Source: Amycolatopsis sp. GM8
Lineage (GTDB): Bacteria; Actinomycetota; Actinomycetes; Mycobacteriales; Pseudonocardiaceae
NCBI RefSeq assembly: GCF_021653975.1
Contig: NZ_JAJKFK010000001.1
Location: 372,001-436,000 of the forward strand
Reading direction: 5' to 3'
DNA length: 64,000 nucleotides
Shown here piece by piece: positions 1 through 64,000 of the stretch. The position numbers and the translations under genes were made by a program. The number at the start of each line of letters is the position of its first letter. Within the stretch, counting starts at the first letter, position 1. The notes beneath the pieces were generated by a model. It was given only the letters and a program-made list of their open reading frames with translations, was not told where the DNA came from and ran no database searches.

Positions 1-108
1 GAGACCGGTGCGGCCTCCGCCGATGGTGCAGGACAGATCCTGGAAGACGACCGTGTCGTCGGGCCAGGAAAAGGACAGGTCAGAACAGACGATGAATGCG
101 TCGGACAT
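1..108 (-). CDS. ABC-F family ATP-binding protein, N-terminal fragment
   Basis: Only the first 36 codons are inside the window; the gene runs off the left edge. The start reads MSDAFIVCSDLSFSWPDD, continues with VVFQDLSCTIGGG and breaks off at RTGL. This is the usual opening of an ABC-F protein just before its first Walker A motif: a short first strand, an aromatic-Pro turn, and a Gly-rich stretch before the P-loop. ABC-F proteins are soluble double-ATPase proteins that act on the ribosome, some giving antibiotic resistance. The ATG is preceded by GAAGG about 10 nt upstream. The Walker motifs lie outside the window, so an ABC transporter ATPase subunit cannot be excluded. Confidence 0.72.
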   Translation of the reverse strand, partial: MSDAFIVCSDLSFSWPDDTVVFQDLSCTIGGGRTGL

Positions 109-713
109 GCGAAAAAGCCTTCGAGTGTGGCGCGCGTTCGCGCGAAGGAACAGGGAACGACGGCATGGCCGCTGCAGGCTCACGCACCCGGCAGCGGCCG
201 ATCATCATCCGGTCTATCCGGAGATGTCGAGGTCACCTTCCACAGTCGTCTCCTCGTTCCGTTCACTCGCTCCAGTCGATGCTACCTTGCCGATCCGGTA
301 GCCGGGCATGGATCACCCGCGTAGCCCGTTCGGCGTCGGGCTCCTCACCGGTGATCAACGCCAGGTACACATAGGACTCCATGACAACGCTCGCGTTCGT
401 GGTCGACAGCGGGCGAGATCGTCTTGGCGTTCCAGAAATCGTTGCATACCACAGTTTCCGATCGCGGCCGTGCCTGCTCCGGTCACGACATAGCGGCGCG
501 CAGCCGTTCAACGGTGCCGTTCATCAGGTTCCATCACACCTGGCTCCGCGGCGAGCCCCGTGCACATCGACTCGCGCGCCGGACCGCACCGGTCAACTGC
601 CTGCGCAACGGTCTGCCACCACGCATGTTCGCCCCCGTTGGCTGCCTTGACATCGATCGTGGCTCGGAGGACAGTCCGCGACATTACGCGAATGTGTGGC
701 AATGGAGCGGCAG
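109..713. other. 605-bp gap with no convincing gene; possible coding remnant
   Basis: No frame here has sustained actinobacterial codon bias plus a ribosome-binding site. One short minus-strand stretch (263-381) has good third-position GC and reads MESYVYLALITGEEPDAER and onward to WSE, which may be a remnant of a decayed gene; I do not recognise the family. A TTGACA hexamer at 647-652 could be the -35 of the esterase downstream, but no good -10 follows it. Otherwise nothing is seen. Confidence 0.4.
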
Positions 714-2207
714 ATGAGCGATTCGATGCAGAGCCCCGTCGTGACCATCAGCAGCGGTCGACTGGCCGGGCGCACTTCGAACGGCGTCACCTCGTTTCTG
801 GGCGTGCCCTACGCCGCGGCGCCCTTCGGCGAGAACCGGATGCGACCACCACAGCCCGTCGAACCGTGGTCCGGCACGCGTTCCGCGACCGACTACGGCC
901 CCACCGTCCCCAAGGGCGACTACCCGCCGAACTACCAGCCGCTGTTCCGTGAGGTCGTCATCCCGGGCGAGGAATGCCTGAACCTCAACGTGTGGACGCC
1001 CGACCCGGGCGCGGGCGGGCTACCGGTGCTCGTCTGGATCCATGGCGGCTCCTTCATGAACGGCTCGGGCTCGATCGGCGAATATGACGGCAGCGCGTTC
1101 GCCCGCGACGGGATCGTCTGTGTCACGATCAACTATCGCCTGTCGGCCGAAGGGTTCCTGTACCTCGGTGACGACGTCGCGAACCTCGGGTTGCTGGACC
1201 AGATCGCGGCGCTGCGGTGGGTGCGGGACAACATCGCCGCGTTCGGCGGCGATCCCTCCCGGGTGACCGTCGCGGGCGAGTCGGCCGGAGCCATGAGTGT
1301 CACGACGCTGCTGTCCATGCCACTCGCGGACGGCCTGTTCGCGCGGGCGATCATCCAGTCGGGAGCCGGCGCACACACGCTGACACCCGAGCAGGGCCGG
1401 CTCGTCGGCGGCTATCTCGCCGAAGGCCTCGGCGTGCCCCCGGTACGCGAAGCGATCGCAGGCGTCCCGATCGACAAGCTGGTGCGGACGGCGTCGGACC
1501 TCGTGGCCGCAGTACAGACAACGCCTGATCCTGCCAAGTGGGGAACGCTCGCGCTGAGCCTGCTTCCGTTCGCACCGACCGTCGACGGCGACGTCCTGCC
1601 CGCCGCGCCGGTCGACGCGTTCACCACCGGGCAGAGCCGCGACGTTCCCCTGCTGGTCGGTTCCACCCGGGACGAGGCACGGCTGTTCCTCGTGGCAGCA
1701 GGCACGATCGACCTGGTCGACGACGCGATCCTCGGCGCAAGCGCCGCAGCCTACGGGCTGGGTCACGATGCCGTGGCCCGCTACCGGGCGAACCGGCCGG
1801 ACGCCTCGGCCGGCGACGTGCTCGCGGCCCTGATATCCGACTGGTTCTTCCGGATCCCGGCACTCCGCGTGGCCGAAGCACGCGGTGATGGCGACACCTG
1901 GGTCTACCGCTTCGATCACCCGGATCCGTCGGCCAATCACAACCTGGGCGCGGCCCACAGCGTCGAGATCCCGTTCGTCTTCGACACGATCGGCCGGCCC
2001 GAGGCCCGCCCGCGGATCGGGGATTCGCCCTCGCAAGCAGTAGCCGACACGACGCACGGCACCTGGGTCTCATTCATCGTGCACGGCGACCCTGGCTGGA
2101 GCCGGTACGACCAGGAGCGGCGCGCGACGGGCCTGCTCACCGACAAGGTAACCGAAGCCGCGGACCCAGCCGGCGACGAACGAGCCCTGTGGGACGGCAT
2201 CCGCTGA
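714..2207 (+). CDS. type-B carboxylesterase
   Basis: A 497-aa serine esterase of the carboxylesterase/para-nitrobenzyl esterase family, hydrolysing carboxylic esters. The oxyanion-hole motif HGGSF is at about residues 110-114, the nucleophile elbow GESAGA has its Ser near 190, and a His lies in [10 protein letters not shown] near the C-terminus; these fit a Ser-Glu-His triad. There is no signal peptide, so it is probably cytoplasmic, and the length is normal for the family. The ATG at 714 is preferred over an in-frame ATG at 696 because GGAG sits 8 nt before it. It stands alone, its 3' end facing the amidohydrolase operon. The substrate cannot be told from sequence. Confidence 0.92.
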
Positions 2208-2227
2208 CGACCTGCCCCGCTGCCGCG

Positions 2228-3439
2228 TCAGACCATAACCTCACCTCCCTGCACAACATGGCGGAAATGCTTCGGGTCGGCGAGCACCTCGATGTCGGCC
2301 AGCGGATCACCATCGACGACGAGAAGGTCGGCATGCGCTCCTGGACGCAGAGTGCCGATCTCGCCCGTCATGCCGACCAGGTCCGCAGCCACCGTCGTCG
2401 CGGAGCGGAGGACGTCCAGCGCCGGCTGAACCTCCCCACGCAGCCGGAACTCATGGTTCTGGTGCCGGTGCATGCCACCCAGCAGATCCGTTCCGTAGAC
2501 CAGTTTCACCCCGCCTCGCGCGGCCCGCTCCAGCGCCTCCAGCCCGGCGCCGAGCACCTCGTCCACCTTGCGCCAGTTCCGCTCCGGCAGCCCGAACTCC
2601 CGCCCCTCCTCCTTCAGCGCCCAGTACGTCACCAGCGTCGGCACCAGGAACGCGTCGTGCTCGAGGAAGAGCGTGACACTTCGGTCGTCCAGCAGATTCC
2701 CGTGTTCGATCGACCGGATGCCTTGTTCCAGCGCCCGGTTCACGGCCCTCGCCGTGTACGCGTGCGCGGCGACGTACCGGTTCGCCGCTTCCGCCTCCTC
2801 GACGATCGCCCGCAACTCCTCCACCGAGTACTGGGTCGAGTCGATGCGGTCGGTCGGTGAGGCCACCCCGCCGGAGGCCATCACCTTGATGTGGTGCGCA
2901 CCCTTCCGCAGCTCGTCCCGCGCCGCGGCACGGACCGCGTCCACCCCGTCGGCGATCCGGCCCAGGCCCGCGCAGCACGGATGGTCATCGTGCACGCGGG
3001 TGCCCCGGTTCCGGTTGTCACCGTGCCCGCCGGTCTGACTCAGCGCCCGCCCGCAGAACAACAGCCGCGGACCGCGGAACAGCCCTTCGGCCTGCGCGTC
3101 CGAGAGACCGTAGTCAGCGCCGGAGGCATCCCGCACCGTGGTGAACCCGCGGTCGAGCATCTCGCCCATGATCCGCATGCCGTGCGCGGCCACATAGGAC
3201 GGTGACGACGACGGTAGCGAGCCCAGATCCGCCGTCGACGCCGTGACGTGCACGTGTGCGTCGATCAATCCCGGCAGCACGACCGCGCCCCGCAGATCCT
3301 CCGTGCGCACGCCGGGCGCGGTCAGGCCGCGCCCGGTCTCCACGATCCGGCCGTCCGCACAACGCAAATCACTCTCGGTGTACTCGCCGGCTTCCGGATC
3401 GAGCAGCAAAGCGTTGCGCAGCAACAGTGAACCGGTCAT
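2228..3439 (-). CDS. metal-dependent amidohydrolase (imidazolonepropionase/prolidase-like)
   Basis: A 403-aa amidohydrolase-superfamily enzyme. The N-terminal beta-sandwich leads into GLIDAHVHV (metal ligands His62 and His64). HIKVMASGG supplies the likely bridging Lys, AAHAYT and SIEHGN give the next His ligands, and VYGTDLLGG the conserved Asp. The family includes Xaa-Pro dipeptidases and cyclic amide hydrolases, so the substrate is probably a peptide-like or N-acyl compound. It is the second gene of a two-gene operon: its ATG overlaps the stop of the GAF gene (ATGA), implying translational coupling. The divergent RpiR regulator and the nearby APC permease suggest uptake and breakdown of one nitrogenous substrate; that link is inference. 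Confidence 0.88.
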   Translation of the reverse strand: MTGSLLLRNALLLDPEAGEYTESDLRCADGRIVETGRGLTAPGVRTEDLRGAVVLPGLIDAHVHVTASTADLGSLPSSSPSYVAAHGMRIMGEMLDRGFTTVRDASGADYGLSDAQAEGLFRGPRLLFCGRALSQTGGHGDNRNRGTRVHDDHPCCAGLGRIADGVDAVRAAARDELRKGAHHIKVMASGGVASPTDRIDSTQYSVEELRAIVEEAEAANRYVAAHAYTARAVNRALEQGIRSIEHGNLLDDRSVTLFLEHDAFLVPTLVTYWALKEEGREFGLPERNWRKVDEVLGAGLEALERAARGGVKLVYGTDLLGGMHRHQNHEFRLRGEVQPALDVLRSATTVAADLVGMTGEIGTLRPGAHADLLVVDGDPLADIEVLADPKHFRHVVQGGEVMV

Positions 3440-3870
3440 CGGTCACCCGCCAGAGCCCGCAAGGCCGGCACCGCGAACGGCGCCAGCTTGACAGCCGCGG
3501 CGACGGAGGCCTCGTCGTAGCGGCCCTCGGCGTCGAGAATGTTCAACGCTCCCAACGTCTCCCCCGCGTCGACGACCGGCACGTTGATCACCGCGCCGCA
3601 GCCGAGCGAGTCGATCAGCTCGTGGTCGGCGAACACCTCGCGCACGGCGACACGATCCGGCCCGAGATACGGCTCCTGCCGGACGATGCATCGCTCGAGC
3701 CAGCCGGACGAGATTTCCACGCTCTTCTCACCGCCCACGGGATAGTGCTCGGGATGGCTGGTGTACACGCGCCGCATCGCCCGTCGCTCGGGAATCCAGG
3801 CCAGCACGGTGAACAGCCGTACCCCGATCGCCGCACGCACCCGCTCCTCCACTGTGGACAGTTCGGTCAT
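3436..3870 (-). CDS. small GAF-domain protein
   Basis: A 144-aa protein that is essentially one GAF domain: GVRLFTVLAWIP near the N-terminus, SLGCGAVINVPVVD and GETLGALNILD in the core strands. GAF domains bind small ligands. Stand-alone versions of this size, next to amidohydrolases and transporters, may sense or process a substrate, but no catalytic role can be assigned. The ATG at 3870 is chosen over one 18 codons upstream because GAGGAG lies 8 nt before it. It is the first gene of the operon with the amidohydrolase, sharing an ATGA overlap at 3436-3439, and is divergent from the RpiR regulator. Confidence 0.82.
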   Translation of the reverse strand: MTELSTVEERVRAAIGVRLFTVLAWIPERRAMRRVYTSHPEHYPVGGEKSVEISSGWLERCIVRQEPYLGPDRVAVREVFADHELIDSLGCGAVINVPVVDAGETLGALNILDAEGRYDEASVAAAVKLAPFAVPALRALAGDR

Positions 3871-3914
3871 TTCGTCAGCTCCTCGTGATGGGTGCAGGCA
3901 CGCCGGATTGGGTG

Positions 3915-3960
3915 TTGACAACATATCGTGCAGTTCGGCATATTTGCAAGGGTCGTTGCA
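3915..3960 (+). promoter_or_regulatory. divergent promoter/operator region of rpiR and the GAF-amidohydrolase operon
   Basis: The intergenic region has a perfect -35 (TTGACA, 3915-3920), then 18 bp and a CATATT -10-like box (3939-3944) directed at the RpiR gene. TGCA occurs three times (3929, 3945, 3957), giving several small inverted repeats that could be RpiR half-sites. The region also carries the opposite promoter, so RpiR probably controls both directions; this is inferred from position. Confidence 0.5.
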
Positions 3961-3979
3961 GACTTTGAAGAAAGGGGAG

Positions 3980-4897
3980 GTGAGATACGGTGGGCACGTG
4001 CCGGATGCGGAGAACCTCGCTCACTTCGACGACTTCGTCGAATGGCTGGAGAGTCTGTTGCCCGAGCGCGGCCTGCGGTCGAAGTCCGCCGCCGTGGTGC
4101 AGGTCCTGCGCACGCACCCGCGGCTGGCGTCGTTCGGGTCCACAGCGGACATCGCGCGGCGCGCCGGCGCCAACGTCGCGACCGTGACGAGGACAGCGCA
4201 GGCGCTCGGCTTCGCCGGTTGGCCGGCACTGCAACAGGAATTGCGAGGGTGGTACCTGTCGTCGCTGAGCGCACCCGAGGTCATCAAGGAGCACCACAGC
4301 GTCGACTCGCCAGCCGCCGCGTCGATCCGGCGTGACCTCGACAGCCTGGGAATCGTGCAACGCCGCTTCATCGAGCACGAGATCAACGATGTGGCCGAGG
4401 CGATCGCGAGCGCCCGGCGCACCATCGTGATCGCCGACGGTAGCTATGCGGCGGTGGGCATGGCCTTCGCACACAACGCCCGCCTTGCCGGATATGACGT
4501 GCACGCGATCTCGGTAGGCGACGCGGAGCTGGCAAACGCGATGGCGAGGACCACCGGGGACGACGTACTCGTCGCTATCAGCTTCTGGCGGCTATACCAG
4601 AGCACGGTGCTCGCCGCACACGAGGCACGTGAGCACGGTGCGCGGGTCTTCGTGATCACCGACGCCGCGAGCCCGGCGCTGGCGAAAGCGGCGGACCGGG
4701 TACTGCTGGTGCCCACGGAGGGCGTGACGTTCTTCCCGTCGCTCACGGCAGGCATGGCGCTCGCACAGGCGATCGTCGCGCAGCTGGCGGGCATCGACGA
4801 GGACCGCACCGAGAAGTCCATCGAAGCCGCCGAGGCGATGTGGGCACGGTTCGACCTCCTGCGCCGGCGTCCACACAAGGCCTCAAACGCTGATTGA
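3980..4897 (+). CDS. RpiR/MurR-family transcriptional regulator
   Basis: About 305 aa with the two RpiR domains: an N-terminal helix-turn-helix (FGSTADIARRAGANVATVTR, then ALGFAGWPALQQEL) and a C-terminal SIS domain (TIVIADGSYAAVGMAFAHNA, VLVAISFWRL, GARVFVITDAASPAL) that usually binds a phosphosugar or related effector. It is transcribed away from the GAF-amidohydrolase operon and is their likely regulator. The start is uncertain: GTG at 3980 lies directly after AAAGGGGAG, while GTG at 3998 is 17 nt beyond the same purine run. No sugar-phosphate gene is nearby, so the ligand may not be a sugar. Confidence 0.87.
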   Translation: MRYGGHVPDAENLAHFDDFVEWLESLLPERGLRSKSAAVVQVLRTHPRLASFGSTADIARRAGANVATVTRTAQALGFAGWPALQQELRGWYLSSLSAPEVIKEHHSVDSPAAASIRRDLDSLGIVQRRFIEHEINDVAEAIASARRTIVIADGSYAAVGMAFAHNARLAGYDVHAISVGDAELANAMARTTGDDVLVAISFWRLYQSTVLAAHEAREHGARVFVITDAASPALAKAADRVLLVPTEGVTFFPSLTAGMALAQAIVAQLAGIDEDRTEKSIEAAEAMWARFDLLRRRPHKASNAD

Positions 4898-5046
4898 AAA
4901 CTTCAGAGAGAAAGGTCCACAAGCGCTGAGCCGACCGCGTCGGGGCACGCCGCCGCCCCGTGGGTGGGGACATCTGCCACCGGCCGGGCCCCCGGGCCGG
5001 TTCCTGAACGGTTTCGCCGACGGCGGTGTGCGCGTCCACCGGCCGA

Positions 5047-5079
5047 CGGCACCTTCTGACCCGCCGTCAGAAGGTGCCG
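5047..5079. terminator. perfect 14-bp inverted repeat with 5-nt loop between rpiR and the permease
   Basis: CGGCACCTTCTGAC (5047-5060) and its exact reverse complement (5066-5079) flank a CCGCC loop. No T-run follows, so it would be a non-canonical terminator for the RpiR gene. As it lies only 62 bp before the permease start, it could instead be an attenuator or a protein-binding site for the permease. Confidence 0.6.
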
Positions 5080-5141
5080 GTCAACTCGCGATCTCTGCTA
5101 ACTTCTCACGGAAATCGCGCATGTGGAACGGGGGCGCTCCA

Positions 5142-6548
5142 ATGACAGACACCGGTCTGTTCCGTCGCAAGCCCATCGACCAGATCGAATCCGTCGAGAC
5201 CGGTGGCCTGCAGCGGACACTCGGGCTGTGGCAGCTGACCGCGATCGGTATCGGCGGGATCATCGGGGCCGGCATCTTCTCCCTCGCCGGTGCGGTCGCC
5301 CACGAGACCGCGGGGCCGGCGGTGCTCATCTCGTTCCTCGTCGCGGGTGTCGCGAGCGCTGCCGCCGCGTTCTCCTACGCGGAGTTCGCCGGGCTCATTC
5401 CGCGCGCCGGGTCGGCCTACACCTATGGCTACGCGGTCCTCGGTGAGCTGGTCGGCTGGTTCATCGGGTGGGATCTGCTACTGGAGTACACAGCGATCGT
5501 CGCGGTGGTCGCGATCGGGATCTCCGGCTACTTCAACGATCTGCTGGGCTTCTTCCACGTCGAGCTGCCGCTGTGGATGTCGGGCGCACCCGGCACCGAA
5601 CCCGACGGCGTGGCCGCGGGGTCATACAAGGTGAACCTGTTCGCGGTGGTGCTGTGCCTGCTTATCGCGTTCGTGCTCAACCTCGGCATGCGCTCGGCGG
5701 CGCGGTTCGAGACCCTGCTGGTGTACCTGAAGATCGCGCTCGTCGTGCTGGTCATCGTGGTCGGCGCGTTCCACATCAACAGCGGCAACTGGTCCGACTT
5801 CTTCCCGTTCGGCATCGGCGGCGCGTTCACCGGGGCGGCAACGGTGTTCTTCGCCGTCTTCGGGTACGACGCGATGTCGACCGCCGCCGAGGAGTCGCGT
5901 GACTCCCAGCGGCACATGCCGAAGGCGATCCTGTACTCGCTCGGCATTTCGATGGTGCTGTACGTGCTCGCCTGCCTCGTGCTCACCGGCATGGTGAACT
6001 ACAAGGACATCGACACCGAAAGCGCTTTCTCGAGTGCCTTCGCGAGCGTCGGGCTACGGGCCCTCGGCGCGGTCATCGCCGTCGGCGCCATCCTGGGCAT
6101 CCTCACGGTGCTGTTCACGTTCCTGCTCGGGGCGACCCGCGTCGGCTACTCGATGAGCCGCGACGGGCTGCTGCCGAAATGGTTCTCCGGCACCCACCCC
6201 ACTCGCCGGGTGCCCACCCGGATGACCTGGGTCCTGGGGGTGGCCGCCGCGGTCATCGCGGGGCTGCTGCCGATCGGCGAAGCCGCGGAACTGACGAACA
6301 TCGGCATCCTGCTCGCGTTCGTCGTCGTGTGCGTGGCTGTGATCGTGCTGCGCTACCGGCGACCGGACCTGCCCCGCACGTTCCGCACCCCTGGCATGCC
6401 CGTGGTGCCCGCGATCGGTGTCGTGTTCTCGATCTGGCTGATCACGTTCCTGAAGCCCGAAACGTGGCTGCGGTTCGTGATCTGGTTCGTGATCGGCCTG
6501 ATCGTCTACTTCACCTATTCACGACGCCACTCGCGTCTCGCGCGCTAG
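5142..6548 (+). CDS. APC-family amino acid permease
   Basis: A 468-aa integral membrane protein of the amino acid-polyamine-organocation superfamily, closest in style to the cationic amino acid transporters (YfnA/CAT type). The first helix carries the substrate-binding signature GIGGIIGAGIFSLAG, and about 12-13 hydrophobic segments follow, with FFAVFGYDAMSTAAEESRD in the consensus region between helices 6 and 7. It would import an amino acid or amine by proton symport at the inner membrane. The ATG at 5142 follows a G-rich stretch (5131-5134). Its 3' end overlaps the thioredoxin gene, coded on the other strand, by 30 bp. The substrate is unknown. Confidence 0.92.
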   Translation: MTDTGLFRRKPIDQIESVETGGLQRTLGLWQLTAIGIGGIIGAGIFSLAGAVAHETAGPAVLISFLVAGVASAAAAFSYAEFAGLIPRAGSAYTYGYAVLGELVGWFIGWDLLLEYTAIVAVVAIGISGYFNDLLGFFHVELPLWMSGAPGTEPDGVAAGSYKVNLFAVVLCLLIAFVLNLGMRSAARFETLLVYLKIALVVLVIVVGAFHINSGNWSDFFPFGIGGAFTGAATVFFAVFGYDAMSTAAEESRDSQRHMPKAILYSLGISMVLYVLACLVLTGMVNYKDIDTESAFSSAFASVGLRALGAVIAVGAILGILTVLFTFLLGATRVGYSMSRDGLLPKWFSGTHPTRRVPTRMTWVLGVAAAVIAGLLPIGEAAELTNIGILLAFVVVCVAVIVLRYRRPDLPRTFRTPGMPVVPAIGVVFSIWLITFLKPETWLRFVIWFVIGLIVYFTYSRRHSRLAR

Positions 6549-6860
6549 CGCCTCGTCCAGTTCGGCCAGCAGCCGCATCTTCGGCCGGGCGCCGACCAGA
6601 CCGGCGACCGGCCGGCCATGGTGGAACAGCATCAGGGTGGGCAGCGACATCACCTGGAAGTCCCGTGCTACCAAGGGATTCTCGTCGCTGTTCAGCTTCA
6701 CGATCCGCAGGCCGGGCCGCTCGGCGGCGATCTCCCCCAATACCGGCGCGATCATGTGGCACGGCGGGCACCACTGCGCCCAGAAGTCGACCAGCACCGG
6801 CCCATCGTGCTGGAGCACCTCGGCGGCGAACGTCTCATCGGTCACGGCAGGCAGGCTCAT
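6519..6860 (-). CDS. thioredoxin with WCPPC active site
   Basis: A 113-aa single-domain thioredoxin: VLVDFWAQWCPPCHMIAP carries the redox CXXC pair, and SLPTLMLF the conserved cis-Pro. The active site is WCPPC, not the standard WCGPC, which would be expected to shift redox potential or partner choice. It is a disulfide oxidoreductase of the cytoplasm. Its ATG overlaps the stop of the upstream MerR gene by one base (TGATG), so the two are co-translated, and the MerR promoter probably drives both. The 3' end overlaps the permease gene by 30 bp on the opposite strand. Confidence 0.93.
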   Translation of the reverse strand: MSLPAVTDETFAAEVLQHDGPVLVDFWAQWCPPCHMIAPVLGEIAAERPGLRIVKLNSDENPLVARDFQVMSLPTLMLFHHGRPVAGLVGARPKMRLLAELDEALARETRVAS

Positions 6861-7249
6861 CAGTTCTCCTCGGAAAATACGCCACAAGGGCCGGGCTGTT
6901 TCGGTATCGCGTCGGCGAGTTTGGCCAGCAAGGTCTCGCGCACCTCGGTGAGCCGCGCGATGCAGGCAGTCACCTCGTCGATCTTGCGCTGGTACACCTC
7001 GATCGAATCGGCACACGAATCGCCGGTCTCATGACCGGCGCGCAGGCATTCGACGAACGGACGCGTGTCGTCGAGGCTCAGCCCGAACGCCTGGAGCATT
7101 CGGATCTCGCTGACCAGGCGAATGTCGTCCTCGCCGTAGTCGCGATACCCGTTCGCCGAGCGCTGAGCCTTCAGCAGCCCTTGGGACTCGTAGAACCGCA
7201 GCGCCCTGGTCGTCGTCCCGGCACGCTGGGCGAGTTCACCGATTCGCAT
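6860..7249 (-). CDS. MerR-family regulator, probably redox-responsive, of the thioredoxin operon
   Basis: A 129-aa MerR protein: MRIGELAQRAGTTTRALRFY is the canonical winged helix, followed by a long dimerisation helix (EVYQRKIDEVTACIARL) and a short tail. Cysteines in GDSCADS, VTACIA and GPCGVF could act as a redox or metal sensor. The start at 7249 is set by the promoter: a TACCTT -10 ends 7 nt before it, and a more upstream in-frame codon (7282) would lie inside the promoter. It is co-operonic with a thioredoxin, so it probably activates thioredoxin and itself under thiol stress (inference). Confidence 0.9.
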   Translation of the reverse strand: MRIGELAQRAGTTTRALRFYESQGLLKAQRSANGYRDYGEDDIRLVSEIRMLQAFGLSLDDTRPFVECLRAGHETGDSCADSIEVYQRKIDEVTACIARLTEVRETLLAKLADAIPKQPGPCGVFSEEN

Positions 7250-7256
7250 ACTCCCG

Positions 7257-7287
7257 AAGGTAAACCTTGACGCCGGCGTCAAAGCAA
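7257..7287 (-). promoter_or_regulatory. MerR-type promoter with 19-bp spacer and palindromic operator
   Basis: Read on the minus strand: -35 TTGCTT (7287-7282), a 19-bp spacer, and -10 TACCTT (7262-7257). The perfect 16-bp palindrome TTGACGCCGGCGTCAA (7267-7282) occupies the spacer. A 19-bp spacer with a central dyad is the hallmark of MerR-activated promoters. The start codon follows 7 nt after the -10, so the transcript is probably leaderless. Confidence 0.8.
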
Positions 7288-7783
7288 GACGTCACGCCAC
7301 CGCTGGTCGATCTCCGCCGGCAAACCCGGGGCGTCCTGGGCGACCTTCGGGAACGAGTCGCCCCATTCCCAGGCAGGCGTCGGCGATCGCGCGGCTGTTG
7401 TACGCGGACGAGCCTTCGGGGTGGGCGGATCAATGTCATCGTCGACGATCGCCACGTACGGTTCACGGATGCCGACATCGCGCGATGGGGCAGGTGGCCT
7501 GGTGTGGCCGGCCGGGATACCGCTGGTGCAGGGAAACCGCGATGCACAGGTCCTTCGCCGGACGGGTCCTTGTCACGCAGGTGGTCGGAGGAGCAGCCAG
7601 CCCTCGATCGCGAGCTCGCAGGGATCGGCAACCCCGTGTCCGGCGCTCCCACCACCGGAACGCCCTTGCACGCGGACACGGTGCCAGTCGCGCTGGGCAT
7701 CGGCGGCCCGGTCGTCGGCGTGGCGCTGGTTCTGGTCGCCTGGGACTCCACGGGCCGCCGCATCGGGGCGATCGCGCGGGCGC
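7288..7783. other. 496-bp gap, probably decayed coding sequence
   Basis: Several overlapping open frames exist on the plus strand (for example 7267-7851 and 7421 onward) but none keeps the codon bias of its neighbours, has a good ribosome-binding site or resembles a family I know. A hydrophobic piece (VALGIGGPVVGVALVLVAW, about 7686-7742) reads like a membrane segment. The most likely reading is a frameshifted relic; I cannot name it. Confidence 0.35.
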
Positions 7784-8551
7784 TTAGTCGGTCAGGTCCA
7801 CCCGGATCGTCAAGAGGTTCGTGCCGACCGCCCGGACGCCGGAGCTGTTGAAGCGCGGCAGGGTGCGAAGCCGGGCGATGGGGTCGTCCTCGGGCAGCAG
7901 GTGCGCGACTCCGGGATGCCATCGGCCGTGCAGGCGGACCCGGACGCGCGGGTTGGCCCGGATGTTGCGTACGTACTGGGATCGCTCACCGTGCTCGGAG
8001 ACGAGCCAGAACTCGTCGCCGGTGCGACGGCCACCGAGCGGGGTGTGCCGTGGCCTGCCGGACACCCGGCCCGTGGTCTCCAGGAGGATCTGCCCCGGCA
8101 TCCGCCGAAGGATCGGATTCAGGATCCGCTTCTGGAATCGAATGACCCGGCGGTGCTTGCTCCGCACCGGATCGGCCGCATGTTCCAGCAGGCGCGGGAT
8201 CACGCCGGTATGAATCGGCGCGGCGAGAGACCACAGCACCCGGCCCGGCGCGTTCCGGTACTCGACGGTGGTCGTCCAGCGCACCGACGCTTCGCCGGTC
8301 TCGACGACATTGCGGCTCTCGATCAACGGCGACGGCGCCTCGAGCACCACCTTCCGCGGCTCCGACGTCACGACCTGCCAGCCGAGCACCTGGGGCTGCG
8401 CCGTGGCCAGCCGGAACCCGAGCAGCCGCCACCCCGTGCGCAGGAACCACCTCATCCCGCGGGGCGCGCCTTCCCAGGTGGCGCGCGCCCACTGCTCCGC
8501 GGTCCGCTGGTCATCGCGGGGACGAGCGATCTCGGTGGTGTAGTCGACCAT
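7784..8551 (-). CDS. DUF2867-like domain fused to F420-dependent (DDN-type) nitroreductase domain
   Basis: A 255-aa protein with two parts. Residues 1 to about 140 (RTAEQWARATWEGAPRGMRW, VTSEPRKVVLEAPSPL) look like the DUF2867/SRPBCC-type fold. Residues about 145-255 (LLETTGRVSGRPRHTPLGG, SQYVRNIRANPRVRVRLHG) match the deazaflavin-dependent nitroreductase family, which uses reduced F420. The fusion suggests a small-molecule-binding module feeding an F420 reductase. The ATG at 8551 is 6 nt after a TAGCTT box (8563-8558), consistent with a leaderless mRNA. It has no operon partner and a 21-bp repeat array lies just upstream. Confidence 0.78.
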   Translation of the reverse strand: MVDYTTEIARPRDDQRTAEQWARATWEGAPRGMRWFLRTGWRLLGFRLATAQPQVLGWQVVTSEPRKVVLEAPSPLIESRNVVETGEASVRWTTTVEYRNAPGRVLWSLAAPIHTGVIPRLLEHAADPVRSKHRRVIRFQKRILNPILRRMPGQILLETTGRVSGRPRHTPLGGRRTGDEFWLVSEHGERSQYVRNIRANPRVRVRLHGRWHPGVAHLLPEDDPIARLRTLPRFNSSGVRAVGTNLLTIRVDLTD

Positions 8552-8574
8552 GCCCCGAAGCTACGCGCGCCCGG

Positions 8575-8616
8575 CGTGTCCCACATTCAGGACGGCGAGT
8601 TCGACGTCGGAGCAGG
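8575..8616. repeat. family A 21-bp repeat, two degenerate units
   Basis: Units 8575-8595 and 8596-8616 carry the family A pattern (ACATTCAGGACGG followed by CGAGTTCGACG). The same sequence family recurs near 17.06, 19.52 and 44.5 kb. Here it lies upstream of the F420 reductase gene, and its first unit contains the stop codon of a LuxR-like gene fragment. Confidence 0.7.
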
Positions 8617-8700
8617 CCCCGCCTGGCCGGCTCTGCCGATCGCCTCGACACGGTTGCGGGCACCGAGTTCATGCAAGCGCCGGCTGCAGGTACGGCTTGG
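8587..8700 (-). pseudogene. C-terminal fragment of a LuxR-type HTH protein
   Basis: On the minus strand this reads ISPSRTCSRRLHELGAR then NRVEAIGRAGQ, close to the recognition helix and C-terminus of LuxR/FixJ DNA-binding domains (pattern SPRTV..RL..LGARNRVEA). The part upstream does not continue as an HTH, and the stop lies within a 21-bp repeat unit, so this looks like a truncated relic. The rest of the gap to 8870 holds nothing I can support. Confidence 0.38.
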
Positions 8701-8870
8701 GGATATCCGTGGAGAACGGCACGCTACTGGCCACGATATACACCAAGCTGGAGAGCCATGCAGAGATCGCGTCGAAGTACAAGGCCGCCGCGTTTCTGGA
8801 GCCGCCGAACGGCAGCGTCGACTAGGGGTATGCGGTCGCGGGGGTCGGGGCTGCAGAAAGCGCTACGGCC

Positions 8871-9941
8871 TCACGAGTCGTAGTCGACCGTGAGCGTGTC
8901 GGAGCACGGCAGCGATTGGCAGGTGAGTACGAACCCTGCGGCGATCTCGGCCTCTTCGAGTGCGAAGTTCCGCCGCATCTCGGCCTTGCCGTCGGTGATC
9001 CGGGCGCGGCAGGTTCCGCACACGCCGCCCTTGCACGCGAACGGCAGGTCCGGCCGCACCCGCTGCGCGCCGTCGAGGATCGGGGTGTCCCGTGGGAGTG
9101 CGGTGGTCGTCGAGCGGCCGTCGAGGATGACGGTGACCTCGCTGGTCAGGCCCTCGACGGGCGCGTCCTCGTGCCGGACCGGGGCGGGCGGCACGTCGTC
9201 CACATAGAACAGCTCCTGGTGCACCCGCTCGGCCGGCACGCCGTGCTCCACCAGTAGCGCGCGGGCGTCGGTGACCATGCCGAACGGGCCGCACAGCCAC
9301 CAGTGCCCGACCGCCGAGACATCGGGGAACAGCGCGAGCAGCGCTTCGAGCTTGCCCGCATCGAGCCGCCCGGTGAACAGCTCGGCCTCGCGCGGTTCCC
9401 GGGACAGCACGTGCACCAGTTCGAGCCGCGCGGGATAACGGTCCTTCAGATCGGCGAGCTCGTCGGCGAACATCACCGTGGCGGTGCGGCGATTTCCATA
9501 AAGGACGGTCACCGACGCGGCCGGGTCGCGGAGCACGGTCGCGGCGATCGACAGCACCGGGGTGATGCCCGACCCGGCGGCGATCAGCACATGGTGCGCC
9601 GGCGTTCCGAGGTCCGGGGTGAACCGGCCGGTCGGCGGCCCGACCTCGATCTCGTCGCCGGGCCGGACTTCCCGCACCAGCCACGACGAGAACAGCCCGT
9701 CGGGCACCTCGCGAACGCCGATGCGGGGCGCGGCACCTTCGGGCGCGCAGATCGAGTACGACCGCCGCTCCTCGCGCCCGTCGATCATCCGGCGCAGCGT
9801 GAGCGACTGCCCCGCGCGGAAGGAATATGTGTCGGACAGCGAAGGCGGCACGTCGAACGTAACGGCCACGGCGTCGTCACAGAGCCGCTCGACCGCGGTG
9901 ACGGTGAGCGAGTGGAAGCCCGCGCGCAGAGTGGTAGTCAA
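8871..9941 (-). CDS. paaE: phenylacetyl-CoA epoxidase reductase subunit PaaE
   Basis: A 356-aa iron-sulfur flavoprotein that passes electrons from NADPH to the PaaA diiron centre. The N-terminal FAD domain has RRSYSICAP, the NAD(P) domain AAGSGITPVLS, and the C-terminal plant-type [2Fe-2S] ferredoxin domain CKGGVCGTC with a fourth Cys in LTCQSLPC. The start is TTG at 9941, one base after the paaD stop, with a GAAGGAAA ribosome site 10 nt upstream. It is the last gene of paaZABCDE. Codon use matches its neighbours. Confidence 0.95.
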   Translation of the reverse strand: MTTTLRAGFHSLTVTAVERLCDDAVAVTFDVPPSLSDTYSFRAGQSLTLRRMIDGREERRSYSICAPEGAAPRIGVREVPDGLFSSWLVREVRPGDEIEVGPPTGRFTPDLGTPAHHVLIAAGSGITPVLSIAATVLRDPAASVTVLYGNRRTATVMFADELADLKDRYPARLELVHVLSREPREAELFTGRLDAGKLEALLALFPDVSAVGHWWLCGPFGMVTDARALLVEHGVPAERVHQELFYVDDVPPAPVRHEDAPVEGLTSEVTVILDGRSTTTALPRDTPILDGAQRVRPDLPFACKGGVCGTCRARITDGKAEMRRNFALEEAEIAAGFVLTCQSLPCSDTLTVDYDS

Positions 9942-9942
9942 C

Positions 9943-10440
9943 TCAGATTTCCTTCACGTGCTCGAAAGGCTCCTGGCAGGCGCGGCACCGGCGGAGCGCC
10001 TTGCATGCCGTCGGCCCGAAATCCGACAACGACTCCGTGTCGGCGGAACCGCAGCGCGGGCAGCGCACCTGGCGCACGGGTGGCGTCAGCGTCAACCGCA
10101 CCGGGCCGCGCGGCGCGGCGCCGGGCGGGGCGGCGCCGGGCGGGGCGATCCCGGCGTCGGAGAGCTTCTGCCGGCCCGCTTCGGTGATCCAGTCCGTGGA
10201 CCAGGCCGGGGACAGCACCATGCGCACTTCGACGTCGCCATAGCCGGCGCGGGAAAGCGCGTGCAAGAGGTCATCGCGCATCGTGTCCATCGCGGGACAA
10301 CCGGTGTAGGTGGGTGTGATCGACACGACCACGTGACCGTCCTTTTCGGACACCTCACGCAGCACACCGAGATCGGCGAGCGTGATCATCGGCAGCTCGG
10401 GATCGGTCACCGTCTCGGCGACGGCCAGCGCGCTCACCAT
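9943..10440 (-). CDS. paaD: phenylacetate degradation protein PaaD (MIP18/DUF59 family)
   Basis: A 165-aa protein with the DUF59/MIP18 fold (TVTDPELPMITLADLGVLR, TPTYTGCPAMDTMRDDL) and a C-terminal zinc ribbon with the pairs CPRCGS and CRAC. PaaD is needed to assemble the iron-sulfur centre of PaaE in the epoxidase complex. The stretch PPGAAPPGAAPRG between the domains is a low-complexity linker. The ATG at 10440 overlaps the 3' end of paaC by 7 bp. Confidence 0.94.
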   Translation of the reverse strand: MVSALAVAETVTDPELPMITLADLGVLREVSEKDGHVVVSITPTYTGCPAMDTMRDDLLHALSRAGYGDVEVRMVLSPAWSTDWITEAGRQKLSDAGIAPPGAAPPGAAPRGPVRLTLTPPVRQVRCPRCGSADTESLSDFGPTACKALRRCRACQEPFEHVKEI

Positions 10441-11297
10441 GTCGCCCCCGGATAGGCCCGCGCCACGCTTTGCAGTTCCGCCAGCAGGAAGCCCATGGCC
10501 TCGGTGTGCACGCCGTCGCGGCCCGTCCGGCCCGCGACGGCCGCGCGCGGCGGCACCTCGGGCGTGGTCAGCGTCGCGGCTTCGAGTACCTGGGACAGCA
10601 CCTCGTCGAACTCCTCCCGCGGCACCGGGACGCCGAGCCGGCGTTCAACATCATGCTGGGCGAACAGTTCCTCGACGTAGGGCCACGCGGAGCCGAGCCC
10701 GGCCTGCATCCGTTCGTGCGAGTATTCGGTGCCATCGCCCAGCCGCACTGCCCACCGGGCGGCGTAATCGCGGTGGTAGGTCAACTCCTTGATCCCCTTG
10801 GCCGCGATCGCCGCGAGCACCGCGTCTTCGCTGTCCACCAGCCGCGAGAACAACGCGAGCCGCCAGGTCGAGAACACCAGGAGCACCGCGATCAGCTGAC
10901 CGAAGTCGCCGCGCTCCAGTTCCGCGAGCCGGACGTTGCGGAACTCGTGCTCCACCCGGAGGAACGCGAAATCGTCCTCACTGCGCCCGGAACCGTCGGC
11001 TTTCCCTGCCCTGGCAAACAAAAGGCGGGCCTGGCCGAGCAGGTCGAGGCCGATGTTCGCGATCGCCACCTCGTCCTCCAGCTCGGGCGCGTTCGTGCAC
11101 CACTGCTGCAGCCGATGGGAGAAGATCAGCGCGTCGTCCCCGAGCATGAGGCAGTACGCCGCCAGTGCAGAACCGTCCACCCCGGACGGCACCGAAGTGT
11201 CCACACCGGACAGCGGATCCTCGAACCCCGTGCCGAACGCCCAGCGGGAATCGTCGGACGCGTCGGTGAGCGCTTCGAAAGCGTTGTCAAAGGCCAT
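10434..11297 (-). CDS. paaC: phenylacetyl-CoA epoxidase structural subunit PaaC
   Basis: A ferritin-like four-helix subunit (287 aa) that pairs with the catalytic PaaA in the epoxidase. Markers are LMLGDDALIFSHRLQQWC, IANIGLDLLGQARLLF and KGIKELTYHRDYAARWAVRL; it has most helix-bundle features but lacks a full diiron ligand set, as known for PaaC. A GTG directly before the ATG (11300) is an alternative start. It lies between paaB and paaD in one operon. Confidence 0.95.
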   Translation of the reverse strand: MAFDNAFEALTDASDDSRWAFGTGFEDPLSGVDTSVPSGVDGSALAAYCLMLGDDALIFSHRLQQWCTNAPELEDEVAIANIGLDLLGQARLLFARAGKADGSGRSEDDFAFLRVEHEFRNVRLAELERGDFGQLIAVLLVFSTWRLALFSRLVDSEDAVLAAIAAKGIKELTYHRDYAARWAVRLGDGTEYSHERMQAGLGSAWPYVEELFAQHDVERRLGVPVPREEFDEVLSQVLEAATLTTPEVPPRAAVAGRTGRDGVHTEAMGFLLAELQSVARAYPGATW

Positions 11298-11304
11298 CAC
11301 GCAC

Positions 11305-11586
11305 TCACATGTGGGGAACGTTGTCGGGAATGTCGTAGAACGTCGGGTGCCGGTACACCTTGTCGCCCGACGGCGCGAAGAACGGGTCCTTCTCGTCAGG
11401 GCTTGACGCGGTGATGTCCGCGGCCCTGACCACCCAGATGCTCACACCCTCGTTGCGGCGGGTGTAGAGATCGCGGGCGTTGTGCAGGGCCATCTCGTCG
11501 TCCGCGGCACGCAGCGAGCCCACGTGCACGTGGTTCAGACCTCGCTTGCCCCGCACGAACACCTCGTACAACGTCCAGTCGTTCAC
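11305..11586 (-). CDS. paaB: phenylacetyl-CoA epoxidase subunit PaaB
   Basis: A 93-aa subunit bridging PaaAC units in the ring-epoxidising complex; [20 protein letters not shown] opens the protein and [15 protein letters not shown] is characteristic. The GTG at 11586 is preferred: AGGAGAGG lies just upstream, and it overlaps the paaA stop as GTGA. A longer reading to 11691 would run inside paaA. Size is typical. Confidence 0.94.
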
Positions 11587-12530
11587 CGCTGCCTCTCCTT
11601 CTGCCTCGCAGCATGCACGGCGGCGGCTTCCCGCACCCACTCGCCGTCCTCGTGCGCCTTCCGGCGATGCTCGACCCGTTCCGCGTTGCACGGCCCGTTG
11701 CCCGAGACCACCTGCTTGAACTCGTCCCAGTCCAGCTCGCCGAAGTCGTAGTGCCCGCGGTCGGCGTTCCAGCGCAGGTCCGGGTCCGGCAGCGTCACGC
11801 CCAGCACCTCCGCCTGCGGCACCGACATGTCGACGAATCGCTGACGCAGCTCGTCATTGGTGTGCCGCTTGACCTTCCAGGCCATCGACTGCGCGGTGTT
11901 CGGCGAGTCGGCGTCCGGCGGGCCGAACATCATCAGCGACGGCCACCACCACCGGTTCACCGCCTCCCGCACCATGTCCCGCTGCGCCGCGGTGCCCTTC
12001 ATCATCGTCATCAGCAGCTCGAAACCCTGCCGCTGATGGAAGGACTCCTCCTTGCAGATCCGGATCATCGCCCGCGCGTACGGCCCGTAGCTGCTGCGGC
12101 ACAACGGAACCTGGTTGCAGATCGCCGCGCCGTCCACGAGCCAGCCGATCACGCCGACATCGGCGAACGTGAGCGTCGGGTAGTTGAAGATCGACGAGTA
12201 CTTCTGCCGGCCGGTGATCAGCCGCTCGGTCAGATCGGTCCGGTCGGCGCCGAGGGTTTCCGTCGCCGAGTACAGATACAACCCGTGCCCGGCCTCGTCC
12301 TGCACCTTCGCCAGCAGGATCGCCTTGCGCCGCAGCGAAGGCGCGCGAGTGATCCAGTTGCCTTCCGGCTGCATCCCGATGATCTCCGAATGCGCGTGCT
12401 GCGCGATCTGCCGGATCATCGTCTTGCGGTAGCCGTCCGGCACCCAGTCGCGCGGTTCGATCCGCTGGTCTTTCTCCAGCGTGTGCTCGAAATGCCGTTC
12501 CAGGTCCTCTTCGGACAGTGCCGCTATCAT
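11583..12530 (-). CDS. paaA: phenylacetyl-CoA 1,2-epoxidase catalytic subunit PaaA
   Basis: A 315-aa diiron oxygenase subunit that converts phenylacetyl-CoA to its ring 1,2-epoxide. It shows the PaaA signatures [34 protein letters not shown] and [16 protein letters not shown], which supply the Glu/His iron ligands (EIIG, DEAGH, EESFH). The ATG at 12530 overlaps the paaZ stop (ATGA), so it is translationally coupled to paaZ. Confidence 0.97.
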
Positions 12531-14545
12531 TTCGCCACCAGGGTCAGCACGTCGTACTTCGCCACCGAATCGCCGGCGGCGTTGGTCACATCGGCGTCCC
12601 ACCGGACTTCGCCGTAGTCCTGGTCGATGCGCGGCGTGATCTGCTTGGCGGTCAACGTGACCGTCAGCTCGTCACCCGGCTTGACCGGGGTCAGGAAGCG
12701 AAGGTTCTCCAGGCCGTAGTTGGCCAGCACCGGCCCCGGTTCGGGCGAGACGAACAGCCCGGCCGCGAACGACACGACCAGGTAACCGTGCGCCACGATG
12801 CCGCCGAACAGCGGGTTCGCGGCGGCCGCCTCAGGATCGGTGTGCGCGTAGAACGTGTCACCGGTGAACTCGGCAAAATGGTCGACGTCGGACTGACTGA
12901 CCACCCGCGGCCCGGCGACCACCGAGTCGCCGATCTTCAACTCCGCCAAGGACTTCCGGAACGGGTGCACACCTTCAGCGCGCGGCGCGCCCGGCACCCA
13001 GCGACCGGTCACAGCCGAGAGCACCTTGGGGCTCGCCTGCACGGCGGTGCGCTGCAGGTGGTGCAGCACGCCGTGGATACCGCCCATCTCCTCGCCGCCG
13101 CCCGCCCTGCCGGGTCCGCCGTGGACCAGTTGCGGCAACGGCGATCCGTGCCCGGTGGACTCCTTCGCATCGTCGGCGTCGAGCACCAGCAGCCGCCCGT
13201 GCCACGGCGCGACCCCGAGCACCACCTCGCGTGCGAACTCGGCGTCCCCGGTCACCACCGAACCCGCCAGGCTCCCCTCTCCACGCGCGGCGTAGTCGAT
13301 GGCCTGCTCGGTCGAGGTGTACGGCAGCAGCGTGGACACCGGGCCGAACGCCTCGACCTCATGCGGCTCGGCGCGCTCCGGATCACCCTTGAGCAGCACC
13401 GGCGAGATGAACGCGCCACGCTCGGCGTCGGCGTCCACGACCTCGACCTGCTCCGGATCGCCGAACACCACGCTTCCGGCCGCCAGCAACGCCTTCAGCG
13501 ACCGGCGCACCTCCTCGCGCTGCTCCAGGCTCGCGAGCGCACCCATCCGCACGCCCTCGGCCGCCGGGTTGCCGACCGTCACCTTCGCCAGCCGCGCGCT
13601 CGCCGCGGCCGCGACGTCATCAAGCAGCGCCGCCGGCACGAACGCGCGCCGGATCGCGGTGCACTTCTGGCCGGCCTTCACGGTCATCTCCGTGACCAGC
13701 TGCTTGACGAACAGGTCGAACTCGGCCGTGCCCGGGGTGGCATCCGGACCGAGGATCGAGCAGTTGAGCGAGTCGGCCTCGGCATTGAACCGGGCAGCAT
13801 TGCGCACGATCGCCGGATGCGCACGCAGCCGCCGCGCCGTGGACGCCGAACCGGTGAACGCGACCAGATCCTGCCCGGTCACATGATCGAGCAGGTCACC
13901 CGCGCTGCCGCAGACGAACTGCAGCGTGCCCTCGGGCAGGATCCCCGATTCGACGATCAGCTCGACGAGGCGCGCGGTCAGGTACGCGGTTTGGCTCGCC
14001 GGCTTGATCAGGCTCGGCACCCCGGCCAGGAACGCGGGCGCGAACTTCTCCAGCGGCCCCCAGACCGGGAAGTTGAAGGCGTTGATCTGCACGGCGACAC
14101 CCCGCAGCGGAGTCGCAATGTGCTGCCCCACGAACGTGCCGCCCTTGCCGAGCGGCTCGACGCCGCCGTCGACGTACACCGTGTCGTTCGGCAGTTCCCG
14201 TTTGCCCTTGCTCGCGTAGCTGAACAGCACACCGATGCCGCCGTCGATGTCGAACTTCGAATCGCCCAGGGTGGCGCCGGTCCGCGCGGACAGCGCGTAC
14301 AGCTCCTCGCGGTGCTCACGCAGGTTCGAGGCGAGCGCCTTGAGCAGGGCCGCCCGCTGGTGGAAGGTCAGCTCGCGCAGCGCGGGCCCGCCGACGCGGC
14401 GGCCGTGGTCCAGCGCCGCGGCCATGTCGACGCCCGCCGACGAGACCCGCGCGACCTCTTCGCCGGTCACCGCGTCATGCAGCGGAACCCCCTCGTCAGG
14501 CGCGGTGTGCCAGTGGCCGCCGACGTAGCTGCGCAGGAGCGCCAT
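12527..14545 (-). CDS. paaZ: oxepin-CoA hydrolase / 3-oxo-5,6-dehydrosuberyl-CoA semialdehyde dehydrogenase PaaZ
   Basis: A 672-aa bifunctional ring-opening enzyme. Residues 1 to about 510 form an aldehyde dehydrogenase (FNAEADSLN with the general-base Glu, GQKCTAIRR with the catalytic Cys); residues about 530-672 form a MaoC-type hot-dog hydratase ([21 protein letters not shown]) with the Asp/His dyad. It hydrolyses oxepin-CoA and oxidises the resulting aldehyde. It is the first gene of the minus-strand operon, preceded by a strong GAGGAGGG ribosome site and a PaaR-like operator. Confidence 0.97.
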
Positions 14546-14562
14546 CGATCCCTCCTCGAATA

Positions 14563-14584
14563 ACCAACCGAACGTTCAGGAATT
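14563..14584 (-). promoter_or_regulatory. PaaR-like operator upstream of paaZ
   Basis: An imperfect 22-bp dyad, ACCAACCGAACGTTCAGG plus AATT, lies 17 bp upstream of the paaZ start. It shares the ACCnACCG arm with the second site at 14626-14647 and agrees with the actinobacterial PaaR consensus as I recall it (arms ACTNACCG and CGGTNAGT). The cluster encodes a TetR protein of the PaaR type. Confidence 0.6.
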
Positions 14585-14596
14585 CATGGTAGCGTC

Positions 14597-14647
14597 TTGA
14601 CAAGCGCGGGGCCAGGGGTCAGTTTGTTAACCGTCCATTCGGTCGGT
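14597..14647 (+). promoter_or_regulatory. paaI-paaK promoter with PaaR-like operator
   Basis: A TTGACA -35 (14597-14602), 17-bp spacer and a weak CAGTTT -10 (14620-14625) are followed at once by a 22-bp dyad (14626-14647), which reads ACCGACCGAATGGACGGT plus TAAC on the minus strand. The operator covers the expected start point, as in simple repression relieved by phenylacetyl-CoA. Confidence 0.62.
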
Positions 14648-14663
14648 AAGCAGGTGGTGCACA

Positions 14664-15062
14664 GTGACGGTTTCCGCGCCCGCGCAGGCGATGTTCGACG
14701 ACGACGTCGCCTCCAAGTCCCTCGGCATCGAACTCGTCGAAGCCGACGGCGGACGCGCGGTCGCCCGGATGCGGATCACCGCGGAGATGGTCAACGGGCA
14801 CGGCATCGCGCACGGCGGCTTCCTGTTCCTGCTGGCCGACACCGCGTTCGCGTGCGCCTGCAACAGCCACGGTCCGGTGACCGTCGCCGCCGGCGCCGAG
14901 ATCTCGTTCGTCACCAGCGCCCGCCTCGGCGACGAACTCGTCGCCACCGCCGACGAACGCACCCGCTACGGCCGCAACGGGATCTACGACATCACCGTCC
15001 ACCGCGGCGCGGAGGTCATCGCCGAGTTCCGCGGCCGCAGCCGCACCATCTCCCGAAGCTGA
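14664..15062 (+). CDS. paaI: hydroxyphenylacetyl-CoA thioesterase PaaI
   Basis: A 132-aa hot-dog thioesterase. MVNGHGIAHGGFLFLLADTA is the active-site signature of PaaI (HGG with a downstream Asp), and GAEISFVTSARLGDELVA the following strands. It hydrolyses stalled CoA esters such as ring-hydroxylated phenylacetyl-CoA and so protects the CoA pool. GTG start with an AGGTGG ribosome site about 10 nt upstream. First gene of the plus-strand half, 6 bp before paaK. Confidence 0.93.
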   Translation: MTVSAPAQAMFDDDVASKSLGIELVEADGGRAVARMRITAEMVNGHGIAHGGFLFLLADTAFACACNSHGPVTVAAGAEISFVTSARLGDELVATADERTRYGRNGIYDITVHRGAEVIAEFRGRSRTISRS

Positions 15063-15068
15063 GGAGCC

Positions 15069-16415
15069 ATGACCACGACGCACAGCGAAGTGCCGTACGC
15101 CAAGCGACTGGGGGCAGCGCCCGCCGCGGAGGACCTGTCGGCCGCCGAGCGGATGAGCGTGGACGAGCTGCGGTCCGTCCAACTCGGACGTCTACAGTGG
15201 ACACTCAAGCACGCCTACGACAATGTGCCCTGGTATCGCCAGAAGTTCGACGAGGCCGGGGTACATCCGGACCACTGCCGCTCGCTCGAAGACCTCGCGA
15301 AGTTCCCGTACACCACCAAAGCGGACCTGCGCGCGAACTACCCGTTCGGCATGTTCGCCGTGCCACAGCGGGATGTCCGCCGCATCCACGCCTCCAGCGG
15401 CACCACCGGCAAGCCCACCGTCGTCGGCTACACCGAGGCCGACCTGGACACCTGGGCGAGCGTGATGGCCCGGTCGATCTTCGCCGCCGGCGGGCGCCCG
15501 GGACACAAAGTCCATGTGGCGTACGGCTACGGGCTGTTCACCGGCGGGCTCGGCGCGCACTACGGGGCCGAAAAGCTCGGCGCCACCGTGATTCCCGCGT
15601 CCGGCGGGATGACCGCGCGGCAGGTGCAGCTCATCACCGATTTCCGGCCCGAGATCATCATGGTCACCCCGTCCTACATGCTCACGCTGCTGGACGAGTT
15701 CGAGCGCCAGGGTGTCGACCCGCGCACGAGTTCCCTGCGGGTGGGCATTTTCGGTGCGGAGCCGTGGACCGAGCGGATGCGCGCTGAGATCGAGGAACGG
15801 CTGGACCTCGACGCGGTCGACATCTACGGCCTGTCCGAGGTGATGGGGCCCGGCGTGGCGCAGGAATGCGTCGAGACAAAGGACGGCCTGCACATCTGGG
15901 AGGACCACTTCTACCCCGAGGTGATCGACCCGGTCGACGAGAACGTGCTGCCCGCCGGCGAGACGGGCGAGCTGCTGTTCACGTCGCTGACCAAGCAGGC
16001 ACTGCCGATCATCCGCTACCGCACGCGCGATCTGACCGCGCTGCGGCAGGGCACCGCGCGGCCGTCGTTCCGGCGGATGGACAAGGTCACCGGCCGCAGC
16101 GACGACATGATCATCCTGCGCGGCGTCAACGTTTTCCCCACCCAGATCGAGGAAATCGTGCTAGCCACGCCGGGTTTGGCGCCGCACTTCCAGATCCGGC
16201 TGACCCGCGAGGACCGGATGGACCACCTCACCGTGCTGGTCGAGGCCCGGACGGACACCCCGGCCGAACGCCGCGCCCCCGCCGCGAAGGAGATCTCGGC
16301 CCGGGTCAAGGACGGCGTCGGCGTGACCGTCGGCGTCGAGGTGCTGGACCCGGACACCCTGGAGCGTTCGGTCGGCAAGCTGAAGCGTGTGATCGACCAG
16401 CGCCCGCGCGACTAG
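15069..16415 (+). CDS. paaK: phenylacetate-CoA ligase PaaK
   Basis: A 448-aa adenylate-forming enzyme that activates phenylacetate to phenylacetyl-CoA, the first step of the pathway. HASSGTTGKPTVVGYT (near residue 110) is the ATP-binding P-loop, IYGLSEVMGPG the A5-like motif and YRTRDLT the adenylate motif; GRSDDMIILRGVNVFPTQIE marks the hinge to the C-terminal domain. The length is normal. It is co-transcribed with paaI and probably also serves the downstream regulator. Confidence 0.97.
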   Translation: MTTTHSEVPYAKRLGAAPAAEDLSAAERMSVDELRSVQLGRLQWTLKHAYDNVPWYRQKFDEAGVHPDHCRSLEDLAKFPYTTKADLRANYPFGMFAVPQRDVRRIHASSGTTGKPTVVGYTEADLDTWASVMARSIFAAGGRPGHKVHVAYGYGLFTGGLGAHYGAEKLGATVIPASGGMTARQVQLITDFRPEIIMVTPSYMLTLLDEFERQGVDPRTSSLRVGIFGAEPWTERMRAEIEERLDLDAVDIYGLSEVMGPGVAQECVETKDGLHIWEDHFYPEVIDPVDENVLPAGETGELLFTSLTKQALPIIRYRTRDLTALRQGTARPSFRRMDKVTGRSDDMIILRGVNVFPTQIEEIVLATPGLAPHFQIRLTREDRMDHLTVLVEARTDTPAERRAPAAKEISARVKDGVGVTVGVEVLDPDTLERSVGKLKRVIDQRPRD

Positions 16416-16438
16416 ACCAGGCCAGGGATACTCACGGT

Positions 16439-17050
16439 ATGACGACCGCACCGCCGGCCCGGCCCGCCAAGCGCGGGCGGCCGGGCTATGACCTCGAGTC
16501 GCTGCTGGCCGTCGCGGTGAAGCTGTTCAACGAGCGCGGCTACGACGGCACCAGCATGGAGGACCTGTCGCGGAAGCTGGGCATCACCAAGTCCGCGATC
16601 TACCACCACGTGCCCAGCAAGCAGGAACTGCTGCGGCTGTCGGTGGACCGCGCGCTCGACGGGCTGTTCGCGATCGTGGCGGAGCTGGAAACCGTCGAGG
16701 GCCGCGCGGTGGTGCGGCTGGAGTATCTGGTGCGCGGCAGTGTCGCGGTGCTCGTCGAGCAGTTGCCGTTCGTGACGCTGCTGCTGCGCGTGCGGGGGAA
16801 CACCAAGGTGGAGCGTGCCGCGCTCGCCCGGCGGCGTGAGTTCGACCACATCGTCACGTCGCTCGTGACGGAGGCCGTCGCGGATGGCGACCTGCGCTCG
16901 GACATCGATCCCGCCACCGCGGCGCGGCTGCTGTTCGGGATGGTGAACTCCCTGATCGAGTGGTACCGCCCGCGCGGCGGCATCGGGGCTGACGCCCTCG
17001 CCGATTCGGTCGCGACGATGGCCTTCGACGGACTGCGCATCCGCGGCTGA
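16439..17050 (+). CDS. paaR: TetR-family regulator PaaR of the phenylacetate cluster
   Basis: A 203-aa TetR repressor: KRGRPGYDLESLLAVAVKLF, then GTSMEDLSRKLGITKSAIYH with the recognition helix, and a C-terminal ligand-binding domain. Its position after paaK and the two matching operators in the paaZ/paaI promoter make it the probable phenylacetyl-CoA-responsive repressor. The ATG at 16439 lies 23 bp after the paaK stop and 6 nt after a GATACT box (16427-16432), so it may also have its own leaderless promoter. A family A repeat begins 7 bp after its stop. Confidence 0.88.
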   Translation: MTTAPPARPAKRGRPGYDLESLLAVAVKLFNERGYDGTSMEDLSRKLGITKSAIYHHVPSKQELLRLSVDRALDGLFAIVAELETVEGRAVVRLEYLVRGSVAVLVEQLPFVTLLLRVRGNTKVERAALARRREFDHIVTSLVTEAVADGDLRSDIDPATAARLLFGMVNSLIEWYRPRGGIGADALADSVATMAFDGLRIRG

Positions 17051-17057
17051 CCACCCG

Positions 17058-17090
17058 CGAGTCCGACATTCAGGACAACGAGTCTCCCGT
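17058..17090. repeat. family A 21-bp repeat, one full and one truncated unit
   Basis: A complete unit at 17058-17078 begins CGAGTCCGACATTCAGGA; a second copy starting CGAGTCTC breaks off after about 10 bp. It sits at the 3' end of paaR, as other copies sit at gene ends. See the family A entries at 19523 and 44494. Confidence 0.72.
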
Positions 17091-17103
17091 CGCGCGCCAA
17101 ATT

Positions 17104-17153
17104 CCTTCAGCTAAAACTGGACAGTTTTAGCTGAAGGTTCTACTCTGGATCTT
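17104..17153 (+). promoter_or_regulatory. MarR promoter with perfect 16+16-bp palindromic operator
   Basis: A perfect inverted repeat with arms CCTTCAGCTAAAACTG (17104-17119 and 17122-17137) and a 2-bp centre overlaps a TGGACA -35 (17118-17123). A 17-bp spacer leads to a TACTCT -10 (17141-17146), and the GTG start follows 7 nt later. This is the layout of an autorepressed, leaderless marR gene. Confidence 0.8.
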
Positions 17154-17594
17154 GTGACAGAAGGCGTATCTGATTCGGCCCTGCGCGCGGCGCGTGAGGT
17201 GCAGGTGGTCGTGAGTCGCTTGCGGCGGCGCCTCAAAGAGGTCGCCGGCAAGCACGAGATGACCCCGTCCCAGGTGTCGGTGGTCACCAGGCTGGACCGG
17301 GGCGGCCCGGCGTCCGCGAGCGATCTCGCGGCGGCGGAACGGGTCCGCCCGCAGTCGATGGCCACCGTGCTGGCCGGACTGGATGAACAGGGGTGGATCG
17401 AGCGGCGGCCTGACCCGGCGGACGGGCGCAAGCAGCTCGTTTCGCTGAGCCGGAGCGGACAGCGCTGGATGACGGAAAACCGTTCCCTGCGCGACGAATT
17501 CCTCGGCCACGCACTGCAAGATCACTTCAGCGAGAAGGAACGCCAGACCATCCTGCAGGCGTGCGCGCTGCTCGACCGGCTGACCACGCTATGA
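17154..17594 (+). CDS. MarR-family regulator of the adjacent exporter
   Basis: A 146-aa MarR protein: the winged helix-turn-helix runs from KHEMTPSQVSVVTRLDRGG through ASDLAAAERVRPQSMATVLA to the wing RRPDPADGRKQLV. It probably represses itself and the MFS-isochorismatase gene, whose ATG overlaps its stop (ATGA, 17591-17594). The large palindrome just upstream is the obvious operator. The ligand is unknown, perhaps the drug or aromatic compound exported. Confidence 0.93.
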   Translation: MTEGVSDSALRAAREVQVVVSRLRRRLKEVAGKHEMTPSQVSVVTRLDRGGPASASDLAAAERVRPQSMATVLAGLDEQGWIERRPDPADGRKQLVSLSRSGQRWMTENRSLRDEFLGHALQDHFSEKERQTILQACALLDRLTTL

Positions 17595-19552
17595 CCGAAC
17601 GGTTCAACCGCAAGCTGATCGCCCCGATGATCCTGGGGTCGATCCTGAACCCGGTCAACTCCTCGATGATCGCGGTCGCGCTGATCCCGATCGGCGCGGC
17701 GTTCGGCGCCCCGCCCGCGCAGACGGCGTGGCTCGTGTCCGGGCTGTACCTGGCCACCGCGATCGGGCAGCCCGTGGTGGGACGGCTGATCGACATCTTC
17801 GGCCCGCGCCAGCTGTTCCTCGCCGGCACCGCGCTGACCGGGATCGCTGGCGTGGTCGGCGTGCTCGCCCCGTCGCTCCCGGTGCTCGTGATCGCGCGCG
17901 TGATCCTCGGATTCGGGACGTGCGCCGGCTATCCGGCCGCGATGTACCTCATCCGCACCGAAGCGGACCGCACCGGGCAGAAGAGCCCGGCCGGGGTGCT
18001 GACCACGCTCGCCGTGGCCAGCCAGACGATCGTGGTCATCGGGCCCACGGTCGGCGGGCTGCTGATCGGGCTGGGCGGCTGGCGCACCATCTTCTCGGTC
18101 AACATCCCGCTGGCGGTGGCCGGTATCGTGCTCGGCCTGCTGCGACTGCCCAAGACCGGACGGCGCGGCGACGGCCACATCGACCTTCCCGGGATCGTGC
18201 TGTTCGCCGGGATGCTCACGTCGCTGCTGCTGTTCCTGATGGACCCCGTCGGCGAATGGTGGCTGGTCGTCGTGACCGTCGTGGTGGCCGCGGGCTTCGC
18301 GGTGTGGGAACGGCGTGCGGCGGAGCCGTTCCTCGATTTGCGGCTGCTGGGCGGGAATCCGGCGCTGCTGGCCACCTACGTCCGGATGCTGCTGACCGCC
18401 ATCGTCTCGTACGCCTTCTTGTACGGCTACACGCAATGGCTCGAGGAGTCGCACGGGTTGTCGGCGTCGCTGGCCGGGCTCGTCCTGCTGCCGCTGTCGC
18501 TGACCGCGATCCTCGTGTCGTCGGCGACGGGCCGCAATCCGGAGGTACGCGGGAAGCTTCTCGTCGGCGGCGCTTGCCAGGCGCTCGCGTGTGGCGGCCT
18601 GCTGATCCTGCATTCCGGCAGCGCCATCTGGCTGCTGATCGTGATCGGCGTGCTCGTCGGGATCCCGCAGGGGCTCAACAACCTCGCGAACCAGAACGCC
18701 TTGTACCACCAGGCGGATCCGGCGCGGATCGCCTCGTCGGCGGGGCTGTTGCGGACGTTCTTCTACCTCGGCGCGATCATCTCGTCCTCGGCCAACGGCG
18801 CGTTCCTGAGCGAGCGGGCCGACACCCCCGGCCTGCACTCGCTCGCCTGGTTCATGCTCGGCGCGTCGCTGCTCATGCTGGCACTGACCATTGTGGACCG
18901 TTCACTGCGCCGGATCGGCGCTTCCACCGACGGGGAAGAGAAACCGATGGCACTGACCACTTTGGACGACAACACCGCACTCGTGCTGGTCGATCTCCAG
19001 CACGGCACGGTGTCGGGCTCGCGCGGCACCCCGCATCCGGGCCAAGACGTGGTCTCGCGGGCCGTCGAGCTGGCCGACGCGTTCCGCAAGCACGGCGGGC
19101 CGGTCGTGCTGGTGCGGGTGACCGGCGAGCCGGACGGCGCGGACGCGACGCCCGGCCGCACCGAGGCCGGCAGGCGGGATGCGCCGCCCGAGGGCTGGGA
19201 CGTCATCGTCGACGAGTTGGCGCCGCAGGCGGGCGACATCGTGGTGACCAAACGGAACTGGGGCGCGTTCCACGGCACCGATCTCGACCTGCACCTGCGC
19301 CGTCGCGGGGTGACGCAGATCGTGCTGGCCGGGGTGGCGACGAGTATCGGTGTCGAGTCCACGGCCCGCGCCGCGCACGAGCACGGCTACCACGTGACGC
19401 TCGCGACCGACGCGATGACCGACATCGACGCCGACGCGCACCAGAACAGCATCCAGCGCATCTTCCCACTGCTGGGCGAGACCGGCACGACCGCCGAGAT
19501 CATCGAGCTCCTGGAGAAAACGCGCTCCGGAGTGTCGGACTCGACGTCCTGA
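17591..19552 (+). CDS. MFS drug-exporter domain fused to isochorismatase-family domain
   Basis: One uninterrupted 653-aa frame. Residues 1 to about 440 are a DHA2-type major facilitator with about 13-14 helices (LVSGLYLATAIGQPVVGRLI, motif C region GPTVGGLLIG). Residues about 453-645 are an isochorismatase/cysteine-hydrolase fold: ALVLVDLQHG (Asp), VVTKRNWGAFHGTDLD (Lys) and LAGVATSIGVESTAR, where the usual nucleophilic Cys is Gly, as in true isochorismatases. A fused transporter-hydrolase is the simplest reading, but an internal ATG at 18947 after GGGGAAGAG could start the hydrolase separately. The C-terminal codons (SGVSDSTS) and the stop come from a 21-bp repeat. Confidence 0.85.
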   Translation: MTERFNRKLIAPMILGSILNPVNSSMIAVALIPIGAAFGAPPAQTAWLVSGLYLATAIGQPVVGRLIDIFGPRQLFLAGTALTGIAGVVGVLAPSLPVLVIARVILGFGTCAGYPAAMYLIRTEADRTGQKSPAGVLTTLAVASQTIVVIGPTVGGLLIGLGGWRTIFSVNIPLAVAGIVLGLLRLPKTGRRGDGHIDLPGIVLFAGMLTSLLLFLMDPVGEWWLVVVTVVVAAGFAVWERRAAEPFLDLRLLGGNPALLATYVRMLLTAIVSYAFLYGYTQWLEESHGLSASLAGLVLLPLSLTAILVSSATGRNPEVRGKLLVGGACQALACGGLLILHSGSAIWLLIVIGVLVGIPQGLNNLANQNALYHQADPARIASSAGLLRTFFYLGAIISSSANGAFLSERADTPGLHSLAWFMLGASLLMLALTIVDRSLRRIGASTDGEEKPMALTTLDDNTALVLVDLQHGTVSGSRGTPHPGQDVVSRAVELADAFRKHGGPVVLVRVTGEPDGADATPGRTEAGRRDAPPEGWDVIVDELAPQAGDIVVTKRNWGAFHGTDLDLHLRRRGVTQIVLAGVATSIGVESTARAAHEHGYHVTLATDAMTDIDADAHQNSIQRIFPLLGETGTTAEIIELLEKTRSGVSDSTS

Positions 19553-19585
19553 GTGTCGGACTCGGCGTCGTGAGCGTCGGACTCG
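19523..19585. repeat. family A 21-bp tandem repeat, three units
   Basis: Three contiguous 21-bp units (19523-19543, 19544-19564, 19565-19585), each ending in GTCGGACTCG; on the other strand this is the CGAGTCCGAC core seen at 17058 and 44569. The array begins inside the MFS-isochorismatase gene and contains its stop codon. Confidence 0.85.
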
Positions 19586-19632
19586 CGAGCGGGAAGTCGC
19601 GGGGCGAGTAGGGATGTGCGACGGTACGGGAT

Positions 19633-20730
19633 ATGGCCGCTCCCGCTCGATCCACGGTGCTGTCCTGGACGACCGTCGTGCCCGTGGTCGGGGTGCTGGT
19701 ACTCGTGGCGACGTGGGGGCGCGCCCTCTCGCTGGTTCCCGTGGTGCTGGTCGCGATCGTGCTCGCGGCAACCGTACTGGCCGCCGTCCATCACGCCGAG
19801 GTCGTCGCGCTCCGGGTGGGTGAGCCGTTCGGGTCGCTGGTGCTCGCGGTCGCGGTGACCGTGATCGAGGTGGCGCTGATCGTCACGCTGATGGCGTCCG
19901 GCGGGCCCGGGGCGTCTTCGCTGGCGCGGGACACGGTGTTCGCCGCGGTGATGATCACGACCAACGGCATCGTCGGGATCGCGCTGCTCCTGGGCGCGTT
20001 CAAGCGGGACACCACGCTGTTCAACGCCGAGGGCAGCGGTGCCGCGCTCGCCACCGTGATGACCCTCGCGACGCTTTCCCTGGTGCTGCCTACTTTCACG
20101 ACCAGCCATCCCGGTCCGCAGTTCTCCGGCCCGCAGCTCGTGTTCGCCGCGCTCGCGTCGCTCGTCCTTTATGGCATCTTCGTGTTCACCCAGACGGTGC
20201 GGCACCGGTACTTCTTCCTGCCGGTCACCGAGGAAGGTGTGATCGAGACCGAGGAGCACGCGGAGGTGCCCACCGGCAAGGCCGTCCTGCTCTCGCTGGG
20301 GCTGCTGCTGATGGCCCTGATCGCGGTCGTCGGCCTGGCGAAGGTCGAGTCGCCCGCGATCGAGGCCGGCATCCGGGCGGTGGGCTTCCCGTCGTCGTTC
20401 GTCGGCGTCGTCATCGCGTTGCTCGTGCTGCTGCCGGAGACGATCGCCGCCGCGCGGGCCGCGTGGCGTGACCGCATCCAGACGAGCCTGAACCTGGCCT
20501 ACGGCTCGGCCATCGCGAGCATCGGTCTCACCATCCCGTCGATCGCGCTGGCTTCGGTGTGGCTCACCGGACCGCTGACGCTCGGCCTCGGGCCGGTGCA
20601 GATGATCCTGCTGCTGGTGACGGTGCTGGCGAGCGTGCTGACGGTGGTCCCCGGCCGCGCGACCCGCCTGCAGGCCGGCGTGCATCTCGTGTTGCTGGCC
20701 GCGTTCGTGTTCCTCGCCGTGAACCCCTGA
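19633..20730 (+). CDS. ChaA-type calcium/sodium-proton antiporter
   Basis: A 365-aa membrane protein of the CaCA cation-exchanger superfamily with about 10-11 helices. The two inverted alpha-repeats carry the acidic signatures AVTVIEVALIVTLM and VLLPETIAAARAAW, with NLAYGSAIASIGLTIPSIA in the second repeat, as in ChaA. It would exchange Ca2+ (or Na+/K+) for protons at the cytoplasmic membrane. A short cytosolic loop (TEEGVIETEEHAE) is acidic and may sense calcium. ATG start at 19633 with only a weak ribosome site. It ends at a bidirectional terminator facing the ABC exporter. Confidence 0.9.
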   Translation: MAAPARSTVLSWTTVVPVVGVLVLVATWGRALSLVPVVLVAIVLAATVLAAVHHAEVVALRVGEPFGSLVLAVAVTVIEVALIVTLMASGGPGASSLARDTVFAAVMITTNGIVGIALLLGAFKRDTTLFNAEGSGAALATVMTLATLSLVLPTFTTSHPGPQFSGPQLVFAALASLVLYGIFVFTQTVRHRYFFLPVTEEGVIETEEHAEVPTGKAVLLSLGLLLMALIAVVGLAKVESPAIEAGIRAVGFPSSFVGVVIALLVLLPETIAAARAAWRDRIQTSLNLAYGSAIASIGLTIPSIALASVWLTGPLTLGLGPVQMILLLVTVLASVLTVVPGRATRLQAGVHLVLLAAFVFLAVNP

Positions 20731-20737
20731 TACGAGA

Positions 20738-20770
20738 CACGGGGCGGAGCCCGAAAGGCCCCGCCCCGTG
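20738..20770. terminator. bidirectional terminator between antiporter and ABC exporter
   Basis: CACGGGGCGG (20738-20747) pairs exactly with CCGCCCCGTG (20761-20770), and an inner GCC/GGC pair closes a CGAAA loop. It lies between two convergent genes, 8 bp and 12 bp from their stops, and would terminate in both directions despite having no long T-run. Confidence 0.72.
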
Positions 20771-20781
20771 CCACCCCCACA

Positions 20782-22656
20782 TCAGGCCGTCGCGGCGAAC
20801 TGCGCCGAGTACAGCCGGTAGTACGCGCCGTGCGCCTCCAGCAGTTCCTCGTGCGTGCCCTGCTCCACGATCTGGCCCGACTCCATCACCAGGATCAGGT
20901 CCGCGTCCCGGATCGTCGACAACCGGTGCGCGATCACGAAGCTCGTCCGCGATGACCGCAACGCCGCCATTGCCTTCTGCACCAACGCTTCCGTCCGGGT
21001 GTCGACCGAGCTCGTCGCCTCGTCGAGGATCAGCAGCGACGGCGAAGCGAGGAAGGCCCGCGCGATCGTCAGCAGCTGCTTCTCCCCCGCGCTGACGTTC
21101 GTGCCCTCCTCGTCGATCACCGTGTCGTACCCGTCCGGCAGGGTCCGCACGAACCGGTCGACGAAGGTGGCCTTCGCCGCCGCGATGATCTGCTCCTCCG
21201 TCGCATCCGGCCTGCCGTAGGCGATGTTGGCCCGGATCGTCCCGCCGAACAGCCAGGTGTCCTGCAGCACCATGCCGATCTGCGACCGCAGATCCTCCCG
21301 CCGCAGCTGCGTGATGTCCACCCCGTCGAGCGTGATCCGGCCCGCGTCCAGCTCGTAGAACCGCATGATCAGGTTGACCAGCGTGGTCTTCCCGGCGCCG
21401 GTCGGCCCGACGATCGCGACCGTCTGTCCCGGCTCCGCGACCAGCGACAGATGCTCGATCAGCGGCTGCTCCGGCCGGTACGCGAAGCTGACGTCGGTGA
21501 ACTCGACCCGGCCGCGCCGGTCCGCGGGCAGCGAAGCGGCGGTGCTTCCAGTCGCGTCGGGCTCCTGCTCCTCGGCGTCCAGCAGCTCGAACACCCGCTC
21601 CGCGGACGCCACCCCGGACTGCATCAGGTTCGCCATCGACGCGATCTGGGTCAGCGGCTGCGTGAACTGGCGCGAGTACTGGATGAACGCCTGCACCTCG
21701 CCGAGCGTCATGGCACCCGAGGTGATCCGCAGCCCGCCGACCACCGCGACCACGACGTAGCTCAGGTTCGACAGGAACATCATCGCCGGCATGATCAGCC
21801 CGGACACGAACTGCGCGCCACGCGCCGCCTCGAACAGATCGTCGTTGCGCTGGCGGAACTCCTCTTCCGACTCGCGCTGCCGCCCGAACACCTTCACCAG
21901 CTGGTGCCCGGTGAACGACTCCTCGATGTGCGCGTTGAGCTTGCCCGTGTTCTTCCACTGCGCGATGAACAGCTTCTGCGAGCGCTTGCCGATCTGGGTG
22001 GTGATGACCACCGAGATCGGGATGACCGCGAGCGCGATCACCGCCAGCAGCGGCGAGATCGTGAACATCAGGACGATCACGCCGAGCACGGTCAGCACCG
22101 ACGTCATCAGCTGGCTCAGCGTCTGCTGCATCGTCGTGGCGATGTTGTCGATGTCGTTGGTGACGCGGGAAAGCAGCTCACCGCGGGGCTGGCCGTCGAA
22201 GTAGCGCAACGGAAGCCGGTGCAGTTTCGCCTCGACCTCTTCGCGCAGAGCGAAAACGACCCGCTGCACGACGCGGTTGAGCAGCCGCCCCTGTCCCCAG
22301 GAGAACACCGAGGACGCGAGGTAGAGCCCGAGCACCCATGACAGCGTCTCGCCCAGCGCGCCGAAGTCGATGCCGCCGCCGGGCACGTGCCGCAGCTTCT
22401 GCAGCACGCCCTGGAAGATCACGTCGGTGGCCTCGCCGAGCAGTTTCGGCCCGGCGACGGTGAACCCGACCGCCGCGACACCGAGCACGACGACGACGGT
22501 GAACGCGAAGCGTTCGGGCCGCAGCAGGCCGAGAAGCCGCTTCGCCGACGGGCCGAAGCTCTTGGCCTTGCTGACCGGCATCCCCATCCCGGGCATGCCG
22601 CGGCCCATCGGGCCGCCCGCGGGCCGCGGTGCTGGTCTGTTTTCGGTGGTGGTCAC
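20782..22656 (-). CDS. ABC exporter half-transporter, subunit with consensus Walker B glutamate
   Basis: A 624-aa TMD-NBD half-transporter of the type IV multidrug exporter class: six membrane helices, then an NBD with Walker A GPTGAGKTT, signature VSAGEKQ and Walker B LLILDEATSSVD. The signature deviates from LSGGQ, while the catalytic Glu is present. A Gly/Met/Pro-rich N-terminal extension (GPMGRGMPGMGMP) precedes the first helix. With the upstream gene it should form an asymmetric heterodimer exporting lipids, peptides or drugs. The GTG start overlaps the stop of a 25-codon ORF (GTGA). Confidence 0.94.
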   Translation of the reverse strand: MTTTENRPAPRPAGGPMGRGMPGMGMPVSKAKSFGPSAKRLLGLLRPERFAFTVVVVLGVAAVGFTVAGPKLLGEATDVIFQGVLQKLRHVPGGGIDFGALGETLSWVLGLYLASSVFSWGQGRLLNRVVQRVVFALREEVEAKLHRLPLRYFDGQPRGELLSRVTNDIDNIATTMQQTLSQLMTSVLTVLGVIVLMFTISPLLAVIALAVIPISVVITTQIGKRSQKLFIAQWKNTGKLNAHIEESFTGHQLVKVFGRQRESEEEFRQRNDDLFEAARGAQFVSGLIMPAMMFLSNLSYVVVAVVGGLRITSGAMTLGEVQAFIQYSRQFTQPLTQIASMANLMQSGVASAERVFELLDAEEQEPDATGSTAASLPADRRGRVEFTDVSFAYRPEQPLIEHLSLVAEPGQTVAIVGPTGAGKTTLVNLIMRFYELDAGRITLDGVDITQLRREDLRSQIGMVLQDTWLFGGTIRANIAYGRPDATEEQIIAAAKATFVDRFVRTLPDGYDTVIDEEGTNVSAGEKQLLTIARAFLASPSLLILDEATSSVDTRTEALVQKAMAALRSSRTSFVIAHRLSTIRDADLILVMESGQIVEQGTHEELLEAHGAYYRLYSAQFAATA

Positions 22657-22730
22657 GCCGCCTCCAGTGTCCTGCGGGACGCCCGCACCCGGTCGGCTCG
22701 CATGAACTGGGCTTCGCGATTGTTGCTCAT
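22653..22730 (-). CDS. 25-aa micro-ORF bridging the two ABC exporter genes
   Basis: A 78-bp frame encodes MSNNREAQFMRADRVRAS and ends RRTLEAA. Its ATG overlaps the stop of the upstream ABC gene (ATGA, 22727-22730), and its TGA overlaps the GTG of the downstream ABC gene (22653-22656). It is in a different frame from both and is basic and hydrophilic. Both overlaps are the classic 4-bp coupling form, so ribosomes leaving the first gene could reach the second only by translating this ORF. A coupling leader is more likely than a functional protein; no homologue is known to me. Confidence 0.55.
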   Translation of the reverse strand: MSNNREAQFMRADRVRASRRTLEAA

Positions 22731-24460
22731 GCCGCCTCCGCCGGGGTGAGCTGGGACTGCACGATCTCCACGTAGGTCGGGCAGGTCTCCAGGAGCTGGT
22801 GGTGAGTGCCGACGCCGACGATCGCGCCGTCGTCGAGCACGATGATCTGGTCGGCGTCGAGGATCGTGGTCACCCGTTGCGCCACCACGAGCACCGCCGC
22901 GTTGCGGGTGTGCGGGCGCAGCGCCGTCCGCAGCGCGGCGTCGGTGGCCAGGTCGAGCGCGGAGAACGAGTCGTCGAACAGGAAGATCTCGGGCCGCCGC
23001 ACGAGCGCCCGCGCGATCGACAGCCGCTGCCGCTGACCGCCGGACACGTTGGTGCCGCCCTGCGCGACCGGCGCCTCCAGCCCGCCGGGCATCTCCCGGA
23101 CGAAGTCGGCGGCCTGCGCGATTTCCAGCGCCTGCCACAGTTCCTCGTCGGTCGCGTCGGGATTGCCGTACCGCAGGTTGCTCGCCACGGTGCCGGTGAA
23201 CAGGTACGCCCGCTGCGGGACCAGCCCGATCCGCCGCCACAGCACTTCGGGCTCCAGCTCCCGCACGTCGACCCCGTCGACCAGCACCGTGCCGGACGTG
23301 ACGTCGATCAGCCGCGGGATCAGCGAGAGCAGCGTGGTCTTGCCGGCGCCGGTGCTGCCGATGATCGCCGTCGTGGTCCCGGCCCCGGCACGGAAGGAGA
23401 TGTTGCGCAGCACGGCTTCCGCCGCCCCCGGATACCGGAACTCGACCCCGCGGAACTCCAGTTCGGCCTGGGACCGGAGCTCCCGCACGGGGGCGACCGG
23501 CGGCCGCACCGAGGACTCGGCGTCGAGCACCTCGTTGATCCGCTCGGCGCAGACCGCCGCGCGCGGGATCATGATCGAGATGAACGTCGCCATCATCACC
23601 GACATCAGGATCTGCAGCAGGTAGTTGAGGAACGCGGTCAGCGCGCCGATCTGCATCTCGCCGGTGTCGACGCGGTGCGCGCCGAACCACAGCACCGCGA
23701 CGCTGGAGGCGTTCAGGATCAGCATGACCGTCGGGAAGATCAGCGCCTGCAGCCGGCCGACGCGCAGCGCCGTGTCGGTCAGCGTCGCGTTGGCGTCGGC
23801 GAACCGCCGGGCCTCCGACTTCTCGCGGACGAACGCGCGCACCACGCGGATACCGGTCAGCTGCTCGCGCAGCACCCGGTTGACGACGTCGATGCGTTCC
23901 TGCATGAGGCGGAACTGCGGCACCATCCGGACCACGATCGCGCCGATCGCGATCAGCAGCGCCGGCACGCACACCAGCAGCAGCCAGGACAGCCCGACGT
24001 CTTCGTTGAGCGCGAGCACGATCCCGGCGAAGCACATGATCGGCGCGGTGACGAGCATGGTGCAGACCAGCACCACGAGCAGCTGCACCTGCTGCACGTC
24101 GTTGGTGGTGCGGGTGATCAGCGACGGCGCACCGAAGCTCGAGACCTCGCGGGCGGAGAACTCCCCGACCCGGTGGAAGATCGCGGCCCGCACGTCGCGG
24201 CCGAAGCCCATCGCGGCGCGGGCGCTGAAGAAGACGGCGCCGACCGAGCAGATGATCTGCAGCAGCGTCACCGTGAGCATCCAGCCGCCGGTGGACAGGA
24301 TGTAGCCGGTGTCGCCGCGGATGATGCCGTTGTCGATGATGTCGGCGTTGAGGCTCGGCAGGTAGAGCGACGCGACCGTGCCGATGAGCTGCAGCACGAG
24401 GACGACCGTCAGCTCCTGCCGATACGGGCGCAGGTGGGTGCGTAACAGGCGGATGAGCAA
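22727..24460 (-). CDS. ABC exporter half-transporter, subunit with degenerate Walker B
   Basis: A 577-aa partner of the downstream half-transporter: six membrane helices (LQLIGTVASLYLPSLNADII in TM1), Walker A GSTGAGKTT, a canonical signature VSGGQRQRLSIARAL and Walker B FLFDDSFSALD, in which the catalytic Glu is Asp. The two subunits are complementary, one with a canonical signature and the other with the catalytic Glu, as in heterodimeric exporters with one degenerate site. Start TTG at 24460, with GGGGGA just upstream. The divergent TetR gene is the probable regulator. Confidence 0.93.
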   Translation of the reverse strand: MLIRLLRTHLRPYRQELTVVLVLQLIGTVASLYLPSLNADIIDNGIIRGDTGYILSTGGWMLTVTLLQIICSVGAVFFSARAAMGFGRDVRAAIFHRVGEFSAREVSSFGAPSLITRTTNDVQQVQLLVVLVCTMLVTAPIMCFAGIVLALNEDVGLSWLLLVCVPALLIAIGAIVVRMVPQFRLMQERIDVVNRVLREQLTGIRVVRAFVREKSEARRFADANATLTDTALRVGRLQALIFPTVMLILNASSVAVLWFGAHRVDTGEMQIGALTAFLNYLLQILMSVMMATFISIMIPRAAVCAERINEVLDAESSVRPPVAPVRELRSQAELEFRGVEFRYPGAAEAVLRNISFRAGAGTTTAIIGSTGAGKTTLLSLIPRLIDVTSGTVLVDGVDVRELEPEVLWRRIGLVPQRAYLFTGTVASNLRYGNPDATDEELWQALEIAQAADFVREMPGGLEAPVAQGGTNVSGGQRQRLSIARALVRRPEIFLFDDSFSALDLATDAALRTALRPHTRNAAVLVVAQRVTTILDADQIIVLDDGAIVGVGTHHQLLETCPTYVEIVQSQLTPAEAA

Positions 24461-24481
24461 GGGGTCCCCCAAGAGAAACCA

Positions 24482-24542
24482 ACCGTATCTAACATGGACA
24501 CAGTACCCCGGATCAGATAAGAAACGCAACGTATCTAAGGAG
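24482..24542. promoter_or_regulatory. divergent tetR/ABC control region with GTATCTAA repeats
   Basis: GTATCTAA occurs at 24485-24492 and 24531-24538. AGATA (24515-24519) and TATCT (24532-24536) form an inverted pair. Repeated AT-rich motifs in an otherwise GC-rich 86-bp divergent region are likely TetR operators. AAGGAG (24537-24542) is the ribosome site of the TetR gene and overlaps the second motif. Confidence 0.55.
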
Positions 24543-24546
24543 TCAG

Positions 24547-25140
24547 GTGTCCGAGACCAGGTCGCGCCGCCGCGGCGAGCAGCTCGAAGCGGCGATCCTC
24601 GACGCCACCTGGAAAGAGCTGAAGGAAACCGGCTACAGCGGGTTGACCATCGAAAGGGTCGCAAGCCGCGCCGGAACGAGCAAGCCGGTTATCTATCGCC
24701 GCTGGAGCAACCGGGCCGAGCTGGTGCTCGCCGCCTGGGCCCGACAGGCGCCGATGCGGCCGGAGCCGGTGAACACCGGTTCGCTACGGGCTGATCTGGT
24801 GGAGCTGTTCAGCAGGATCGCGAGCCGCGCCGGCGACATCATGGGCGAGATGATCGCCGGCGTGATGGGCGAGGCGTTCCGGGATCCCGAGGTGCTGGCC
24901 CTGTTGCAGGAGCGGCTGCGGTCCTCGCCGCTGAAGATCGCCCTGAACAGGATCGTCGACAGGGCGGTCGAACGGGGTGAGCTGCCGCCGGTCGAGCTGC
25001 CGGACCGGGTCACCCGGCTGCCGCTCGACCTCATCCGCGGCGGGGCGATGGTCACCGGCGGTCCGCCCCAGAAGGAGGAGGTCGAGGAGCTGGTCGACGA
25101 CGTCTATCTCCCACTGCTGCACGGGCTCAGTGCCCGGTGA
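24547..25140 (+). CDS. TetR-family regulator of the ABC exporter
   Basis: A 197-aa TetR protein: SRRRGEQLEAAILDATW, then GLTIERVASRAGTSKPVIYR with the recognition helix, and a C-terminal effector domain of the TetR_C_16/AcrR-like size. Divergent from the ABC pair across a region with repeated GTATCTAA motifs, so probably their repressor. GTG start 4 nt after AAGGAG. Its last 14 bp overlap the 3' end of the sigma factor gene on the other strand. Confidence 0.92.
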   Translation: MSETRSRRRGEQLEAAILDATWKELKETGYSGLTIERVASRAGTSKPVIYRRWSNRAELVLAAWARQAPMRPEPVNTGSLRADLVELFSRIASRAGDIMGEMIAGVMGEAFRDPEVLALLQERLRSSPLKIALNRIVDRAVERGELPPVELPDRVTRLPLDLIRGGAMVTGGPPQKEEVEELVDDVYLPLLHGLSAR

Positions 25141-26284
25141 AGCGCGAGTTGAGCCGCGCGGCCTGTCGCATGAGGTGGTCTCGTTCGGGGAGGTTGGGCG
25201 CTGACCGGGCGGCTTCGGTGTAGAGCCGGGCCGCAGTGACCGGGTCGCCGGCACGCTCGTGCAGGTACGCCGCGGCGGCGGAGTGCCGCGGCAGTGCGGG
25301 ATCGAGCTCCGCCAGCGCGGCCAGGCCGGCCTGCGGGCCATCGGCCTCGCCGACCGCGACCGCCCGGTTGAGCCGGGCCACCGGACTGTCGGTGAGCCGC
25401 ACCAGTTCGTCGTACCACTCGACGATCTGCGGCCAGTCGGTCTCCTCGGCCGTCCGCGCGTCGGCGTGCAGCGCGGCGATGGCTGCCTGGGCCTGGAACT
25501 CGCCCAGGCGGTCGCGGGCTAGCGCGGCCTGGAGCACGTCGACCCCCTCGGTGATCAGGCGGGTGTTCCACCGTCCGCGGTCCTGCTCGGCGAGGGGCAC
25601 CAGCCTGCCGTCGGGACCGGTTCGGGCTGGACGCCGCGCGTGGTGCAGCAGCATCAGCGCGAGCAGGCCCGCGACCTCCTCGTGGTAGGTCTTGACCGCG
25701 AGCTGGCGGGTGAGCCGGATCGCCTCGGCGGCGAGGTCGACGTCACCGGAGTAGCCCTCGTTGAAGACCAGGTAGAGCACGCGCAGCACCGTGCCGAGGT
25801 CGCCGGGCTGGGTGAACCGGACGCCGGAGACGGTCCGCTTGGCCCGGCTGATGCGCTGGGCCATCGTCGCCTCCGGCACCAGGTAGGCCTGCGCGATCTG
25901 ACGCGTGGTCAGGCCGCCGACCGCGCGCAGTGTGAGCGCGACGGCCGAGGCCGGGGTCAGGGACGGGTGCGCGCACAGGAAGTACAGCTGCAGCGTGTCG
26001 TCGACCGCCCCGGGCTCGCCGGGCGCGGGCTCGTCCTCGATGCGGATCTCGCGTTGCCGCCGGGAAGTGTCGGCGCGGGCGGCGTCGAGGAACTTGCGCC
26101 AGGCCACCGTGACCAGCCAACCCTTCGGGTCGCGCGGCGGGTCGGCCGGCCACACGCGCACGGCCTCGATCAGGGCGTCCTGCACGGCATCCTCGGCCGC
26201 CGCGAAATCCGCTCCGCGGCGACCGAGGATCCCGATCACGGTAGGCGTGAGGGTCCGCAGCAGGGCCTCGTCCACGTGAGTCAC
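25127..26284 (-). CDS. ECF42-type RNA polymerase sigma factor with TPR-like C-terminal extension
   Basis: A 385-aa sigma factor. The N-terminal half has the ECF sigma-2 region (FAAAEDAVQDALIEAVRVWP, PKGWLVTVAWRKFLDAARAD) and a sigma-4 region (GLTTRQIAQAYLVPEATMAQ with RISRAK). The long C-terminal extension (about residues 185-385, for instance NRAVAVGEADGPQAGLAAL) is the TPR-like domain typical of the ECF42 group, thought to regulate activity in place of an anti-sigma factor. GTG start at 26284 overlaps the DGPF gene stop (GTGA). Context with a DGPF/YCII protein supports the class. Confidence 0.92.
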   Translation of the reverse strand: MTHVDEALLRTLTPTVIGILGRRGADFAAAEDAVQDALIEAVRVWPADPPRDPKGWLVTVAWRKFLDAARADTSRRQREIRIEDEPAPGEPGAVDDTLQLYFLCAHPSLTPASAVALTLRAVGGLTTRQIAQAYLVPEATMAQRISRAKRTVSGVRFTQPGDLGTVLRVLYLVFNEGYSGDVDLAAEAIRLTRQLAVKTYHEEVAGLLALMLLHHARRPARTGPDGRLVPLAEQDRGRWNTRLITEGVDVLQAALARDRLGEFQAQAAIAALHADARTAEETDWPQIVEWYDELVRLTDSPVARLNRAVAVGEADGPQAGLAALAELDPALPRHSAAAAYLHERAGDPVTAARLYTEAARSAPNLPERDHLMRQAARLNSRFTGH

Positions 26285-26688
26285 TCCGTGATGGTGGGAA
26301 CCACGCCGTAGCAGGGGCGCAGTTCCAGCCACTCGTGGATCGGCTTCCCGCCCGCGCCCGGCGCCGCGGACAGCTCGCCGGCCAGCTCGACCGCCCGCTC
26401 GTGGCTCTCGACGTCGATCATCATCCAGCCGGCGATCAGGTCCTTGGTCTCCGCGAACGGGCCGTCGGTGACCGGCGGCTTTCCCTCGCCGTCGTAGCGG
26501 ACGAAGATGCCCTCCGGGGAGAGGGCCTGTTCGGCGACGAACTCGCCGGTGGTCTCGAGCCGGGCGGCGAAGTCGCGCATGTACTGGATGTGGGCGGAAA
26601 TCTCCTCCGGTGTCCACTGGTCCATCGGCGCGTCGTGGACCGACGCCGGCGCGCCCCGGTAATGCTTGAGCAGCACGTATTTGGCCAT
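26281..26688 (-). CDS. YCII-related DGPF-domain protein, ECF42 partner
   Basis: A 135-aa protein with the signature TDGPFAETKDLIAGWMMIDV and the family opening MAKYVLLKHYRG. DGPF proteins are almost always encoded beside ECF42 sigma factors and are regarded as their regulatory or output partners; biochemical function is not established. AAGGAG ribosome site 8 nt upstream. It is co-transcribed with the flavin-binding protein upstream (13-bp gap) and the sigma factor downstream (4-bp overlap). Confidence 0.92.
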   Translation of the reverse strand: MAKYVLLKHYRGAPASVHDAPMDQWTPEEISAHIQYMRDFAARLETTGEFVAEQALSPEGIFVRYDGEGKPPVTDGPFAETKDLIAGWMMIDVESHERAVELAGELSAAPGAGGKPIHEWLELRPCYGVVPTITE

Positions 26689-26701
26689 CAGATACTCCTT
26701 T

Positions 26702-27199
26702 TCACGCGTGCTGACGCTCGGCCCGGCGGCGGATCAGCTCTTCGACCGCGGTCGGCAGTGTCGTCTCGAAGTCGATCAGCTTCGCCCAGGTCGGGGTCAC
26801 CACGATCCGGACCATACTGTCGTAGAGCGAGTGGACCTCGGCTTCCCACTCGACCCGCTGTTCCGGCGTCATCTCGTAACTACCGTTCATCTGGAGGTAC
26901 TCCTCAGGGATGCCGTCGACGACGTCCAGCTCGGCCCGGCCGCGGATGAGCAGGATCTTCGGCGGGTGCACCTCGGTGTCGATGGTCAGCGCGACCATCG
27001 GGTTGGCGCGCAGGGACGCCAGCTTCGGCGCGTTCGTCGAGGTGCACATGACGATCTCCGAGCCGTTCCAGGTGAACGCGATCGGGACGCTGCGGGGTGT
27101 GCCGTCCTGGGCGACATAGGCCAGCCGGGTCAGGTCGCGGGCCAGCAGCTCGCGGCTGAACGGCCGGTTCAGGACCTCGGTGATCTCGTTCGGGTGCAT
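26702..27199 (-). CDS. pyridoxamine 5'-phosphate oxidase-like FMN/F420-binding protein
   Basis: A 165-aa split-barrel protein (AYVAQDGTPRSVPIAFTWNG, CTSTNAPKLASLRANPMVAL) of the PPOX superfamily, which bind FMN, F420 or haem. The start at 27199 is preferred to one 26 codons upstream because the family normally opens near MHPNEITEVLNRPF. It is the first gene of a three-gene operon with the DGPF protein and ECF42 sigma factor, so it may be an output of that sigma factor (inference). Confidence 0.85.
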   Translation of the reverse strand: MHPNEITEVLNRPFSRELLARDLTRLAYVAQDGTPRSVPIAFTWNGSEIVMCTSTNAPKLASLRANPMVALTIDTEVHPPKILLIRGRAELDVVDGIPEEYLQMNGSYEMTPEQRVEWEAEVHSLYDSMVRIVVTPTWAKLIDFETTLPTAVEELIRRRAERQHA

Positions 27200-27239
27200 G
27201 GGTGCTCCTGTGGTGAGGTACGGCCCGTCGCGGCCGTGT

Positions 27240-30200
27240 TCACCGCGGGGACGGAGCCACGCCCGGGTTCTCGACATCCCATGGCAGGGCGGAGTTCATC
27301 AGGCCGATCATGCCCGAGACCAGCCGCATCTGCTCGACACTACGGACGTCGGCTTCGACCAGGCGCGGTGAGCACACCAGCACAGCCAGTGCCTGCGCGC
27401 GAGACAGGGCCACGTTGAGCCGGTTGCGCGAAAGCAGGAAGTCGAGCCCGCGCGGCAGGTCGAGCGCCGAGGACGAGGTCATGGTCGCGATCACGACCGG
27501 CGCCTCCTGCCCCTGGAACCGGTCCACCGTGCCCACGCGGACGCCCGGGAACCCGGCTCGTTCCAGTGCTCGGCTGACGACCCGCGCCTGCAGGTTGTAC
27601 GGGGCGACGACGAGGATGTCCTTGTCCGACAAGGGCCGCTTGCCGTGCGTATCCGTCCACTGTCGACCGTGCACAGTGGACACCAGCTCGACCACCGCCG
27701 CGGCTTCCTCGGGCGAGCGCGTCGTGTTGCCCCGGTGCTCGACCTCCAGCAGGTGCAACCCGGGCCGCACGCCCTCGATCCCGCGCTCCGCCGTCGACGG
27801 GTGCGCGTGCAGCAGCCCGGCGTAGGACAACCGCGAGACCGGTGCGCACACGTCGGGATGCATCCGGCGGGTCTGGTCGAGGAAGTACCCCAGCTCCGGC
27901 GGGATCACGTCCGCGTCGCCGAGCAGGTGCCCGAGCGCGGACGCCTCCGCACCGGCCGGATGGGTGCCCTGCACGACCTGCGGCAACTGTTGCGGATCTC
28001 CCAGCAGCACAAGGTTTTTGGCCGCCATCGACACCGCGAGCGCGTCGGCGAGGGCGAACTGGCCCGCCTCGTCGACGATCAGCACGTCGAACGGCTCGGC
28101 GCGCAGCGCGGAGTTCGCGAAGGTCCACGCGGTGCCGCCGACGAGATGCCCGTCGTCGTGCTCGGTGCGCCACCGGGCCAGCGCGTCGTTGCTCTTCGGC
28201 TGGTCCCACGGCTGCTCGGGATCGGGCGTCTTGCGCGGGCGTTTGGCGCACGGCAGGCCGGGCGCGGTCGCCTTCGCCGCGGCAAGCACGTTCTCCACCG
28301 CCTTGTGACTGGTCGACGTGACCGCCACGGTCCTGCCCGCGCGCACCAGATGCGCGATGAGCTTGCCCGCCAGGTACGTCTTGCCGGCGCCGGGCGGCCC
28401 CTGCACGGCGAGCGCCGACCCGTCGAGCGCGTCGACGGCGTCGATCACCGTGCGCACGAGATCCTCGCCGGGCTCGGGCAGCGGGCGCCCGCCGCGCAGC
28501 CGTGGCGGGGTGCGGCGCAGCAGGTCGACGCCCGGATGCGGGGGCAGGTCCGGCAGCTGGTCCACGACGAGCTGGGCGAGTTCGGCGACCGCTTCGTCCT
28601 TCGGCTGCGGCCGGACGGGGCTGCCGGGCAACACCGCGGCGGGCAGGTCCGCCGCGGTCTCGCCGACCGCACAGCTCTCCTCCAGCGTCAGTTCCTCGGC
28701 CGACGCCGCGACCACCCGCGCGTCGCGGGCCGCCGCGCCGTACCGGAGCCGGACCTGGTCACCGGGCGCGAACGGGTGCGGCTGCTCCGGGTCACACGCG
28801 ACGACGAGCGTGCGCTTGGCCAGGCGGGCGCGTCCCGACGGCGGCACCCACTCGCCCGCGTCGACCGACACCGGTACCGCGCACGTCGTGTCGACCTCGA
28901 GATCGGCCAGCGGCGCAGCCAGCTGGCGGAAGAACTCCCACCACGCGGGGTTGGTCTCACGGCGGTGATAGCCGACGGACGCGCCGAGCAGGTCCGCCGC
29001 CTCGTCGCCGGAGTTTTCCAGTGCCGCCACCAGTTTCGCGAGCTGGGCGGCGCGCTCGGCCCGGCGCTCGGCGGCGAGATGATCCGTGGTTTCCCGCAGC
29101 AGAGCGTCCACTTCGGACTCTTCGGCGGGCGGATTCGGCTCGATATCGGCCTTTTCGCGGACCTCGTGCAGGAACTCGAACAGCCGCAAGGTGGAGACGC
29201 AGTCGTATTCGTTGTAGTCACTGATCCCGCGCAGGACCTCGCCGGCCCGCACTGTTTCGCCGAGGCTCGCCAGCGTCAGATACTCCTCGTACGCCTCGAT
29301 ACTCGACGCGGCGGTCTTCACGTCGCCATCGCGGGCGGCCGGCATGTACAGCGGTTCCAGGTACTTGATCGAGTACGACCGCTGCGAAACCCGCAAAGCC
29401 TTGCGCACCACCGCATACAGGTCGACGAGCGCGCCACGGCGCAGCAGGTCGTCGACCTCTTCCTCGCGGGTGCCGTGCAACGCGGCCAGGCGCTTGAGCG
29501 CGGTGACCTCATAAGGCGCGTAGTGGTAGATGTGCGCCTCGGGATCGTCCGCCAGGCGGGCCCACGCGAAGTCGACGAACTGTTCGAAGGCGCGTTTCTC
29601 CGCGAGGCGGGAATGCGCCCAGAACGGGGTGAATCCGGCGCCAGAGTCCACCGCACCGAAGAGATACTCCAGCCCCTGCCCGCCCAGCGCGTACGGATCT
29701 CCTTCCATGTCGAAGAAAACGTCGCCGGGCCGGGCGGGCGGCAACGCGGCGAGCGGGCCCGGGTCGACGATCTCGTAGCCGACCTCGCCGGTCACCTCGC
29801 CCCGGACCTGGATCGCGGCCTGCGCGCGCAGCGCCGTGAACGTGCGCTCGGACATGTCGCGCGGCCGGTCCCCGGGTTCGGCGGTGGCGAGGTTGTCGAT
29901 GGTCGCCACGCCGGCCTCGGCGAGCTTGCGGCGCTGGTCACCCCGCATCCCGGCGACGAGTGACAGATCGCGGTCGGCTTCGCGGCCGGCCGCGCAGTGC
30001 TCGGCGAACCCGCAGCCGGCGCACGCGGGGCGCTCGTCCGCCCACAGCCGGTCGGGCAGGTGTGGTTGGCGCGCGGTCAGCTTGGCGCGCAACCGGTGCA
30101 GCAGCGGGAGAAAGTCGTCGACCCGCAGGCTCGCCGTGCCGCCGTCGCCGAGCAGCAGATGCATCCGCGGCCCGGCGGGCCAGCCGCCGCGGCGCAGCGC

Positions 30201-30614
30201 GTCGGCATAGGCGGCGACCTGCAGCACCGCGGACGGCCGGGCGTGCCGGGCGAGCTTCGTGTCGTAGACCTCGTACCGGCCTTGGTCGTCGCACACCAGG
30301 AAGTCCGCGCGGCCGGTGAACTCTCCGTCGTCGAAAACCGCCTGGTAGATCACGGGAGCGCCGGCGAGCAGCGCCATTTCCGTTGCCACCACGGCGGTTT
30401 CGTGGTTGCGGAAGTCGATCTCCACGAGACCGGGCCGTTCGTCGCGGAACCGCTCCAGCGTCGCCTGCTCGTGCGCCTGGCCGTGCTTAACGGCGAGCGG
30501 GTCGCCGCCGGACCGTGGCTGCGGCGCACCCTCGAGCCCGGCGGCGAACGCCTGCTTCAGGATACTGCGGTGCTCGCATTCGAGCAGGTCGGCGAGGTCC
30601 GATGGCGTATGCAT
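27240..30614 (-). CDS. TM0106-type RecB-like nuclease fused to UPF1-like DNA helicase
   Basis: A 1124-aa multidomain protein. Residues 1 to about 210 are a RecB/Cas4-like nuclease: Cys13, EVYDTKLARHA and VLQVAAYADAL (motif QxxxY), then CAGCGFAEHC, together a likely [4Fe-4S] ligand set. Residues about 310-480 hold an RNase H-like part (DVFFDMEGDPYALGG to ISDYNEYDCVSTLRL). The C-terminal half is a superfamily-1 helicase: GPPGAGKT near 738, VLIVDEAGQFALADAL, LLGDPQQLPQV, VGTVDRFQGQEAPVVI and SRNRLNVALSRAQ. It probably acts in DNA repair or defence against foreign DNA. A GTG at 30632 is an alternative start. Confidence 0.87.
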   Translation of the reverse strand: MHTPSDLADLLECEHRSILKQAFAAGLEGAPQPRSGGDPLAVKHGQAHEQATLERFRDERPGLVEIDFRNHETAVVATEMALLAGAPVIYQAVFDDGEFTGRADFLVCDDQGRYEVYDTKLARHARPSAVLQVAAYADALRRGGWPAGPRMHLLLGDGGTASLRVDDFLPLLHRLRAKLTARQPHLPDRLWADERPACAGCGFAEHCAAGREADRDLSLVAGMRGDQRRKLAEAGVATIDNLATAEPGDRPRDMSERTFTALRAQAAIQVRGEVTGEVGYEIVDPGPLAALPPARPGDVFFDMEGDPYALGGQGLEYLFGAVDSGAGFTPFWAHSRLAEKRAFEQFVDFAWARLADDPEAHIYHYAPYEVTALKRLAALHGTREEEVDDLLRRGALVDLYAVVRKALRVSQRSYSIKYLEPLYMPAARDGDVKTAASSIEAYEEYLTLASLGETVRAGEVLRGISDYNEYDCVSTLRLFEFLHEVREKADIEPNPPAEESEVDALLRETTDHLAAERRAERAAQLAKLVAALENSGDEAADLLGASVGYHRRETNPAWWEFFRQLAAPLADLEVDTTCAVPVSVDAGEWVPPSGRARLAKRTLVVACDPEQPHPFAPGDQVRLRYGAAARDARVVAASAEELTLEESCAVGETAADLPAAVLPGSPVRPQPKDEAVAELAQLVVDQLPDLPPHPGVDLLRRTPPRLRGGRPLPEPGEDLVRTVIDAVDALDGSALAVQGPPGAGKTYLAGKLIAHLVRAGRTVAVTSTSHKAVENVLAAAKATAPGLPCAKRPRKTPDPEQPWDQPKSNDALARWRTEHDDGHLVGGTAWTFANSALRAEPFDVLIVDEAGQFALADALAVSMAAKNLVLLGDPQQLPQVVQGTHPAGAEASALGHLLGDADVIPPELGYFLDQTRRMHPDVCAPVSRLSYAGLLHAHPSTAERGIEGVRPGLHLLEVEHRGNTTRSPEEAAAVVELVSTVHGRQWTDTHGKRPLSDKDILVVAPYNLQARVVSRALERAGFPGVRVGTVDRFQGQEAPVVIATMTSSSALDLPRGLDFLLSRNRLNVALSRAQALAVLVCSPRLVEADVRSVEQMRLVSGMIGLMNSALPWDVENPGVAPSPR

Positions 30615-30677
30615 CGCCGGCGAGTCTGACACGAGGGCACAATCGAAGGGGAAAGCCACGCCGACGAAAGGCAACCG

Positions 30678-31049
30678 ATGACGCGCGAGATCAAGATCCC
30701 GGACGCGACCCATCCGATCACGGTCGAACCGACCCCCGGCCGGGTCGTGGTGCGGGCGGCCGGCAAGGTCATCGCCGAAAGCACCGCCGCGCTGACCCTG
30801 CGTGAGTCGAGCTACCCGCCCGTGCAGTACGTCCCGATCGCCGACGTCGACCCGAGCGTGCTGAAGGCGAGCGAGACCAAGACCTACTGCCCGTTCAAGG
30901 GCGAGGCGAGCTACTACACCCTCGCCGTGGGGCAGCAGGAACTGACCGACGCCGTGTGGACATATGAGACCCCGTACGACGCGGTCGGTGAGATCGCCTC
31001 GCACGTCGCCTTCTACCCCAACCAGGTGGACATCACCGTCGCCGGCTAG
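30678..31049 (+). CDS. DUF427 family protein
   Basis: A 123-aa DUF427 protein: VVRAAGKVIAESTAALTLRE, YVPIADVDPSVLKASETKTY, CPFKGEASYYTL and the ending VAFYPNQVDITV. The family has a small beta-rich fold and unknown function; CPFKG is invariant. ATG with GAAAGG upstream. Divergent from the nuclease-helicase and overlapping the VOC gene by 4 bp at the 3' end. Confidence 0.93.
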   Translation: MTREIKIPDATHPITVEPTPGRVVVRAAGKVIAESTAALTLRESSYPPVQYVPIADVDPSVLKASETKTYCPFKGEASYYTLAVGQQELTDAVWTYETPYDAVGEIASHVAFYPNQVDITVAG

Positions 31050-31426
31050 AAGCCGTGGTTGACCGCCTCCACGTTGTGGCCGTCCAGGTCCCGCAGGAAC
31101 ACCGCGTAGTAGCCCGGGTGGTACTCGGGCCACTCACGCGGCGCGTGCAGCACCTCCACCCCCGCCGCGACGGCGGCCTCGTGCACCGCGTCGACCGCGG
31201 CGCGGTCCGGTGCCTGGAAGGCCACGTGCAGTTCGCGGGTCTCCGATCCGCGCGCCGGTGACAGCCAGAACTGTGGAGGTCCCTCGCCGATGCCGAACCC
31301 GGCCACGAAACCCTCGTCCAACGGGATGCGCATCGCTTCACGCATGCCGAGCGGACCGAAAACACGCAGGTAGAAGGCGAGCGACGCGTCGACGTCGGCC
31401 ACCTGGACACCAAGATGATCGAGCAT
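31046..31426 (-). CDS. VOC-family (glyoxalase/bleomycin-resistance-like) protein
   Basis: A 126-aa protein with two beta-alpha-beta-beta-beta units (DHLGVQVADVDASLAFYLR, ELHVAFQAPDRAAVDAVHEA, YYAVFLRDLDGHNVEAV). VOC proteins are metal-dependent lyases, dioxygenases or drug-binding proteins; the role is not defined here. The ATG lies 7 nt after a TAGCCT box (31439-31434), so it is probably leaderless. It overlaps DUF427 by 4 bp, tail to tail. Confidence 0.88.
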   Translation of the reverse strand: MLDHLGVQVADVDASLAFYLRVFGPLGMREAMRIPLDEGFVAGFGIGEGPPQFWLSPARGSETRELHVAFQAPDRAAVDAVHEAAVAAGVEVLHAPREWPEYHPGYYAVFLRDLDGHNVEAVNHGF

Positions 31427-31466
31427 GCTCGCGAGGCTAGCCGCGACCTACGACAATTCCGTGCGG

Positions 31467-32060
31467 CTAGCGCCAGGCGAAGACCGGCTGCTCCAGGTGG
31501 GCCACCCTGGTCTGCCGCCCGCGCAAGGCCACCTCGCGGAACTGGAACAGCACGGCCCCGGTCGGCGCGTGCACGAGATGGCCGATGAGCGGGAGCTGGA
31601 TCACCGGCCGGTCGGATTCGGGGATCCGCAGGAACCGCGGCTCGACGTCGAGTTCGGTGAACGGGATCCGGTGCAGCTCAGCCACTTCGGCCGGGTTCGG
31701 CACCGGCTCGACGGCCTCGATCCGGACCACCACCGGCGTGATCACGTAGCCGGAGCGGGTCGGGTAGTCGTCCAGCAGGCCCGCGCACTGCGCCCGCCCG
31801 GCGAAGATGCCGAGCTCCTCGTGCAGCTCACGCAGGGCCGCGTCGATCGCGTCCTCGCCGTCGTCGAGCCGCCCGCCGGGCAAGGCGAACTGGCCCGGGT
31901 GCTCGCGCAGCCGCGACGTGCGGCGGGTCAGCCAGACGGCCGGGCCGTGCTCGTCGGCGAACATCGCGATCGCGACGGCCGCGGCACGCCGCTCGCCGAG
32001 TGGGGCGGCCAGGCGTGGGAACTCCCGCACCGCGGCTTCAGCGTCGTCGAGTGCGGTCAC
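31467..32060 (-). CDS. NUDIX hydrolase, NudL/CoA pyrophosphatase-like
   Basis: About 197 aa with a complete NUDIX box in GGRLDDGEDAIDAALRELHE followed by ELG. Upstream WLTRRTSRLREHPGQFALPG is the UPF0035/CoA diphosphatase signature, suggesting cleavage of CoA or related nucleotides. The GTG at 32060 lies 7 nt after a TAGAGT box (32073-32068), so it is chosen over a GTG at 32069 that would overlap the box. Divergent from a MerR gene whose promoter is adjacent. Confidence 0.9.
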   Translation of the reverse strand: MTALDDAEAAVREFPRLAAPLGERRAAAVAIAMFADEHGPAVWLTRRTSRLREHPGQFALPGGRLDDGEDAIDAALRELHEELGIFAGRAQCAGLLDDYPTRSGYVITPVVVRIEAVEPVPNPAEVAELHRIPFTELDVEPRFLRIPESDRPVIQLPLIGHLVHAPTGAVLFQFREVALRGRQTRVAHLEQPVFAWR

Positions 32061-32077
32061 CTGATCCACTCTAAGCC

Positions 32078-32108
32078 TTGCACCTCACGCGACGGCAGGT
32101 CCTAGCGT
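32078..32108 (+). promoter_or_regulatory. MerR-type promoter with 19-bp spacer
   Basis: -35 TTGCAC (32078-32083), a 19-bp spacer (32084-32102), -10 TAGCGT (32103-32108), then 7 nt to the GTG start. ACCT and AGGT form a dyad across the spacer (32082-32085 and 32097-32100). It matches the layout of the other MerR promoter at 7257-7287. Confidence 0.75.
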
Positions 32109-32115
32109 GGCCGGT

Positions 32116-32862
32116 GTGAGCGAACAACAGCGATGGACGATCGGCGAGCTGGCCCGGGCCAGCGGCGTCACGGTGCGCACGCTGCACCATTACGACGACA
32201 TCGGCCTGCTCACGGCGGGCGAACGTACCGCGGCCGGCCACCGCCGGTACACCCCGCGGGACCTCCGGCGGCTCTACCGGATCCGGGCGCTGCGCACGCT
32301 CGGTCTTTCGCTGGAGGAGATCGCGGACCTGCTCGCCGACGCACCGGACGACCTGGACACCCTGCGCGAGCTGCTGAAAGCCCAGCTGCGCGCGCTCGAA
32401 ACCCAGGCCGGCCGGATCCAGCACCTCACCCGGCACATCACCGAACTGCTCGGCCGCGTCGACGAGTCGACCGCGCCCGGGCCGTTCCTGGAAACCCTGG
32501 AGCTGATGTCGATGTTCGAGACCTACTTCACCGAGGACGAACGCGAACAACTGGCGCGGCGGCGCGGTGAGCTCGGCCCGGACCAGGTCGAGGAAGCCAA
32601 GGCTCGCTGGACCAAGCTCGTCGAGGAACTTCTGTCGCATATGGACAATGACACCCCGGTCGACGATCCTCGGGTCCACGAACTGGTGACACGATGGGAC
32701 GCGATCGCCACCCCATTCCACACCGGCGAACAAACGAAAACCGCCGCGCGACGGATGTGGCTGGACCACGGCGGCGAACTCGCACGGAACCTGCCCTGGC
32801 CCACGGAAAAAATGACCGCCCTCGTCACCTACCTCGAACGAGCCCGGCACTCGGCACGCTGA
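32116..32862 (+). CDS. TipA-like MerR-family regulator with TipAS-type effector domain
   Basis: A 248-aa protein: MerR winged helix WTIGELARASGVTVRTLHHY and a coiled coil, then a C-terminal TipAS-type antibiotic-binding domain (LMSMFETYFTEDEREQLARR onward). Such regulators bind thiopeptides or other amphipathic drugs and activate their own promoter. The start is set by the promoter (GTG at 32116 is 7 nt after the -10); an upstream GTG at 32107 overlaps the -10. No exporter is adjacent, so the target may be itself and the divergent NUDIX gene. Confidence 0.93.
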   Translation: MSEQQRWTIGELARASGVTVRTLHHYDDIGLLTAGERTAAGHRRYTPRDLRRLYRIRALRTLGLSLEEIADLLADAPDDLDTLRELLKAQLRALETQAGRIQHLTRHITELLGRVDESTAPGPFLETLELMSMFETYFTEDEREQLARRRGELGPDQVEEAKARWTKLVEELLSHMDNDTPVDDPRVHELVTRWDAIATPFHTGEQTKTAARRMWLDHGGELARNLPWPTEKMTALVTYLERARHSAR

Positions 32863-32872
32863 GCCCGCAAAC

Positions 32873-35482
32873 TCACACACCCATCTGTTCCAGCTGTTTC
32901 TTGAACGTCTCCGCACGCTCGGTGGCTGGTTCGTCGAGGATGCCGTCGTCGAACCAGTTCGCCAGCGCTTCCCACAACCGGGCCCGTGAGGACGACTGGA
33001 ACCACTCGCGCAGCTGCTGAGCCTCCTTCGGCGGTCGCACGATCCTGGGCGCCCGCAGAGGACGGCTCGAGCAGGCGACAACGGCCACCCGGAAAAGGTC
33101 GACCAGGCCGTCCATCCGGCCTTCGCAGCCGTCGATATGTGCCTGGGCGACCTTGTTGATCAGGTCGATGCCCTCCGCGCTGTCCCGGATGCCGCCCAGC
33201 TCCGCCCCACCGGCCAGGCCTTCGTACATCCGGTACAGCAATTCCTCGCTGTAGCGCGGATAGCGCACGACAGGTTCGGGGAAACCGTGCCGCCGCGCGA
33301 GATCCCGGAGCTTGGTGATGGTCTCACACCGGGTGAGCCAGTCCCGCCGGTTGACCGCGAGGTTCTGGATCTCCTTCCACGCCTCGTCTTCCATGGCATA
33401 CAGCTCGCGCGAAAGCCGCTCCGCCTTGACCGGGGACGACGGCACGCCTTCCCAGACCCGGGAAAGGCATTGCGCGGCAACGCGAATCAGCTGACCCATG
33501 TACACCAGTTGTTCCCACACATGCAGCCGGGTCGGCCGTAACGACGCGGGGCGCGGCGGCGCGTAGGTGACCATCTCGAAGTTACGGAAAGCCGGCTGCC
33601 CGCGCAATGTCGCCAGATCGGGATCCTCCGACAGTGCCCAGTTGCGGACCGTCGCGATGAAACCGGTGTGACTGCCGGCCGCGGCCCGGTACAGCTCGCG
33701 CACGGCGAGTTTCGAAATGTTCTCCAGTTCCTTCTGCGCGAGAGGGGACTTCTGGGCACCATTACGGAACAGATCGATCGGCAGGAGTGCGACCGCGTAC
33801 GCGCAGGCGGCGTTGTAGTGCTCGTGCCAGGTCGAACCGTTCAGGCGTTTCCGCAGCGTCGCCCCCACCGCGTCCTTCAGCGCATCCGACGACGGAGGCC
33901 ACTGGGTCGCCGCATAGAACTGCTGGATCTTGGGAGCCGGCCGGGTCTTGGGAAACAGGTACTCCAGTGCCACGTTCGGGGTGCCCGCGCTCGCGAGCGC
34001 CATCCGCCGCCGCAACGCGATCCAGACGAGTGCGACGCGCAGCGAACTCTTCGAGATGAGATCGGCCAGCGGACGCATGCGGAACCGCTTGACGAAGGAA
34101 CGCGGATAATAGTCGTACACAAGACGTTCGAGTTCGTACTGCGAAAGCCCGCACAGATAAGAACGCAATCCGGCCGCGTTGGCCTCGACGGTTTCTTTCG
34201 CCTCTCCGGGCTGTGGAATGCCGAGGAGGTTCGCCTGGTTGCCGCCGAGCAGGCCCTCGTATCGCGGTGCGAACCGGCGGCTGATCACCCGGCGCAAATG
34301 GGCACGCTGTACTTCACGCCGGTTCCGGTGCGAAGGATGGGCGCATTGCTCGTCGCGCCGCCACCACTGGTCCGCCACCCAGTCGCCCTGACCGAGCACG
34401 GCCGCGTGCCGGAACCGGGCGAGCAGCTTGGCCGTCTCGAAATCACCGAGCCGCGGCGAGTTCTCGATCGCGAAATCGTCGGTGTTCCACCAGTTCGCCA
34501 AGTCGCGATCGCTGCGGCTGCAAATGATGATGATGTCGTCGTAGGTCACCAGCGCGTCCAGGAACAGGTCGAGCTGTTCCTGCAGATAGCCGATCTCGAG
34601 TCTGATGTAGACGTTCGTCGGATCGTGGTGCAGCGCCCGGTGGTACTCGTTCAGCGCGTCGTCGTACCGGCGCTCGGTGCGGAAGTTGTGCGCCCGCTGG
34701 TAGGCGTCGAACAGCTCCGGCGGGATGCGCGCGCCCCGCCACGCGGACCAGTGCGCGCTGCGGCAGAACGCACTGCGGGGCATGACAAGTGCGGCGACGG
34801 AGTTGGCCGCCCGTTCGAGCACCCGGTCCCAACTCGTGTCCTCGATGATCACCGGGCTGGCCGCGAAGTTGGGCAGGCGCACCAGTTCGATCAGGAGCCG
34901 GTAGGTCTTCGGCCCACCGTTGGACGCCTTCTCCGGCGGCAGCACCGTGCCTTTCACCCAGTACGCGCACGGTGGGCTGCCCAGGCGCACCAGCCGCGCC
35001 AGTACTTTCCACAACCCGTTGCTGGCACCGTCGCCGGCGGTTTCGACGATCGTGATGAAGTCGTACGAGGAAACGGATCCGGGCACCGCGGTCGGGTGGT
35101 ACAGCCGCGAGTTGCCCAGCTCGCGCTTGAACGCGGCGGTCAACTCGTGCGCGGGCACATCCGAACCGCTGCCGGAGTCGCCGAACACCTCGACGGAGAT
35201 CCGCAGCGCGTGGAACGCGTCATGCTCCAGCCGGGCACGGCCGATGCTGTACAAGGACATCACGAGCAACGCCGTGATGGACACGGCCTGCACCAGGGTC
35301 CAGGTCACGGTCGTGGAAACCGTGGCGCCCGACCCCGACCGGCCCGGCCAGGAAAGCACATAGGGCACCGTGAAAAGCGCCGCCGCGGCCAGCAGGAAGA
35401 TCGCCAGCGCCAGCCACCAGCGAATTCTGTGCGGCTCCGGCAACTCCGCCGGTTCGATGACGGATCTCGATTTCCGTGCCAT
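32873..35482 (-). CDS. large membrane-anchored TPR protein of unknown function
   Basis: An 869-aa protein I do not recognise. Two membrane helices lie at the N-terminus (WWLALAIFLLAAAALFTVPY near 23-43; WTLVQAVSITALLVMSLYSI near 61-80). A soluble domain up to about residue 260 is followed by TPR-like helices (AYQRAHNFRTERRYDDALNE, EIGYLQEQLDLFLDALVTYD) and about 500 residues of helix-rich sequence with no motif I know, including many Trp and Arg. ATG at 35482 with GGAGGGGG upstream. It follows the sulfatase gene by 63 bp on the same strand, so the two may be one operon. Codon use is like its neighbours. Function not assigned. Confidence 0.75.
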   Translation of the reverse strand: MARKSRSVIEPAELPEPHRIRWWLALAIFLLAAAALFTVPYVLSWPGRSGSGATVSTTVTWTLVQAVSITALLVMSLYSIGRARLEHDAFHALRISVEVFGDSGSGSDVPAHELTAAFKRELGNSRLYHPTAVPGSVSSYDFITIVETAGDGASNGLWKVLARLVRLGSPPCAYWVKGTVLPPEKASNGGPKTYRLLIELVRLPNFAASPVIIEDTSWDRVLERAANSVAALVMPRSAFCRSAHWSAWRGARIPPELFDAYQRAHNFRTERRYDDALNEYHRALHHDPTNVYIRLEIGYLQEQLDLFLDALVTYDDIIIICSRSDRDLANWWNTDDFAIENSPRLGDFETAKLLARFRHAAVLGQGDWVADQWWRRDEQCAHPSHRNRREVQRAHLRRVISRRFAPRYEGLLGGNQANLLGIPQPGEAKETVEANAAGLRSYLCGLSQYELERLVYDYYPRSFVKRFRMRPLADLISKSSLRVALVWIALRRRMALASAGTPNVALEYLFPKTRPAPKIQQFYAATQWPPSSDALKDAVGATLRKRLNGSTWHEHYNAACAYAVALLPIDLFRNGAQKSPLAQKELENISKLAVRELYRAAAGSHTGFIATVRNWALSEDPDLATLRGQPAFRNFEMVTYAPPRPASLRPTRLHVWEQLVYMGQLIRVAAQCLSRVWEGVPSSPVKAERLSRELYAMEDEAWKEIQNLAVNRRDWLTRCETITKLRDLARRHGFPEPVVRYPRYSEELLYRMYEGLAGGAELGGIRDSAEGIDLINKVAQAHIDGCEGRMDGLVDLFRVAVVACSSRPLRAPRIVRPPKEAQQLREWFQSSSRARLWEALANWFDDGILDEPATERAETFKKQLEQMGV

Positions 35483-35545
35483 CGCGAGGCACCCCCTCCG
35501 CGTCCTTCCTGACAACGGAATGGGCGCCCCGCCCGTTACACGACG

Positions 35546-37216
35546 CTACTGCGAGAACGCCGCCAGGAACCGGTCCCGGAACGCGCTCATCGGCCAGACC
35601 GGGGCGTGCGGGTCCGGGCGCAGGCCGGGCGTCCAGCCCCAGCTGGAAACCCGGTCCAGCACCTTGGGGTCCTTGGCCACGATCGTGATCGGCACGTCGC
35701 GGCTCGCGCCGTCGCTGCCGGTCACGGACGTGTTCGGCTGGTGGTCGCCGAGGAAGACCATCACCGTGTTCTCGTCGCCGTAGGTCTGCAGGTACGAGAT
35801 CAGCGTGTTCAGCGAGTACTGGATGGATTGCCCATACGCGGCACGGGTGTTCGCCGGGGACGACCACGCTTCCGGCAGCTGCAGGCCCTGCGCCGGCATC
35901 GGCTTGTAGACCGATCCGTCGCCCACCTGGTCCCAGCCGACCATCCGCGGCAGCGGCGCCCACGGCCAGTGGCTCGACACCAGCACGATCTCCGTCATCA
36001 GCGGCGGGTGCCCGGGCTTGGCCAGCTCGTTGTCCTGGAACTTCTTCATCGTGAACTGGTCGGGCATCGACGCGTAGGAGAAGGCCGGGCCCTGGTAGCC
36101 GACGTTCCGCCCGTCGTAGACCTGGTCGTAGCCGTAGAACTTGCCTTCGGGCCAGTCGCCGAAGTTCGAGGGTTCGTCGGCGACCGTCCGCCAGCCCGCG
36201 TTCCCGAAGGCCTTCGCGAGCGTCAGCCGGTCACCGCCGACCAGGTCGTTGTAGCGCTGCTGGTTGTTCACCCAGGTGCCCGATTCCAGCGTCGAGTGCG
36301 CGAACCAGCTGCCACCGCCGGTCGTGGACGAGGTGAGGAACCCGCTGCGCGCGTCGAATCCGGCCGCCTGCAAGGACTTCGTGCCGCTGTCGAGCAGCGA
36401 GTCGATCGCGGGCGCGATATCCGAGTCCTGCACGGCGACCCGCCCGTAGCTCTCGATGAACGTCAGCATCACGTTCTTGCCCCGCAACGCGGTCAGCAAC
36501 TGGTCCGGTGGCGTGTTCTTGTACGCGTCCGTCGCCACCTCCTGCGCGAACGCCTCGCGGTCCTTGAGGTCGGCCGACACCTGGCGCGCGTCGTGATAGA
36601 CGAGCGAGGCCGCGGTGCGCGCGGCGATCGGTTCGCCCTGTTCGAACTGGAGCCCGAACACCGCGCACACGATCCACACGACCGCCAGTACGGCGGCGGT
36701 GCGGCCCACGGTCTTGCGCTGCCCGGCGGCGACCCGCATCAGCCGGACCGCGGCGAGCGCCATCAGCACCAGCACCGCGACGATGAGCAGGCACGCGCCG
36801 ATCTCCGCGGCCAGGGCGCCCGCCTTGCCGGCCGACTCCTCGACCAGGCCGATGGCCGCCGGCAGGAAGCTCCAGTCGAAGACCAGGTTGAACGGCCGGT
36901 CGAAGGCGATGAAGAAGCCGATGTCGGCGAGCTTCACGAGCAGCACGAGCCCGAGTCCCGCGCCGAGCACGGCCGCCACGATCTTCCTGGGCCGCGGCGG
37001 CAGGAGCAGCGCCAGCCCGATGCCGACGAGGAGTTCCCCCGGGATCCGCAGGAACGCCAGCACGGTGAACCGGCTGAACTGGTCGGGCAGGACCAGCGCC
37101 GCCAGCACGAGCAGCAGGGCCAGTGCGGTCAGCACGCGCCCGAAGATCCGCCGGCCCTTCGAGGGCCCTTCGGCCGTGACCGGTTCAGCGGGCGGGACGC
37201 GCGTGAGCAGCGACAC
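35546..37216 (-). CDS. membrane-embedded sulfatase-family protein (LtaS/EptA-like)
   Basis: A 556-aa protein with an N-terminal block of about five membrane helices (for example FGRVLTALALLLVLAALVLP) and an extracellular sulfatase/alkaline-phosphatase-like domain. NVMLTFIESYGRVAVQD holds the nucleophile region; VLVSSHWPW and VMVFLGDHQPN provide metal ligands. Relatives transfer phosphoglycerol or phosphoethanolamine to surface glycans and lipids, or hydrolyse sulfates. GTG at 37216 with GGAAGGA 10 nt upstream. Probably co-transcribed with the TPR protein. Substrate unknown. Confidence 0.85.
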   Translation of the reverse strand: MSLLTRVPPAEPVTAEGPSKGRRIFGRVLTALALLLVLAALVLPDQFSRFTVLAFLRIPGELLVGIGLALLLPPRPRKIVAAVLGAGLGLVLLVKLADIGFFIAFDRPFNLVFDWSFLPAAIGLVEESAGKAGALAAEIGACLLIVAVLVLMALAAVRLMRVAAGQRKTVGRTAAVLAVVWIVCAVFGLQFEQGEPIAARTAASLVYHDARQVSADLKDREAFAQEVATDAYKNTPPDQLLTALRGKNVMLTFIESYGRVAVQDSDIAPAIDSLLDSGTKSLQAAGFDARSGFLTSSTTGGGSWFAHSTLESGTWVNNQQRYNDLVGGDRLTLAKAFGNAGWRTVADEPSNFGDWPEGKFYGYDQVYDGRNVGYQGPAFSYASMPDQFTMKKFQDNELAKPGHPPLMTEIVLVSSHWPWAPLPRMVGWDQVGDGSVYKPMPAQGLQLPEAWSSPANTRAAYGQSIQYSLNTLISYLQTYGDENTVMVFLGDHQPNTSVTGSDGASRDVPITIVAKDPKVLDRVSSWGWTPGLRPDPHAPVWPMSAFRDRFLAAFSQ

Positions 37217-37365
37217 CGGGGGTCCTTCCGTCGGGATGGGGTCACTTCCTACACGACCCCGGCGGTGTCGCGGTTCAGCTCCCGCTGTGACCGGCTGGGC
37301 AGTCCGTACTCCCTGGCGCACCTTGATTCGGACACCGTGTCGCGTCTCGTGACAAAGTCGGCCGT

Positions 37366-38205
37366 ATGCGAATCGGCATCCATCTCCCCATCACGACCGC
37401 CGAACAGATCCAGGCGGACGCGGCCACGGCCAAGGGCGCGGACAGCTTGTGGGCGAACCAGCTGCCCGGCGCCGGCGACGCACTGCTCGGACTGAGTGCC
37501 GTGGGCGGGACGCAAGAGCTGGGCACGGCGGTCATCCCGGCCCGTCCGCGGCATCCCGCGGAGCTGGCGGCCGCCGCACTGACGACGCAGGCGCTCACCG
37601 GCGGCCGGCTCACGCTCGGTATCGGGGCCGGTCACCGGGCCGTCGCCACGGACATGTTCGGTGTCCCTTACACCGCACCGGTCCGGCACCTGCGCGAGTA
37701 CCTGGAGGTGTTGCGCCCGCTGCTGCGCGGCGAGCACGTCAAGCACTCGGGCGAGTTCTTCACCGTGGACACCGCGGTCACGATGCAGGCAGCCGCGCCG
37801 CCGGTCCTGATCGCCGCGCTGGGGCCCCGGATGCTGGAGGTCGCCCGTGATCTCGCCGACGGCACCATCGCGACCTGGGTCCGGCCGGAACTGGTGGCCG
37901 AGTATTTTGTCCCGCGCCTGCGCGAGGACTCCCGCGTGGTGGTGACGGCGATGGTCGCGGTCACCAACGATCCCGACGGCCTCCGGGACACGTTCGCGCG
38001 CCAGCTCGAGATGGTCGGCGACGTCCCCGCCTACCGGGCGATACTCGACCGCGGCGGCCTGTCCGGTCCTGCCGACACGCTCGTCGCCGGGCCGGAAGAC
38101 GTTGTGCGGCGCGAGATCCAGCGGTTCCGCGATGCGGGTGTCACCGACCTCGTCATCGCCCCGGTCGGCGACCCGCGGCACGTGCTCGACGTCGCCACGT
38201 CGTAG
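37366..38205 (+). CDS. LLM-class F420-dependent oxidoreductase (copy 1)
   Basis: A 279-aa luciferase-like TIM-barrel protein: MRIGIHLPITTAEQIQADAA, LTGGRLTLGIGAGHRA, HSGEFFTVDTAVTM and ALGPRMLEVARDLADGTIAT. LLM proteins of this length usually use F420 or FMN for hydride transfer. It is a close paralogue of the gene at 39158; the two flank a LysR gene. A CAAAGT box lies 7 nt before the ATG. Substrate unknown. Confidence 0.9.
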   Translation: MRIGIHLPITTAEQIQADAATAKGADSLWANQLPGAGDALLGLSAVGGTQELGTAVIPARPRHPAELAAAALTTQALTGGRLTLGIGAGHRAVATDMFGVPYTAPVRHLREYLEVLRPLLRGEHVKHSGEFFTVDTAVTMQAAAPPVLIAALGPRMLEVARDLADGTIATWVRPELVAEYFVPRLREDSRVVVTAMVAVTNDPDGLRDTFARQLEMVGDVPAYRAILDRGGLSGPADTLVAGPEDVVRREIQRFRDAGVTDLVIAPVGDPRHVLDVATS

Positions 38206-38209
38206 GCCG

Positions 38210-39064
38210 TTACGCAAACGCCTTGACGACCACCGCCGCGCACTGGCTGACTGTTTCGTCGTCGCGGGCGAGAATGACACCGTCGACGGCGACCGCCGGG
38301 TCGAGCGGGATCGAGCGCACCCGCTTCGATTCCGTGATCTGCCCGGCGGGCAGCACGGCCCAGCTGCCCGGATCGGACCCGATCTCGACGAGCAGGTTCG
38401 GCGTCGTATCGGCCGGGCGGCCGAGGGATGGCCGGACGCGGGCATCGCGCAACGCGGCCGTGACGGCGTCGTGCAGCGGCGGATCGGCCTCGCGCGCGGG
38501 CAGGCGGAGCACGAAACCGGCCAGCTCGCGCAAGGTGACCGCCTCTCGCGCGGCCAGTGGATGACGGACGGACACCACCGCCCGCAGTGGTTCAGACCAT
38601 GCCGGGAGTACCCGGAGCCCGCTCACCCGGCGCATTCCCCGGGCCAGCGCGAGGTCGATTTCCCCGCTCCGCAAGGCTTTCAGCCGCTCGGTGACCGGCA
38701 GCTCGACCAGCACCGGGGTGAAATCGGGCGAAAGTTCCCGCAGCAGCTCGAGTCCGCGTTCGAGCCGGTCGGCAGGCCCCGGCGCGGTGCCGATCCGGAC
38801 TATGCGGACGGGATTCCCGGCGACGGCATGCACGCGGTCGGCCGCCAGTAGCGCCTCGCGCGCCGCGCCGAGCACGCGCCGTCCGGCCTCGGTGAGCCGG
38901 ACCGTGCGCGGCGACCGGTCCAGCAGCCGCACCCCGAGCTCCCGCTCCAGCCGCGCCACCTGCTGGCTGACCGCGGGTTGCACGATGCCGAGCCGCTCGG
39001 CCGCACGGCCGAAGTGCAGTTCCTCGGCGACGGTGACGAAATACCGCAGCGCCCGCAGCTCCAT
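38210..39064 (-). CDS. LysR-family regulator between duplicated LLM genes
   Basis: A 284-aa LysR protein: ALRYFVTVAEELHFGRAAER and GIVQPAVSQQVARLERELGV form the winged helix, followed by a periplasmic-binding-like effector domain. The ATG at 39064 has an ideal GGAGGTAGGG before it; an upstream GTG is less likely. Divergent from the second LLM gene and convergent with the first, so it probably regulates at least the second. Confidence 0.94.
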   Translation of the reverse strand: MELRALRYFVTVAEELHFGRAAERLGIVQPAVSQQVARLERELGVRLLDRSPRTVRLTEAGRRVLGAAREALLAADRVHAVAGNPVRIVRIGTAPGPADRLERGLELLRELSPDFTPVLVELPVTERLKALRSGEIDLALARGMRRVSGLRVLPAWSEPLRAVVSVRHPLAAREAVTLRELAGFVLRLPAREADPPLHDAVTAALRDARVRPSLGRPADTTPNLLVEIGSDPGSWAVLPAGQITESKRVRSIPLDPAVAVDGVILARDDETVSQCAAVVVKAFA

Positions 39065-39157
39065 CCCTACCTCCACCTGCGACGATCACCCGATCTTATC
39101 GCTGCGCGGGCGAAGTGGATCTGGTTCGGTGTCCGGCCCGGGCCGAGACTCGGTCTC

Positions 39158-40018
39158 ATGCGAATCGGAATCGACCTGTCCTTCTCGACGCCCGAACAGT
39201 TCCGGGCGGACGCGGCTATCGCCAAGGATGTGGACAGTTTGTGGACCTATCAAGCCACCGGCGGCTGGGACGCGCTGCTCGCACTGACCACGCTGGGCGG
39301 CACGCAGGAACTGGGCACCGCGGTCGTCCCGACCTACCCGCGGCATCCGGCCGTCCTGGCGGGTGAGGCACTGACCTTGCAGGCGCTCACCGGTGGCCGT
39401 TTCACCCTCGGTATCGGCCCCAGCCACGAGTCGTTGATGACCGGCCAGTACGGGATCCCTTACACCGCACCGGCCCGGCACACCCGCGAATATCTGGAGG
39501 TGCTGCGCCCGTTGCTGCGCGGCGAACACGTCAAGCACGCGGGCGAGTTCTTCACCGTCGACACCGCACTGACGATTCCCGCCGACCCGCCGCCGGTGCT
39601 GATCGCCGCGCTGGGCCCGCGGATGCTGGAGGTCGCCCGCGATCTGGCCGACGGCACGATCGCGACGTGGATCCGACCGGACACGGTTTCGGACTACCTC
39701 GTGCCGCGCCTGGGCGACGGCGCCCGGGTGGCCGCGGGCGTGATGGTCGCGGTCACGAACGACCCCGACGGGGCGCGGGAACAGTTCGCGCGCCAATTCG
39801 AATTCGTCAACTCCTTTCCGGCATACCGGGCGGTGCTCGAGCGCGACGGCAGCTCCGGTCCCGCGGACACGCTCGTCGCCGGTCCGGAGGAGGTAGTGCA
39901 CCGGGAGATCCGGCGGTTCGCCGACGCCGGGACGACCGACCTGCTGGTGGCTCCGTACGGGGACCTGCGGCGGATGGTCGACGTCGTCACCGCGGGCGCC
40001 CGCATGCTGGAACCCTGA
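39158..40018 (+). CDS. LLM-class F420-dependent oxidoreductase (copy 2)
   Basis: A 286-aa paralogue of the gene at 37366, nearly identical over the central region (EYLEVLRPLLRGEHVKHAGE against EYLEVLRPLLRGEHVKHSGE, then IAALGPRMLEVARDLADGTI in both). It starts MRIGIDLSFSTPEQFRADAA. The pair probably arose by local duplication with LysR in between. GAGACT lies 7 nt before the ATG. Same predicted activity, substrate unknown. Confidence 0.9.
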   Translation: MRIGIDLSFSTPEQFRADAAIAKDVDSLWTYQATGGWDALLALTTLGGTQELGTAVVPTYPRHPAVLAGEALTLQALTGGRFTLGIGPSHESLMTGQYGIPYTAPARHTREYLEVLRPLLRGEHVKHAGEFFTVDTALTIPADPPPVLIAALGPRMLEVARDLADGTIATWIRPDTVSDYLVPRLGDGARVAAGVMVAVTNDPDGAREQFARQFEFVNSFPAYRAVLERDGSSGPADTLVAGPEEVVHREIRRFADAGTTDLLVAPYGDLRRMVDVVTAGARMLEP

Positions 40019-40054
40019 TTTCGAATCCTGGGAAGCGAACTCTACCCTGACCTC

Positions 40055-41077
40055 ATGAAACTCGGTGTGATTCCTGGTGACGGCATCGGTATCGACGTGA
40101 CGGCGGAGGCACTGCGCGTGCTGGACGCGGTGGTGCCCGGCGTGGAGAAGGTCGACTACGACCTCGGCGCGGCGCGGTATCTGCGCACCGGCGAGATCCT
40201 GCCCGATTCGGTCCTGCACGAGGTCCGCGGGCACGACGCGATCCTGCTGGGCGCCATCGGCGATCCTTCGGTGCCGCCGGGCGTGCTGGAGCGGGACCTG
40301 CTGCTGCGCCTGCGGTTCGAGCTCGACCACTACGTGAACCTGCGGCCCGCGAAGTTGTATCCGGGCGTGACGACCCCGCTGGAGGGCAACCCGGAGATCG
40401 ACTTCGTGGTGTACCGCGAGGGCACGGAGGGCCCGTACACCGGCAATGGCGGAGTGCTGCGCCGGGCGACGCCGCACGAAGTCGCCACGGAGGTCAGCGT
40501 CAACACCGCCTTCGGGGTGGAGCGCGTGGTGCGGGCCGCTTTCCGGCAGGCGCAGTCGCGGGCGAAGAAGCGGATCACCTTGGTGCACAAGACGAACGTG
40601 CTCAAGTTCGCGGGCGCGCTGTGGCAGCGCACGGTGGACGCGGTGAGCGCGGAGTTCCCGGACGTCACCGTCGACTACAACCACGTCGACGCGGTGATGA
40701 TCCACCTGGTGACACATCCGGAACGCTACGACGTGATCGTGACGGACAACCTGTTCGGCGACATCGTCACCGACCTCGCCGGGGCCATCTGCGGCGGGAT
40801 CGGGCTGGCCGCGAGCGCGAACCTCAACCCGGACCGCCTGGCGCCGTCGATGTTCGAGCCGGTGCACGGCTCCGCGCCGGACATCGCCGGGCAGGACAAA
40901 GCGGACCCGACGGCCGCGGTGCTGTCGGTCGCGCTGATGCTGGACCACCTCGGCGAGACCGAGGCGGCCGCGAAGGTCGAGGCGGTCGTGCGGGCCGACC
41001 TGGCCCAGCGCGACCCCGAAAAGCCCGGCGGCACAAGGGAAATCGGCGAACGCCTCGCGACTGCCGCGGCCGCGTGA
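40055..41077 (+). CDS. leuB: 3-isopropylmalate dehydrogenase
   Basis: A 340-aa NAD-dependent decarboxylating dehydrogenase of leucine biosynthesis. [20 protein letters not shown] opens it; [25 protein letters not shown] and [20 protein letters not shown] carry the Arg/Lys/Asp catalytic and Mg ligands, and [17 protein letters not shown] is the cofactor signature. It stands outside any leu operon and ends at a strong intrinsic terminator. A TACCCT box 6 nt before the ATG suggests a leaderless start. Confidence 0.95.
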
Positions 41078-41082
41078 GGGCC

Positions 41083-41119
41083 CGGGGCGGCGCGGCTCGA
41101 TCCGCGCCGCCCCGTTTTT
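41083..41119 (+). terminator. strong rho-independent terminator after leuB
   Basis: A perfect 12-bp GC-rich stem (GGGGCGGCGCGG at 41084-41095 with its complement at 41102-41113), a CTCGAT loop and a run of five T (41115-41119). It separates leuB from the clamp-like gene. Confidence 0.9.
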
Positions 41120-41147
41120 GTCGTACCCCTTCGCTAGCGTCCGGCGC

Positions 41148-42231
41148 ATGGATCTCACCGCGAGTACCAGCGCGCTGGCGAGCGCGACGGCCGAGCTGAC
41201 CCGCCTGCTGCCCGGCCGCACACTCGACCCGGTGCTGGCCGGCGTCCTGCTCACCGCCGGCGAGCACGGCCTCGTCCTGTCCGCGAGCAACCGTGAGCTG
41301 GGCCTCCGGCTGACCCGCCCGGCGATGGTGCACTCGGACGGCGCCGCGCTCGTCGCCGCGCGGCCGCTGGCGGAGACGGTGCGCGCTGGAATCCGAGGAC
41401 CTGCGGCTGGTGACCGAGGGCGCCCGGCTCGCGATCCGCACGCCGGGTGCGCGGTTCGCGTTGCCGTTGCTGGACATCGACCTCCATCCCGGGGTGCCCG
41501 CGCCACCCGCCCGGGTGGGCACGGTGCCGGGCGACGCCCTGCGGACGGCACTGGTCGCGGTGGCGAGTGCCGCGTCGAAGGACGACGCGCTGCCGATCTT
41601 CACCGGGATTCGGCTGTGGACGGACGGCGGCCGGCTGACGCTGCTGACCACCGACCGCTACCGGATGGCGCGCTGCGTCGTGCCCTGGTCCGGCGGCGAG
41701 CTGGACCTGCTCGCGCCGGGCGCCGTGCTCGCCGAGGTGGCGCGGCAGTTCAGCGGTCCGGTCGCCGTGCACGCGGATGCCGACCGGCTCGGCCTGAGCT
41801 GGGGTGACGACGCGTTCAGCACGGCGTTGCTGGGGGTGTCGTTCCCGGACGAGCGCGCCCGCCAGTTGCTGCTGCGCGCGACCGCCACCGGCGCCGCCGA
41901 GGTGGAGGCGGACGCGCTCGCCGCCGCGGTCCGCCGGGCGACGCCATATGCGGGCCCGCGCGGCACGGTGACGATCACCGCTTGGGAGGGCGAGCTGCGG
42001 GTCCAGGGCAGTGACCCGCACAACGGCGAGTCGGAGGAATCGGTCAAGGCGAGTGTCTCCGGACACCACGGCGCGGCCGTCTACCAGGCCCGTTTCCTGC
42101 TCGACGCGCTCCGCCCGTTCGCGGGCCGCCCGGTGCGCGTCGAACGGCAGGAAGGCTTGCGCCCCACCGTTTTCACCGGCGAGATCGGGGAGGTGGAGCT
42201 GACTCATCTGGTCGTCCCGATGCGGACCTGA
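41148..42231 (+). pseudogene. DnaN-like (beta sliding clamp) paralogue, frameshifted
   Basis: Two frames together encode a beta-clamp-like protein. The first (ATG at 41148) reads ALASATAELTRLLPGRTLDP and stays good to about 41380. The second, after a shift at 41381-41387 within a GCGCGC run, gives ESEDLRLVTEGARLAIRTPG and ends GEVELTHLVVPMRT at 42231. ASKDDALPIFTGIRLW and LLTTDRYRMARCVVPW are hallmark DnaN segments. Joined they would make about 360 aa, near normal length. Losing 2 bp from the CG run, or a sequencing error there, would explain the break. As written the protein is broken. A TAGCGT box 7 nt before the ATG implies a leaderless transcript. Confidence 0.75.
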
Positions 42232-42312
42232 CCGCGCGCGGCCGGCGCACCTCGAACCAGCGAAACCCGGGGTCATTACGCTGGGCCGGACAACGCGGAG
42301 TGAGGAGCGGGG

Positions 42313-43557
42313 ATGGGTGTCGAGGCCGCCGCGGTGGACGCGGCGTACGAGCGGCTGAGCGGGGTGGTGGCGCGGACGCCGCTGCAGCCGCACCAGCGGA
42401 GCACCACCCGCACCGGCGCCGACGTGTGGCTCAAGCGCGAGGACCTGCAGGTCGTGCGCTCCTACAAGCTCCGCGGCGCGTACAACCTGCTCGCCCAGCT
42501 CGACCAGGAGCAACGGGATCGCACGGTGGTGTGCGCGAGCGCCGGGAACCACGCCCAGGGCGTCGCGTTCGCCTGCCGGGCGCTGGACCTGCGCGCCAAG
42601 ATCTTCATCCCGCGCACGACGCCCCGCCAGAAGCGCGCCCGGATCGCGCTGCTCGGCGGCGACCGGGTGGAGGTCATCATCGGTGGCGAGACCTACGACG
42701 CCGCCTCCGCCGCGGCCCGCGAGGAGGCCGCGCGGTCCGGTGCGGTGATGGTGCCCGCGTTCGACCACCCGGACGTCATCGCCGGGCAGGGCACGGTCGC
42801 GCGCGAGATCGTCGAGCAGCTCGGCCGCGCGCCCGACGCGGTGGTCGTGCCGGTCGGCGGTGGCGGGCTGATCGCGGGCATCACGACGTGGTTCGCGAAG
42901 CACCATCCCGGCACCCGGATCATCGGCGTCGAACCGGCCGGCGCGGCGTGCATGGCCGCGGCCGTGGCGGCCGGCGGGCCGGTCGAGCTGGCGGAGCTGG
43001 ACGGGTTCGTCGACGGTGCCGCCGTGCGCAAGGCCGGCCTGCACACCTACGGCGTGCTCGAGGAGCATCCGGTCGAGCTGCGGCAGGTCGACTCGGGTGT
43101 GCTGTGCGAGGAGATGCTCGCCCTGTTCGATGTGGACGGTGTGATCGCCGAGCCGGCCGGCGCGCTCGCCGCGGCCGCGTTGCGCGCGAAAGGTGTTGTG
43201 CGGCAAGGGGAAACGGTGGTCGCGGTGGTGTCGGGCGGCAACCACGACGTGAGCCGCTACGCCGAGGTGATCGAGCGCGCCCTGGTGTCGCGCGGGGTGA
43301 AGCACTATTTCCTGGTCGAGTTCCCGCAGGAGCCGGGCGCGCTGCGGCGCTTCCTGGACCAGATCCTCGGCCCCGACGACGACATCACGCTGTTCGAATA
43401 CGTCAAGCGCACCAACCGCGAATACGGTCCCGCGCTGGTCGGCGTGGAGCTCGGCAGCCCGGACGACCTGGCCCCGCTGCTCGCGCGCCTCGACGCGTCG
43501 CCGGTGAACGCCGAGAAACTGTCGCCGGACGACCCCGTTTTCCGCTTCCTGGTCTGA
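42313..43557 (+). CDS. ilvA: threonine ammonia-lyase (threonine dehydratase)
   Basis: A 414-aa PLP enzyme converting threonine to 2-oxobutanoate for isoleucine synthesis. VVRSYKLRGAYN has the PLP Lys (about 52), CASAGNHAQG the phosphate loop, VPVGGGGLIAGI the cofactor site. The C-terminal about 80 residues (KHYFLVEFPQEPGALRRFLD) form a single ACT-like regulatory domain, as in the shorter biosynthetic form likely regulated by isoleucine. ATG after AGGAGCGGGG. Stands alone. Confidence 0.95.
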   Translation: MGVEAAAVDAAYERLSGVVARTPLQPHQRSTTRTGADVWLKREDLQVVRSYKLRGAYNLLAQLDQEQRDRTVVCASAGNHAQGVAFACRALDLRAKIFIPRTTPRQKRARIALLGGDRVEVIIGGETYDAASAAAREEAARSGAVMVPAFDHPDVIAGQGTVAREIVEQLGRAPDAVVVPVGGGGLIAGITTWFAKHHPGTRIIGVEPAGAACMAAAVAAGGPVELAELDGFVDGAAVRKAGLHTYGVLEEHPVELRQVDSGVLCEEMLALFDVDGVIAEPAGALAAAALRAKGVVRQGETVVAVVSGGNHDVSRYAEVIERALVSRGVKHYFLVEFPQEPGALRRFLDQILGPDDDITLFEYVKRTNREYGPALVGVELGSPDDLAPLLARLDASPVNAEKLSPDDPVFRFLV

Positions 43558-43654
43558 TTCGTCCGAACGAGTGGATCTACCCATACCAGACAACGTGCTC
43601 GGAAGTGATCGCGTGTCCCCGGCGCAGTACTTCACATACTGAGGGGAGCCTGGG

Positions 43655-44497
43655 GTGAGACCTGTTCGTATCGCGGCCGTTTGTGCGGCCGCAGTGCTGA
43701 CCGTTGTGGCACCGGGGGTGGCGGCTGGCGCCGGTAAGGCGCCGGCCGCTTTCGCGTTGACGGGCGCGTACAACGCGCCGGCGTTGGAAGGCACGGACTT
43801 CGACACGGTGGCGCGGGTGTACGCGTCGCCCACGACGCCAGGCACGACGAGCGTGCAGCAGCCGGACGACACCCTGTACGTGGGCCCGCTGTCCACCGGG
43901 ACGTCGTGGTTCCTGCACGTGAACGCCAAAGTGGGCGCGTTCGACGACGCGGTCCCGCCCGCGGGCGCCACGCTGGACCCGAACTTCGACGCGTCGGCGA
44001 ACCTGAGCGAGCGCGGCGCCACGAGTGCGAACGTGCGCTCGGACTACATGCTGGAATCACAGAACACGATCTTCGACCAGACGCCGCAGCACGCGTGGTT
44101 GTACCTGGACGACGCGACCAGTTCCGCGGACTGCGCCCGCGGCTCGCAGACCGCGACGGCGGACGCCGCCCGGCTGTGGGTGCGACAGCCTGACCGGACG
44201 CTGACGGAAGTCCCGGTGCCGCAAGGAGATCAGGCGTACGAGGTGGACCAGGTGCCGCTGCGGCTGCCCGCCTACACCATCGACCAGCAGTCCCAGCCGC
44301 AGTACGCGGACATCACGATCCGGCGGGTGGACAGCCCGGCGGACCTGGTCCAGACCGACCAGTGGCACACCGGGCGGGCCAGTGCCGCCGCAGGCTGGCG
44401 CGTCGATGTGGACAGCTACATCCTCACGTCCGGCACCCGCTCCGCCGAGCAGCACGCGGTGCTGATCCTCGGCGCGGCAACCTGTTCGCTGCACTGA
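43655..44497 (+). CDS. secreted protein of unknown function
   Basis: A 280-aa protein with a clear signal peptide (MRPVRIAAVCAAAVLTVVAP, likely cleavage after VAAGA). The mature part has no domain I recognise; it is rich in Thr, Asp and Pro, with two Cys (SADCARGSQ and GAATCSLH) that may form a disulfide. GTG start with GAGGGGAG upstream. Its stop codon lies at the first unit of the 44.5-kb repeat array. Likely extracellular; function unknown. Confidence 0.8.
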   Translation: MRPVRIAAVCAAAVLTVVAPGVAAGAGKAPAAFALTGAYNAPALEGTDFDTVARVYASPTTPGTTSVQQPDDTLYVGPLSTGTSWFLHVNAKVGAFDDAVPPAGATLDPNFDASANLSERGATSANVRSDYMLESQNTIFDQTPQHAWLYLDDATSSADCARGSQTATADAARLWVRQPDRTLTEVPVPQGDQAYEVDQVPLRLPAYTIDQQSQPQYADITIRRVDSPADLVQTDQWHTGRASAAAGWRVDVDSYILTSGTRSAEQHAVLILGAATCSLH

Positions 44498-44652
44498 CGC
44501 GAACGCCGAACTCGCTGTCCTGAACGTACGACTCGCGCTCCCGAGCGTCGGACTCGCCGACGCCCACGCGAGTCCGACACTCCAGACGGCGAGTCCGACA
44601 CTGGGGACGGCGAGTTCGACAGTCCGGACGGCGAGTCCGACACGCGGGGCGG
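44494..44652. repeat. family A 21-bp repeats: inverted array of 2-3 plus 4 units
   Basis: Left arm: units at 44515-44535 and 44536-44556, with a degenerate unit at 44494-44514, all oriented to end in ACTCG. A 12-bp spacer (44557-44568) follows. Right arm: four units in opposite orientation at 44569-44589, 44590-44610, 44611-44631 and 44632-44652, each beginning CGAGT(T/C)CGACA and mostly ending GACGG. The innermost units (44543-44556 with 44569-44582) pair at 13 of 14 positions. It fills the gap between the convergent secreted-protein and globin genes. Confidence 0.9.
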
Positions 44653-44666
44653 GCGCGCGCGGGGGG

Positions 44667-45116
44667 TCAGGGGCGCAGGCCGTCCCAGGACCAGTGCGGC
44701 ATCGGCAGCCCACCGGGCACCGTCCCCGTGACCGGGTATGACAGGACCTGCCCGACGGCCCATTCCATGTACGCGCGCAGCGCGGCACGGAACTCCGGGT
44801 CGCCGGGCAGGTCCGCGTCATCGGCCGCGTGCACGAAGCAGTCGACGAACCGGCGGCCGAGGTCGCTCATGTCGCCGTTGCCCGCGTGCATCACCAGCAC
44901 TCCGCTGTGATCGCCGCACGACTCGGAGTAACGCGCCGGCCCGCCCATCACCTCCGCCCAGTAGGCGGCGAGCCGTTCGACGTGCTGCGGGTGCTGGTCC
45001 GGATGCGAGAACGGATGGTTCAGCTCCGGATCGGCGAGGCAGCGCGCATGATGCGCCCGCGCCAGGGCGAGGAACGCGGGCTCTCCCCCGGCGAACTCGA
45101 ACAACGACGGACGCAT
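44667..45116 (-). CDS. truncated haemoglobin
   Basis: A 149-aa group II-like globin: ALARAHHARCLADPELNHPF, HPDQHPQHVERLAAYWAEVM and MEWAVGQVLSYP. The His in HPQHVERL is a candidate proximal ligand; assignment of the haem residues is tentative. Such globins bind O2 or NO and may aid NO detoxification. ATG 6 nt after a TAGATT box (45128-45123), so probably leaderless. The 3' end adjoins the family A repeat array. Confidence 0.82.
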   Translation of the reverse strand: MRPSLFEFAGGEPAFLALARAHHARCLADPELNHPFSHPDQHPQHVERLAAYWAEVMGGPARYSESCGDHSGVLVMHAGNGDMSDLGRRFVDCFVHAADDADLPGDPEFRAALRAYMEWAVGQVLSYPVTGTVPGGLPMPHWSWDGLRP

Positions 45117-45242
45117 GGGGGCAATCTAGCCCCGTTCGGCCCATCCGTCACGCCCGCGCGGCGGAGTCCACAGTGGACATCCCGCAGCCCGGACCGGCAG
45201 CGGTGTTATTGTCCGGGTATTCCCCGATACCCCTTATGGGCG

Positions 45243-46037
45243 GTGATCAATGGCAGCGACGATCGGCACCCCGGTCTGATGTGGCTCGCGGGTGATCCGT
45301 ACGAGCGCTTCGTCGGCCGGTGGAGCCGCCGCTTGGCGCCGGTTTTCCTGCGGTGGCTGGGGGTTGCGCCGGGCGGCCGGTGGCTCGACGTCGGTTGTGG
45401 CACCGGCGCGCTCACCGCGGCCGTCGCGGCGACGGCGGATCCACGCCAGGTCATCGGTGTCGATCCCGCCGAAGGATTCCTGACCGCCGCGACCGCGGGC
45501 GGACCGGTGACGTTCGCCGCCGCGGATGCCCAGGCCCTGCCGATCGCGGACGAGTCCTGCGACGCCGTAGTTAGCGGGCTGGCGCTCAACTTCGTACCCG
45601 ACCCGGCGCGGGCGCTCGCCGAGTTCACGCGCGTCGCCCGGCGGAACGCGGTGCTGGCCGCGTACGTGTGGGACTACGCCGAAGGCATGCAGATGCTCAG
45701 GTATTTCTGGGACGCGGCCGCCGAACTCGACCCCGCCGCCGCAGAACTCGACGAAGGACGCCGGTTTCCCTTGTGCCACAAGGAATCACTCCGTCGCTTG
45801 TGGACGGACGCCGGTCTCTCGGACGTCGCCGTGCTGCCGATCGAGATCGCGACGGTCTTCCGCGACTTCGACGACTACTGGCAACCGTTCCTCGGCGGCC
45901 AGGGTCCCGCACCCGGCTACGTCGCCACGCTGCCGGACGAGTCCCGGCAGGCACTCCGCGACCTGCTGCGGGCGCGGCTGCCCGCCGGGACGATCCCGCT
46001 GACCGCCCGTGCGTGGGCGGTCAGCGGACGTCGATGA
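45243..46037 (+). CDS. class I SAM-dependent methyltransferase
   Basis: About 264 aa. WLDVGCGTGALTAAVAATAD is motif I, VIGVDPAEGFLTAA motif II, DAVVSGLALNFVPDPARALA the post-II region. Family members methylate small molecules; the acceptor is unknown. GTG at 45243 is taken as start, but ATG at 45279 is possible because both have weak ribosome sites. The 3' end overlaps the quinone oxidoreductase gene tail to tail by 17 bp. Confidence 0.88.
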   Translation: MINGSDDRHPGLMWLAGDPYERFVGRWSRRLAPVFLRWLGVAPGGRWLDVGCGTGALTAAVAATADPRQVIGVDPAEGFLTAATAGGPVTFAAADAQALPIADESCDAVVSGLALNFVPDPARALAEFTRVARRNAVLAAYVWDYAEGMQMLRYFWDAAAELDPAAAELDEGRRFPLCHKESLRRLWTDAGLSDVAVLPIEIATVFRDFDDYWQPFLGGQGPAPGYVATLPDESRQALRDLLRARLPAGTIPLTARAWAVSGRR

Positions 46038-47043
46038 GCACCTTGCCGACCGCGCCCGCCTCGACGGCCGCGTGCGCGTCGGCCGTGCGTTCCAGCGGGA
46101 AACGGTGCAGCGGCAGGCCCGCCGCCTCGCCGACCCGGAGCGCCCCGGCCGTGACGGCGGCGTTGATGTCCTCGATGGCCTGCGTCTTCGCGGCCGCGGG
46201 CATCGTGTACAGCAACATGAACTGGTAGCGGACGTTCGCGGTCATCAGTGGCCGGATGGTCGTCGTGAAATCCTCGCCGCCGTTGTTCGCGTACACCGCG
46301 ACGGTGCCGCTCAGCGCGAGCACCGCCTCGTTCAACGAGGCGTTCATCGCGGGCGCGACCTCGACGACGACATCGACCCCGTCGGGGAAGATCTTGCGGA
46401 TGGCCTCGGCGGCGTTCTCCGTGCGGTAGTTGACCACGTGATGCGCGCCCGCCGCCCGCGCCAGCGCGGCCTTCTCGTCGCTGCTTATGGTGGTGACAAC
46501 CTCGGCGCCGGCCCAGCGCGCCAGCTCGATCGCGGCATGGCCCACCGCGCCCGCACCGCCGGCCACCAGCACGGCCCGGCCGTCGAGCGCGCCCGGCGCG
46601 AGCCGCGACGGCCCACCCTCGGCGACGGTCAGCGCCCGGTGCGCGGTCATGCCCGGCACGCCCAGCACCGCACCGAGGTCGAAGGAAGCGTTGTCCGGCA
46701 ACGGAACCACGTTGCGCACGGGCAGCACGGTGTACTCCTGCGCGGTGCCGGTTGGGCGCTGCCACGCCGACTCCCACAGCCAGACGCGCCGCCCGGGCTC
46801 GAGCCCGCTGACGTCCGGCCCGACGGCATCGACGATCCCGGCGCCGTCCTGGTTGGGCACGACCTCCGGGAACGGGAGCCGCCCGCCGGTCGTCGCGCCG
46901 GACCGGGACTTCCAGTCGGTCGGGTTGACACCGGACACCTCCACCCGCACCCGCACCTCGCCGGGCCCCGGTTCCGGCACCGGCCGCTCGACGAGCCCCA
47001 GCACTTCCGGCCCGCCGGTCTGTGAGTAAGCGATCGCCTTCAT
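46021..47043 (-). CDS. zinc-independent quinone oxidoreductase (MDR family)
   Basis: A 340-aa medium-chain reductase: MKAIAYSQTGGPEVLGLVER, VSGVNPTDWKSRSGATTGGR and VLVAGGAGAVGHAAIELARW (NADPH-binding motif). The structural-zinc cysteines are absent, as in QOR/crotonase-like members. It reduces quinones or enones with NADPH. The start at 47043 follows family form; ATG at 47049 is an alternative, neither has a strong ribosome site. Overlaps the methyltransferase by 17 bp. Confidence 0.9.
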   Translation of the reverse strand: MKAIAYSQTGGPEVLGLVERPVPEPGPGEVRVRVEVSGVNPTDWKSRSGATTGGRLPFPEVVPNQDGAGIVDAVGPDVSGLEPGRRVWLWESAWQRPTGTAQEYTVLPVRNVVPLPDNASFDLGAVLGVPGMTAHRALTVAEGGPSRLAPGALDGRAVLVAGGAGAVGHAAIELARWAGAEVVTTISSDEKAALARAAGAHHVVNYRTENAAEAIRKIFPDGVDVVVEVAPAMNASLNEAVLALSGTVAVYANNGGEDFTTTIRPLMTANVRYQFMLLYTMPAAAKTQAIEDINAAVTAGALRVGEAAGLPLHRFPLERTADAHAAVEAGAVGKVLIDVR

Positions 47044-47100
47044 ACCCATAGCCAACCGCAGCCGTCCGGATCTGTTCCCCGCGGTGCCGGGTTCTCTCGG

Positions 47101-47844
47101 TCAGTTCACCCGGTTCGTCAGCGCGTGCGCTTCCTTCAGCAGCAGGGCGCCCAGCTCCGGCCGGCGTTCGGCGCGGAAGCGGGACTCGACGCCGGTGAGC
47201 GTCAGTGCCCAGTCCGGCTCGCCGGACCGGCCGAAGACCGCGGCCGCCATGCCCCAGCTACCTTCCACGACCAGCCCGGGATTGACCGAGTAGCCCAGCT
47301 CCCGAGTCCGCGCGATCCGCTCGCGCACGGCGCCGGGCGCATGCGACGGCCCCCAGCGCGCGGTGAGGTCGGCGCGGCCGAGGTAGTCGTCCACCTCGCG
47401 GTCGGAAAGCATCGCGAGCACGACGAGACCGGCCGAGACGACGCCCAGCGGGAACCGCGCGCCCTCGTACAGCACGAACGAACGGATCGGGAAGTCGCCG
47501 TCCTCACGCAGCAGGCACACGGTCTCCTCGCCCCGGCGCGCGGAGAAGAAAGCGCTTTCACCGGTGGCCGCGGCGAGCCGGTGCACGCTCGCCCGCGCGT
47601 GCTGCGTGACGTCGTAGCGACGCGCCGCCACCTCACCCAGCAGGTACAGCTCCGGCCCGAGGAACCACCGGCCGGTCCGCCGGTCACGGTCCACGTAGCC
47701 CTCCTCGGCGAGCGCGACCAGCAGCCGGTGCACGGTCGGCCGCGCGAGCTCGGTGGCGCGGGCGAGATCCGAGGTCGACGCGCCCTGGTCGTTGGCCGCG
47801 GACAGCGCCCGCAGCACCGCGCCGGCCCGGCCGATCAGAGTCAT
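47101..47844 (-). CDS. IclR-family regulator
   Basis: A 247-aa protein: ASTSDLARATELARPTVHRL is the winged helix, and the C-terminal effector domain runs from GPELYLLGEVAARRYD to GVESRFRAERRPELGALL. It is divergent from a CoA-transferase pair and the shared promoter has a perfect GTTCACT palindrome, so it is likely their regulator. IclR proteins often control beta-ketoadipate genes. ATG at 47844. Confidence 0.93.
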   Translation of the reverse strand: MTLIGRAGAVLRALSAANDQGASTSDLARATELARPTVHRLLVALAEEGYVDRDRRTGRWFLGPELYLLGEVAARRYDVTQHARASVHRLAAATGESAFFSARRGEETVCLLREDGDFPIRSFVLYEGARFPLGVVSAGLVVLAMLSDREVDDYLGRADLTARWGPSHAPGAVRERIARTRELGYSVNPGLVVEGSWGMAAAVFGRSGEPDWALTLTGVESRFRAERRPELGALLLKEAHALTNRVN

Positions 47845-47857
47845 GCACTCATCGTAC

Positions 47858-47960
47858 GTTCACTGAGTGAACGCCTCGCCCACGAACGTTCACCAGCCGA
47901 AAGATGTTTTGACTCCGGACGAACCGATGAGCTGGACTCGTCGATGTTCAATGGCCGAAC
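47858..47960. promoter_or_regulatory. IclR operators in the divergent IclR/CoA-transferase promoter
   Basis: A perfect palindrome GTTCACTGAGTGAAC occupies 47858-47872, a further half-site GTTCAC is at 47888-47893, and GTTC-N7-GAAC at 47946-47960 just before the CoA-transferase start. The half-site spacing suggests co-operative IclR binding. AAGGAGG just before 47974 is the ribosome site. Confidence 0.65.
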
Positions 47961-47973
47961 ACAAGGAGGCTCC

Positions 47974-48663
47974 GTGCTGTACGCCAACACCGCCGAAGCG
48001 CTCTCCGACGTACTCGCCGACGGGATCACGATCGCCGTCGGGGGCTTCGGGCTGAGCGGTAACCCGAACGACCTGATCGAAGTCGTCCGCGACTCGGGCG
48101 TCCGCGAGCTGACCATCGTGTCGAACAACATGGGGGTCGACGGCAAGGGGCTCGGGCTGCTGCTGGAGAACCGCCAGGTGCGCAAGGTGATCGCGTCGTA
48201 CGTGGGCGAGAACAAGCTGTTCGCGCAGCAGTACCTCGACGGCGAGCTGGACGTCGAGTTCGCGCCGCAGGGCACGCTCGCGGAGCGGATGCGCGCAGGC
48301 GGCGCGGGCATCCCGGCGTTCTACACGGCGACCGGCGTCGGCACGCCCGTCGCGGAGGGCAAGCCGCACGCCGAGTTCGACGGCCGGACCTACGTCCAGG
48401 AGCGCGGGATCGTCGCCGACGTCGCGCTGGTACACGCGCATCTCGCGGACCGCGCCGGGAACCTCGTCTACCGCCGGACTTCGCGCAACTTCAACCCGCT
48501 CGTCGCGACCTGCGGGCGGGTGAGCGTGGCCGAGACCGAGGTCCTCCTCGACGACTACATCGATCCCGATCTCGTGATCACCCCCGGTGTGTTCGTCAAC
48601 CGGCTCGTGGTGGCCGCCGAGCGGGTCAAGGACATCGAGAAGCTCACGGTGCGTGCGGCATGA
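47974..48663 (+). CDS. 3-oxoacid CoA-transferase subunit A
   Basis: A 229-aa subunit: the glycine-rich loop [18 protein letters not shown] near the N-terminus and [16 protein letters not shown] mark subunit A. It moves CoA between succinyl-CoA and a 3-oxoacid (acetoacetate or 3-oxoadipate); with IclR control, 3-oxoadipate (pcaI-like) is plausible but not proven. GTG at 47974 with AAGGAGG 7 nt upstream. Followed at once by subunit B (ATGA overlap). Confidence 0.93.
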
Positions 48664-49295
48664 CGGGCTGGACGAGGGACGAGATGGCGGCGCTGGCCGC
48701 CCGGGAACTGTCCGACGGGGACTACGTGAACCTCGGCATCGGCATCCCGACGCTGGTCGCCAACCACATCCCCGAGGGCGTCGAAGTGACGCTGCAGAGC
48801 GAGAACGGCATCCTCGGCATGGGCCCGTTCCCGCTGGCGGGTGAAGAGGACGCCGATCTGATCAACGCCGGCAAGCAGACGGTCACCGTCGTGCCGGGCG
48901 CGAGCTTCTTCGACTCGGCCACGTCGTTCGCGATGATCCGCGGCGGTCACGTCGATCTCGCCATCCTCGGCGCGCTGCAGGTCGCGGCCAACGGCGATCT
49001 CGCGAACTGGACCGTGCCCGGCGCCCTCGTCAAGGGCATGGGCGGGGCCATGGACCTGGTGGCCGGCACGAAGCGGATCGTGGTGCTCACCGATCACGTG
49101 GCGAAGGACGGGCAGCCGAAGATCGTCGAGCAGTGCACGCTGCCGCTCACCGGCGCGGGCGTCGTCGACCGGATCATCACCGATCTCGCGGTCATCGACG
49201 TGACCCCGGCCGGGCTGGAGCTGATCGAGACCGCGCCGGGCGTGTCGGCGGCGGAGGTCCAGGAGAAGACGGGGGCGAAGATCGCGGGAGGATGA
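48660..49295 (+). CDS. 3-oxoacid CoA-transferase subunit B
   Basis: A 211-aa subunit carrying the catalytic Glu (about 48) in [33 protein letters not shown] opens it and [15 protein letters not shown] is conserved. The ATG overlaps the subunit A stop by 4 bp. Either succinyl-CoA:3-ketoacid or 3-oxoadipate CoA-transferase (pcaJ-like). Confidence 0.93.
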
Positions 49296-49335
49296 GGCGA
49301 GCATCCCCTCGGTACGACAAAGGAGGCAGCTTCCC

Positions 49336-49728
49336 GTGGAGCTTCCCGACGACCTGCTCGCGCTGCTGCGCGCGCCCAGCCTCTGCTTCATCGCGACCAC
49401 GATGCCGGACGGCTCGCCGCAGCTGACCCAGACCTGGGTCGACACCGACGGCAAGCACGTGCTGGTGAACACCGTGCAGGGCTTCCGCAAGGTCAAGAAC
49501 ATCGCCCGCGACCCGCGCGTCGCGCTCAACGTCGTTGACCGGGACAACCCGTCCCACTACTTCCGCATCCGGGGCCGCGTCCTGGACATCACCGAGACCG
49601 GCGCGGCCGAGCACATCGACGAGCTGGCTCAGCGGTACACGGGCCGCCCGTATCAGTGGTACGGCGGCGCCGGCCAGATCCGGCTGCTCGTCACGATCGA
49701 ACCGGACACGATCTCGTCAATGGGATAA
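49336..49728 (+). CDS. PPOX-class F420-dependent oxidoreductase
   Basis: A 130-aa split barrel: RAPSLCFIATTMPDGSPQLT, TWVDTDGKHVLVNTVQGFRK and NIARDPRVALNVVDRDNPSH. The pattern matches F420-dependent (Rv1155-like) biliverdin reductase-type proteins. GTG at 49336, 9 nt after AAGGAGG. Follows the CoA-transferase by 40 bp and may be in its transcript. The 199-bp gap after it has no recognisable gene. Confidence 0.86.
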   Translation: MELPDDLLALLRAPSLCFIATTMPDGSPQLTQTWVDTDGKHVLVNTVQGFRKVKNIARDPRVALNVVDRDNPSHYFRIRGRVLDITETGAAEHIDELAQRYTGRPYQWYGGAGQIRLLVTIEPDTISSMG

Positions 49729-49890
49729 CCGGCCTCACCTGCACAAACGTCACGTTCCGTCACGCAAAGTGAGACTGGGTGATGTTATCCCGAGCTGCAC
49801 CACCCGAAGGTGTATGTAGCAACGAAAGTGTCTACTAGTAGTGTCGTCGCTGCCCGGGACGGGTGACCTTCCAATCTTCCTGCCCGGGCC

Positions 49891-49924
49891 CGGGCCCCGC
49901 CGTCTCCCCTGCCGTCGGGGCCCG
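49891..49924. terminator. hairpin downstream of the alpha/beta hydrolase
   Basis: CGGGCCCCG (49891-49899) pairs exactly with CGGGGCCCG (49916-49924) 16 nt away. It lies 3 bp past the stop of the minus-strand hydrolase and can terminate it, and may also stop transcription arriving from the plus-strand oxidoreductase. No clear T-run. Confidence 0.6.
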
Positions 49925-49927
49925 GTC

Positions 49928-50653
49928 TCATTTCGTCGACGCTGGGGTTCCGGCGCGGCTGATCGCGTCACGCACGTCCGGCCAGGCTCCGCTGTGGGGA
50001 TCGACGAGTTCGAAATGCGCCATTCCCGGCAGCAGGACGAGCTCCGCGGTGGCATGAGCGTCCACATAGGACTGACTTTGGCTCGGCGGGACGCCGGTGT
50101 CGTCGGCGCCGTGCACGAGGATCACCGGACCCGCCGGTGCCGGTAGCCGGACCGGGTCCAGGTCGGGCCGGTTCGCGGGCGGGCCGCCGAGGAACTCCGC
50201 GACCGCGCCGTCACCGAGACGCTCGTCGTGCGCCCGCACGAGATCCGCGACCGGCGCGAGCGCGACCGTGCCGAGCAGCCCGGGCGGCGGGCAGGTCACC
50301 GCGGCCCACAAGGCGAGCTGTCCGCCCGCCGAATGGCCGGCGAGGACGACGTCTTCGGCATCGACGGCTTGCAGGGCAAGCCGGATGTCGTCGGTGTACG
50401 CGTCCGGGTTGCCCGGCTCGCGGCGGTACTCGATGGACGTGACGGGCCAGCCGGCGTCGCGCAGGGCGGCGGCCAGGTTGCGGGTGTGCGTGCGGTCGTA
50501 CCGGGGCCGCCAGAACCCGCCGTGGATCAGGACCACCCGCGGCCGCCCGGTTTCCGCGGGCAGCCACACGTCGGCGACGTGCTCGGCCAATGGCCCGTAC
50601 CGCATCTCCCGGTCCGGCTCCGGCCCCGGACGGCTCAATATCGACCGATCCAT
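49928..50653 (-). CDS. alpha/beta hydrolase (esterase/lipase-like)
   Basis: A 241-aa hydrolase with VVLIHGGFWRP (oxyanion), AGHSAGGQLALW (nucleophile elbow), ILVHGADDTGVP (Asp) and GMAHFELVDP (His), giving a full Ser-Asp-His triad. No signal peptide. Related to BD-FAE and kynurenine-formamidase-like hydrolases, but the substrate cannot be set. ATG 7 nt after a TAGGAT box (50666-50661), so leaderless. The longer upstream reading is created by 21-bp repeats and is rejected. Confidence 0.88.
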   Translation of the reverse strand: MDRSILSRPGPEPDREMRYGPLAEHVADVWLPAETGRPRVVLIHGGFWRPRYDRTHTRNLAAALRDAGWPVTSIEYRREPGNPDAYTDDIRLALQAVDAEDVVLAGHSAGGQLALWAAVTCPPPGLLGTVALAPVADLVRAHDERLGDGAVAEFLGGPPANRPDLDPVRLPAPAGPVILVHGADDTGVPPSQSQSYVDAHATAELVLLPGMAHFELVDPHSGAWPDVRDAISRAGTPASTK

Positions 50654-50691
50654 CGCGCCGATCCTACGACGCCGTGCCGGCCCGCCACGTC

Positions 50692-50835
50692 GCCGTGTTT
50701 GCCCCCCGCGCGGGCGTGTTGGCCCGCCACGTCGGTGAGTTGGCTCCCTGCGCGGGTGTGCCGACCGTCGCGCCGCGCAGCGGGCAAACTCACCGACGCG
50801 CGGAGCAAACACGGTGACGCAGCGGGCAAACACGG
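50692..50835. repeat. family B 21-bp repeats: inverted array of 3 plus 3 units
   Basis: Left arm units: 50692-50712, 50713-50733 and 50734-50754 (core GTGTTTGCC or GTGAGTTGGC). A spacer of 18 bp follows. Right arm units in inverse orientation: 50773-50793, 50794-50814 and 50815-50835 (cores GGGCAAACTCAC, GAGCAAACACGG, GGGCAAACACGG). The innermost pair, offset by one base, matches at 18 of 21 positions. It fills the gap between two divergent genes. Confidence 0.9.
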
Positions 50836-50853
50836 CTCCGTAGAATCCGCGCC

Positions 50854-51237
50854 GTGGCCGAGGACATGCGATGCCCGTGCGGCACGGGCGAGACGTACGG
50901 GGATTGCTGCGGTCCGCTGCACCGCGGCGAGCGGGCGGCGGCCACGGCGGAGCAGCTGATGCGGTCCCGGTTCAGCGCGTTCGCGGTCGGCGACACCGAG
51001 TACCTGCTCGCGACGTGGCATCGCAGCACCCGGCCGGCCGGCGTCGACCTCGACCCGGCGCAGCGCTGGACCCGGCTGGACGTGCTCGCGACCACCGGCG
51101 GCAGCCCGTTCCACGAAACCGGCACCGTCGAGTTCCGGGCCCATTACCGCCAGGACGGCAAACCGGGGTCGATGCACGAGAACAGCGCGTTCACCCGCGA
51201 GGGCGGCCGCTGGCTATACGTCCGAGGACAGGAGTGA
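50854..51237 (+). CDS. YchJ-family SEC-C zinc-binding protein
   Basis: A 127-aa UPF0225/YchJ protein: the SEC-C metal-binding motif CPCGTGETYGDCCGPLH at the N-terminus and an NTF2-like domain (RSRFSAFAVGDTEYLLATWH). SEC-C domains bind zinc, and YchJ function is unsettled. GTG 7 nt after TAGAAT (50841-50846), 19 bp from the end of the repeat array; leaderless. The next gene follows by 2 bp. Confidence 0.92.
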   Translation: MAEDMRCPCGTGETYGDCCGPLHRGERAAATAEQLMRSRFSAFAVGDTEYLLATWHRSTRPAGVDLDPAQRWTRLDVLATTGGSPFHETGTVEFRAHYRQDGKPGSMHENSAFTREGGRWLYVRGQE

Positions 51238-51239
51238 CC

Positions 51240-51647
51240 ATGATTCGCGAGTCGTTCAGCTTCACCCCCGAGCAGGGCGTGCCACCGGCGGTCGCGCCGT
51301 TCTCGCATGTCACGCGCTGGGGCTCGATGTTGTTCGTGACCGGCCAGATGCCGACCGACCCGGCGACCGGCGAACTGGTGCCGGGCGGCCCGGCCGCGCA
51401 GGCCGAGCAGGTGCGGCAGAACCTGCTGGCCTGCCTGCGCCCGTTCGGCGCCGACCTCGACAACGCGCTGATGGTGCGCGTCTACCTGACGGATTTCACC
51501 GGGTTCGAGGCCTTCAACGAGCAGTACCGGACCTGGTTCACCGGCCCGCTGCCGAGCCGCACCTGCGTCGGCACGACCGCGCTCGCCGTGGGCGCCGATA
51601 TCGAGATCGACCTGATCGTGGGCCTGCCCGAGTTGACCTCCAGTTAA
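51240..51647 (+). CDS. RidA/YjgF-family enamine/imine deaminase
   Basis: A 135-aa RidA protein: MLFVTGQMPTDPATGELVPG, VRQNLLACLRPFGADLDNAL and the C-terminal RTCVGTTALAVGADIEIDLI with the conserved Arg and Glu. It hydrolyses reactive enamines from PLP enzymes to prevent damage. ATG at 51240 with AGGAG upstream, 2 bp after the YchJ gene. Its stop codon lies in a 14-bp palindrome. Confidence 0.92.
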   Translation: MIRESFSFTPEQGVPPAVAPFSHVTRWGSMLFVTGQMPTDPATGELVPGGPAAQAEQVRQNLLACLRPFGADLDNALMVRVYLTDFTGFEAFNEQYRTWFTGPLPSRTCVGTTALAVGADIEIDLIVGLPELTSS

Positions 51648-51652
51648 CTGGA
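51639..51652. promoter_or_regulatory. 14-bp palindrome at the RidA stop / PPOX promoter
   Basis: TCCAGTTAACTGGA is a perfect 14-bp palindrome overlapping the RidA stop and just downstream of a TTGACC -35-like box (51633-51638). Position suggests an operator for the next gene, but no regulator is adjacent. Confidence 0.45.
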
Positions 51653-51669
51653 AGTTCCATCCTGGAGGC

Positions 51670-52059
51670 ATGTTCACCGATGCGGAGATCGACTACCTGA
51701 CCACGCAGGGCCTCGGCCGCCTGGCCACCCAGCAACCGAACGGCACCCTCCAGGTGAGCCCGGTCGGGTTCACCTACAACACGGACGAAAAGGCCATCGA
51801 CGTCCACGGCCACCGGCTGGCCCACAGCCGCAAGTTCCGCAACATCGCGGACAACGGCAAGGTCGCCTTCGTCGTCGACGACCGGCCTTCGCTCAACCCG
51901 ATGCGGGTGCGCTGCCTCGAAATCCGCGGTCACGCGGAGGCGCTGACCGATGGGCCCGACGCCGTGATCCGCATCCACCCGGAGCGGATCATCAGCTTCG
52001 GCATCGAGGACCCGGACCATTCGCCACTGGAACTGGTGCCCCACAACCGAAACGTCTAG
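51670..52059 (+). CDS. PPOX-class F420-dependent oxidoreductase
   Basis: A 129-aa split barrel: MFTDAEIDYLTTQGLGRLAT, GTLQVSPVGFTYNTDEKAI and HSRKFRNIADNGKVAFVVDD. The pattern matches F420-dependent PPOX proteins. ATG with TGGAGG 6 nt upstream. Substrate unknown. Follows the palindrome at 51639. Confidence 0.88.
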   Translation: MFTDAEIDYLTTQGLGRLATQQPNGTLQVSPVGFTYNTDEKAIDVHGHRLAHSRKFRNIADNGKVAFVVDDRPSLNPMRVRCLEIRGHAEALTDGPDAVIRIHPERIISFGIEDPDHSPLELVPHNRNV

Positions 52060-52105
52060 CTGGTTGTTCACCTGGTCGTTGACCAGGCCGGATAGCGTGC
52101 GGCAC

Positions 52106-52720
52106 ATGATCGTCAGGCGCGCGCCGGTCGCGGGGTTGCTCATCGCATGCTGCGTGACGCTGGCGGCGTGCTCGGGAGGCGGCATCACGGTCGACGCCGC
52201 GCGCAAGGCTGCCACCGCCGCCGGGCCGACGCCCACCGGCTGCCCGGTCCCGTACGACGTCTCCGCCGCCTTGAGCGGCCGGCCGGTGCAGCCGGGCGAA
52301 GTCCAGGTCCAGGTCTCGAAGACCACCACGCCGGCCCCGGATCCCCTGGTGGCGCAACGGGATCAGGGCATGTCCGCGCTGGACGCCGCCGCCGGGGTCG
52401 CGATCGACTGCGAGTACCAGGTCGCGGGTCACACCCTCGACACGTGGCTCGTGGTGACGCCCGCGCACGCGGCGGTCGCGATCATGGCGCCCCGGATCAC
52501 CCAGGCCGCGCACCTGGACATCGTGCAGATCCAGGATTTCCTGAACCACCAGCCGGCGGCGGGCGAGGTCAAGCTCACTACCGGCGGCGACGTGGCGGTG
52601 GCTCGTGTCCCCGTCGACGGTGACGGCGACGCGAGCCTGCTCGTGGACCCGGACGGCGTGGTCAGCGGCGACGACCTCAGCAAAGCCGCGCAGACGCTGC
52701 TGGGCCAGATCCACTTCTAG
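52106..52720 (+). CDS. predicted lipoprotein, DUF3558-like size
   Basis: A 204-aa secreted lipoprotein: hydrophobic leader (RRAPVAGLLIACCVTL) and the lipobox LAAC just before SGGG, so it is anchored by a diacylglyceryl Cys. The mature domain has paired Cys in TGCPVPYD and AIDCEYQV. Reminiscent of DUF3558-type lipoproteins, but not firmly assigned. The ATG at 52106 is chosen because TAGCGT (52093-52098) ends 7 nt before it, consistent with a leaderless transcript. Confidence 0.75.
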   Translation: MIVRRAPVAGLLIACCVTLAACSGGGITVDAARKAATAAGPTPTGCPVPYDVSAALSGRPVQPGEVQVQVSKTTTPAPDPLVAQRDQGMSALDAAAGVAIDCEYQVAGHTLDTWLVVTPAHAAVAIMAPRITQAAHLDIVQIQDFLNHQPAAGEVKLTTGGDVAVARVPVDGDGDASLLVDPDGVVSGDDLSKAAQTLLGQIHF

Positions 52721-52730
52721 CCCGCCCTTG

Positions 52731-52754
52731 ATTCTCTGACTAAAGTCAGAGAAT
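52731..52754. promoter_or_regulatory. MarR operator palindrome overlapping the start codon
   Basis: ATTCTCTGACT and AGTCAGAGAAT (11-bp arms, AA centre) form a perfect inverted repeat covering a TAAAGT -10-like box (52741-52746) and the first bases of the ATG at 52753. Autorepression by blocking polymerase is likely. Confidence 0.7.
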
Positions 52755-53628
52755 GGACATGGTCGAGGAGATCCGGCGGTTCAACCGGACCGTCACGCAG
52801 CGCGTCGGTGCGCTCAACGACGCCTACCTGTCACGGGATCGCCCGCTCGGGCAGGCGCGCGTGCTGTGGGAGATCGGCCCGGACGGGTGCGACGTGCGAG
52901 CGCTGCGGGCCCGGCTGGACGTCGATTCGGGCTACCTCAGCCGGCTTCTGCGGGCGCTGGAAGGCGACGGGCTCGTCGCGGTCGAGCGCAGCGACGGCGA
53001 CGGGCGGGTCCGTACCGCGCGGCTCACGAAAACCGGCCTGGCGGAACGGGAAACGCTCGACAGCCGGTCCGACGAGCTGGCCGCGTCGATCCTCGCCCCG
53101 CTCAGCGAACGGCAGCGCACCCGGCTGGTCGCGGCGATGGCGGAGGTCTCGCGGTTACTCGTGGCGTCGACGGTCGATGTCGCGGCGACCGATCCGCGCG
53201 GCGCCGCGGCGGAGGAATGCCTGCGCGCGTATTTCGCGGAGATCGGCGAGCGGTTCGAGAACGGGTTCGAGCACGATCGGTCGCTGATGCCGGACGAGGC
53301 GGCGATGACCCCGCCGGCGGGCGTGTTCCTCGTCGCCACGCTGCACGGCGACGCGGTCGGCTGCGGCGGATTGTTGTTCGAGGACAACGATTCCGCGTAT
53401 CTCAAACGGATGTGGGTGTCCTCTTCGGTGCGCGGGCTCGGCCTCGGCCGGCGCCTGCTCGCCGAGCTGGAATGGCACGCGGCCGCGAGTGGCGCCCGGA
53501 CGGTGCGGCTGGAGACGAACCGCACGCTGACCGAGGCGATGGGTCTGTACCGCGCCGCGGGCTACCGCGAGGTCGAGCCGTTCAATGCCGAGCCATACGC
53601 CCACCACTGGTTCGAGAAACAGCTTTAA
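52753..53628 (+). CDS. MarR-type HTH fused to GNAT acetyltransferase
   Basis: A 291-aa fusion. Residues 1 to about 145 are a MarR winged helix (RALRARLDVDSGYLSRLLRA, VERSDGDGRVRTARLT). Residues about 150-291 are a GNAT domain with the acetyl-CoA motif VRGLGLGRRLLAELEWHA and ETNRTLTEAMGLYRAAGYRE. MarR-GNAT fusions are known in actinobacteria; they may couple acetylation to repression. The ATG at 52753 lies 6 nt after TAAAGT and overlaps the palindrome, suggesting an autoregulated leaderless gene. The 3' end overlaps the DUF1992 gene by 4 bp. Confidence 0.92.
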   Translation: MDMVEEIRRFNRTVTQRVGALNDAYLSRDRPLGQARVLWEIGPDGCDVRALRARLDVDSGYLSRLLRALEGDGLVAVERSDGDGRVRTARLTKTGLAERETLDSRSDELAASILAPLSERQRTRLVAAMAEVSRLLVASTVDVAATDPRGAAAEECLRAYFAEIGERFENGFEHDRSLMPDEAAMTPPAGVFLVATLHGDAVGCGGLLFEDNDSAYLKRMWVSSSVRGLGLGRRLLAELEWHAAASGARTVRLETNRTLTEAMGLYRAAGYREVEPFNAEPYAHHWFEKQL

Positions 53629-54077
53629 CGGCGCCACCAGCGACGACGCTTCTCCGCAGGCGGCTCCCCCGGCGCGGGCCGGGACTCGCGCCACCCCGCC
53701 ACCACCTCGTCCGCGTCGACCGGCGCGACCGGGATGTGCGGCCCGGACGGCGCCCGAAGCCACTCGGCGATCCGGCGGTTCAGCTCGGCGACCGCGTCCC
53801 GCACCAGCCGTTCCGTCGGCAGCGGGCGAACCGTCTCCGGCAGCCGCCCGATCTCCTTGCGCAGCCGGATCGGCTCGGGCAGCAACACGTCGGCCGAGAG
53901 ACCCTCGTCATCCAGCTTCTGCCGGATCCACCACAGCTCGTCGCGCGGCTTGTCCAGGCCAGGCAGCGGTTTTCCCCGCCCGGGCAGATTGTCGAACTCG
54001 CCGCGCTCCTGCGCTTCGCGGATCTGCTTGTCGACCCACGTCTCGAAGGTGACGCCCGGTGGTTTCCGTTCCGTCAT
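53625..54077 (-). CDS. DUF1992 (DnaJ-homologue C28-type) protein
   Basis: A 150-aa protein: TFETWVDKQIREAQERGEFD, NLPGRGKPLPGLD and RDELWWIRQKLDDEGLS are the core of DUF1992, a family of unknown function found across bacteria and in eukaryotic DNAJC28. The C-terminus is Arg/Trp-rich. ATG at 54077, divergent from the phytase-like gene, tail-to-tail overlap of 4 bp with MarR-GNAT. Confidence 0.9.
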   Translation of the reverse strand: MTERKPPGVTFETWVDKQIREAQERGEFDNLPGRGKPLPGLDKPRDELWWIRQKLDDEGLSADVLLPEPIRLRKEIGRLPETVRPLPTERLVRDAVAELNRRIAEWLRAPSGPHIPVAPVDADEVVAGWRESRPAPGEPPAEKRRRWWRR

Positions 54078-54108
54078 TGTTCAATTGTGCCCGCTACATT
54101 GCGGCCCC

Positions 54109-55119
54109 ATGAACCCTCGAATTCCCGTGGCGCTCGCCGCTGGTGTACTGGCCCTCGGCGTGCTGACCGCCCCGCAGGCCGGCGCCACGACCTCGCACGC
54201 GTGCTCCCGCCAGGTGAGCATCGACTCGTTCTCCGACTCGCTCGACAAGACCACCTTCGACGGCACGTTCGTCGGCAACCTGTCCGCGCTCGCGGTCGGC
54301 CGGGACGGCGACATCGACGCGCTGTCCGACCGTTCCGTCCTGTTCACCCTCGACGGCCGCACGAAGCAGCCCAAGCGGGCGGTGCCGCTGGCCGACGAGA
54401 ACGGCCAGCAGCTCGACTCCGAGGGCCTGGTCATCGACCGCGACGGCACCCGGCTGATCACCTCCGAGATCGAGCCGTCGATCCGCCGCTACACCGCGAG
54501 CGGCACCGAGATCGGCCGGCTCCCGGTGCCGGACTCGCTGCGCGTCGCGCCCGCCGGGCGGGCCGTGTCGAACGCCACCTTCGAGGGCCTCACCCTCCAG
54601 CTCGGTGGGCAGACGCTGATCGCCTCGATGGAGCAGCCGCTCGCCGGCGACCAGGCCGACCTCGTCCGGTTCCAGACCTGGCAGCGCGGCCGCGGCGAGT
54701 TCGAACTCGCCGAGCAGTACGCCTACCGGATCGACCCGGGCCTGGGCGTCGCCGAGACCACCGCGACCGGCGACGGGCGGCTGCTCGTGCTCGAACGCGG
54801 GTTCACCGCGGGGGTCGGCAACACGATCCGCCTCTACCTCGCCGACCCGCGCGGCGCGTCCGACGTCAGCCACGTCGACACGCTGTCCGGCCAGCACCTG
54901 CGGCTCGTCCGCAAGACACCGCTGGCCGACCTGGTGAACTGCCCGTCGCTCGGCGCCACCGCCAAGCAGCCACAGCCGAACCCGTTGCTGGACAACATCG
55001 AAGGCATGACGGTGCTCGGCCGCGCCCCCGGCGGGCGGCTGCGGGTGCTGCTGGTCAGCGACGACAACCAGAACGCGGTCCAGACCACCCGGCTGTACTC
55101 ACTGACCGTCCGCCTCTGA
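54109..55119 (+). CDS. secreted esterase-like phytase-family protein
   Basis: A 336-aa exported protein: signal peptide MNPRIPVALAAGVLALGVLT, likely cleavage after AGA. The mature part has beta-propeller-like repeats (FVGNLSALAVGRDGDIDALS, DSEGLVIDRDGTRLITSEIE, NIEGMTVLGRAPGGRLRVLL) fitting the esterase-like activity of phytase family. Function not established. The 3' end overlaps the FAD-methyltransferase gene by 21 bp. A TACATT box (54095-54100) is 8 nt before the ATG. Confidence 0.85.
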   Translation: MNPRIPVALAAGVLALGVLTAPQAGATTSHACSRQVSIDSFSDSLDKTTFDGTFVGNLSALAVGRDGDIDALSDRSVLFTLDGRTKQPKRAVPLADENGQQLDSEGLVIDRDGTRLITSEIEPSIRRYTASGTEIGRLPVPDSLRVAPAGRAVSNATFEGLTLQLGGQTLIASMEQPLAGDQADLVRFQTWQRGRGEFELAEQYAYRIDPGLGVAETTATGDGRLLVLERGFTAGVGNTIRLYLADPRGASDVSHVDTLSGQHLRLVRKTPLADLVNCPSLGATAKQPQPNPLLDNIEGMTVLGRAPGGRLRVLLVSDDNQNAVQTTRLYSLTVRL

Positions 55120-56703
55120 CCGGCGGGCCCGCAGCACGACGTCCGCACTCGGGATGCCGTGCACGACGCGCGGCCGTTCCTCGGCGACCTGGATCCGCCA
55201 GCCGTCGCCGAGGGAGGCCGCGACCTCGTCGGCGGTGAAGAACTTCTCCGGCGGATGATCACCGTGGTGCGCCATCGACAGGGCGTGGCCGACGATCAGC
55301 AGCGTCCCGCCCGGCGCGACCGCGTCCGCGAGCCGGGCGAACGCCGCGGCCCGTTCGTCCGGCAGCACCTGCAGGAAATGTGAGGTGACCAGGTCGAACC
55401 GCGCGGGCGGGGTCCACGACGTGACATCCGCCCGCACCCAGTCGACCTCGACACCGGCCTCCTTCGCGTGCCCCGCCGCGCGTTCCAGCGCCGTCCCCAC
55501 GAAGTCCGCGCCGGTGACCCGCCAGCCGCGCTCGGCGAGCCACACCGCGTCCCCGCCTTCGCCGCACCCCGCGTCCAGGGCGGTGCCCGGTGGCAGGTCC
55601 GACACCTCCGCGACGAGCTGCGCGTTCGGCTGGCCACTCCAGAACTTGGTGTCCGTGCGGTACAGCTCCTCCCACCATTCCCGGTCGACCACCGGCATTC
55701 CGTGCCCGCGGTGACCGAGAACCCGTTCGGCCACTTCACGTTCCTGGGCCGCGGTGAACTCCGCGGACATCGCGTCGCGGACGTCCTCCTGCATGAGATC
55801 ACCGTTGATCGCCGCGCCGGCGGTGAGCCCGCCGGCTGCGGACGAGATGACCTGCGCCATGGCGTTCGCGACGTTGCCCGCCACCCAGACGCCCGGCAAC
55901 GACGTCGCACCGGTCGGATCGGCCGGCACGTAACTGCCCACGACCTGGCCACCCACCTCCAGCTCGGTGGTCTCCAATCCCAGCGACACCAGGACATCCG
56001 CGCGCGCGGTGAACTTCGGCGTCACGACGACGGCCGCGCGCGGCACCACCTGACCGGAACGCATCCGCACGCCGGTCAGGTGCCCGTCGCTGATTTCGAG
56101 CGCGGCGACCTCATCGTCGACGAACCGGATGTCGCGCGCCGCCAGCTGTGCCCGCTCCTGCGCCGACGGCACCGGTCCGGTGTGCCGGAACAGCACCACG
56201 TCGCCCGTCCACTGCCGCCACAACAGTGCCTGGTGCACCGACATCGGGCCCGCACCGATGATGCCGACGGGCTGGTCGCGCACCTCCCAGCCGTGGCAGT
56301 ACGGGCAGTGCAGCACGTCGCTGCCCCACAGCTCTGCGACGCCGGGGAGTTCGGGCAGCTCGTCGGTGAGTCCCGTGGTGACCAGCAACCGGCGCGCCCG
56401 GATCTCCCGCCCGTCCGTGAGAGTGACCTGGAACCCTTGCCCGTCAAGGGGTTTCGCCGCAGAGACAGTGCCGTCCGCGAACTCGCCGCCGTAACCGGCG
56501 ACCTCCGCCCGGCCGATCGCGACCAGCTCGCGCGGCGGCGTGCCCTCGCGGCCGAGGTAGTTGTGCACGTGCCCGGCCGGCGCGTTACGCGGCTCGCCCG
56601 CGTCGATCACGAGTACGGACCGGCGTGCCCGCGCCAGTGCCGTCGCGCCCGCGAGTCCGGCGGCCCCGCCGCCGACGATCACCACGTCGTATTTCTCGTT
56701 CAT
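55099..56703 (-). CDS. thioredoxin-reductase-like FAD oxidoreductase fused to SAM methyltransferase
   Basis: A 534-aa fusion. Residues 1 to about 310 are a pyridine-nucleotide-disulfide oxidoreductase (VVIVGGGAAGLAGATALARA, HCPYCHGWEV with a CXXC, PGVWVAGNVANAMAQVISSA). Residues about 340-534 are a class I methyltransferase (GTALDAGCGEGGDAVWLAER, ADVTSWTPPARFDLVTSHFL). The parts are linked without a stop and with constant codon bias, so a bifunctional redox/methylation enzyme is expected; the substrate is unknown. ATG at 56703 after GAAGGGCGG. Overlaps the phytase-like gene by 21 bp. Confidence 0.87.
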   Translation of the reverse strand: MNEKYDVVIVGGGAAGLAGATALARARRSVLVIDAGEPRNAPAGHVHNYLGREGTPPRELVAIGRAEVAGYGGEFADGTVSAAKPLDGQGFQVTLTDGREIRARRLLVTTGLTDELPELPGVAELWGSDVLHCPYCHGWEVRDQPVGIIGAGPMSVHQALLWRQWTGDVVLFRHTGPVPSAQERAQLAARDIRFVDDEVAALEISDGHLTGVRMRSGQVVPRAAVVVTPKFTARADVLVSLGLETTELEVGGQVVGSYVPADPTGATSLPGVWVAGNVANAMAQVISSAAGGLTAGAAINGDLMQEDVRDAMSAEFTAAQEREVAERVLGHRGHGMPVVDREWWEELYRTDTKFWSGQPNAQLVAEVSDLPPGTALDAGCGEGGDAVWLAERGWRVTGADFVGTALERAAGHAKEAGVEVDWVRADVTSWTPPARFDLVTSHFLQVLPDERAAAFARLADAVAPGGTLLIVGHALSMAHHGDHPPEKFFTADEVAASLGDGWRIQVAEERPRVVHGIPSADVVLRARRSEADGQ

Positions 56704-56782
56704 GTCGTCCGCCCTTCGCCTGTGGTGTCCGACTATCCGCACAGGCCGCGAACTTGACAAAGAATGTTGCCGATCCGGCAAA

Positions 56783-57235
56783 TCACTCGTCGCGTGGTGG
56801 CGGGATGGTGACGACGGCGAGCCGGCACAGGCCGCGCACGTACCGGGAGGCGCGGCCGTCGGACGGCACGACCAGCGTCGGGCGTTCCAGCACCTCGCCG
56901 TTGTACCGGGTGGCCAGCAGCGCCGGGCAGCCGCCGAACTCGGGATCGATCTCGGCGAGTGACAGCACGACCTGGAAACCGTCCTCGGACAGGGCGAGCA
57001 CGACGACGTTGAGCTGACCCATCTTGTGCCGCTGGTCGAGCCGCGGCGGAATCTCGGCGAGCACCTCGTACAGCAGCACACCCTGGACGCGATGCACCTC
57101 GCGGCGTTTGCGCGTCACGTACTGGACTTCCCGCACGGCGCAGGCGCGCGCGTCGAGGGCCGCCGTGTCGAGCACGCGCTCGCCGACGACGTCCCCGGTG
57201 ACGAGCACCTGCCCGCGCCCCAGCAACGGCACCAC
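56783..57235 (-). CDS. small protein with sulfite-oxidase-like molybdopterin-binding domain
   Basis: A 150-aa protein: RVQGVLLYEVLAEIPPRLDQ, VVLALSEDGFQVVLSLAEID and VPSDGRASRYVRGLCRLAVV resemble the last part of the oxidoreductase molybdopterin-binding (SUOX) fold. A full sulfite oxidase is at least twice as long, so this is a mini-domain that may have lost catalysis. The GTG at 57235 is 7 nt after TAGGGT (57248-57243), setting the start. The rho-like gene is divergent. Confidence 0.62.
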   Translation of the reverse strand: MVPLLGRGQVLVTGDVVGERVLDTAALDARACAVREVQYVTRKRREVHRVQGVLLYEVLAEIPPRLDQRHKMGQLNVVVLALSEDGFQVVLSLAEIDPEFGGCPALLATRYNGEVLERPTLVVPSDGRASRYVRGLCRLAVVTIPPPRDE

Positions 57236-57327
57236 GCAATCGACCCTAGAACGGGCCTCCTGCCTCCGCAAATACGCCAATCGAGCGGATCTTTTCCCCG
57301 CATCCGCGGAGCGCAGGATCATGCCCG

Positions 57328-57401
57328 TTGCACAGCTGGATCGGATCAAGGTAAGGTGGACGGCGTCTACATCTCGTGGCTGCGGGATTTTCCCCCACGA
57401 G
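57328..57401 (+). promoter_or_regulatory. rho2 promoter and leader hairpin
   Basis: -35 TTGCAC (57328-57333), 18-bp spacer, -10 TAAGGT (57352-57357). The predicted transcript has a leader of about 105 nt before the ATG, with a hairpin of CTCGTGG (57373-57379) and CCACGAG (57395-57401). Rho genes are often autoregulated through their leaders; a similar role is possible here. Confidence 0.58.
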
Positions 57402-57468
57402 AGTTCTCACGGAATCCTTCCGGACTTCCCCTTTGCCGTTCGCGGCTTCCTTCATCCCAGAAAGACGT

Positions 57469-58554
57469 ATGCCCATGAACACCTCCGACAAGTCCATTGT
57501 GGACATGACCGGAATCCTCGACGTGACAGGCAATCGCGCCTTCATCCGCGCCGAGGGTTACCTGCCGGGACCGGACGACGCGCCGGTCCCCGCCAAACTC
57601 CTGCGCCAATTCGACCTGCGCCGCGGTGACACGGTCACCCTGCGCGGCGGCGAGGTCGCCACCGTCAACGGGCAACACCCCCGCTACCCGCGGCCGGCGT
57701 TCGACGATCTCGTTCCCTTGTATCCCAACGAAAGACTGCGCCTGGAGACCGAGCAGCACGAGCTGACCACGCGGGTGGCCGATCTCGTGATGCCGGTCGG
57801 CAAGGGCCAGCGCGCGCTCATCGCCGCACCGCCCAAGGCGGGGAAAACCTCGGTCCTGCAAGCGATCGCGCACGGGATCAGCAAGAACCACCCCGAATGC
57901 CACCTGATGCTCGTGCTCGTCGGCGAACGCCCCGAGGAGGTCACCGACCTCGCCCGCGCCGTGCCCGGCGAAGTCATCGCCGCGACCTTCGACCAACCGC
58001 CGCGCGAGCACATCGCGCTGGCCGAGCTGGCCATCGAGCGCGCCAAACGGCTCGTCGAGATGGGCCGCGACGTGGTGGTACTGCTGGATTCCCTGACCCG
58101 GCTGGGCCGCGCGTACAACCTGGCCGCACCGGCGACCGGGCGGATCCTCTCCGGTGGCGTCGACTCCACCGCGCTCACCCCGCCGAAGCGGTTCCTCGGC
58201 GCCGCCCGCAACATCGAGAACGGCGGCTCGCTCACCATCTTCGCGACCGCACTGGTCGAGACCGGCTCGCTCGGCGACACCCTGATTTTCGAGGAATACA
58301 AGGGAACCAGCAACGCCGAGCTGCGCCTCGACCGCACGATCGCGGCCAAGCGCACCTTCCCGGCGGTGGACATCCGCCAGTCCGGCACCCGCAAGGAGGA
58401 ATTACTGCTGAGCCCCGGCGAGCTCGCGGCGACGCGCAGCCTGCGACGCGCTTTCGACGGCCGCGACAGCGTGCGAGCGATCGAGATGCTGCTCGACGGC
58501 CTCCGCCGGGCCCAGACCAACAGGGATCTTCTGAAACAAGTAGCGACCAGATAA
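57469..58554 (+). CDS. Rho transcription termination factor, short second paralogue
   Basis: A 361-aa Rho protein. N-terminal cold-shock-like RNA-binding domain (GILDVTGNRAFIRAEGYLPG), then the ATPase motor: Walker A APPKAGKTS (119-128), GERPEEVTDLARA, Walker B VVVLLDSLTRLGRAYN and AARNIENGGSLTIFATALVE. It lacks both the N-terminal helix bundle and the long basic insert of the main actinobacterial Rho (about 600-700 aa), so it is a streamlined extra copy. The family is a hexameric RNA-dependent helicase. ATG at 57469 (or 57475) has only a weak ribosome site. LLM gene follows by 21 bp. Confidence 0.88.
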   Translation: MPMNTSDKSIVDMTGILDVTGNRAFIRAEGYLPGPDDAPVPAKLLRQFDLRRGDTVTLRGGEVATVNGQHPRYPRPAFDDLVPLYPNERLRLETEQHELTTRVADLVMPVGKGQRALIAAPPKAGKTSVLQAIAHGISKNHPECHLMLVLVGERPEEVTDLARAVPGEVIAATFDQPPREHIALAELAIERAKRLVEMGRDVVVLLDSLTRLGRAYNLAAPATGRILSGGVDSTALTPPKRFLGAARNIENGGSLTIFATALVETGSLGDTLIFEEYKGTSNAELRLDRTIAAKRTFPAVDIRQSGTRKEELLLSPGELAATRSLRRAFDGRDSVRAIEMLLDGLRRAQTNRDLLKQVATR

Positions 58555-58575
58555 TCCCTGTGCCAGGGTGATTCC

Positions 58576-59514
58576 ATGCCCCGACTCGGTATCCGCATTC
58601 CGCGTGAACTGTCCGCCGCCCGGCTCGTCGATCTCGCCCGGCGGGCGGAACAGGCCGGGCTGGACGAGGTGTGGGTGGTCGAGGACTGCTTCTACGCGGG
58701 CGGGATCGCGACGGCCGCGACGGTACTCGCCGCGACCGAGTCGATCACGCTCGGCATCGGCGTACTTCCCACGGTGGCCCGGAATCCGGCGATCGCCGCG
58801 ATGGAGCTGGCCGCGCTCGCCGAGTTGCACCCCGGCCGCCTGATCGCGGGGTTCGGGCACGGCGTGCCGAAGTGGATGAAGCAGATCGGCGCCTATCCCC
58901 CGTCTCCGCTCGCGGCGCTCGAAGAGACCCTCACCGCGGTCCGCCGCCTGCTGCGAGGTGAGCGGGTTTCGTTGTCCGGCAAGCAGGTTCGACTCGACGA
59001 GGTCGAGTTCGAGTTCCCGCCGTCCGTCGTGCCGCCGCTGTACGCCGGGGTGCGCGGGCCCAGATCCCTTGCGGTGGGCGGAAAACACGCCGACGGCACG
59101 CTGCTCGCGGAGCCCGCGGCGCCCGAATACGTCCGCGCCACCAGGGAAATCGTCGGGCCGCGGCACACGATCGCCGCCTACAACTGGTTCGCCCTCGACG
59201 ACGACTCCGAGCACGCCGTCGAGCGCGCGCGCAAGGACGTCGAGAACACCATCAAACCCAGCACCGAACCACACCTGCGCCCGCTACCGTTCGGGGAGGA
59301 ACTGCTCAACGGCGGCCGGGACCCGATCCCGGCCGAGTGGATCCAGCGGCTGAGTGTCTCCGGCACCCTCGCCGAATGCGCGGCCCAGCTCGCCGCGCTG
59401 GACGAAGCGAGCGCCGGGTCGGTGATCCTGTTGCCGCTCCTGGGTGAACCCGAAGAGGACGCGATCAGCGCGGCAGGTGAACTCGCGCGCGCTGCCGGTA
59501 CGCCGCCGGCGTGA
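58576..59514 (+). CDS. LLM-class F420-dependent oxidoreductase
   Basis: A 312-aa luciferase-like protein: LGIRIPRELSAARLVDLARR, GIGVLPTVARNPAIAAMELA and LIAGFGHGVPKWMKQIG. Not a close paralogue of the pair at 37-40 kb. It follows the short rho by 21 bp and may share its transcript; this pairing is odd and could be read-through. The last 50 bp overlap the AraC gene on the other strand. Confidence 0.9.
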   Translation: MPRLGIRIPRELSAARLVDLARRAEQAGLDEVWVVEDCFYAGGIATAATVLAATESITLGIGVLPTVARNPAIAAMELAALAELHPGRLIAGFGHGVPKWMKQIGAYPPSPLAALEETLTAVRRLLRGERVSLSGKQVRLDEVEFEFPPSVVPPLYAGVRGPRSLAVGGKHADGTLLAEPAAPEYVRATREIVGPRHTIAAYNWFALDDDSEHAVERARKDVENTIKPSTEPHLRPLPFGEELLNGGRDPIPAEWIQRLSVSGTLAECAAQLAALDEASAGSVILLPLLGEPEEDAISAAGELARAAGTPPA

Positions 59515-60439
59515 TACCCGTCCCCTTCTTGAACACCTGGCCGAAATGCGAAACGCCGTGGAACCCCCACCGGCGCGCGATCGCCGCGACCGGCACGTCC
59601 AGCTGACGCGGGTCGGCCAGGTCCAGCCGGCAGTGTTCCAGCCGCCGTTCCCGGATCCACGCCGACACCGTGGAGTCGGCGCGTTCGAACAGCACATGCA
59701 ACTGCCGCGGCGAGATGTAGTGCGCGGCCGCGATCCGGGCCGGGTCCAGCCGCGGGTCGTCCAGGTTCTCCTCGATGTACGCCTGGATCTCCCGCAGCTG
59801 CGCCTCGCGGTGCCCGGGCCGCTCCGGCCCGCCCAGCTCGGCGCGCAGCATGGTCACCACCAGGTCCATCACGTTGCGCACCGCGACACGCCCGTGCCCG
59901 CCGAGTGACTCCAGGTTCCGGTTCAGGCTGATCAGCATTCCCCACACCGCGGCGGGCAGGCCGGGCTCGCATTCGAAGGCCCGCGCCATCAGCCCGTCCG
60001 GCGGCCGCTCGCCCAGCCACGCCTTGGGGAACCGGACGCACGTCGAGCGGTAGCCGTCGCTGGCCGTGATCGCCGCGGGCTCGGACGAGTCGTAGATCGC
60101 GAACTGGCCCGGCTTGACCACCGCGACCCGGTCGCCCTGCGCCAGCCGCAGCTCGCCGGCCAGCTGCAGGGTCATCACGTAGAACCCGCCGGCGGGCGGG
60201 GAGATCAGCGCGCGGTCGCGGTACGCGGCGTGCCGCGCGCAGGCCATGTTGACGAAGTTGACCCCGCCGAGGGTGCGGTTGCTGATCGTGCCGGCGAACG
60301 CGCGCGGCTGCTCGCAGTCGAACTGGAAGCTGAGCACACTGCGGCGGACGGCGTCGGTCCACGAGCCGAACGTCACCTCGTCGCCGCCCACGGCCAGGTC
60401 GGCGGCGGCGAACTGCTCGGTCAGCGACGTCAGTGTCAT
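59465..60439 (-). CDS. AraC-family regulator of the dioxygenase operon
   Basis: A 324-aa protein with an N-terminal AraC-binding-like domain (DEVTFGSWTDAVRRSVLSFQ, FYVMTLQLAGELRLAQGDR) and two C-terminal HTH motifs (ARIAAAHYISPRQLHVLFER; PVAAIARRWGFHGVSHFGQV). Resembles XylS/NahR-type activators of aromatic catabolism. Divergent from an extradiol-dioxygenase operon, so it likely activates it in response to an aromatic compound. The 3' 50 bp overlap the LLM gene. Confidence 0.93.
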   Translation of the reverse strand: MTLTSLTEQFAAADLAVGGDEVTFGSWTDAVRRSVLSFQFDCEQPRAFAGTISNRTLGGVNFVNMACARHAAYRDRALISPPAGGFYVMTLQLAGELRLAQGDRVAVVKPGQFAIYDSSEPAAITASDGYRSTCVRFPKAWLGERPPDGLMARAFECEPGLPAAVWGMLISLNRNLESLGGHGRVAVRNVMDLVVTMLRAELGGPERPGHREAQLREIQAYIEENLDDPRLDPARIAAAHYISPRQLHVLFERADSTVSAWIRERRLEHCRLDLADPRQLDVPVAAIARRWGFHGVSHFGQVFKKGTGITPAAYRQRARVHLPR

Positions 60440-60587
60440 GGCGGGTCATCTCCACCGTGCGCGGCTCTGCGACAGCCAACGCTACCCGTTCCTGCGCGGA
60501 TCCGACAATTTCGTGCGCTGTCGTGACATGCCCCGGCCGCGTATCCCGCTTAGCGTGCGAATCAACCCCTCACTGTGGAGGCGCACA

Positions 60588-61541
60588 ATGTCGTACGTCG
60601 AAGGTTCACATCACGTGACGCTGTCGGTCGGCCGGGCGCAGGAGGACGTCGACTTCCACGTCAAGATCCTCGGCCTGCGCTTCATCAAGCGCACCGTGCT
60701 GTTCGACGGCACGCTGCCGATCTACCACCTGTACTACTCGAACGCGAACGGCGACCCGTCGAGCGTCGTGACGACGTTCCCGTGGGCGCAGGCCGGGTTC
60801 TTCGGCAAGCGCGGCACCAACCAGGCGCGCGAGGTGCTGCTGTCGATCCCGCACGACTCGATGAACTACTGGCACCAGCGGCTCACCGAGCACGACGTCG
60901 AGGTGACGAACATCGAGCGGTTCGGGCAGCGGCGGCTGGCGTTCCGGCACCCGTCGGGCATCGAGTACGTCTTCGTCGGCAACACCGGCGACGAGCGCGT
61001 CGGGCACACGGGGTACGGCGTCCCGCAGGAGCACGCGATCCACGGCATCCACGGCATCGGCATCCATGTCGCGACACCCGATCGAATGGTCGAGTTCGCG
61101 AACGAGTCGTTCTTCGCGAAGGACCGCCTCGCCGAGGAAGGCGACGTCGCGGCGCTGCAGATCGGCAACCAGAAGCACGGCAACTACCTCGAGCTGACCG
61201 TCAACCGCACCGACGACCAGGGCACCTGGGGCTACGGCGCGGGCACCTACCACCATTTCGCGTGGAACGCGTCGACGCTGGAGAACCAGGACGACGTCAA
61301 GTTCCAGATCGAGGGCCGCGGCTACACCGACATCTCCGAACTGAAGGACCGCAAGTACTTCAAGAGCGTCTACGTCCGCACGCCCGGCGGCGCCCTGTTC
61401 GAACTGGCCGTGACACACTCCGAAGGCGGCTGGACCTGCGACGAGTCGCCGCAGGAGCTGGGCACCCGGTTCCAGCTGCCCGAGCAGTTCGAGGACCGGC
61501 GCGAGGAGATCTTCGCCCGTCTTGAGCCGATCAGCATCTAA
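60588..61541 (+). CDS. VOC-family ring-cleaving dioxygenase, PcpA/LinE-like
   Basis: A 317-aa two-domain VOC protein. GSHHVTLSVGRAQEDVDFHV, YHHFAWNASTLENQDDVKFQ and GGALFELAVTHSEGG supply a 2-His-1-Glu iron site, as in hydroquinone 1,2-dioxygenases such as PcpA and LinE and in MhqO-type proteins. It would cleave a hydroquinone or catechol ring. ATG at 60588 with GGAGG upstream. First gene of a three-gene operon under the AraC regulator. Confidence 0.85.
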   Translation: MSYVEGSHHVTLSVGRAQEDVDFHVKILGLRFIKRTVLFDGTLPIYHLYYSNANGDPSSVVTTFPWAQAGFFGKRGTNQAREVLLSIPHDSMNYWHQRLTEHDVEVTNIERFGQRRLAFRHPSGIEYVFVGNTGDERVGHTGYGVPQEHAIHGIHGIGIHVATPDRMVEFANESFFAKDRLAEEGDVAALQIGNQKHGNYLELTVNRTDDQGTWGYGAGTYHHFAWNASTLENQDDVKFQIEGRGYTDISELKDRKYFKSVYVRTPGGALFELAVTHSEGGWTCDESPQELGTRFQLPEQFEDRREEIFARLEPISI

Positions 61542-61542
61542 T

Positions 61543-62478
61543 ATGTTAGTTACTCATCTGACTGGCGGTCAGCAGATCACCGTCAGGCGCGGTCAGTTCT
61601 GGATTCCCGGCGAACGCGTCGCGACCGAGGGCGGCACGGTGCAGCGCGCGCCGATGTTCGTGCAGTGGGAGGCACCGGTCGAGAACACCCGCCCGATCCC
61701 GCTGGTGCTCGTGCACGGCGGTGGCGGGCAGGGCACCGACTGGACCGGCACGCCGGACGGCAGGCCCGGCTGGGCGAGCCGGTTCGTCGAGGCAGGGTTC
61801 GCGGTGTACGTCGTCGACCGGTGTGGGCACGGCCGCTCGCCGTACCACCCGGACGTCGTCGGCCCGATGGGTGCGCAATTCCCTTACGAGACAGCGGAAG
61901 CGCTGTTCGCCGGCAACACCGATTGGGCGATCGACCAGCTGGTCGCGCCGATGGGACCGCTGCCGGCCGACCTCGCCGAGTCGCAGCGGATGGACGCCGA
62001 CCGGCTGGGCCGCCTGCTGGACGTGCTCGGCAGTGCGGTGCTGGTCACCCACTCCGCGGGCGGCCCGGTCGGCTGGCTCACGGCCAACGCGCGGCCGGAG
62101 CTGGTCGCCGCGATCGCGGCGGTCGAGCCGATCGGTCCCCCGTTCGCGGAGTTCCCCGGGCTGGGCACGCTGACCTGGGGACTCACCAGCGCGCAGATCC
62201 GGACCGACCCGCCCGCCGAGACGCCGGAAGACGTGCCCGGCCGGCGGATCCCCGGGCTGGCGGGCAAACCCGTCGCGGTGGTGACGGGTGGCGCGTCCGC
62301 GTTCGCCGGGTTCGCGCCGCAGGTCGTCGAGTTCCTCACCGCGGCCGGCGCGCGGGCCGGGCAGCTGCACCTGCCCGATCACGGCGTCGAGGGCAACGGC
62401 CACGGACTGATCTTCGAGCGCAATTCCGACGAGACCGTGACACCCGTCATCGACTGGATCGTGAAGGAGACGTCGTGA
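61543..62478 (+). CDS. alpha/beta hydrolase, esterase type
   Basis: A 311-aa hydrolase: VLVHGGGGQGTDWTG (oxyanion), VDRCGHGRSPYH, LVTHSAGGPVGWLT (nucleophile Ser) and a C-terminal His in GVEGNGHGLIFE. It belongs to a large-lid esterase family often near aromatic-degradation genes. It may hydrolyse an ester or ring-cleavage product. The ATG is 1 bp after the dioxygenase stop; its own stop overlaps the monooxygenase GTG (GTGA). Confidence 0.85.
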   Translation: MLVTHLTGGQQITVRRGQFWIPGERVATEGGTVQRAPMFVQWEAPVENTRPIPLVLVHGGGGQGTDWTGTPDGRPGWASRFVEAGFAVYVVDRCGHGRSPYHPDVVGPMGAQFPYETAEALFAGNTDWAIDQLVAPMGPLPADLAESQRMDADRLGRLLDVLGSAVLVTHSAGGPVGWLTANARPELVAAIAAVEPIGPPFAEFPGLGTLTWGLTSAQIRTDPPAETPEDVPGRRIPGLAGKPVAVVTGGASAFAGFAPQVVEFLTAAGARAGQLHLPDHGVEGNGHGLIFERNSDETVTPVIDWIVKETS

Positions 62479-63647
62479 ACGGCCTGCATGTCAGCGACGA
62501 ATTCGACGCCCTCAACGCGCGGATCGACGAAATCGCCCCGGTGCTGCGGGACGAGGCGGAAAAGAGCGAGGAGCTGGGGCGGCTCACCGACCCGGTCGCC
62601 GACGCCCTGCGCGACAGCGGCGCGTTCAAGATCGGCATCCCGCGTGAGCTGGGCGGGTACGAGTTCTCGCCGCGCCAGGTCATCGACACGATCACCAAGC
62701 TCAGCTACGCGGACGCGTCCGCGGGCTGGGCGCTGATGGCGGTGCAGATGATCACCGGGACCACCGCCGCCTACATCGGACCGGAAGCGGCGGCGGAGCT
62801 GTTTCCCGATGTCGAGGGCGACCGGTACGCGCTGATCGCCGGGCAGGGCACACGTCTGGGCAAGGCGGTCCGCGCCGACGGTGGCTACCGGGTCAGCGGG
62901 CAGTGGGGGTTCGCGTCCGGCGTGTCGATGGCGAGCCACATCCACACCGCCGCGTTCTGCGAGGAAACGGGGCAGCCGCTGGTTTTCACGTTCCCCAAGG
63001 AGCAGGCGACGCTCGTCGACAACTGGGACGTAATGGGCCTGCGCGCGACCTACAGCATCGACTACGTGCTCGACGACCTGTTCGTGCCGTCGTCACACGT
63101 GTTCGAGATATCCACAATGGACCCGCGACAGGGCGGGGCGATCTACCGGCTCGGCATCGCGAACCTCGCCGGGATCTGCCACAACGGCTGGGCGATCGGT
63201 GTCGGCCGCCGGATGCTCGACGAGCTGAAGATCCTGGCGGCGAAGAAGACCGGCACACCCGGATCCACTGTGGACACCGGTCAGTTCCACGCCGAGTACG
63301 CGCAGGCCGAGGCGAAACTGCGCGCGGCGGCCGCGTGGACGAGGGAAGTCTGGGCGGACAACGAGGAAACTCTCGACCGCGGCGAGCTGCTGTCGACGGA
63401 GCAGGAGACGCTGACCCGGCTGGCGCTCAACCACACCACGTGGGCGGTGCAGGCCGTCGGCGCGGCGGCCTACAAATGGGGCGGCACAACGGCTTTACGC
63501 CGGGGCGACCTCCAACGCTACTTCCGCGACCTCAACGCCGGGACGCAGCACGTGACCTCCGGCCCGGTGGTGCTACAAGGCTGCGGCAAATGGCTCGCCG
63601 ACCTCGCGCCCGACGCACACTGGGTCTTCCTCGAACTACAGGGCTAA
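62475..63647 (+). CDS. acyl-CoA dehydrogenase-fold flavin monooxygenase (HsaA/HpaH-like)
   Basis: A 390-aa protein of the acyl-CoA dehydrogenase fold: [60 protein letters not shown] and [20 protein letters not shown]. Relatives are FMNH2/FADH2-dependent monooxygenases that hydroxylate phenols, so it could make the hydroquinone for the upstream dioxygenase. A matching flavin reductase is not in the window. GTG start overlaps the hydrolase stop. Overlaps the peptidase by 4 bp. Confidence 0.85.
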
Positions 63648-64000
63648 AGGTTCTCCACCACGACAGGTTCGATGCCCTCGCCCGGCGGCAACGGGAAACC
63701 GAGGATCTGACTGTAGAAACTCAACTCCGCCTCCAGCGCGCGGTGCATGTTCTCCGCGCGCCGGAAACCGTGCTGCTCGCCGGGAAAGAGCACGTACGCG
63801 ACGGGAAGTTCCCGCTCCCGCAACGCGTTCACGATCAGCTCGGACTGGTTGGGCGGCACCACCGGGTCGTCCGCGCCCTGCAAAACCAGCAGTGGCCGGG
63901 AAAACCGGTCGATGTGGTGGATCGGCGACCGCTCGGCGTACACGTCGCTCGCCTGCGGGTACGGGCCGACAAGCCGGTCCAGGTAGCGGCTTTCGAACTT
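63644..64000 (-). CDS. prolyl oligopeptidase family (S9) peptidase, C-terminal fragment
   Basis: The last 118 codons of a larger gene whose start is beyond the right edge. [34 protein letters not shown] (catalytic Asp region) and [20 protein letters not shown] (catalytic His region) are typical of S9 acyl-peptide hydrolases. It ends convergent with the monooxygenase, overlapping by 4 bp. Confidence 0.9.

Follow-up and report, generated by a model that had tools for sequence, protein, structure and literature searches.

Between two convergent genes of Amycolatopsis sp. GM8 lies an array of seven 21-bp units, at positions 44494-44652 of the window, by which we mean the whole 64,000-nucleotide stretch of DNA that was analysed. 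The plus-strand gene (43694-44497), whose start is the one given by a home-made gene caller, has no Pfam match at an E value of 0.001, and the gene convergent with it (44667-45116, minus strand) encodes a bacterial-like globin (PF01152). The units belong to a family that we call A. Three are on the minus strand (44494-44514, 44515-44535 and 44536-44556, with PWM scores of 20.7, 25.4 and 25.2) and, beyond a 12-nt spacer (44557-44568), four are on the plus strand (44569-44589, 44590-44610, 44611-44631 and 44632-44652, with scores of 24.7, 27.1, 23.2 and 19.6). A gap of 12 bp is the commonest between opposed arms in this genome (12 of 21 junctions). The first unit is weak and overlaps the stop codon of the plus-strand gene, and the last ends 14 nt short of the globin gene's stop codon. 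TRF reported rows at 44510-44557 and 44568-44643, and Rfam gave 0 matches up to an E value of 1 in positions 44300-44900.

An earlier reading made from the letters of this DNA (the sequence-only reading) had described units in opposed orientations around a 12-bp spacer, which agrees with the three minus and four plus units located here. It had also placed related units at 8.58, 17.06 and 19.52 kb; at these places we found two weaker family A units on the plus strand (8575-8616), a lone unit on the plus strand (17058-17078) and an array of three units in a single orientation on the minus strand (19523-19585). Its count of 13 pairable positions out of 14 for the innermost opposed units is close to the predicted fold, which has 11 perfect pairs, one mismatch and 3 further pairs. 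The window also holds an inverted array of a second family, B, with four forward and three reverse 21-bp units (50673-50834; TRF and PWM). The neighbours of this family B array were called divergent by the home-made caller, so that either the caller may have erred here or this array departs from the placement described below.

The globin gene is at least 82% identical in five relatives. In three of them (G014, G004 and G006) it is directly convergent with ilvA (90-94% identical), with a short gap and no array between the two genes, and in the remaining two a different neighbour lies beside it. In Amycolatopsis sp. GM8 an extra gene and the array lie between the globin gene and ilvA.

Unit families, spacing and helical phase

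In a search of the 22 contigs of the window's own genome (G000) for a two-core pattern, with unit spacings of 16 to 25 bp allowed, 22 places were found, every one with a spacing of 21 bp, and the reversed pattern, used as a control, was found 0 times. Units are thus neither confined to this locus nor spaced at random with respect to 21 bp, the two outcomes that the sequence-only reading had named as contradicting it. On C1, the 1.51-Mb contig of this genome, genes were called by codon usage with the home-made caller rather than with a standard one (1283 genes, 82% coding). TRF gave 59 intergenic rows with period 21 on this contig; among the other periods with at least 8 rows, the top intergenic count was 9 (period 42). 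When the cores alone were matched with at most 1 mismatch, pairs lay 21 (48 pairs), 42 (27), 63 (12) and 84 bp (5) apart, and no other distance from 1 to 129 bp reached 3 pairs.

Two PWMs, one for family A (CGAGTCCGACGTTCGGGACGG, 159 sites) and one for family B (TGTGTTTGCCGGCCGCGTCGG, 100 sites), were used to scan C1. The scan gave 47 clusters of at least 2 units, with 2 to 19 units per cluster, and 41 arrays were left after 6 clusters in coding regions were dropped. The two families have a common frame, with a core of about 10 bp (CGAGTCCGAC in A, YGWGTTKGCC in B) and about 11 further bases that are more variable. The genome contains a dispersed set of 21-bp arrays built from these two related families. 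At one locus on another contig (L013, G000:C4:150196), A units run directly into B-like units with the 21-bp frame initially kept, as if A and B were interchangeable.

The period is held more strictly than the sequence. Steps between units on the same strand are exactly 21 bp in 187 of 196 cases, and the others are 20 (2), 22 (1), 23 (1) or at least 35 bp (5). Neighbouring units agree at 15.7 (A) or 15.0 (B) of 21 positions and so differ at about 5.3 or 6.0, compared to agreement at 14.65 (A) or 13.7 (B) for units from different arrays, so that neighbours are more alike by about 1 position. This similarity is distributed unevenly along the unit. Between arrays, positions 2-5 and 10 of A and positions 2, 4-6, 8 and 9 of B agree in 0.91-1.0 of pairs, and most other positions agree in 0.38-0.8; outside the core, conservation is also seen at positions 13 and 17 of A and position 17 of B (0.93). 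The exact steps together with the divergence of neighbours indicate that the arrays are for the most part not newly made tandem copies, and that spacing has been held while sequence drifted.

A minisatellite, lengthened and shortened by slippage or unequal exchange and tolerated where it follows a stop codon, would also have a fixed period and a variable number of units, such as the 2 to 19 seen on C1, and the mobile copies described below differ in size by whole units. The slightly greater likeness of neighbours also speaks for it: family A unit pairs with at least 19 matches make up 0.098 of neighbours and 0.034 of pairs from other arrays, and near-identical neighbouring units occur at L119 and L160. 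However, the excess likeness is small, divergence is very uneven along the unit, small changes of spacing (20, 22 and 23 bp) account for just 4 of 196 steps, and arrays lie near stop codons far more often than random intergenic placement allows. The slippage minisatellite is therefore disfavoured, and we regard it as quite improbable.

A period of 21 bp is about two helical turns, and the sequence-only reading had offered a protein-binding array with two turns per unit as one of its options. The gaps between opposed arms bear on this option, which is the one we favour. In G000, with gaps of 2-32 bp allowed, the 21 junctions of family A had gaps of 12 (12 junctions), 13 (2), 11 (1), 20 (1), 22 (1), 23 (3) and 32 bp (1). 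Fifteen of the 21 therefore fall at 11-13 bp and five at 20-23 bp, and the lone gap of 32 bp contains a degenerate core that gives 11. Family B gaps were read in two relatives. In G009 they were 4 bp in 10 junctions and 11-15 bp in 32 (n = 42, from the 50 junctions listed of 68, after 8 nested or degenerate rows were dropped), and in G012 they were 4-5 bp in 5, 11-14 bp in 11 and 22 bp in 1 (17 of 22 junctions, 5 nested or degenerate ones having been dropped). The three junctions listed, of 78, for the genome G126 have gaps of 25 and 27 bp and are omitted from the phase analysis; their opposed arms enclose similar hairpin-like centres.

The opposed-arm gap classes are about 10 bp apart. For a common core length and periods from 6 to 16 bp, phase coherence peaked at 10.5-11 bp for A, 10 bp for B and 10-10.5 bp for both, a result that is based on two gap classes per family, of which the 11-15 bp class is broad. 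Junctions of the reverse type in family A had a gap of 18 bp in three of four matches and of 27 bp in the fourth; the value of 18 bp is constant, but the distance between centres that it gives does not amount to whole turns. Many gap sequences, notably in B, look like copies of each other, and shared descent could therefore have fixed the gaps. The tandem steps are locked to the helical repeat, as expected of a phased array. We read the spacing as helical phasing of asymmetric sites, which common descent of the junctions could mimic.

Gene ends, strand and folding

Copies at gene 3' ends, which the sequence-only reading had suggested looking for, proved to be the rule on C1. Of the 41 arrays, 32 have an edge no more than 25 nt from a facing stop codon, compared to 1.95 on average and at most 3 when arrays of the same length were put randomly into intergenic gaps in 20 repeats. 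Proximity to start codons was seen for 3 of 41 arrays, with a control mean of 2.65. Twenty-three arrays lie in convergent, 15 in tandem and 3 in divergent gaps; the 789 gaps of at least 30 nt on this contig comprise 111 convergent, 435 tandem and 243 divergent ones. The stop codons adjoining arrays in G000 are TGA (34), TAG (9) and TAA (3). Among relatives, 35 loci were given, of which 32 had an array by a conservative rule, and with a conservative edge 16 of these 32 lie within 30 nt of a coding-like stop codon, a weaker association than on C1.

The strand of the units differs between families. The stop-proximal unit of family A is in the sense orientation in 15 cases and antisense in 17, without strand preference; that of family B is sense in 12 and antisense in 2, and so is not strand-neutral. 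Arrays behind stop codons could be single-stranded RNA motifs in 3' untranslated regions, for example sites for Rho or an RNA-binding protein, and both their location and the sense orientation of 12 of 14 stop-proximal B units are consistent with this. Against it, A units are strand-neutral and helical phase is meaningless for single-stranded RNA. A motif at the RNA level is thus disfavoured for A, though not for B, and as an explanation of the arrays we consider it very improbable.

The sequence-only reading had listed a hairpin or cruciform and a bidirectional terminator among its options; a structure of this kind would serve as a bidirectional, intrinsic-type terminator or protect 3' ends. 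Folding was compared with shuffles on both strands for the 39 arrays with at least 3 units. The 20 inverted arrays fold far better than shuffles (mean z of -5.7 and -6.7 on the two strands). By contrast, mean z was 0.15 and 0.06 for the 19 arrays in a single orientation, among which two exceptions on one strand were found (450074, z -3.4; 904789, z -2.7). When the arms of real arrays were compared with chimeras of arms from different arrays, means were -55.4 versus -58.5, -53.4 versus -55.7 and -50.6 versus -52.4 for three junction types. Since chimeras fold equally well or slightly better, there is no arm-specific covariation. One counter-example was found by eye, pair 378, in which the stem is kept in G000 and the relative G004 with two double changes.

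Terminators of the usual kind are scarce beside arrays. In convergent gaps of 60-500 nt, a U-tract terminator was found in 1 of 21 gaps with an array and in 8 of 28 without (p 0.035), a weak contrast that weakens further to p 0.055 once tandem gaps are added. It counts both for the hairpin and for the reading that we prefer below. The arrays lack the GC-rich stem followed by a U-tract that defines an intrinsic terminator: they resemble a Rho-independent terminator in location and, when inverted, in having a stem, and differ in the near absence of the U-tract and in that about half of them are stemless. In addition, a hairpin has no need of an exact 21-bp period. The mean z near 0 of single-orientation arrays and the swapped-arm control rule out the hairpin as a constant feature, so that the hairpin, cruciform or terminator did not survive as a general account, and we judge an RNA hairpin or cruciform improbable as the explanation of the element.

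Arrays in relatives and a mobile form

The distribution of arrays among relatives is patchy. Of 19 genomes of the genus, the window's own included, 2 contain the A pattern and 10 the B pattern, which the other nine lack. A stricter B pattern was found in 19 of 297 genomes of the family, with the top counts in g1 and g17. A scan of named genomes, which may not have covered the genome of Amycolatopsis sp. GM8 itself, found 16 stretches. Eight are in Amycolatopsis alkalitolerans (G004), and the other 8 came from eight other records in scattered taxa, one of which held two matches. Five B-pattern loci (L179, L180, L184, L185 and L186) were examined separately; two of them (L179, L186) hold no array by the conservative rule, and two (L184, L185) look by eye like coding repeats.

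Arrays are present in G000, G004, G008, G009 and G012, and none were found in G006 and G014. Consistent with this, intergenic TRF rows had period 21 in 9 of 14 cases in 200 kb of G004 and 8 of 18 in 100 kb of G012, compared to 0 of 42 in 400 kb of G006, and TRF gave no intergenic row in 100 kb of G014. Nine G000 array gaps have conserved neighbours in G006, and an array was found there in none of the nine; four of these G006 gaps are short (22, 22, 33 and 67 nt). By this absence, and by the nine of 19 genus genomes without the B pattern, the arrays are dispensable, a point against the reading that we prefer. In one convergent gap (pair 424), G006 has no 21-bp arrays, and the gap is filled by another short repeat (around GGTGGTTCCGCGC; L216-L235).

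Between G000 and G004, a periodic array is present in both members of 3 orthologous gaps, in G000 only in 3, in G004 only in 2 and in neither in 80 (p 0.0017). In two of the three gene ends with arrays in both genomes, the unit family is swapped: in pair 335, which has close-matching flanks, an A array in G000 corresponds to a B array in G004 at the same gene end, and in pair 339 an A array in G000 corresponds to a 22-bp type in G004. Arrays have been gained or lost between species, and at two orthologous gene ends the array stays while its family differs. The third unit type, of 22 bp (GTCCGGCTTCCGCCGCGGGTGA), lies at gene ends in G004 (C45, about 141000-141089, L243; also pair 339). In genus g17, some steps between units are 22 bp by eye (L181, G126). 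At pair 387, a 20-nt stretch comprising the stop codon and the start of the first unit (G000:C1:502207) is repeated 116 nt downstream (502323), possibly a scar of array gain. Several contigs of G008 (C10, C15 and C46) start within 20 nt of a 21-bp array; arrays may therefore break assemblies and be under-counted.

Two of the relatives carry arrays in a mobile form. One element end sequence, allowing up to 3 mismatches, has 37 matches in G004 and 15 in G008 (loci L162, L152, L256, L257 and L264-L285 are among these high-copy miniature transposons). TA was found at the left end of 19 and the right end of 21 of the 24 copies that were read, at both ends of 16 and at one end of 8, and 3 of the 24 have no credible right end. 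Most copies are 226 bp long, and others are 205, 247 and 268 bp, in steps of one 21-bp unit; their interior consists almost wholly of B units in opposed arms. The G004 and G008 copies thus have the terminal inverted repeats and target duplication of a MITE, and their CTAG/TA preference resembles that of IS630-type transposons. One copy in a G004 gap lies beside a terminator-like hairpin; in our reading of the sequence, the G000 counterpart has the hairpin and a T-tract and no array, which also weighs against hairpin or terminator as a general account of the arrays.

These copies give weight to the main rival of the reading that we prefer, in which the units are binding repeats for a transposase or recombinase inside a miniature transposon, phased by the enzyme, and the many naked arrays descend from such copies by decay or internal spread, bring no gain to the host and lie at 3' ends because insertion is tolerated there. 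The number of end matches, the TA flanks, the whole-unit size steps, the B-unit interior, the copy that is present in G004 and absent from its G000 counterpart, and the differences in arrays between species all fit this rival. On the other hand, the same end sequence has 0 matches in G000 at up to 3 mismatches, inspection by eye of 36 nt on either side of the 41 G000 arrays showed no inverted ends, where other ends are possible, and these arrays adjoin TGA, TAG and TAA alike. Since G000 has no match to these ends, its arrays would be an independent or older form, or have ends that were not recognised. In addition, at two gene ends both orthologues carry an array, built from different unit families. 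We consider the transposase reading unlikely, and the strongest of the alternatives.

Known repeats and a possible role at gene ends

Among described repeats, BrickBuilt of Porphyromonas gingivalis is a MITE that carries a tandem repeat of 23 nt; it has IS5-like ends, and the reference strain holds 19 copies (PMC4596501). As presented there, it shares with the arrays intergenic direct repeats of about two helical turns with variable sites mostly in the second half, and its inverted ends, long predicted stem-loops and lack of an Rfam match are further points of likeness (PMC4596501). In contrast to BrickBuilt, the G000 arrays have no such ends, lie at stop codons, swap families and have restricted junction gaps (PMC4596501). 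REP and BIME elements, with their RAYT transposases, are similarly dispersed and multi-copy and lie mostly between convergent or co-oriented genes, and in the two species for which this is shown the distance between conv-REPs and the 3' end of a gene is mostly below 20 bp (PMC3733652). The arrays are likewise dispersed at gene 3' ends, their distance from a stop codon being 25 nt or less in 32 of 41. REP units in that account are palindromes tagged with GTAG or CGTC, whereas the array unit is non-palindromic, tandem and phased (PMC3733652). A palindromic unit of 20-40 bp is not found here, given the mean z of about 0.1 in the 19 single-orientation arrays. Neither consensus contains GTAG; the string CGTC can be read in B and on the opposite strand of A, but without a palindrome that it could tag. 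The Y1 (RAYT) transposase (PF01797) was found in 0 of 7 genomes of the genus and in one of the 8 searched, G126, which belongs to another genus. Its absence from the 7 genus genomes rules out a RAYT/REP system.

Two other kinds of intergenic repeat share some features with the arrays. The TAACTGA heptamers of Beggiatoaceae, many short sets of intergenic direct repeats proposed as binding sites with function unknown, have 7-nt units that lie mostly within several nucleotides upstream of start codons and are read as post-transcriptional sites (PMC4679880). Prokaryotic satellites are also tandem repeats in intergenic DNA, and Amycolatopsis mediterranei is credited with 23 of them in a text that does not contain the term "21 bp" and in which we noticed no gene-end rule (PMC6749651). 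Our searches, which covered open-licence PMC papers and left subscription literature outside their scope, gave no prior description of the element, in line with the sequence-only reading, which knew of none. Because BrickBuilt and REP elements are known (PMC4596501, PMC3733652), the kind of element is known, and within these searches a phased, family-swapping array at gene ends is a new variant of it.

Tandem protein sites are also found in other systems. Sal-box arrays behind rRNA genes are tandem sites bound by TTF-I that act as a roadblock at the gene end, and plasmid iterons are tandem protein sites spaced about two turns. To both, the 21-bp arrays bear a resemblance only.

The reading that we tentatively prefer is that each array is a row of helically phased, double-strand protein sites, dispersed and fast-changing, and perhaps a transcription boundary. 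Since the core and the helical phase are kept, we read the units as double-stranded sites occupied side by side. Their position, the exact period, the conservation of the core with a looser spacer and the strand neutrality of A argue for a protein that recognises double-stranded DNA and is aligned along one face of the helix. A role at gene ends is suggested by the position at stop codons, by the excess in convergent gaps and by the replacement of one family by another at the same end. A predicted sequence-specific protein would occupy the units side by side, one every two turns, and the bound row behind stop codons may act as a roadblock or boundary that keeps RNA polymerase from the opposing gene, the latter being the step of which we are least sure. 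The pairing of opposed arms into hairpins would be a by-product of their common motif.

A more specific proposal, which we regard as speculative and rather doubtful, is that the arrays form a new class of gene-end boundary elements, made of phased sites for a dedicated, predicted DNA-binding protein that would shield convergent genes from each other. The "dialect" of the sites (A, B or the 22-bp type) would be replaced while positions persist, and a miniature transposon would now and then capture and disseminate them.

U-tract terminators are few in high-GC actinobacteria, and to our knowledge it is poorly known how their convergent genes are kept apart. If the boundary proposal is true, the marking of gene ends with phased double-strand sites would offer an answer to this question that can be tested, as well as a ready-made insulating part. 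If the arrays are instead selfish, they would still be an unusual repeat, in which spacing is stricter than sequence and one family replaces another at a given gene end from species to species.
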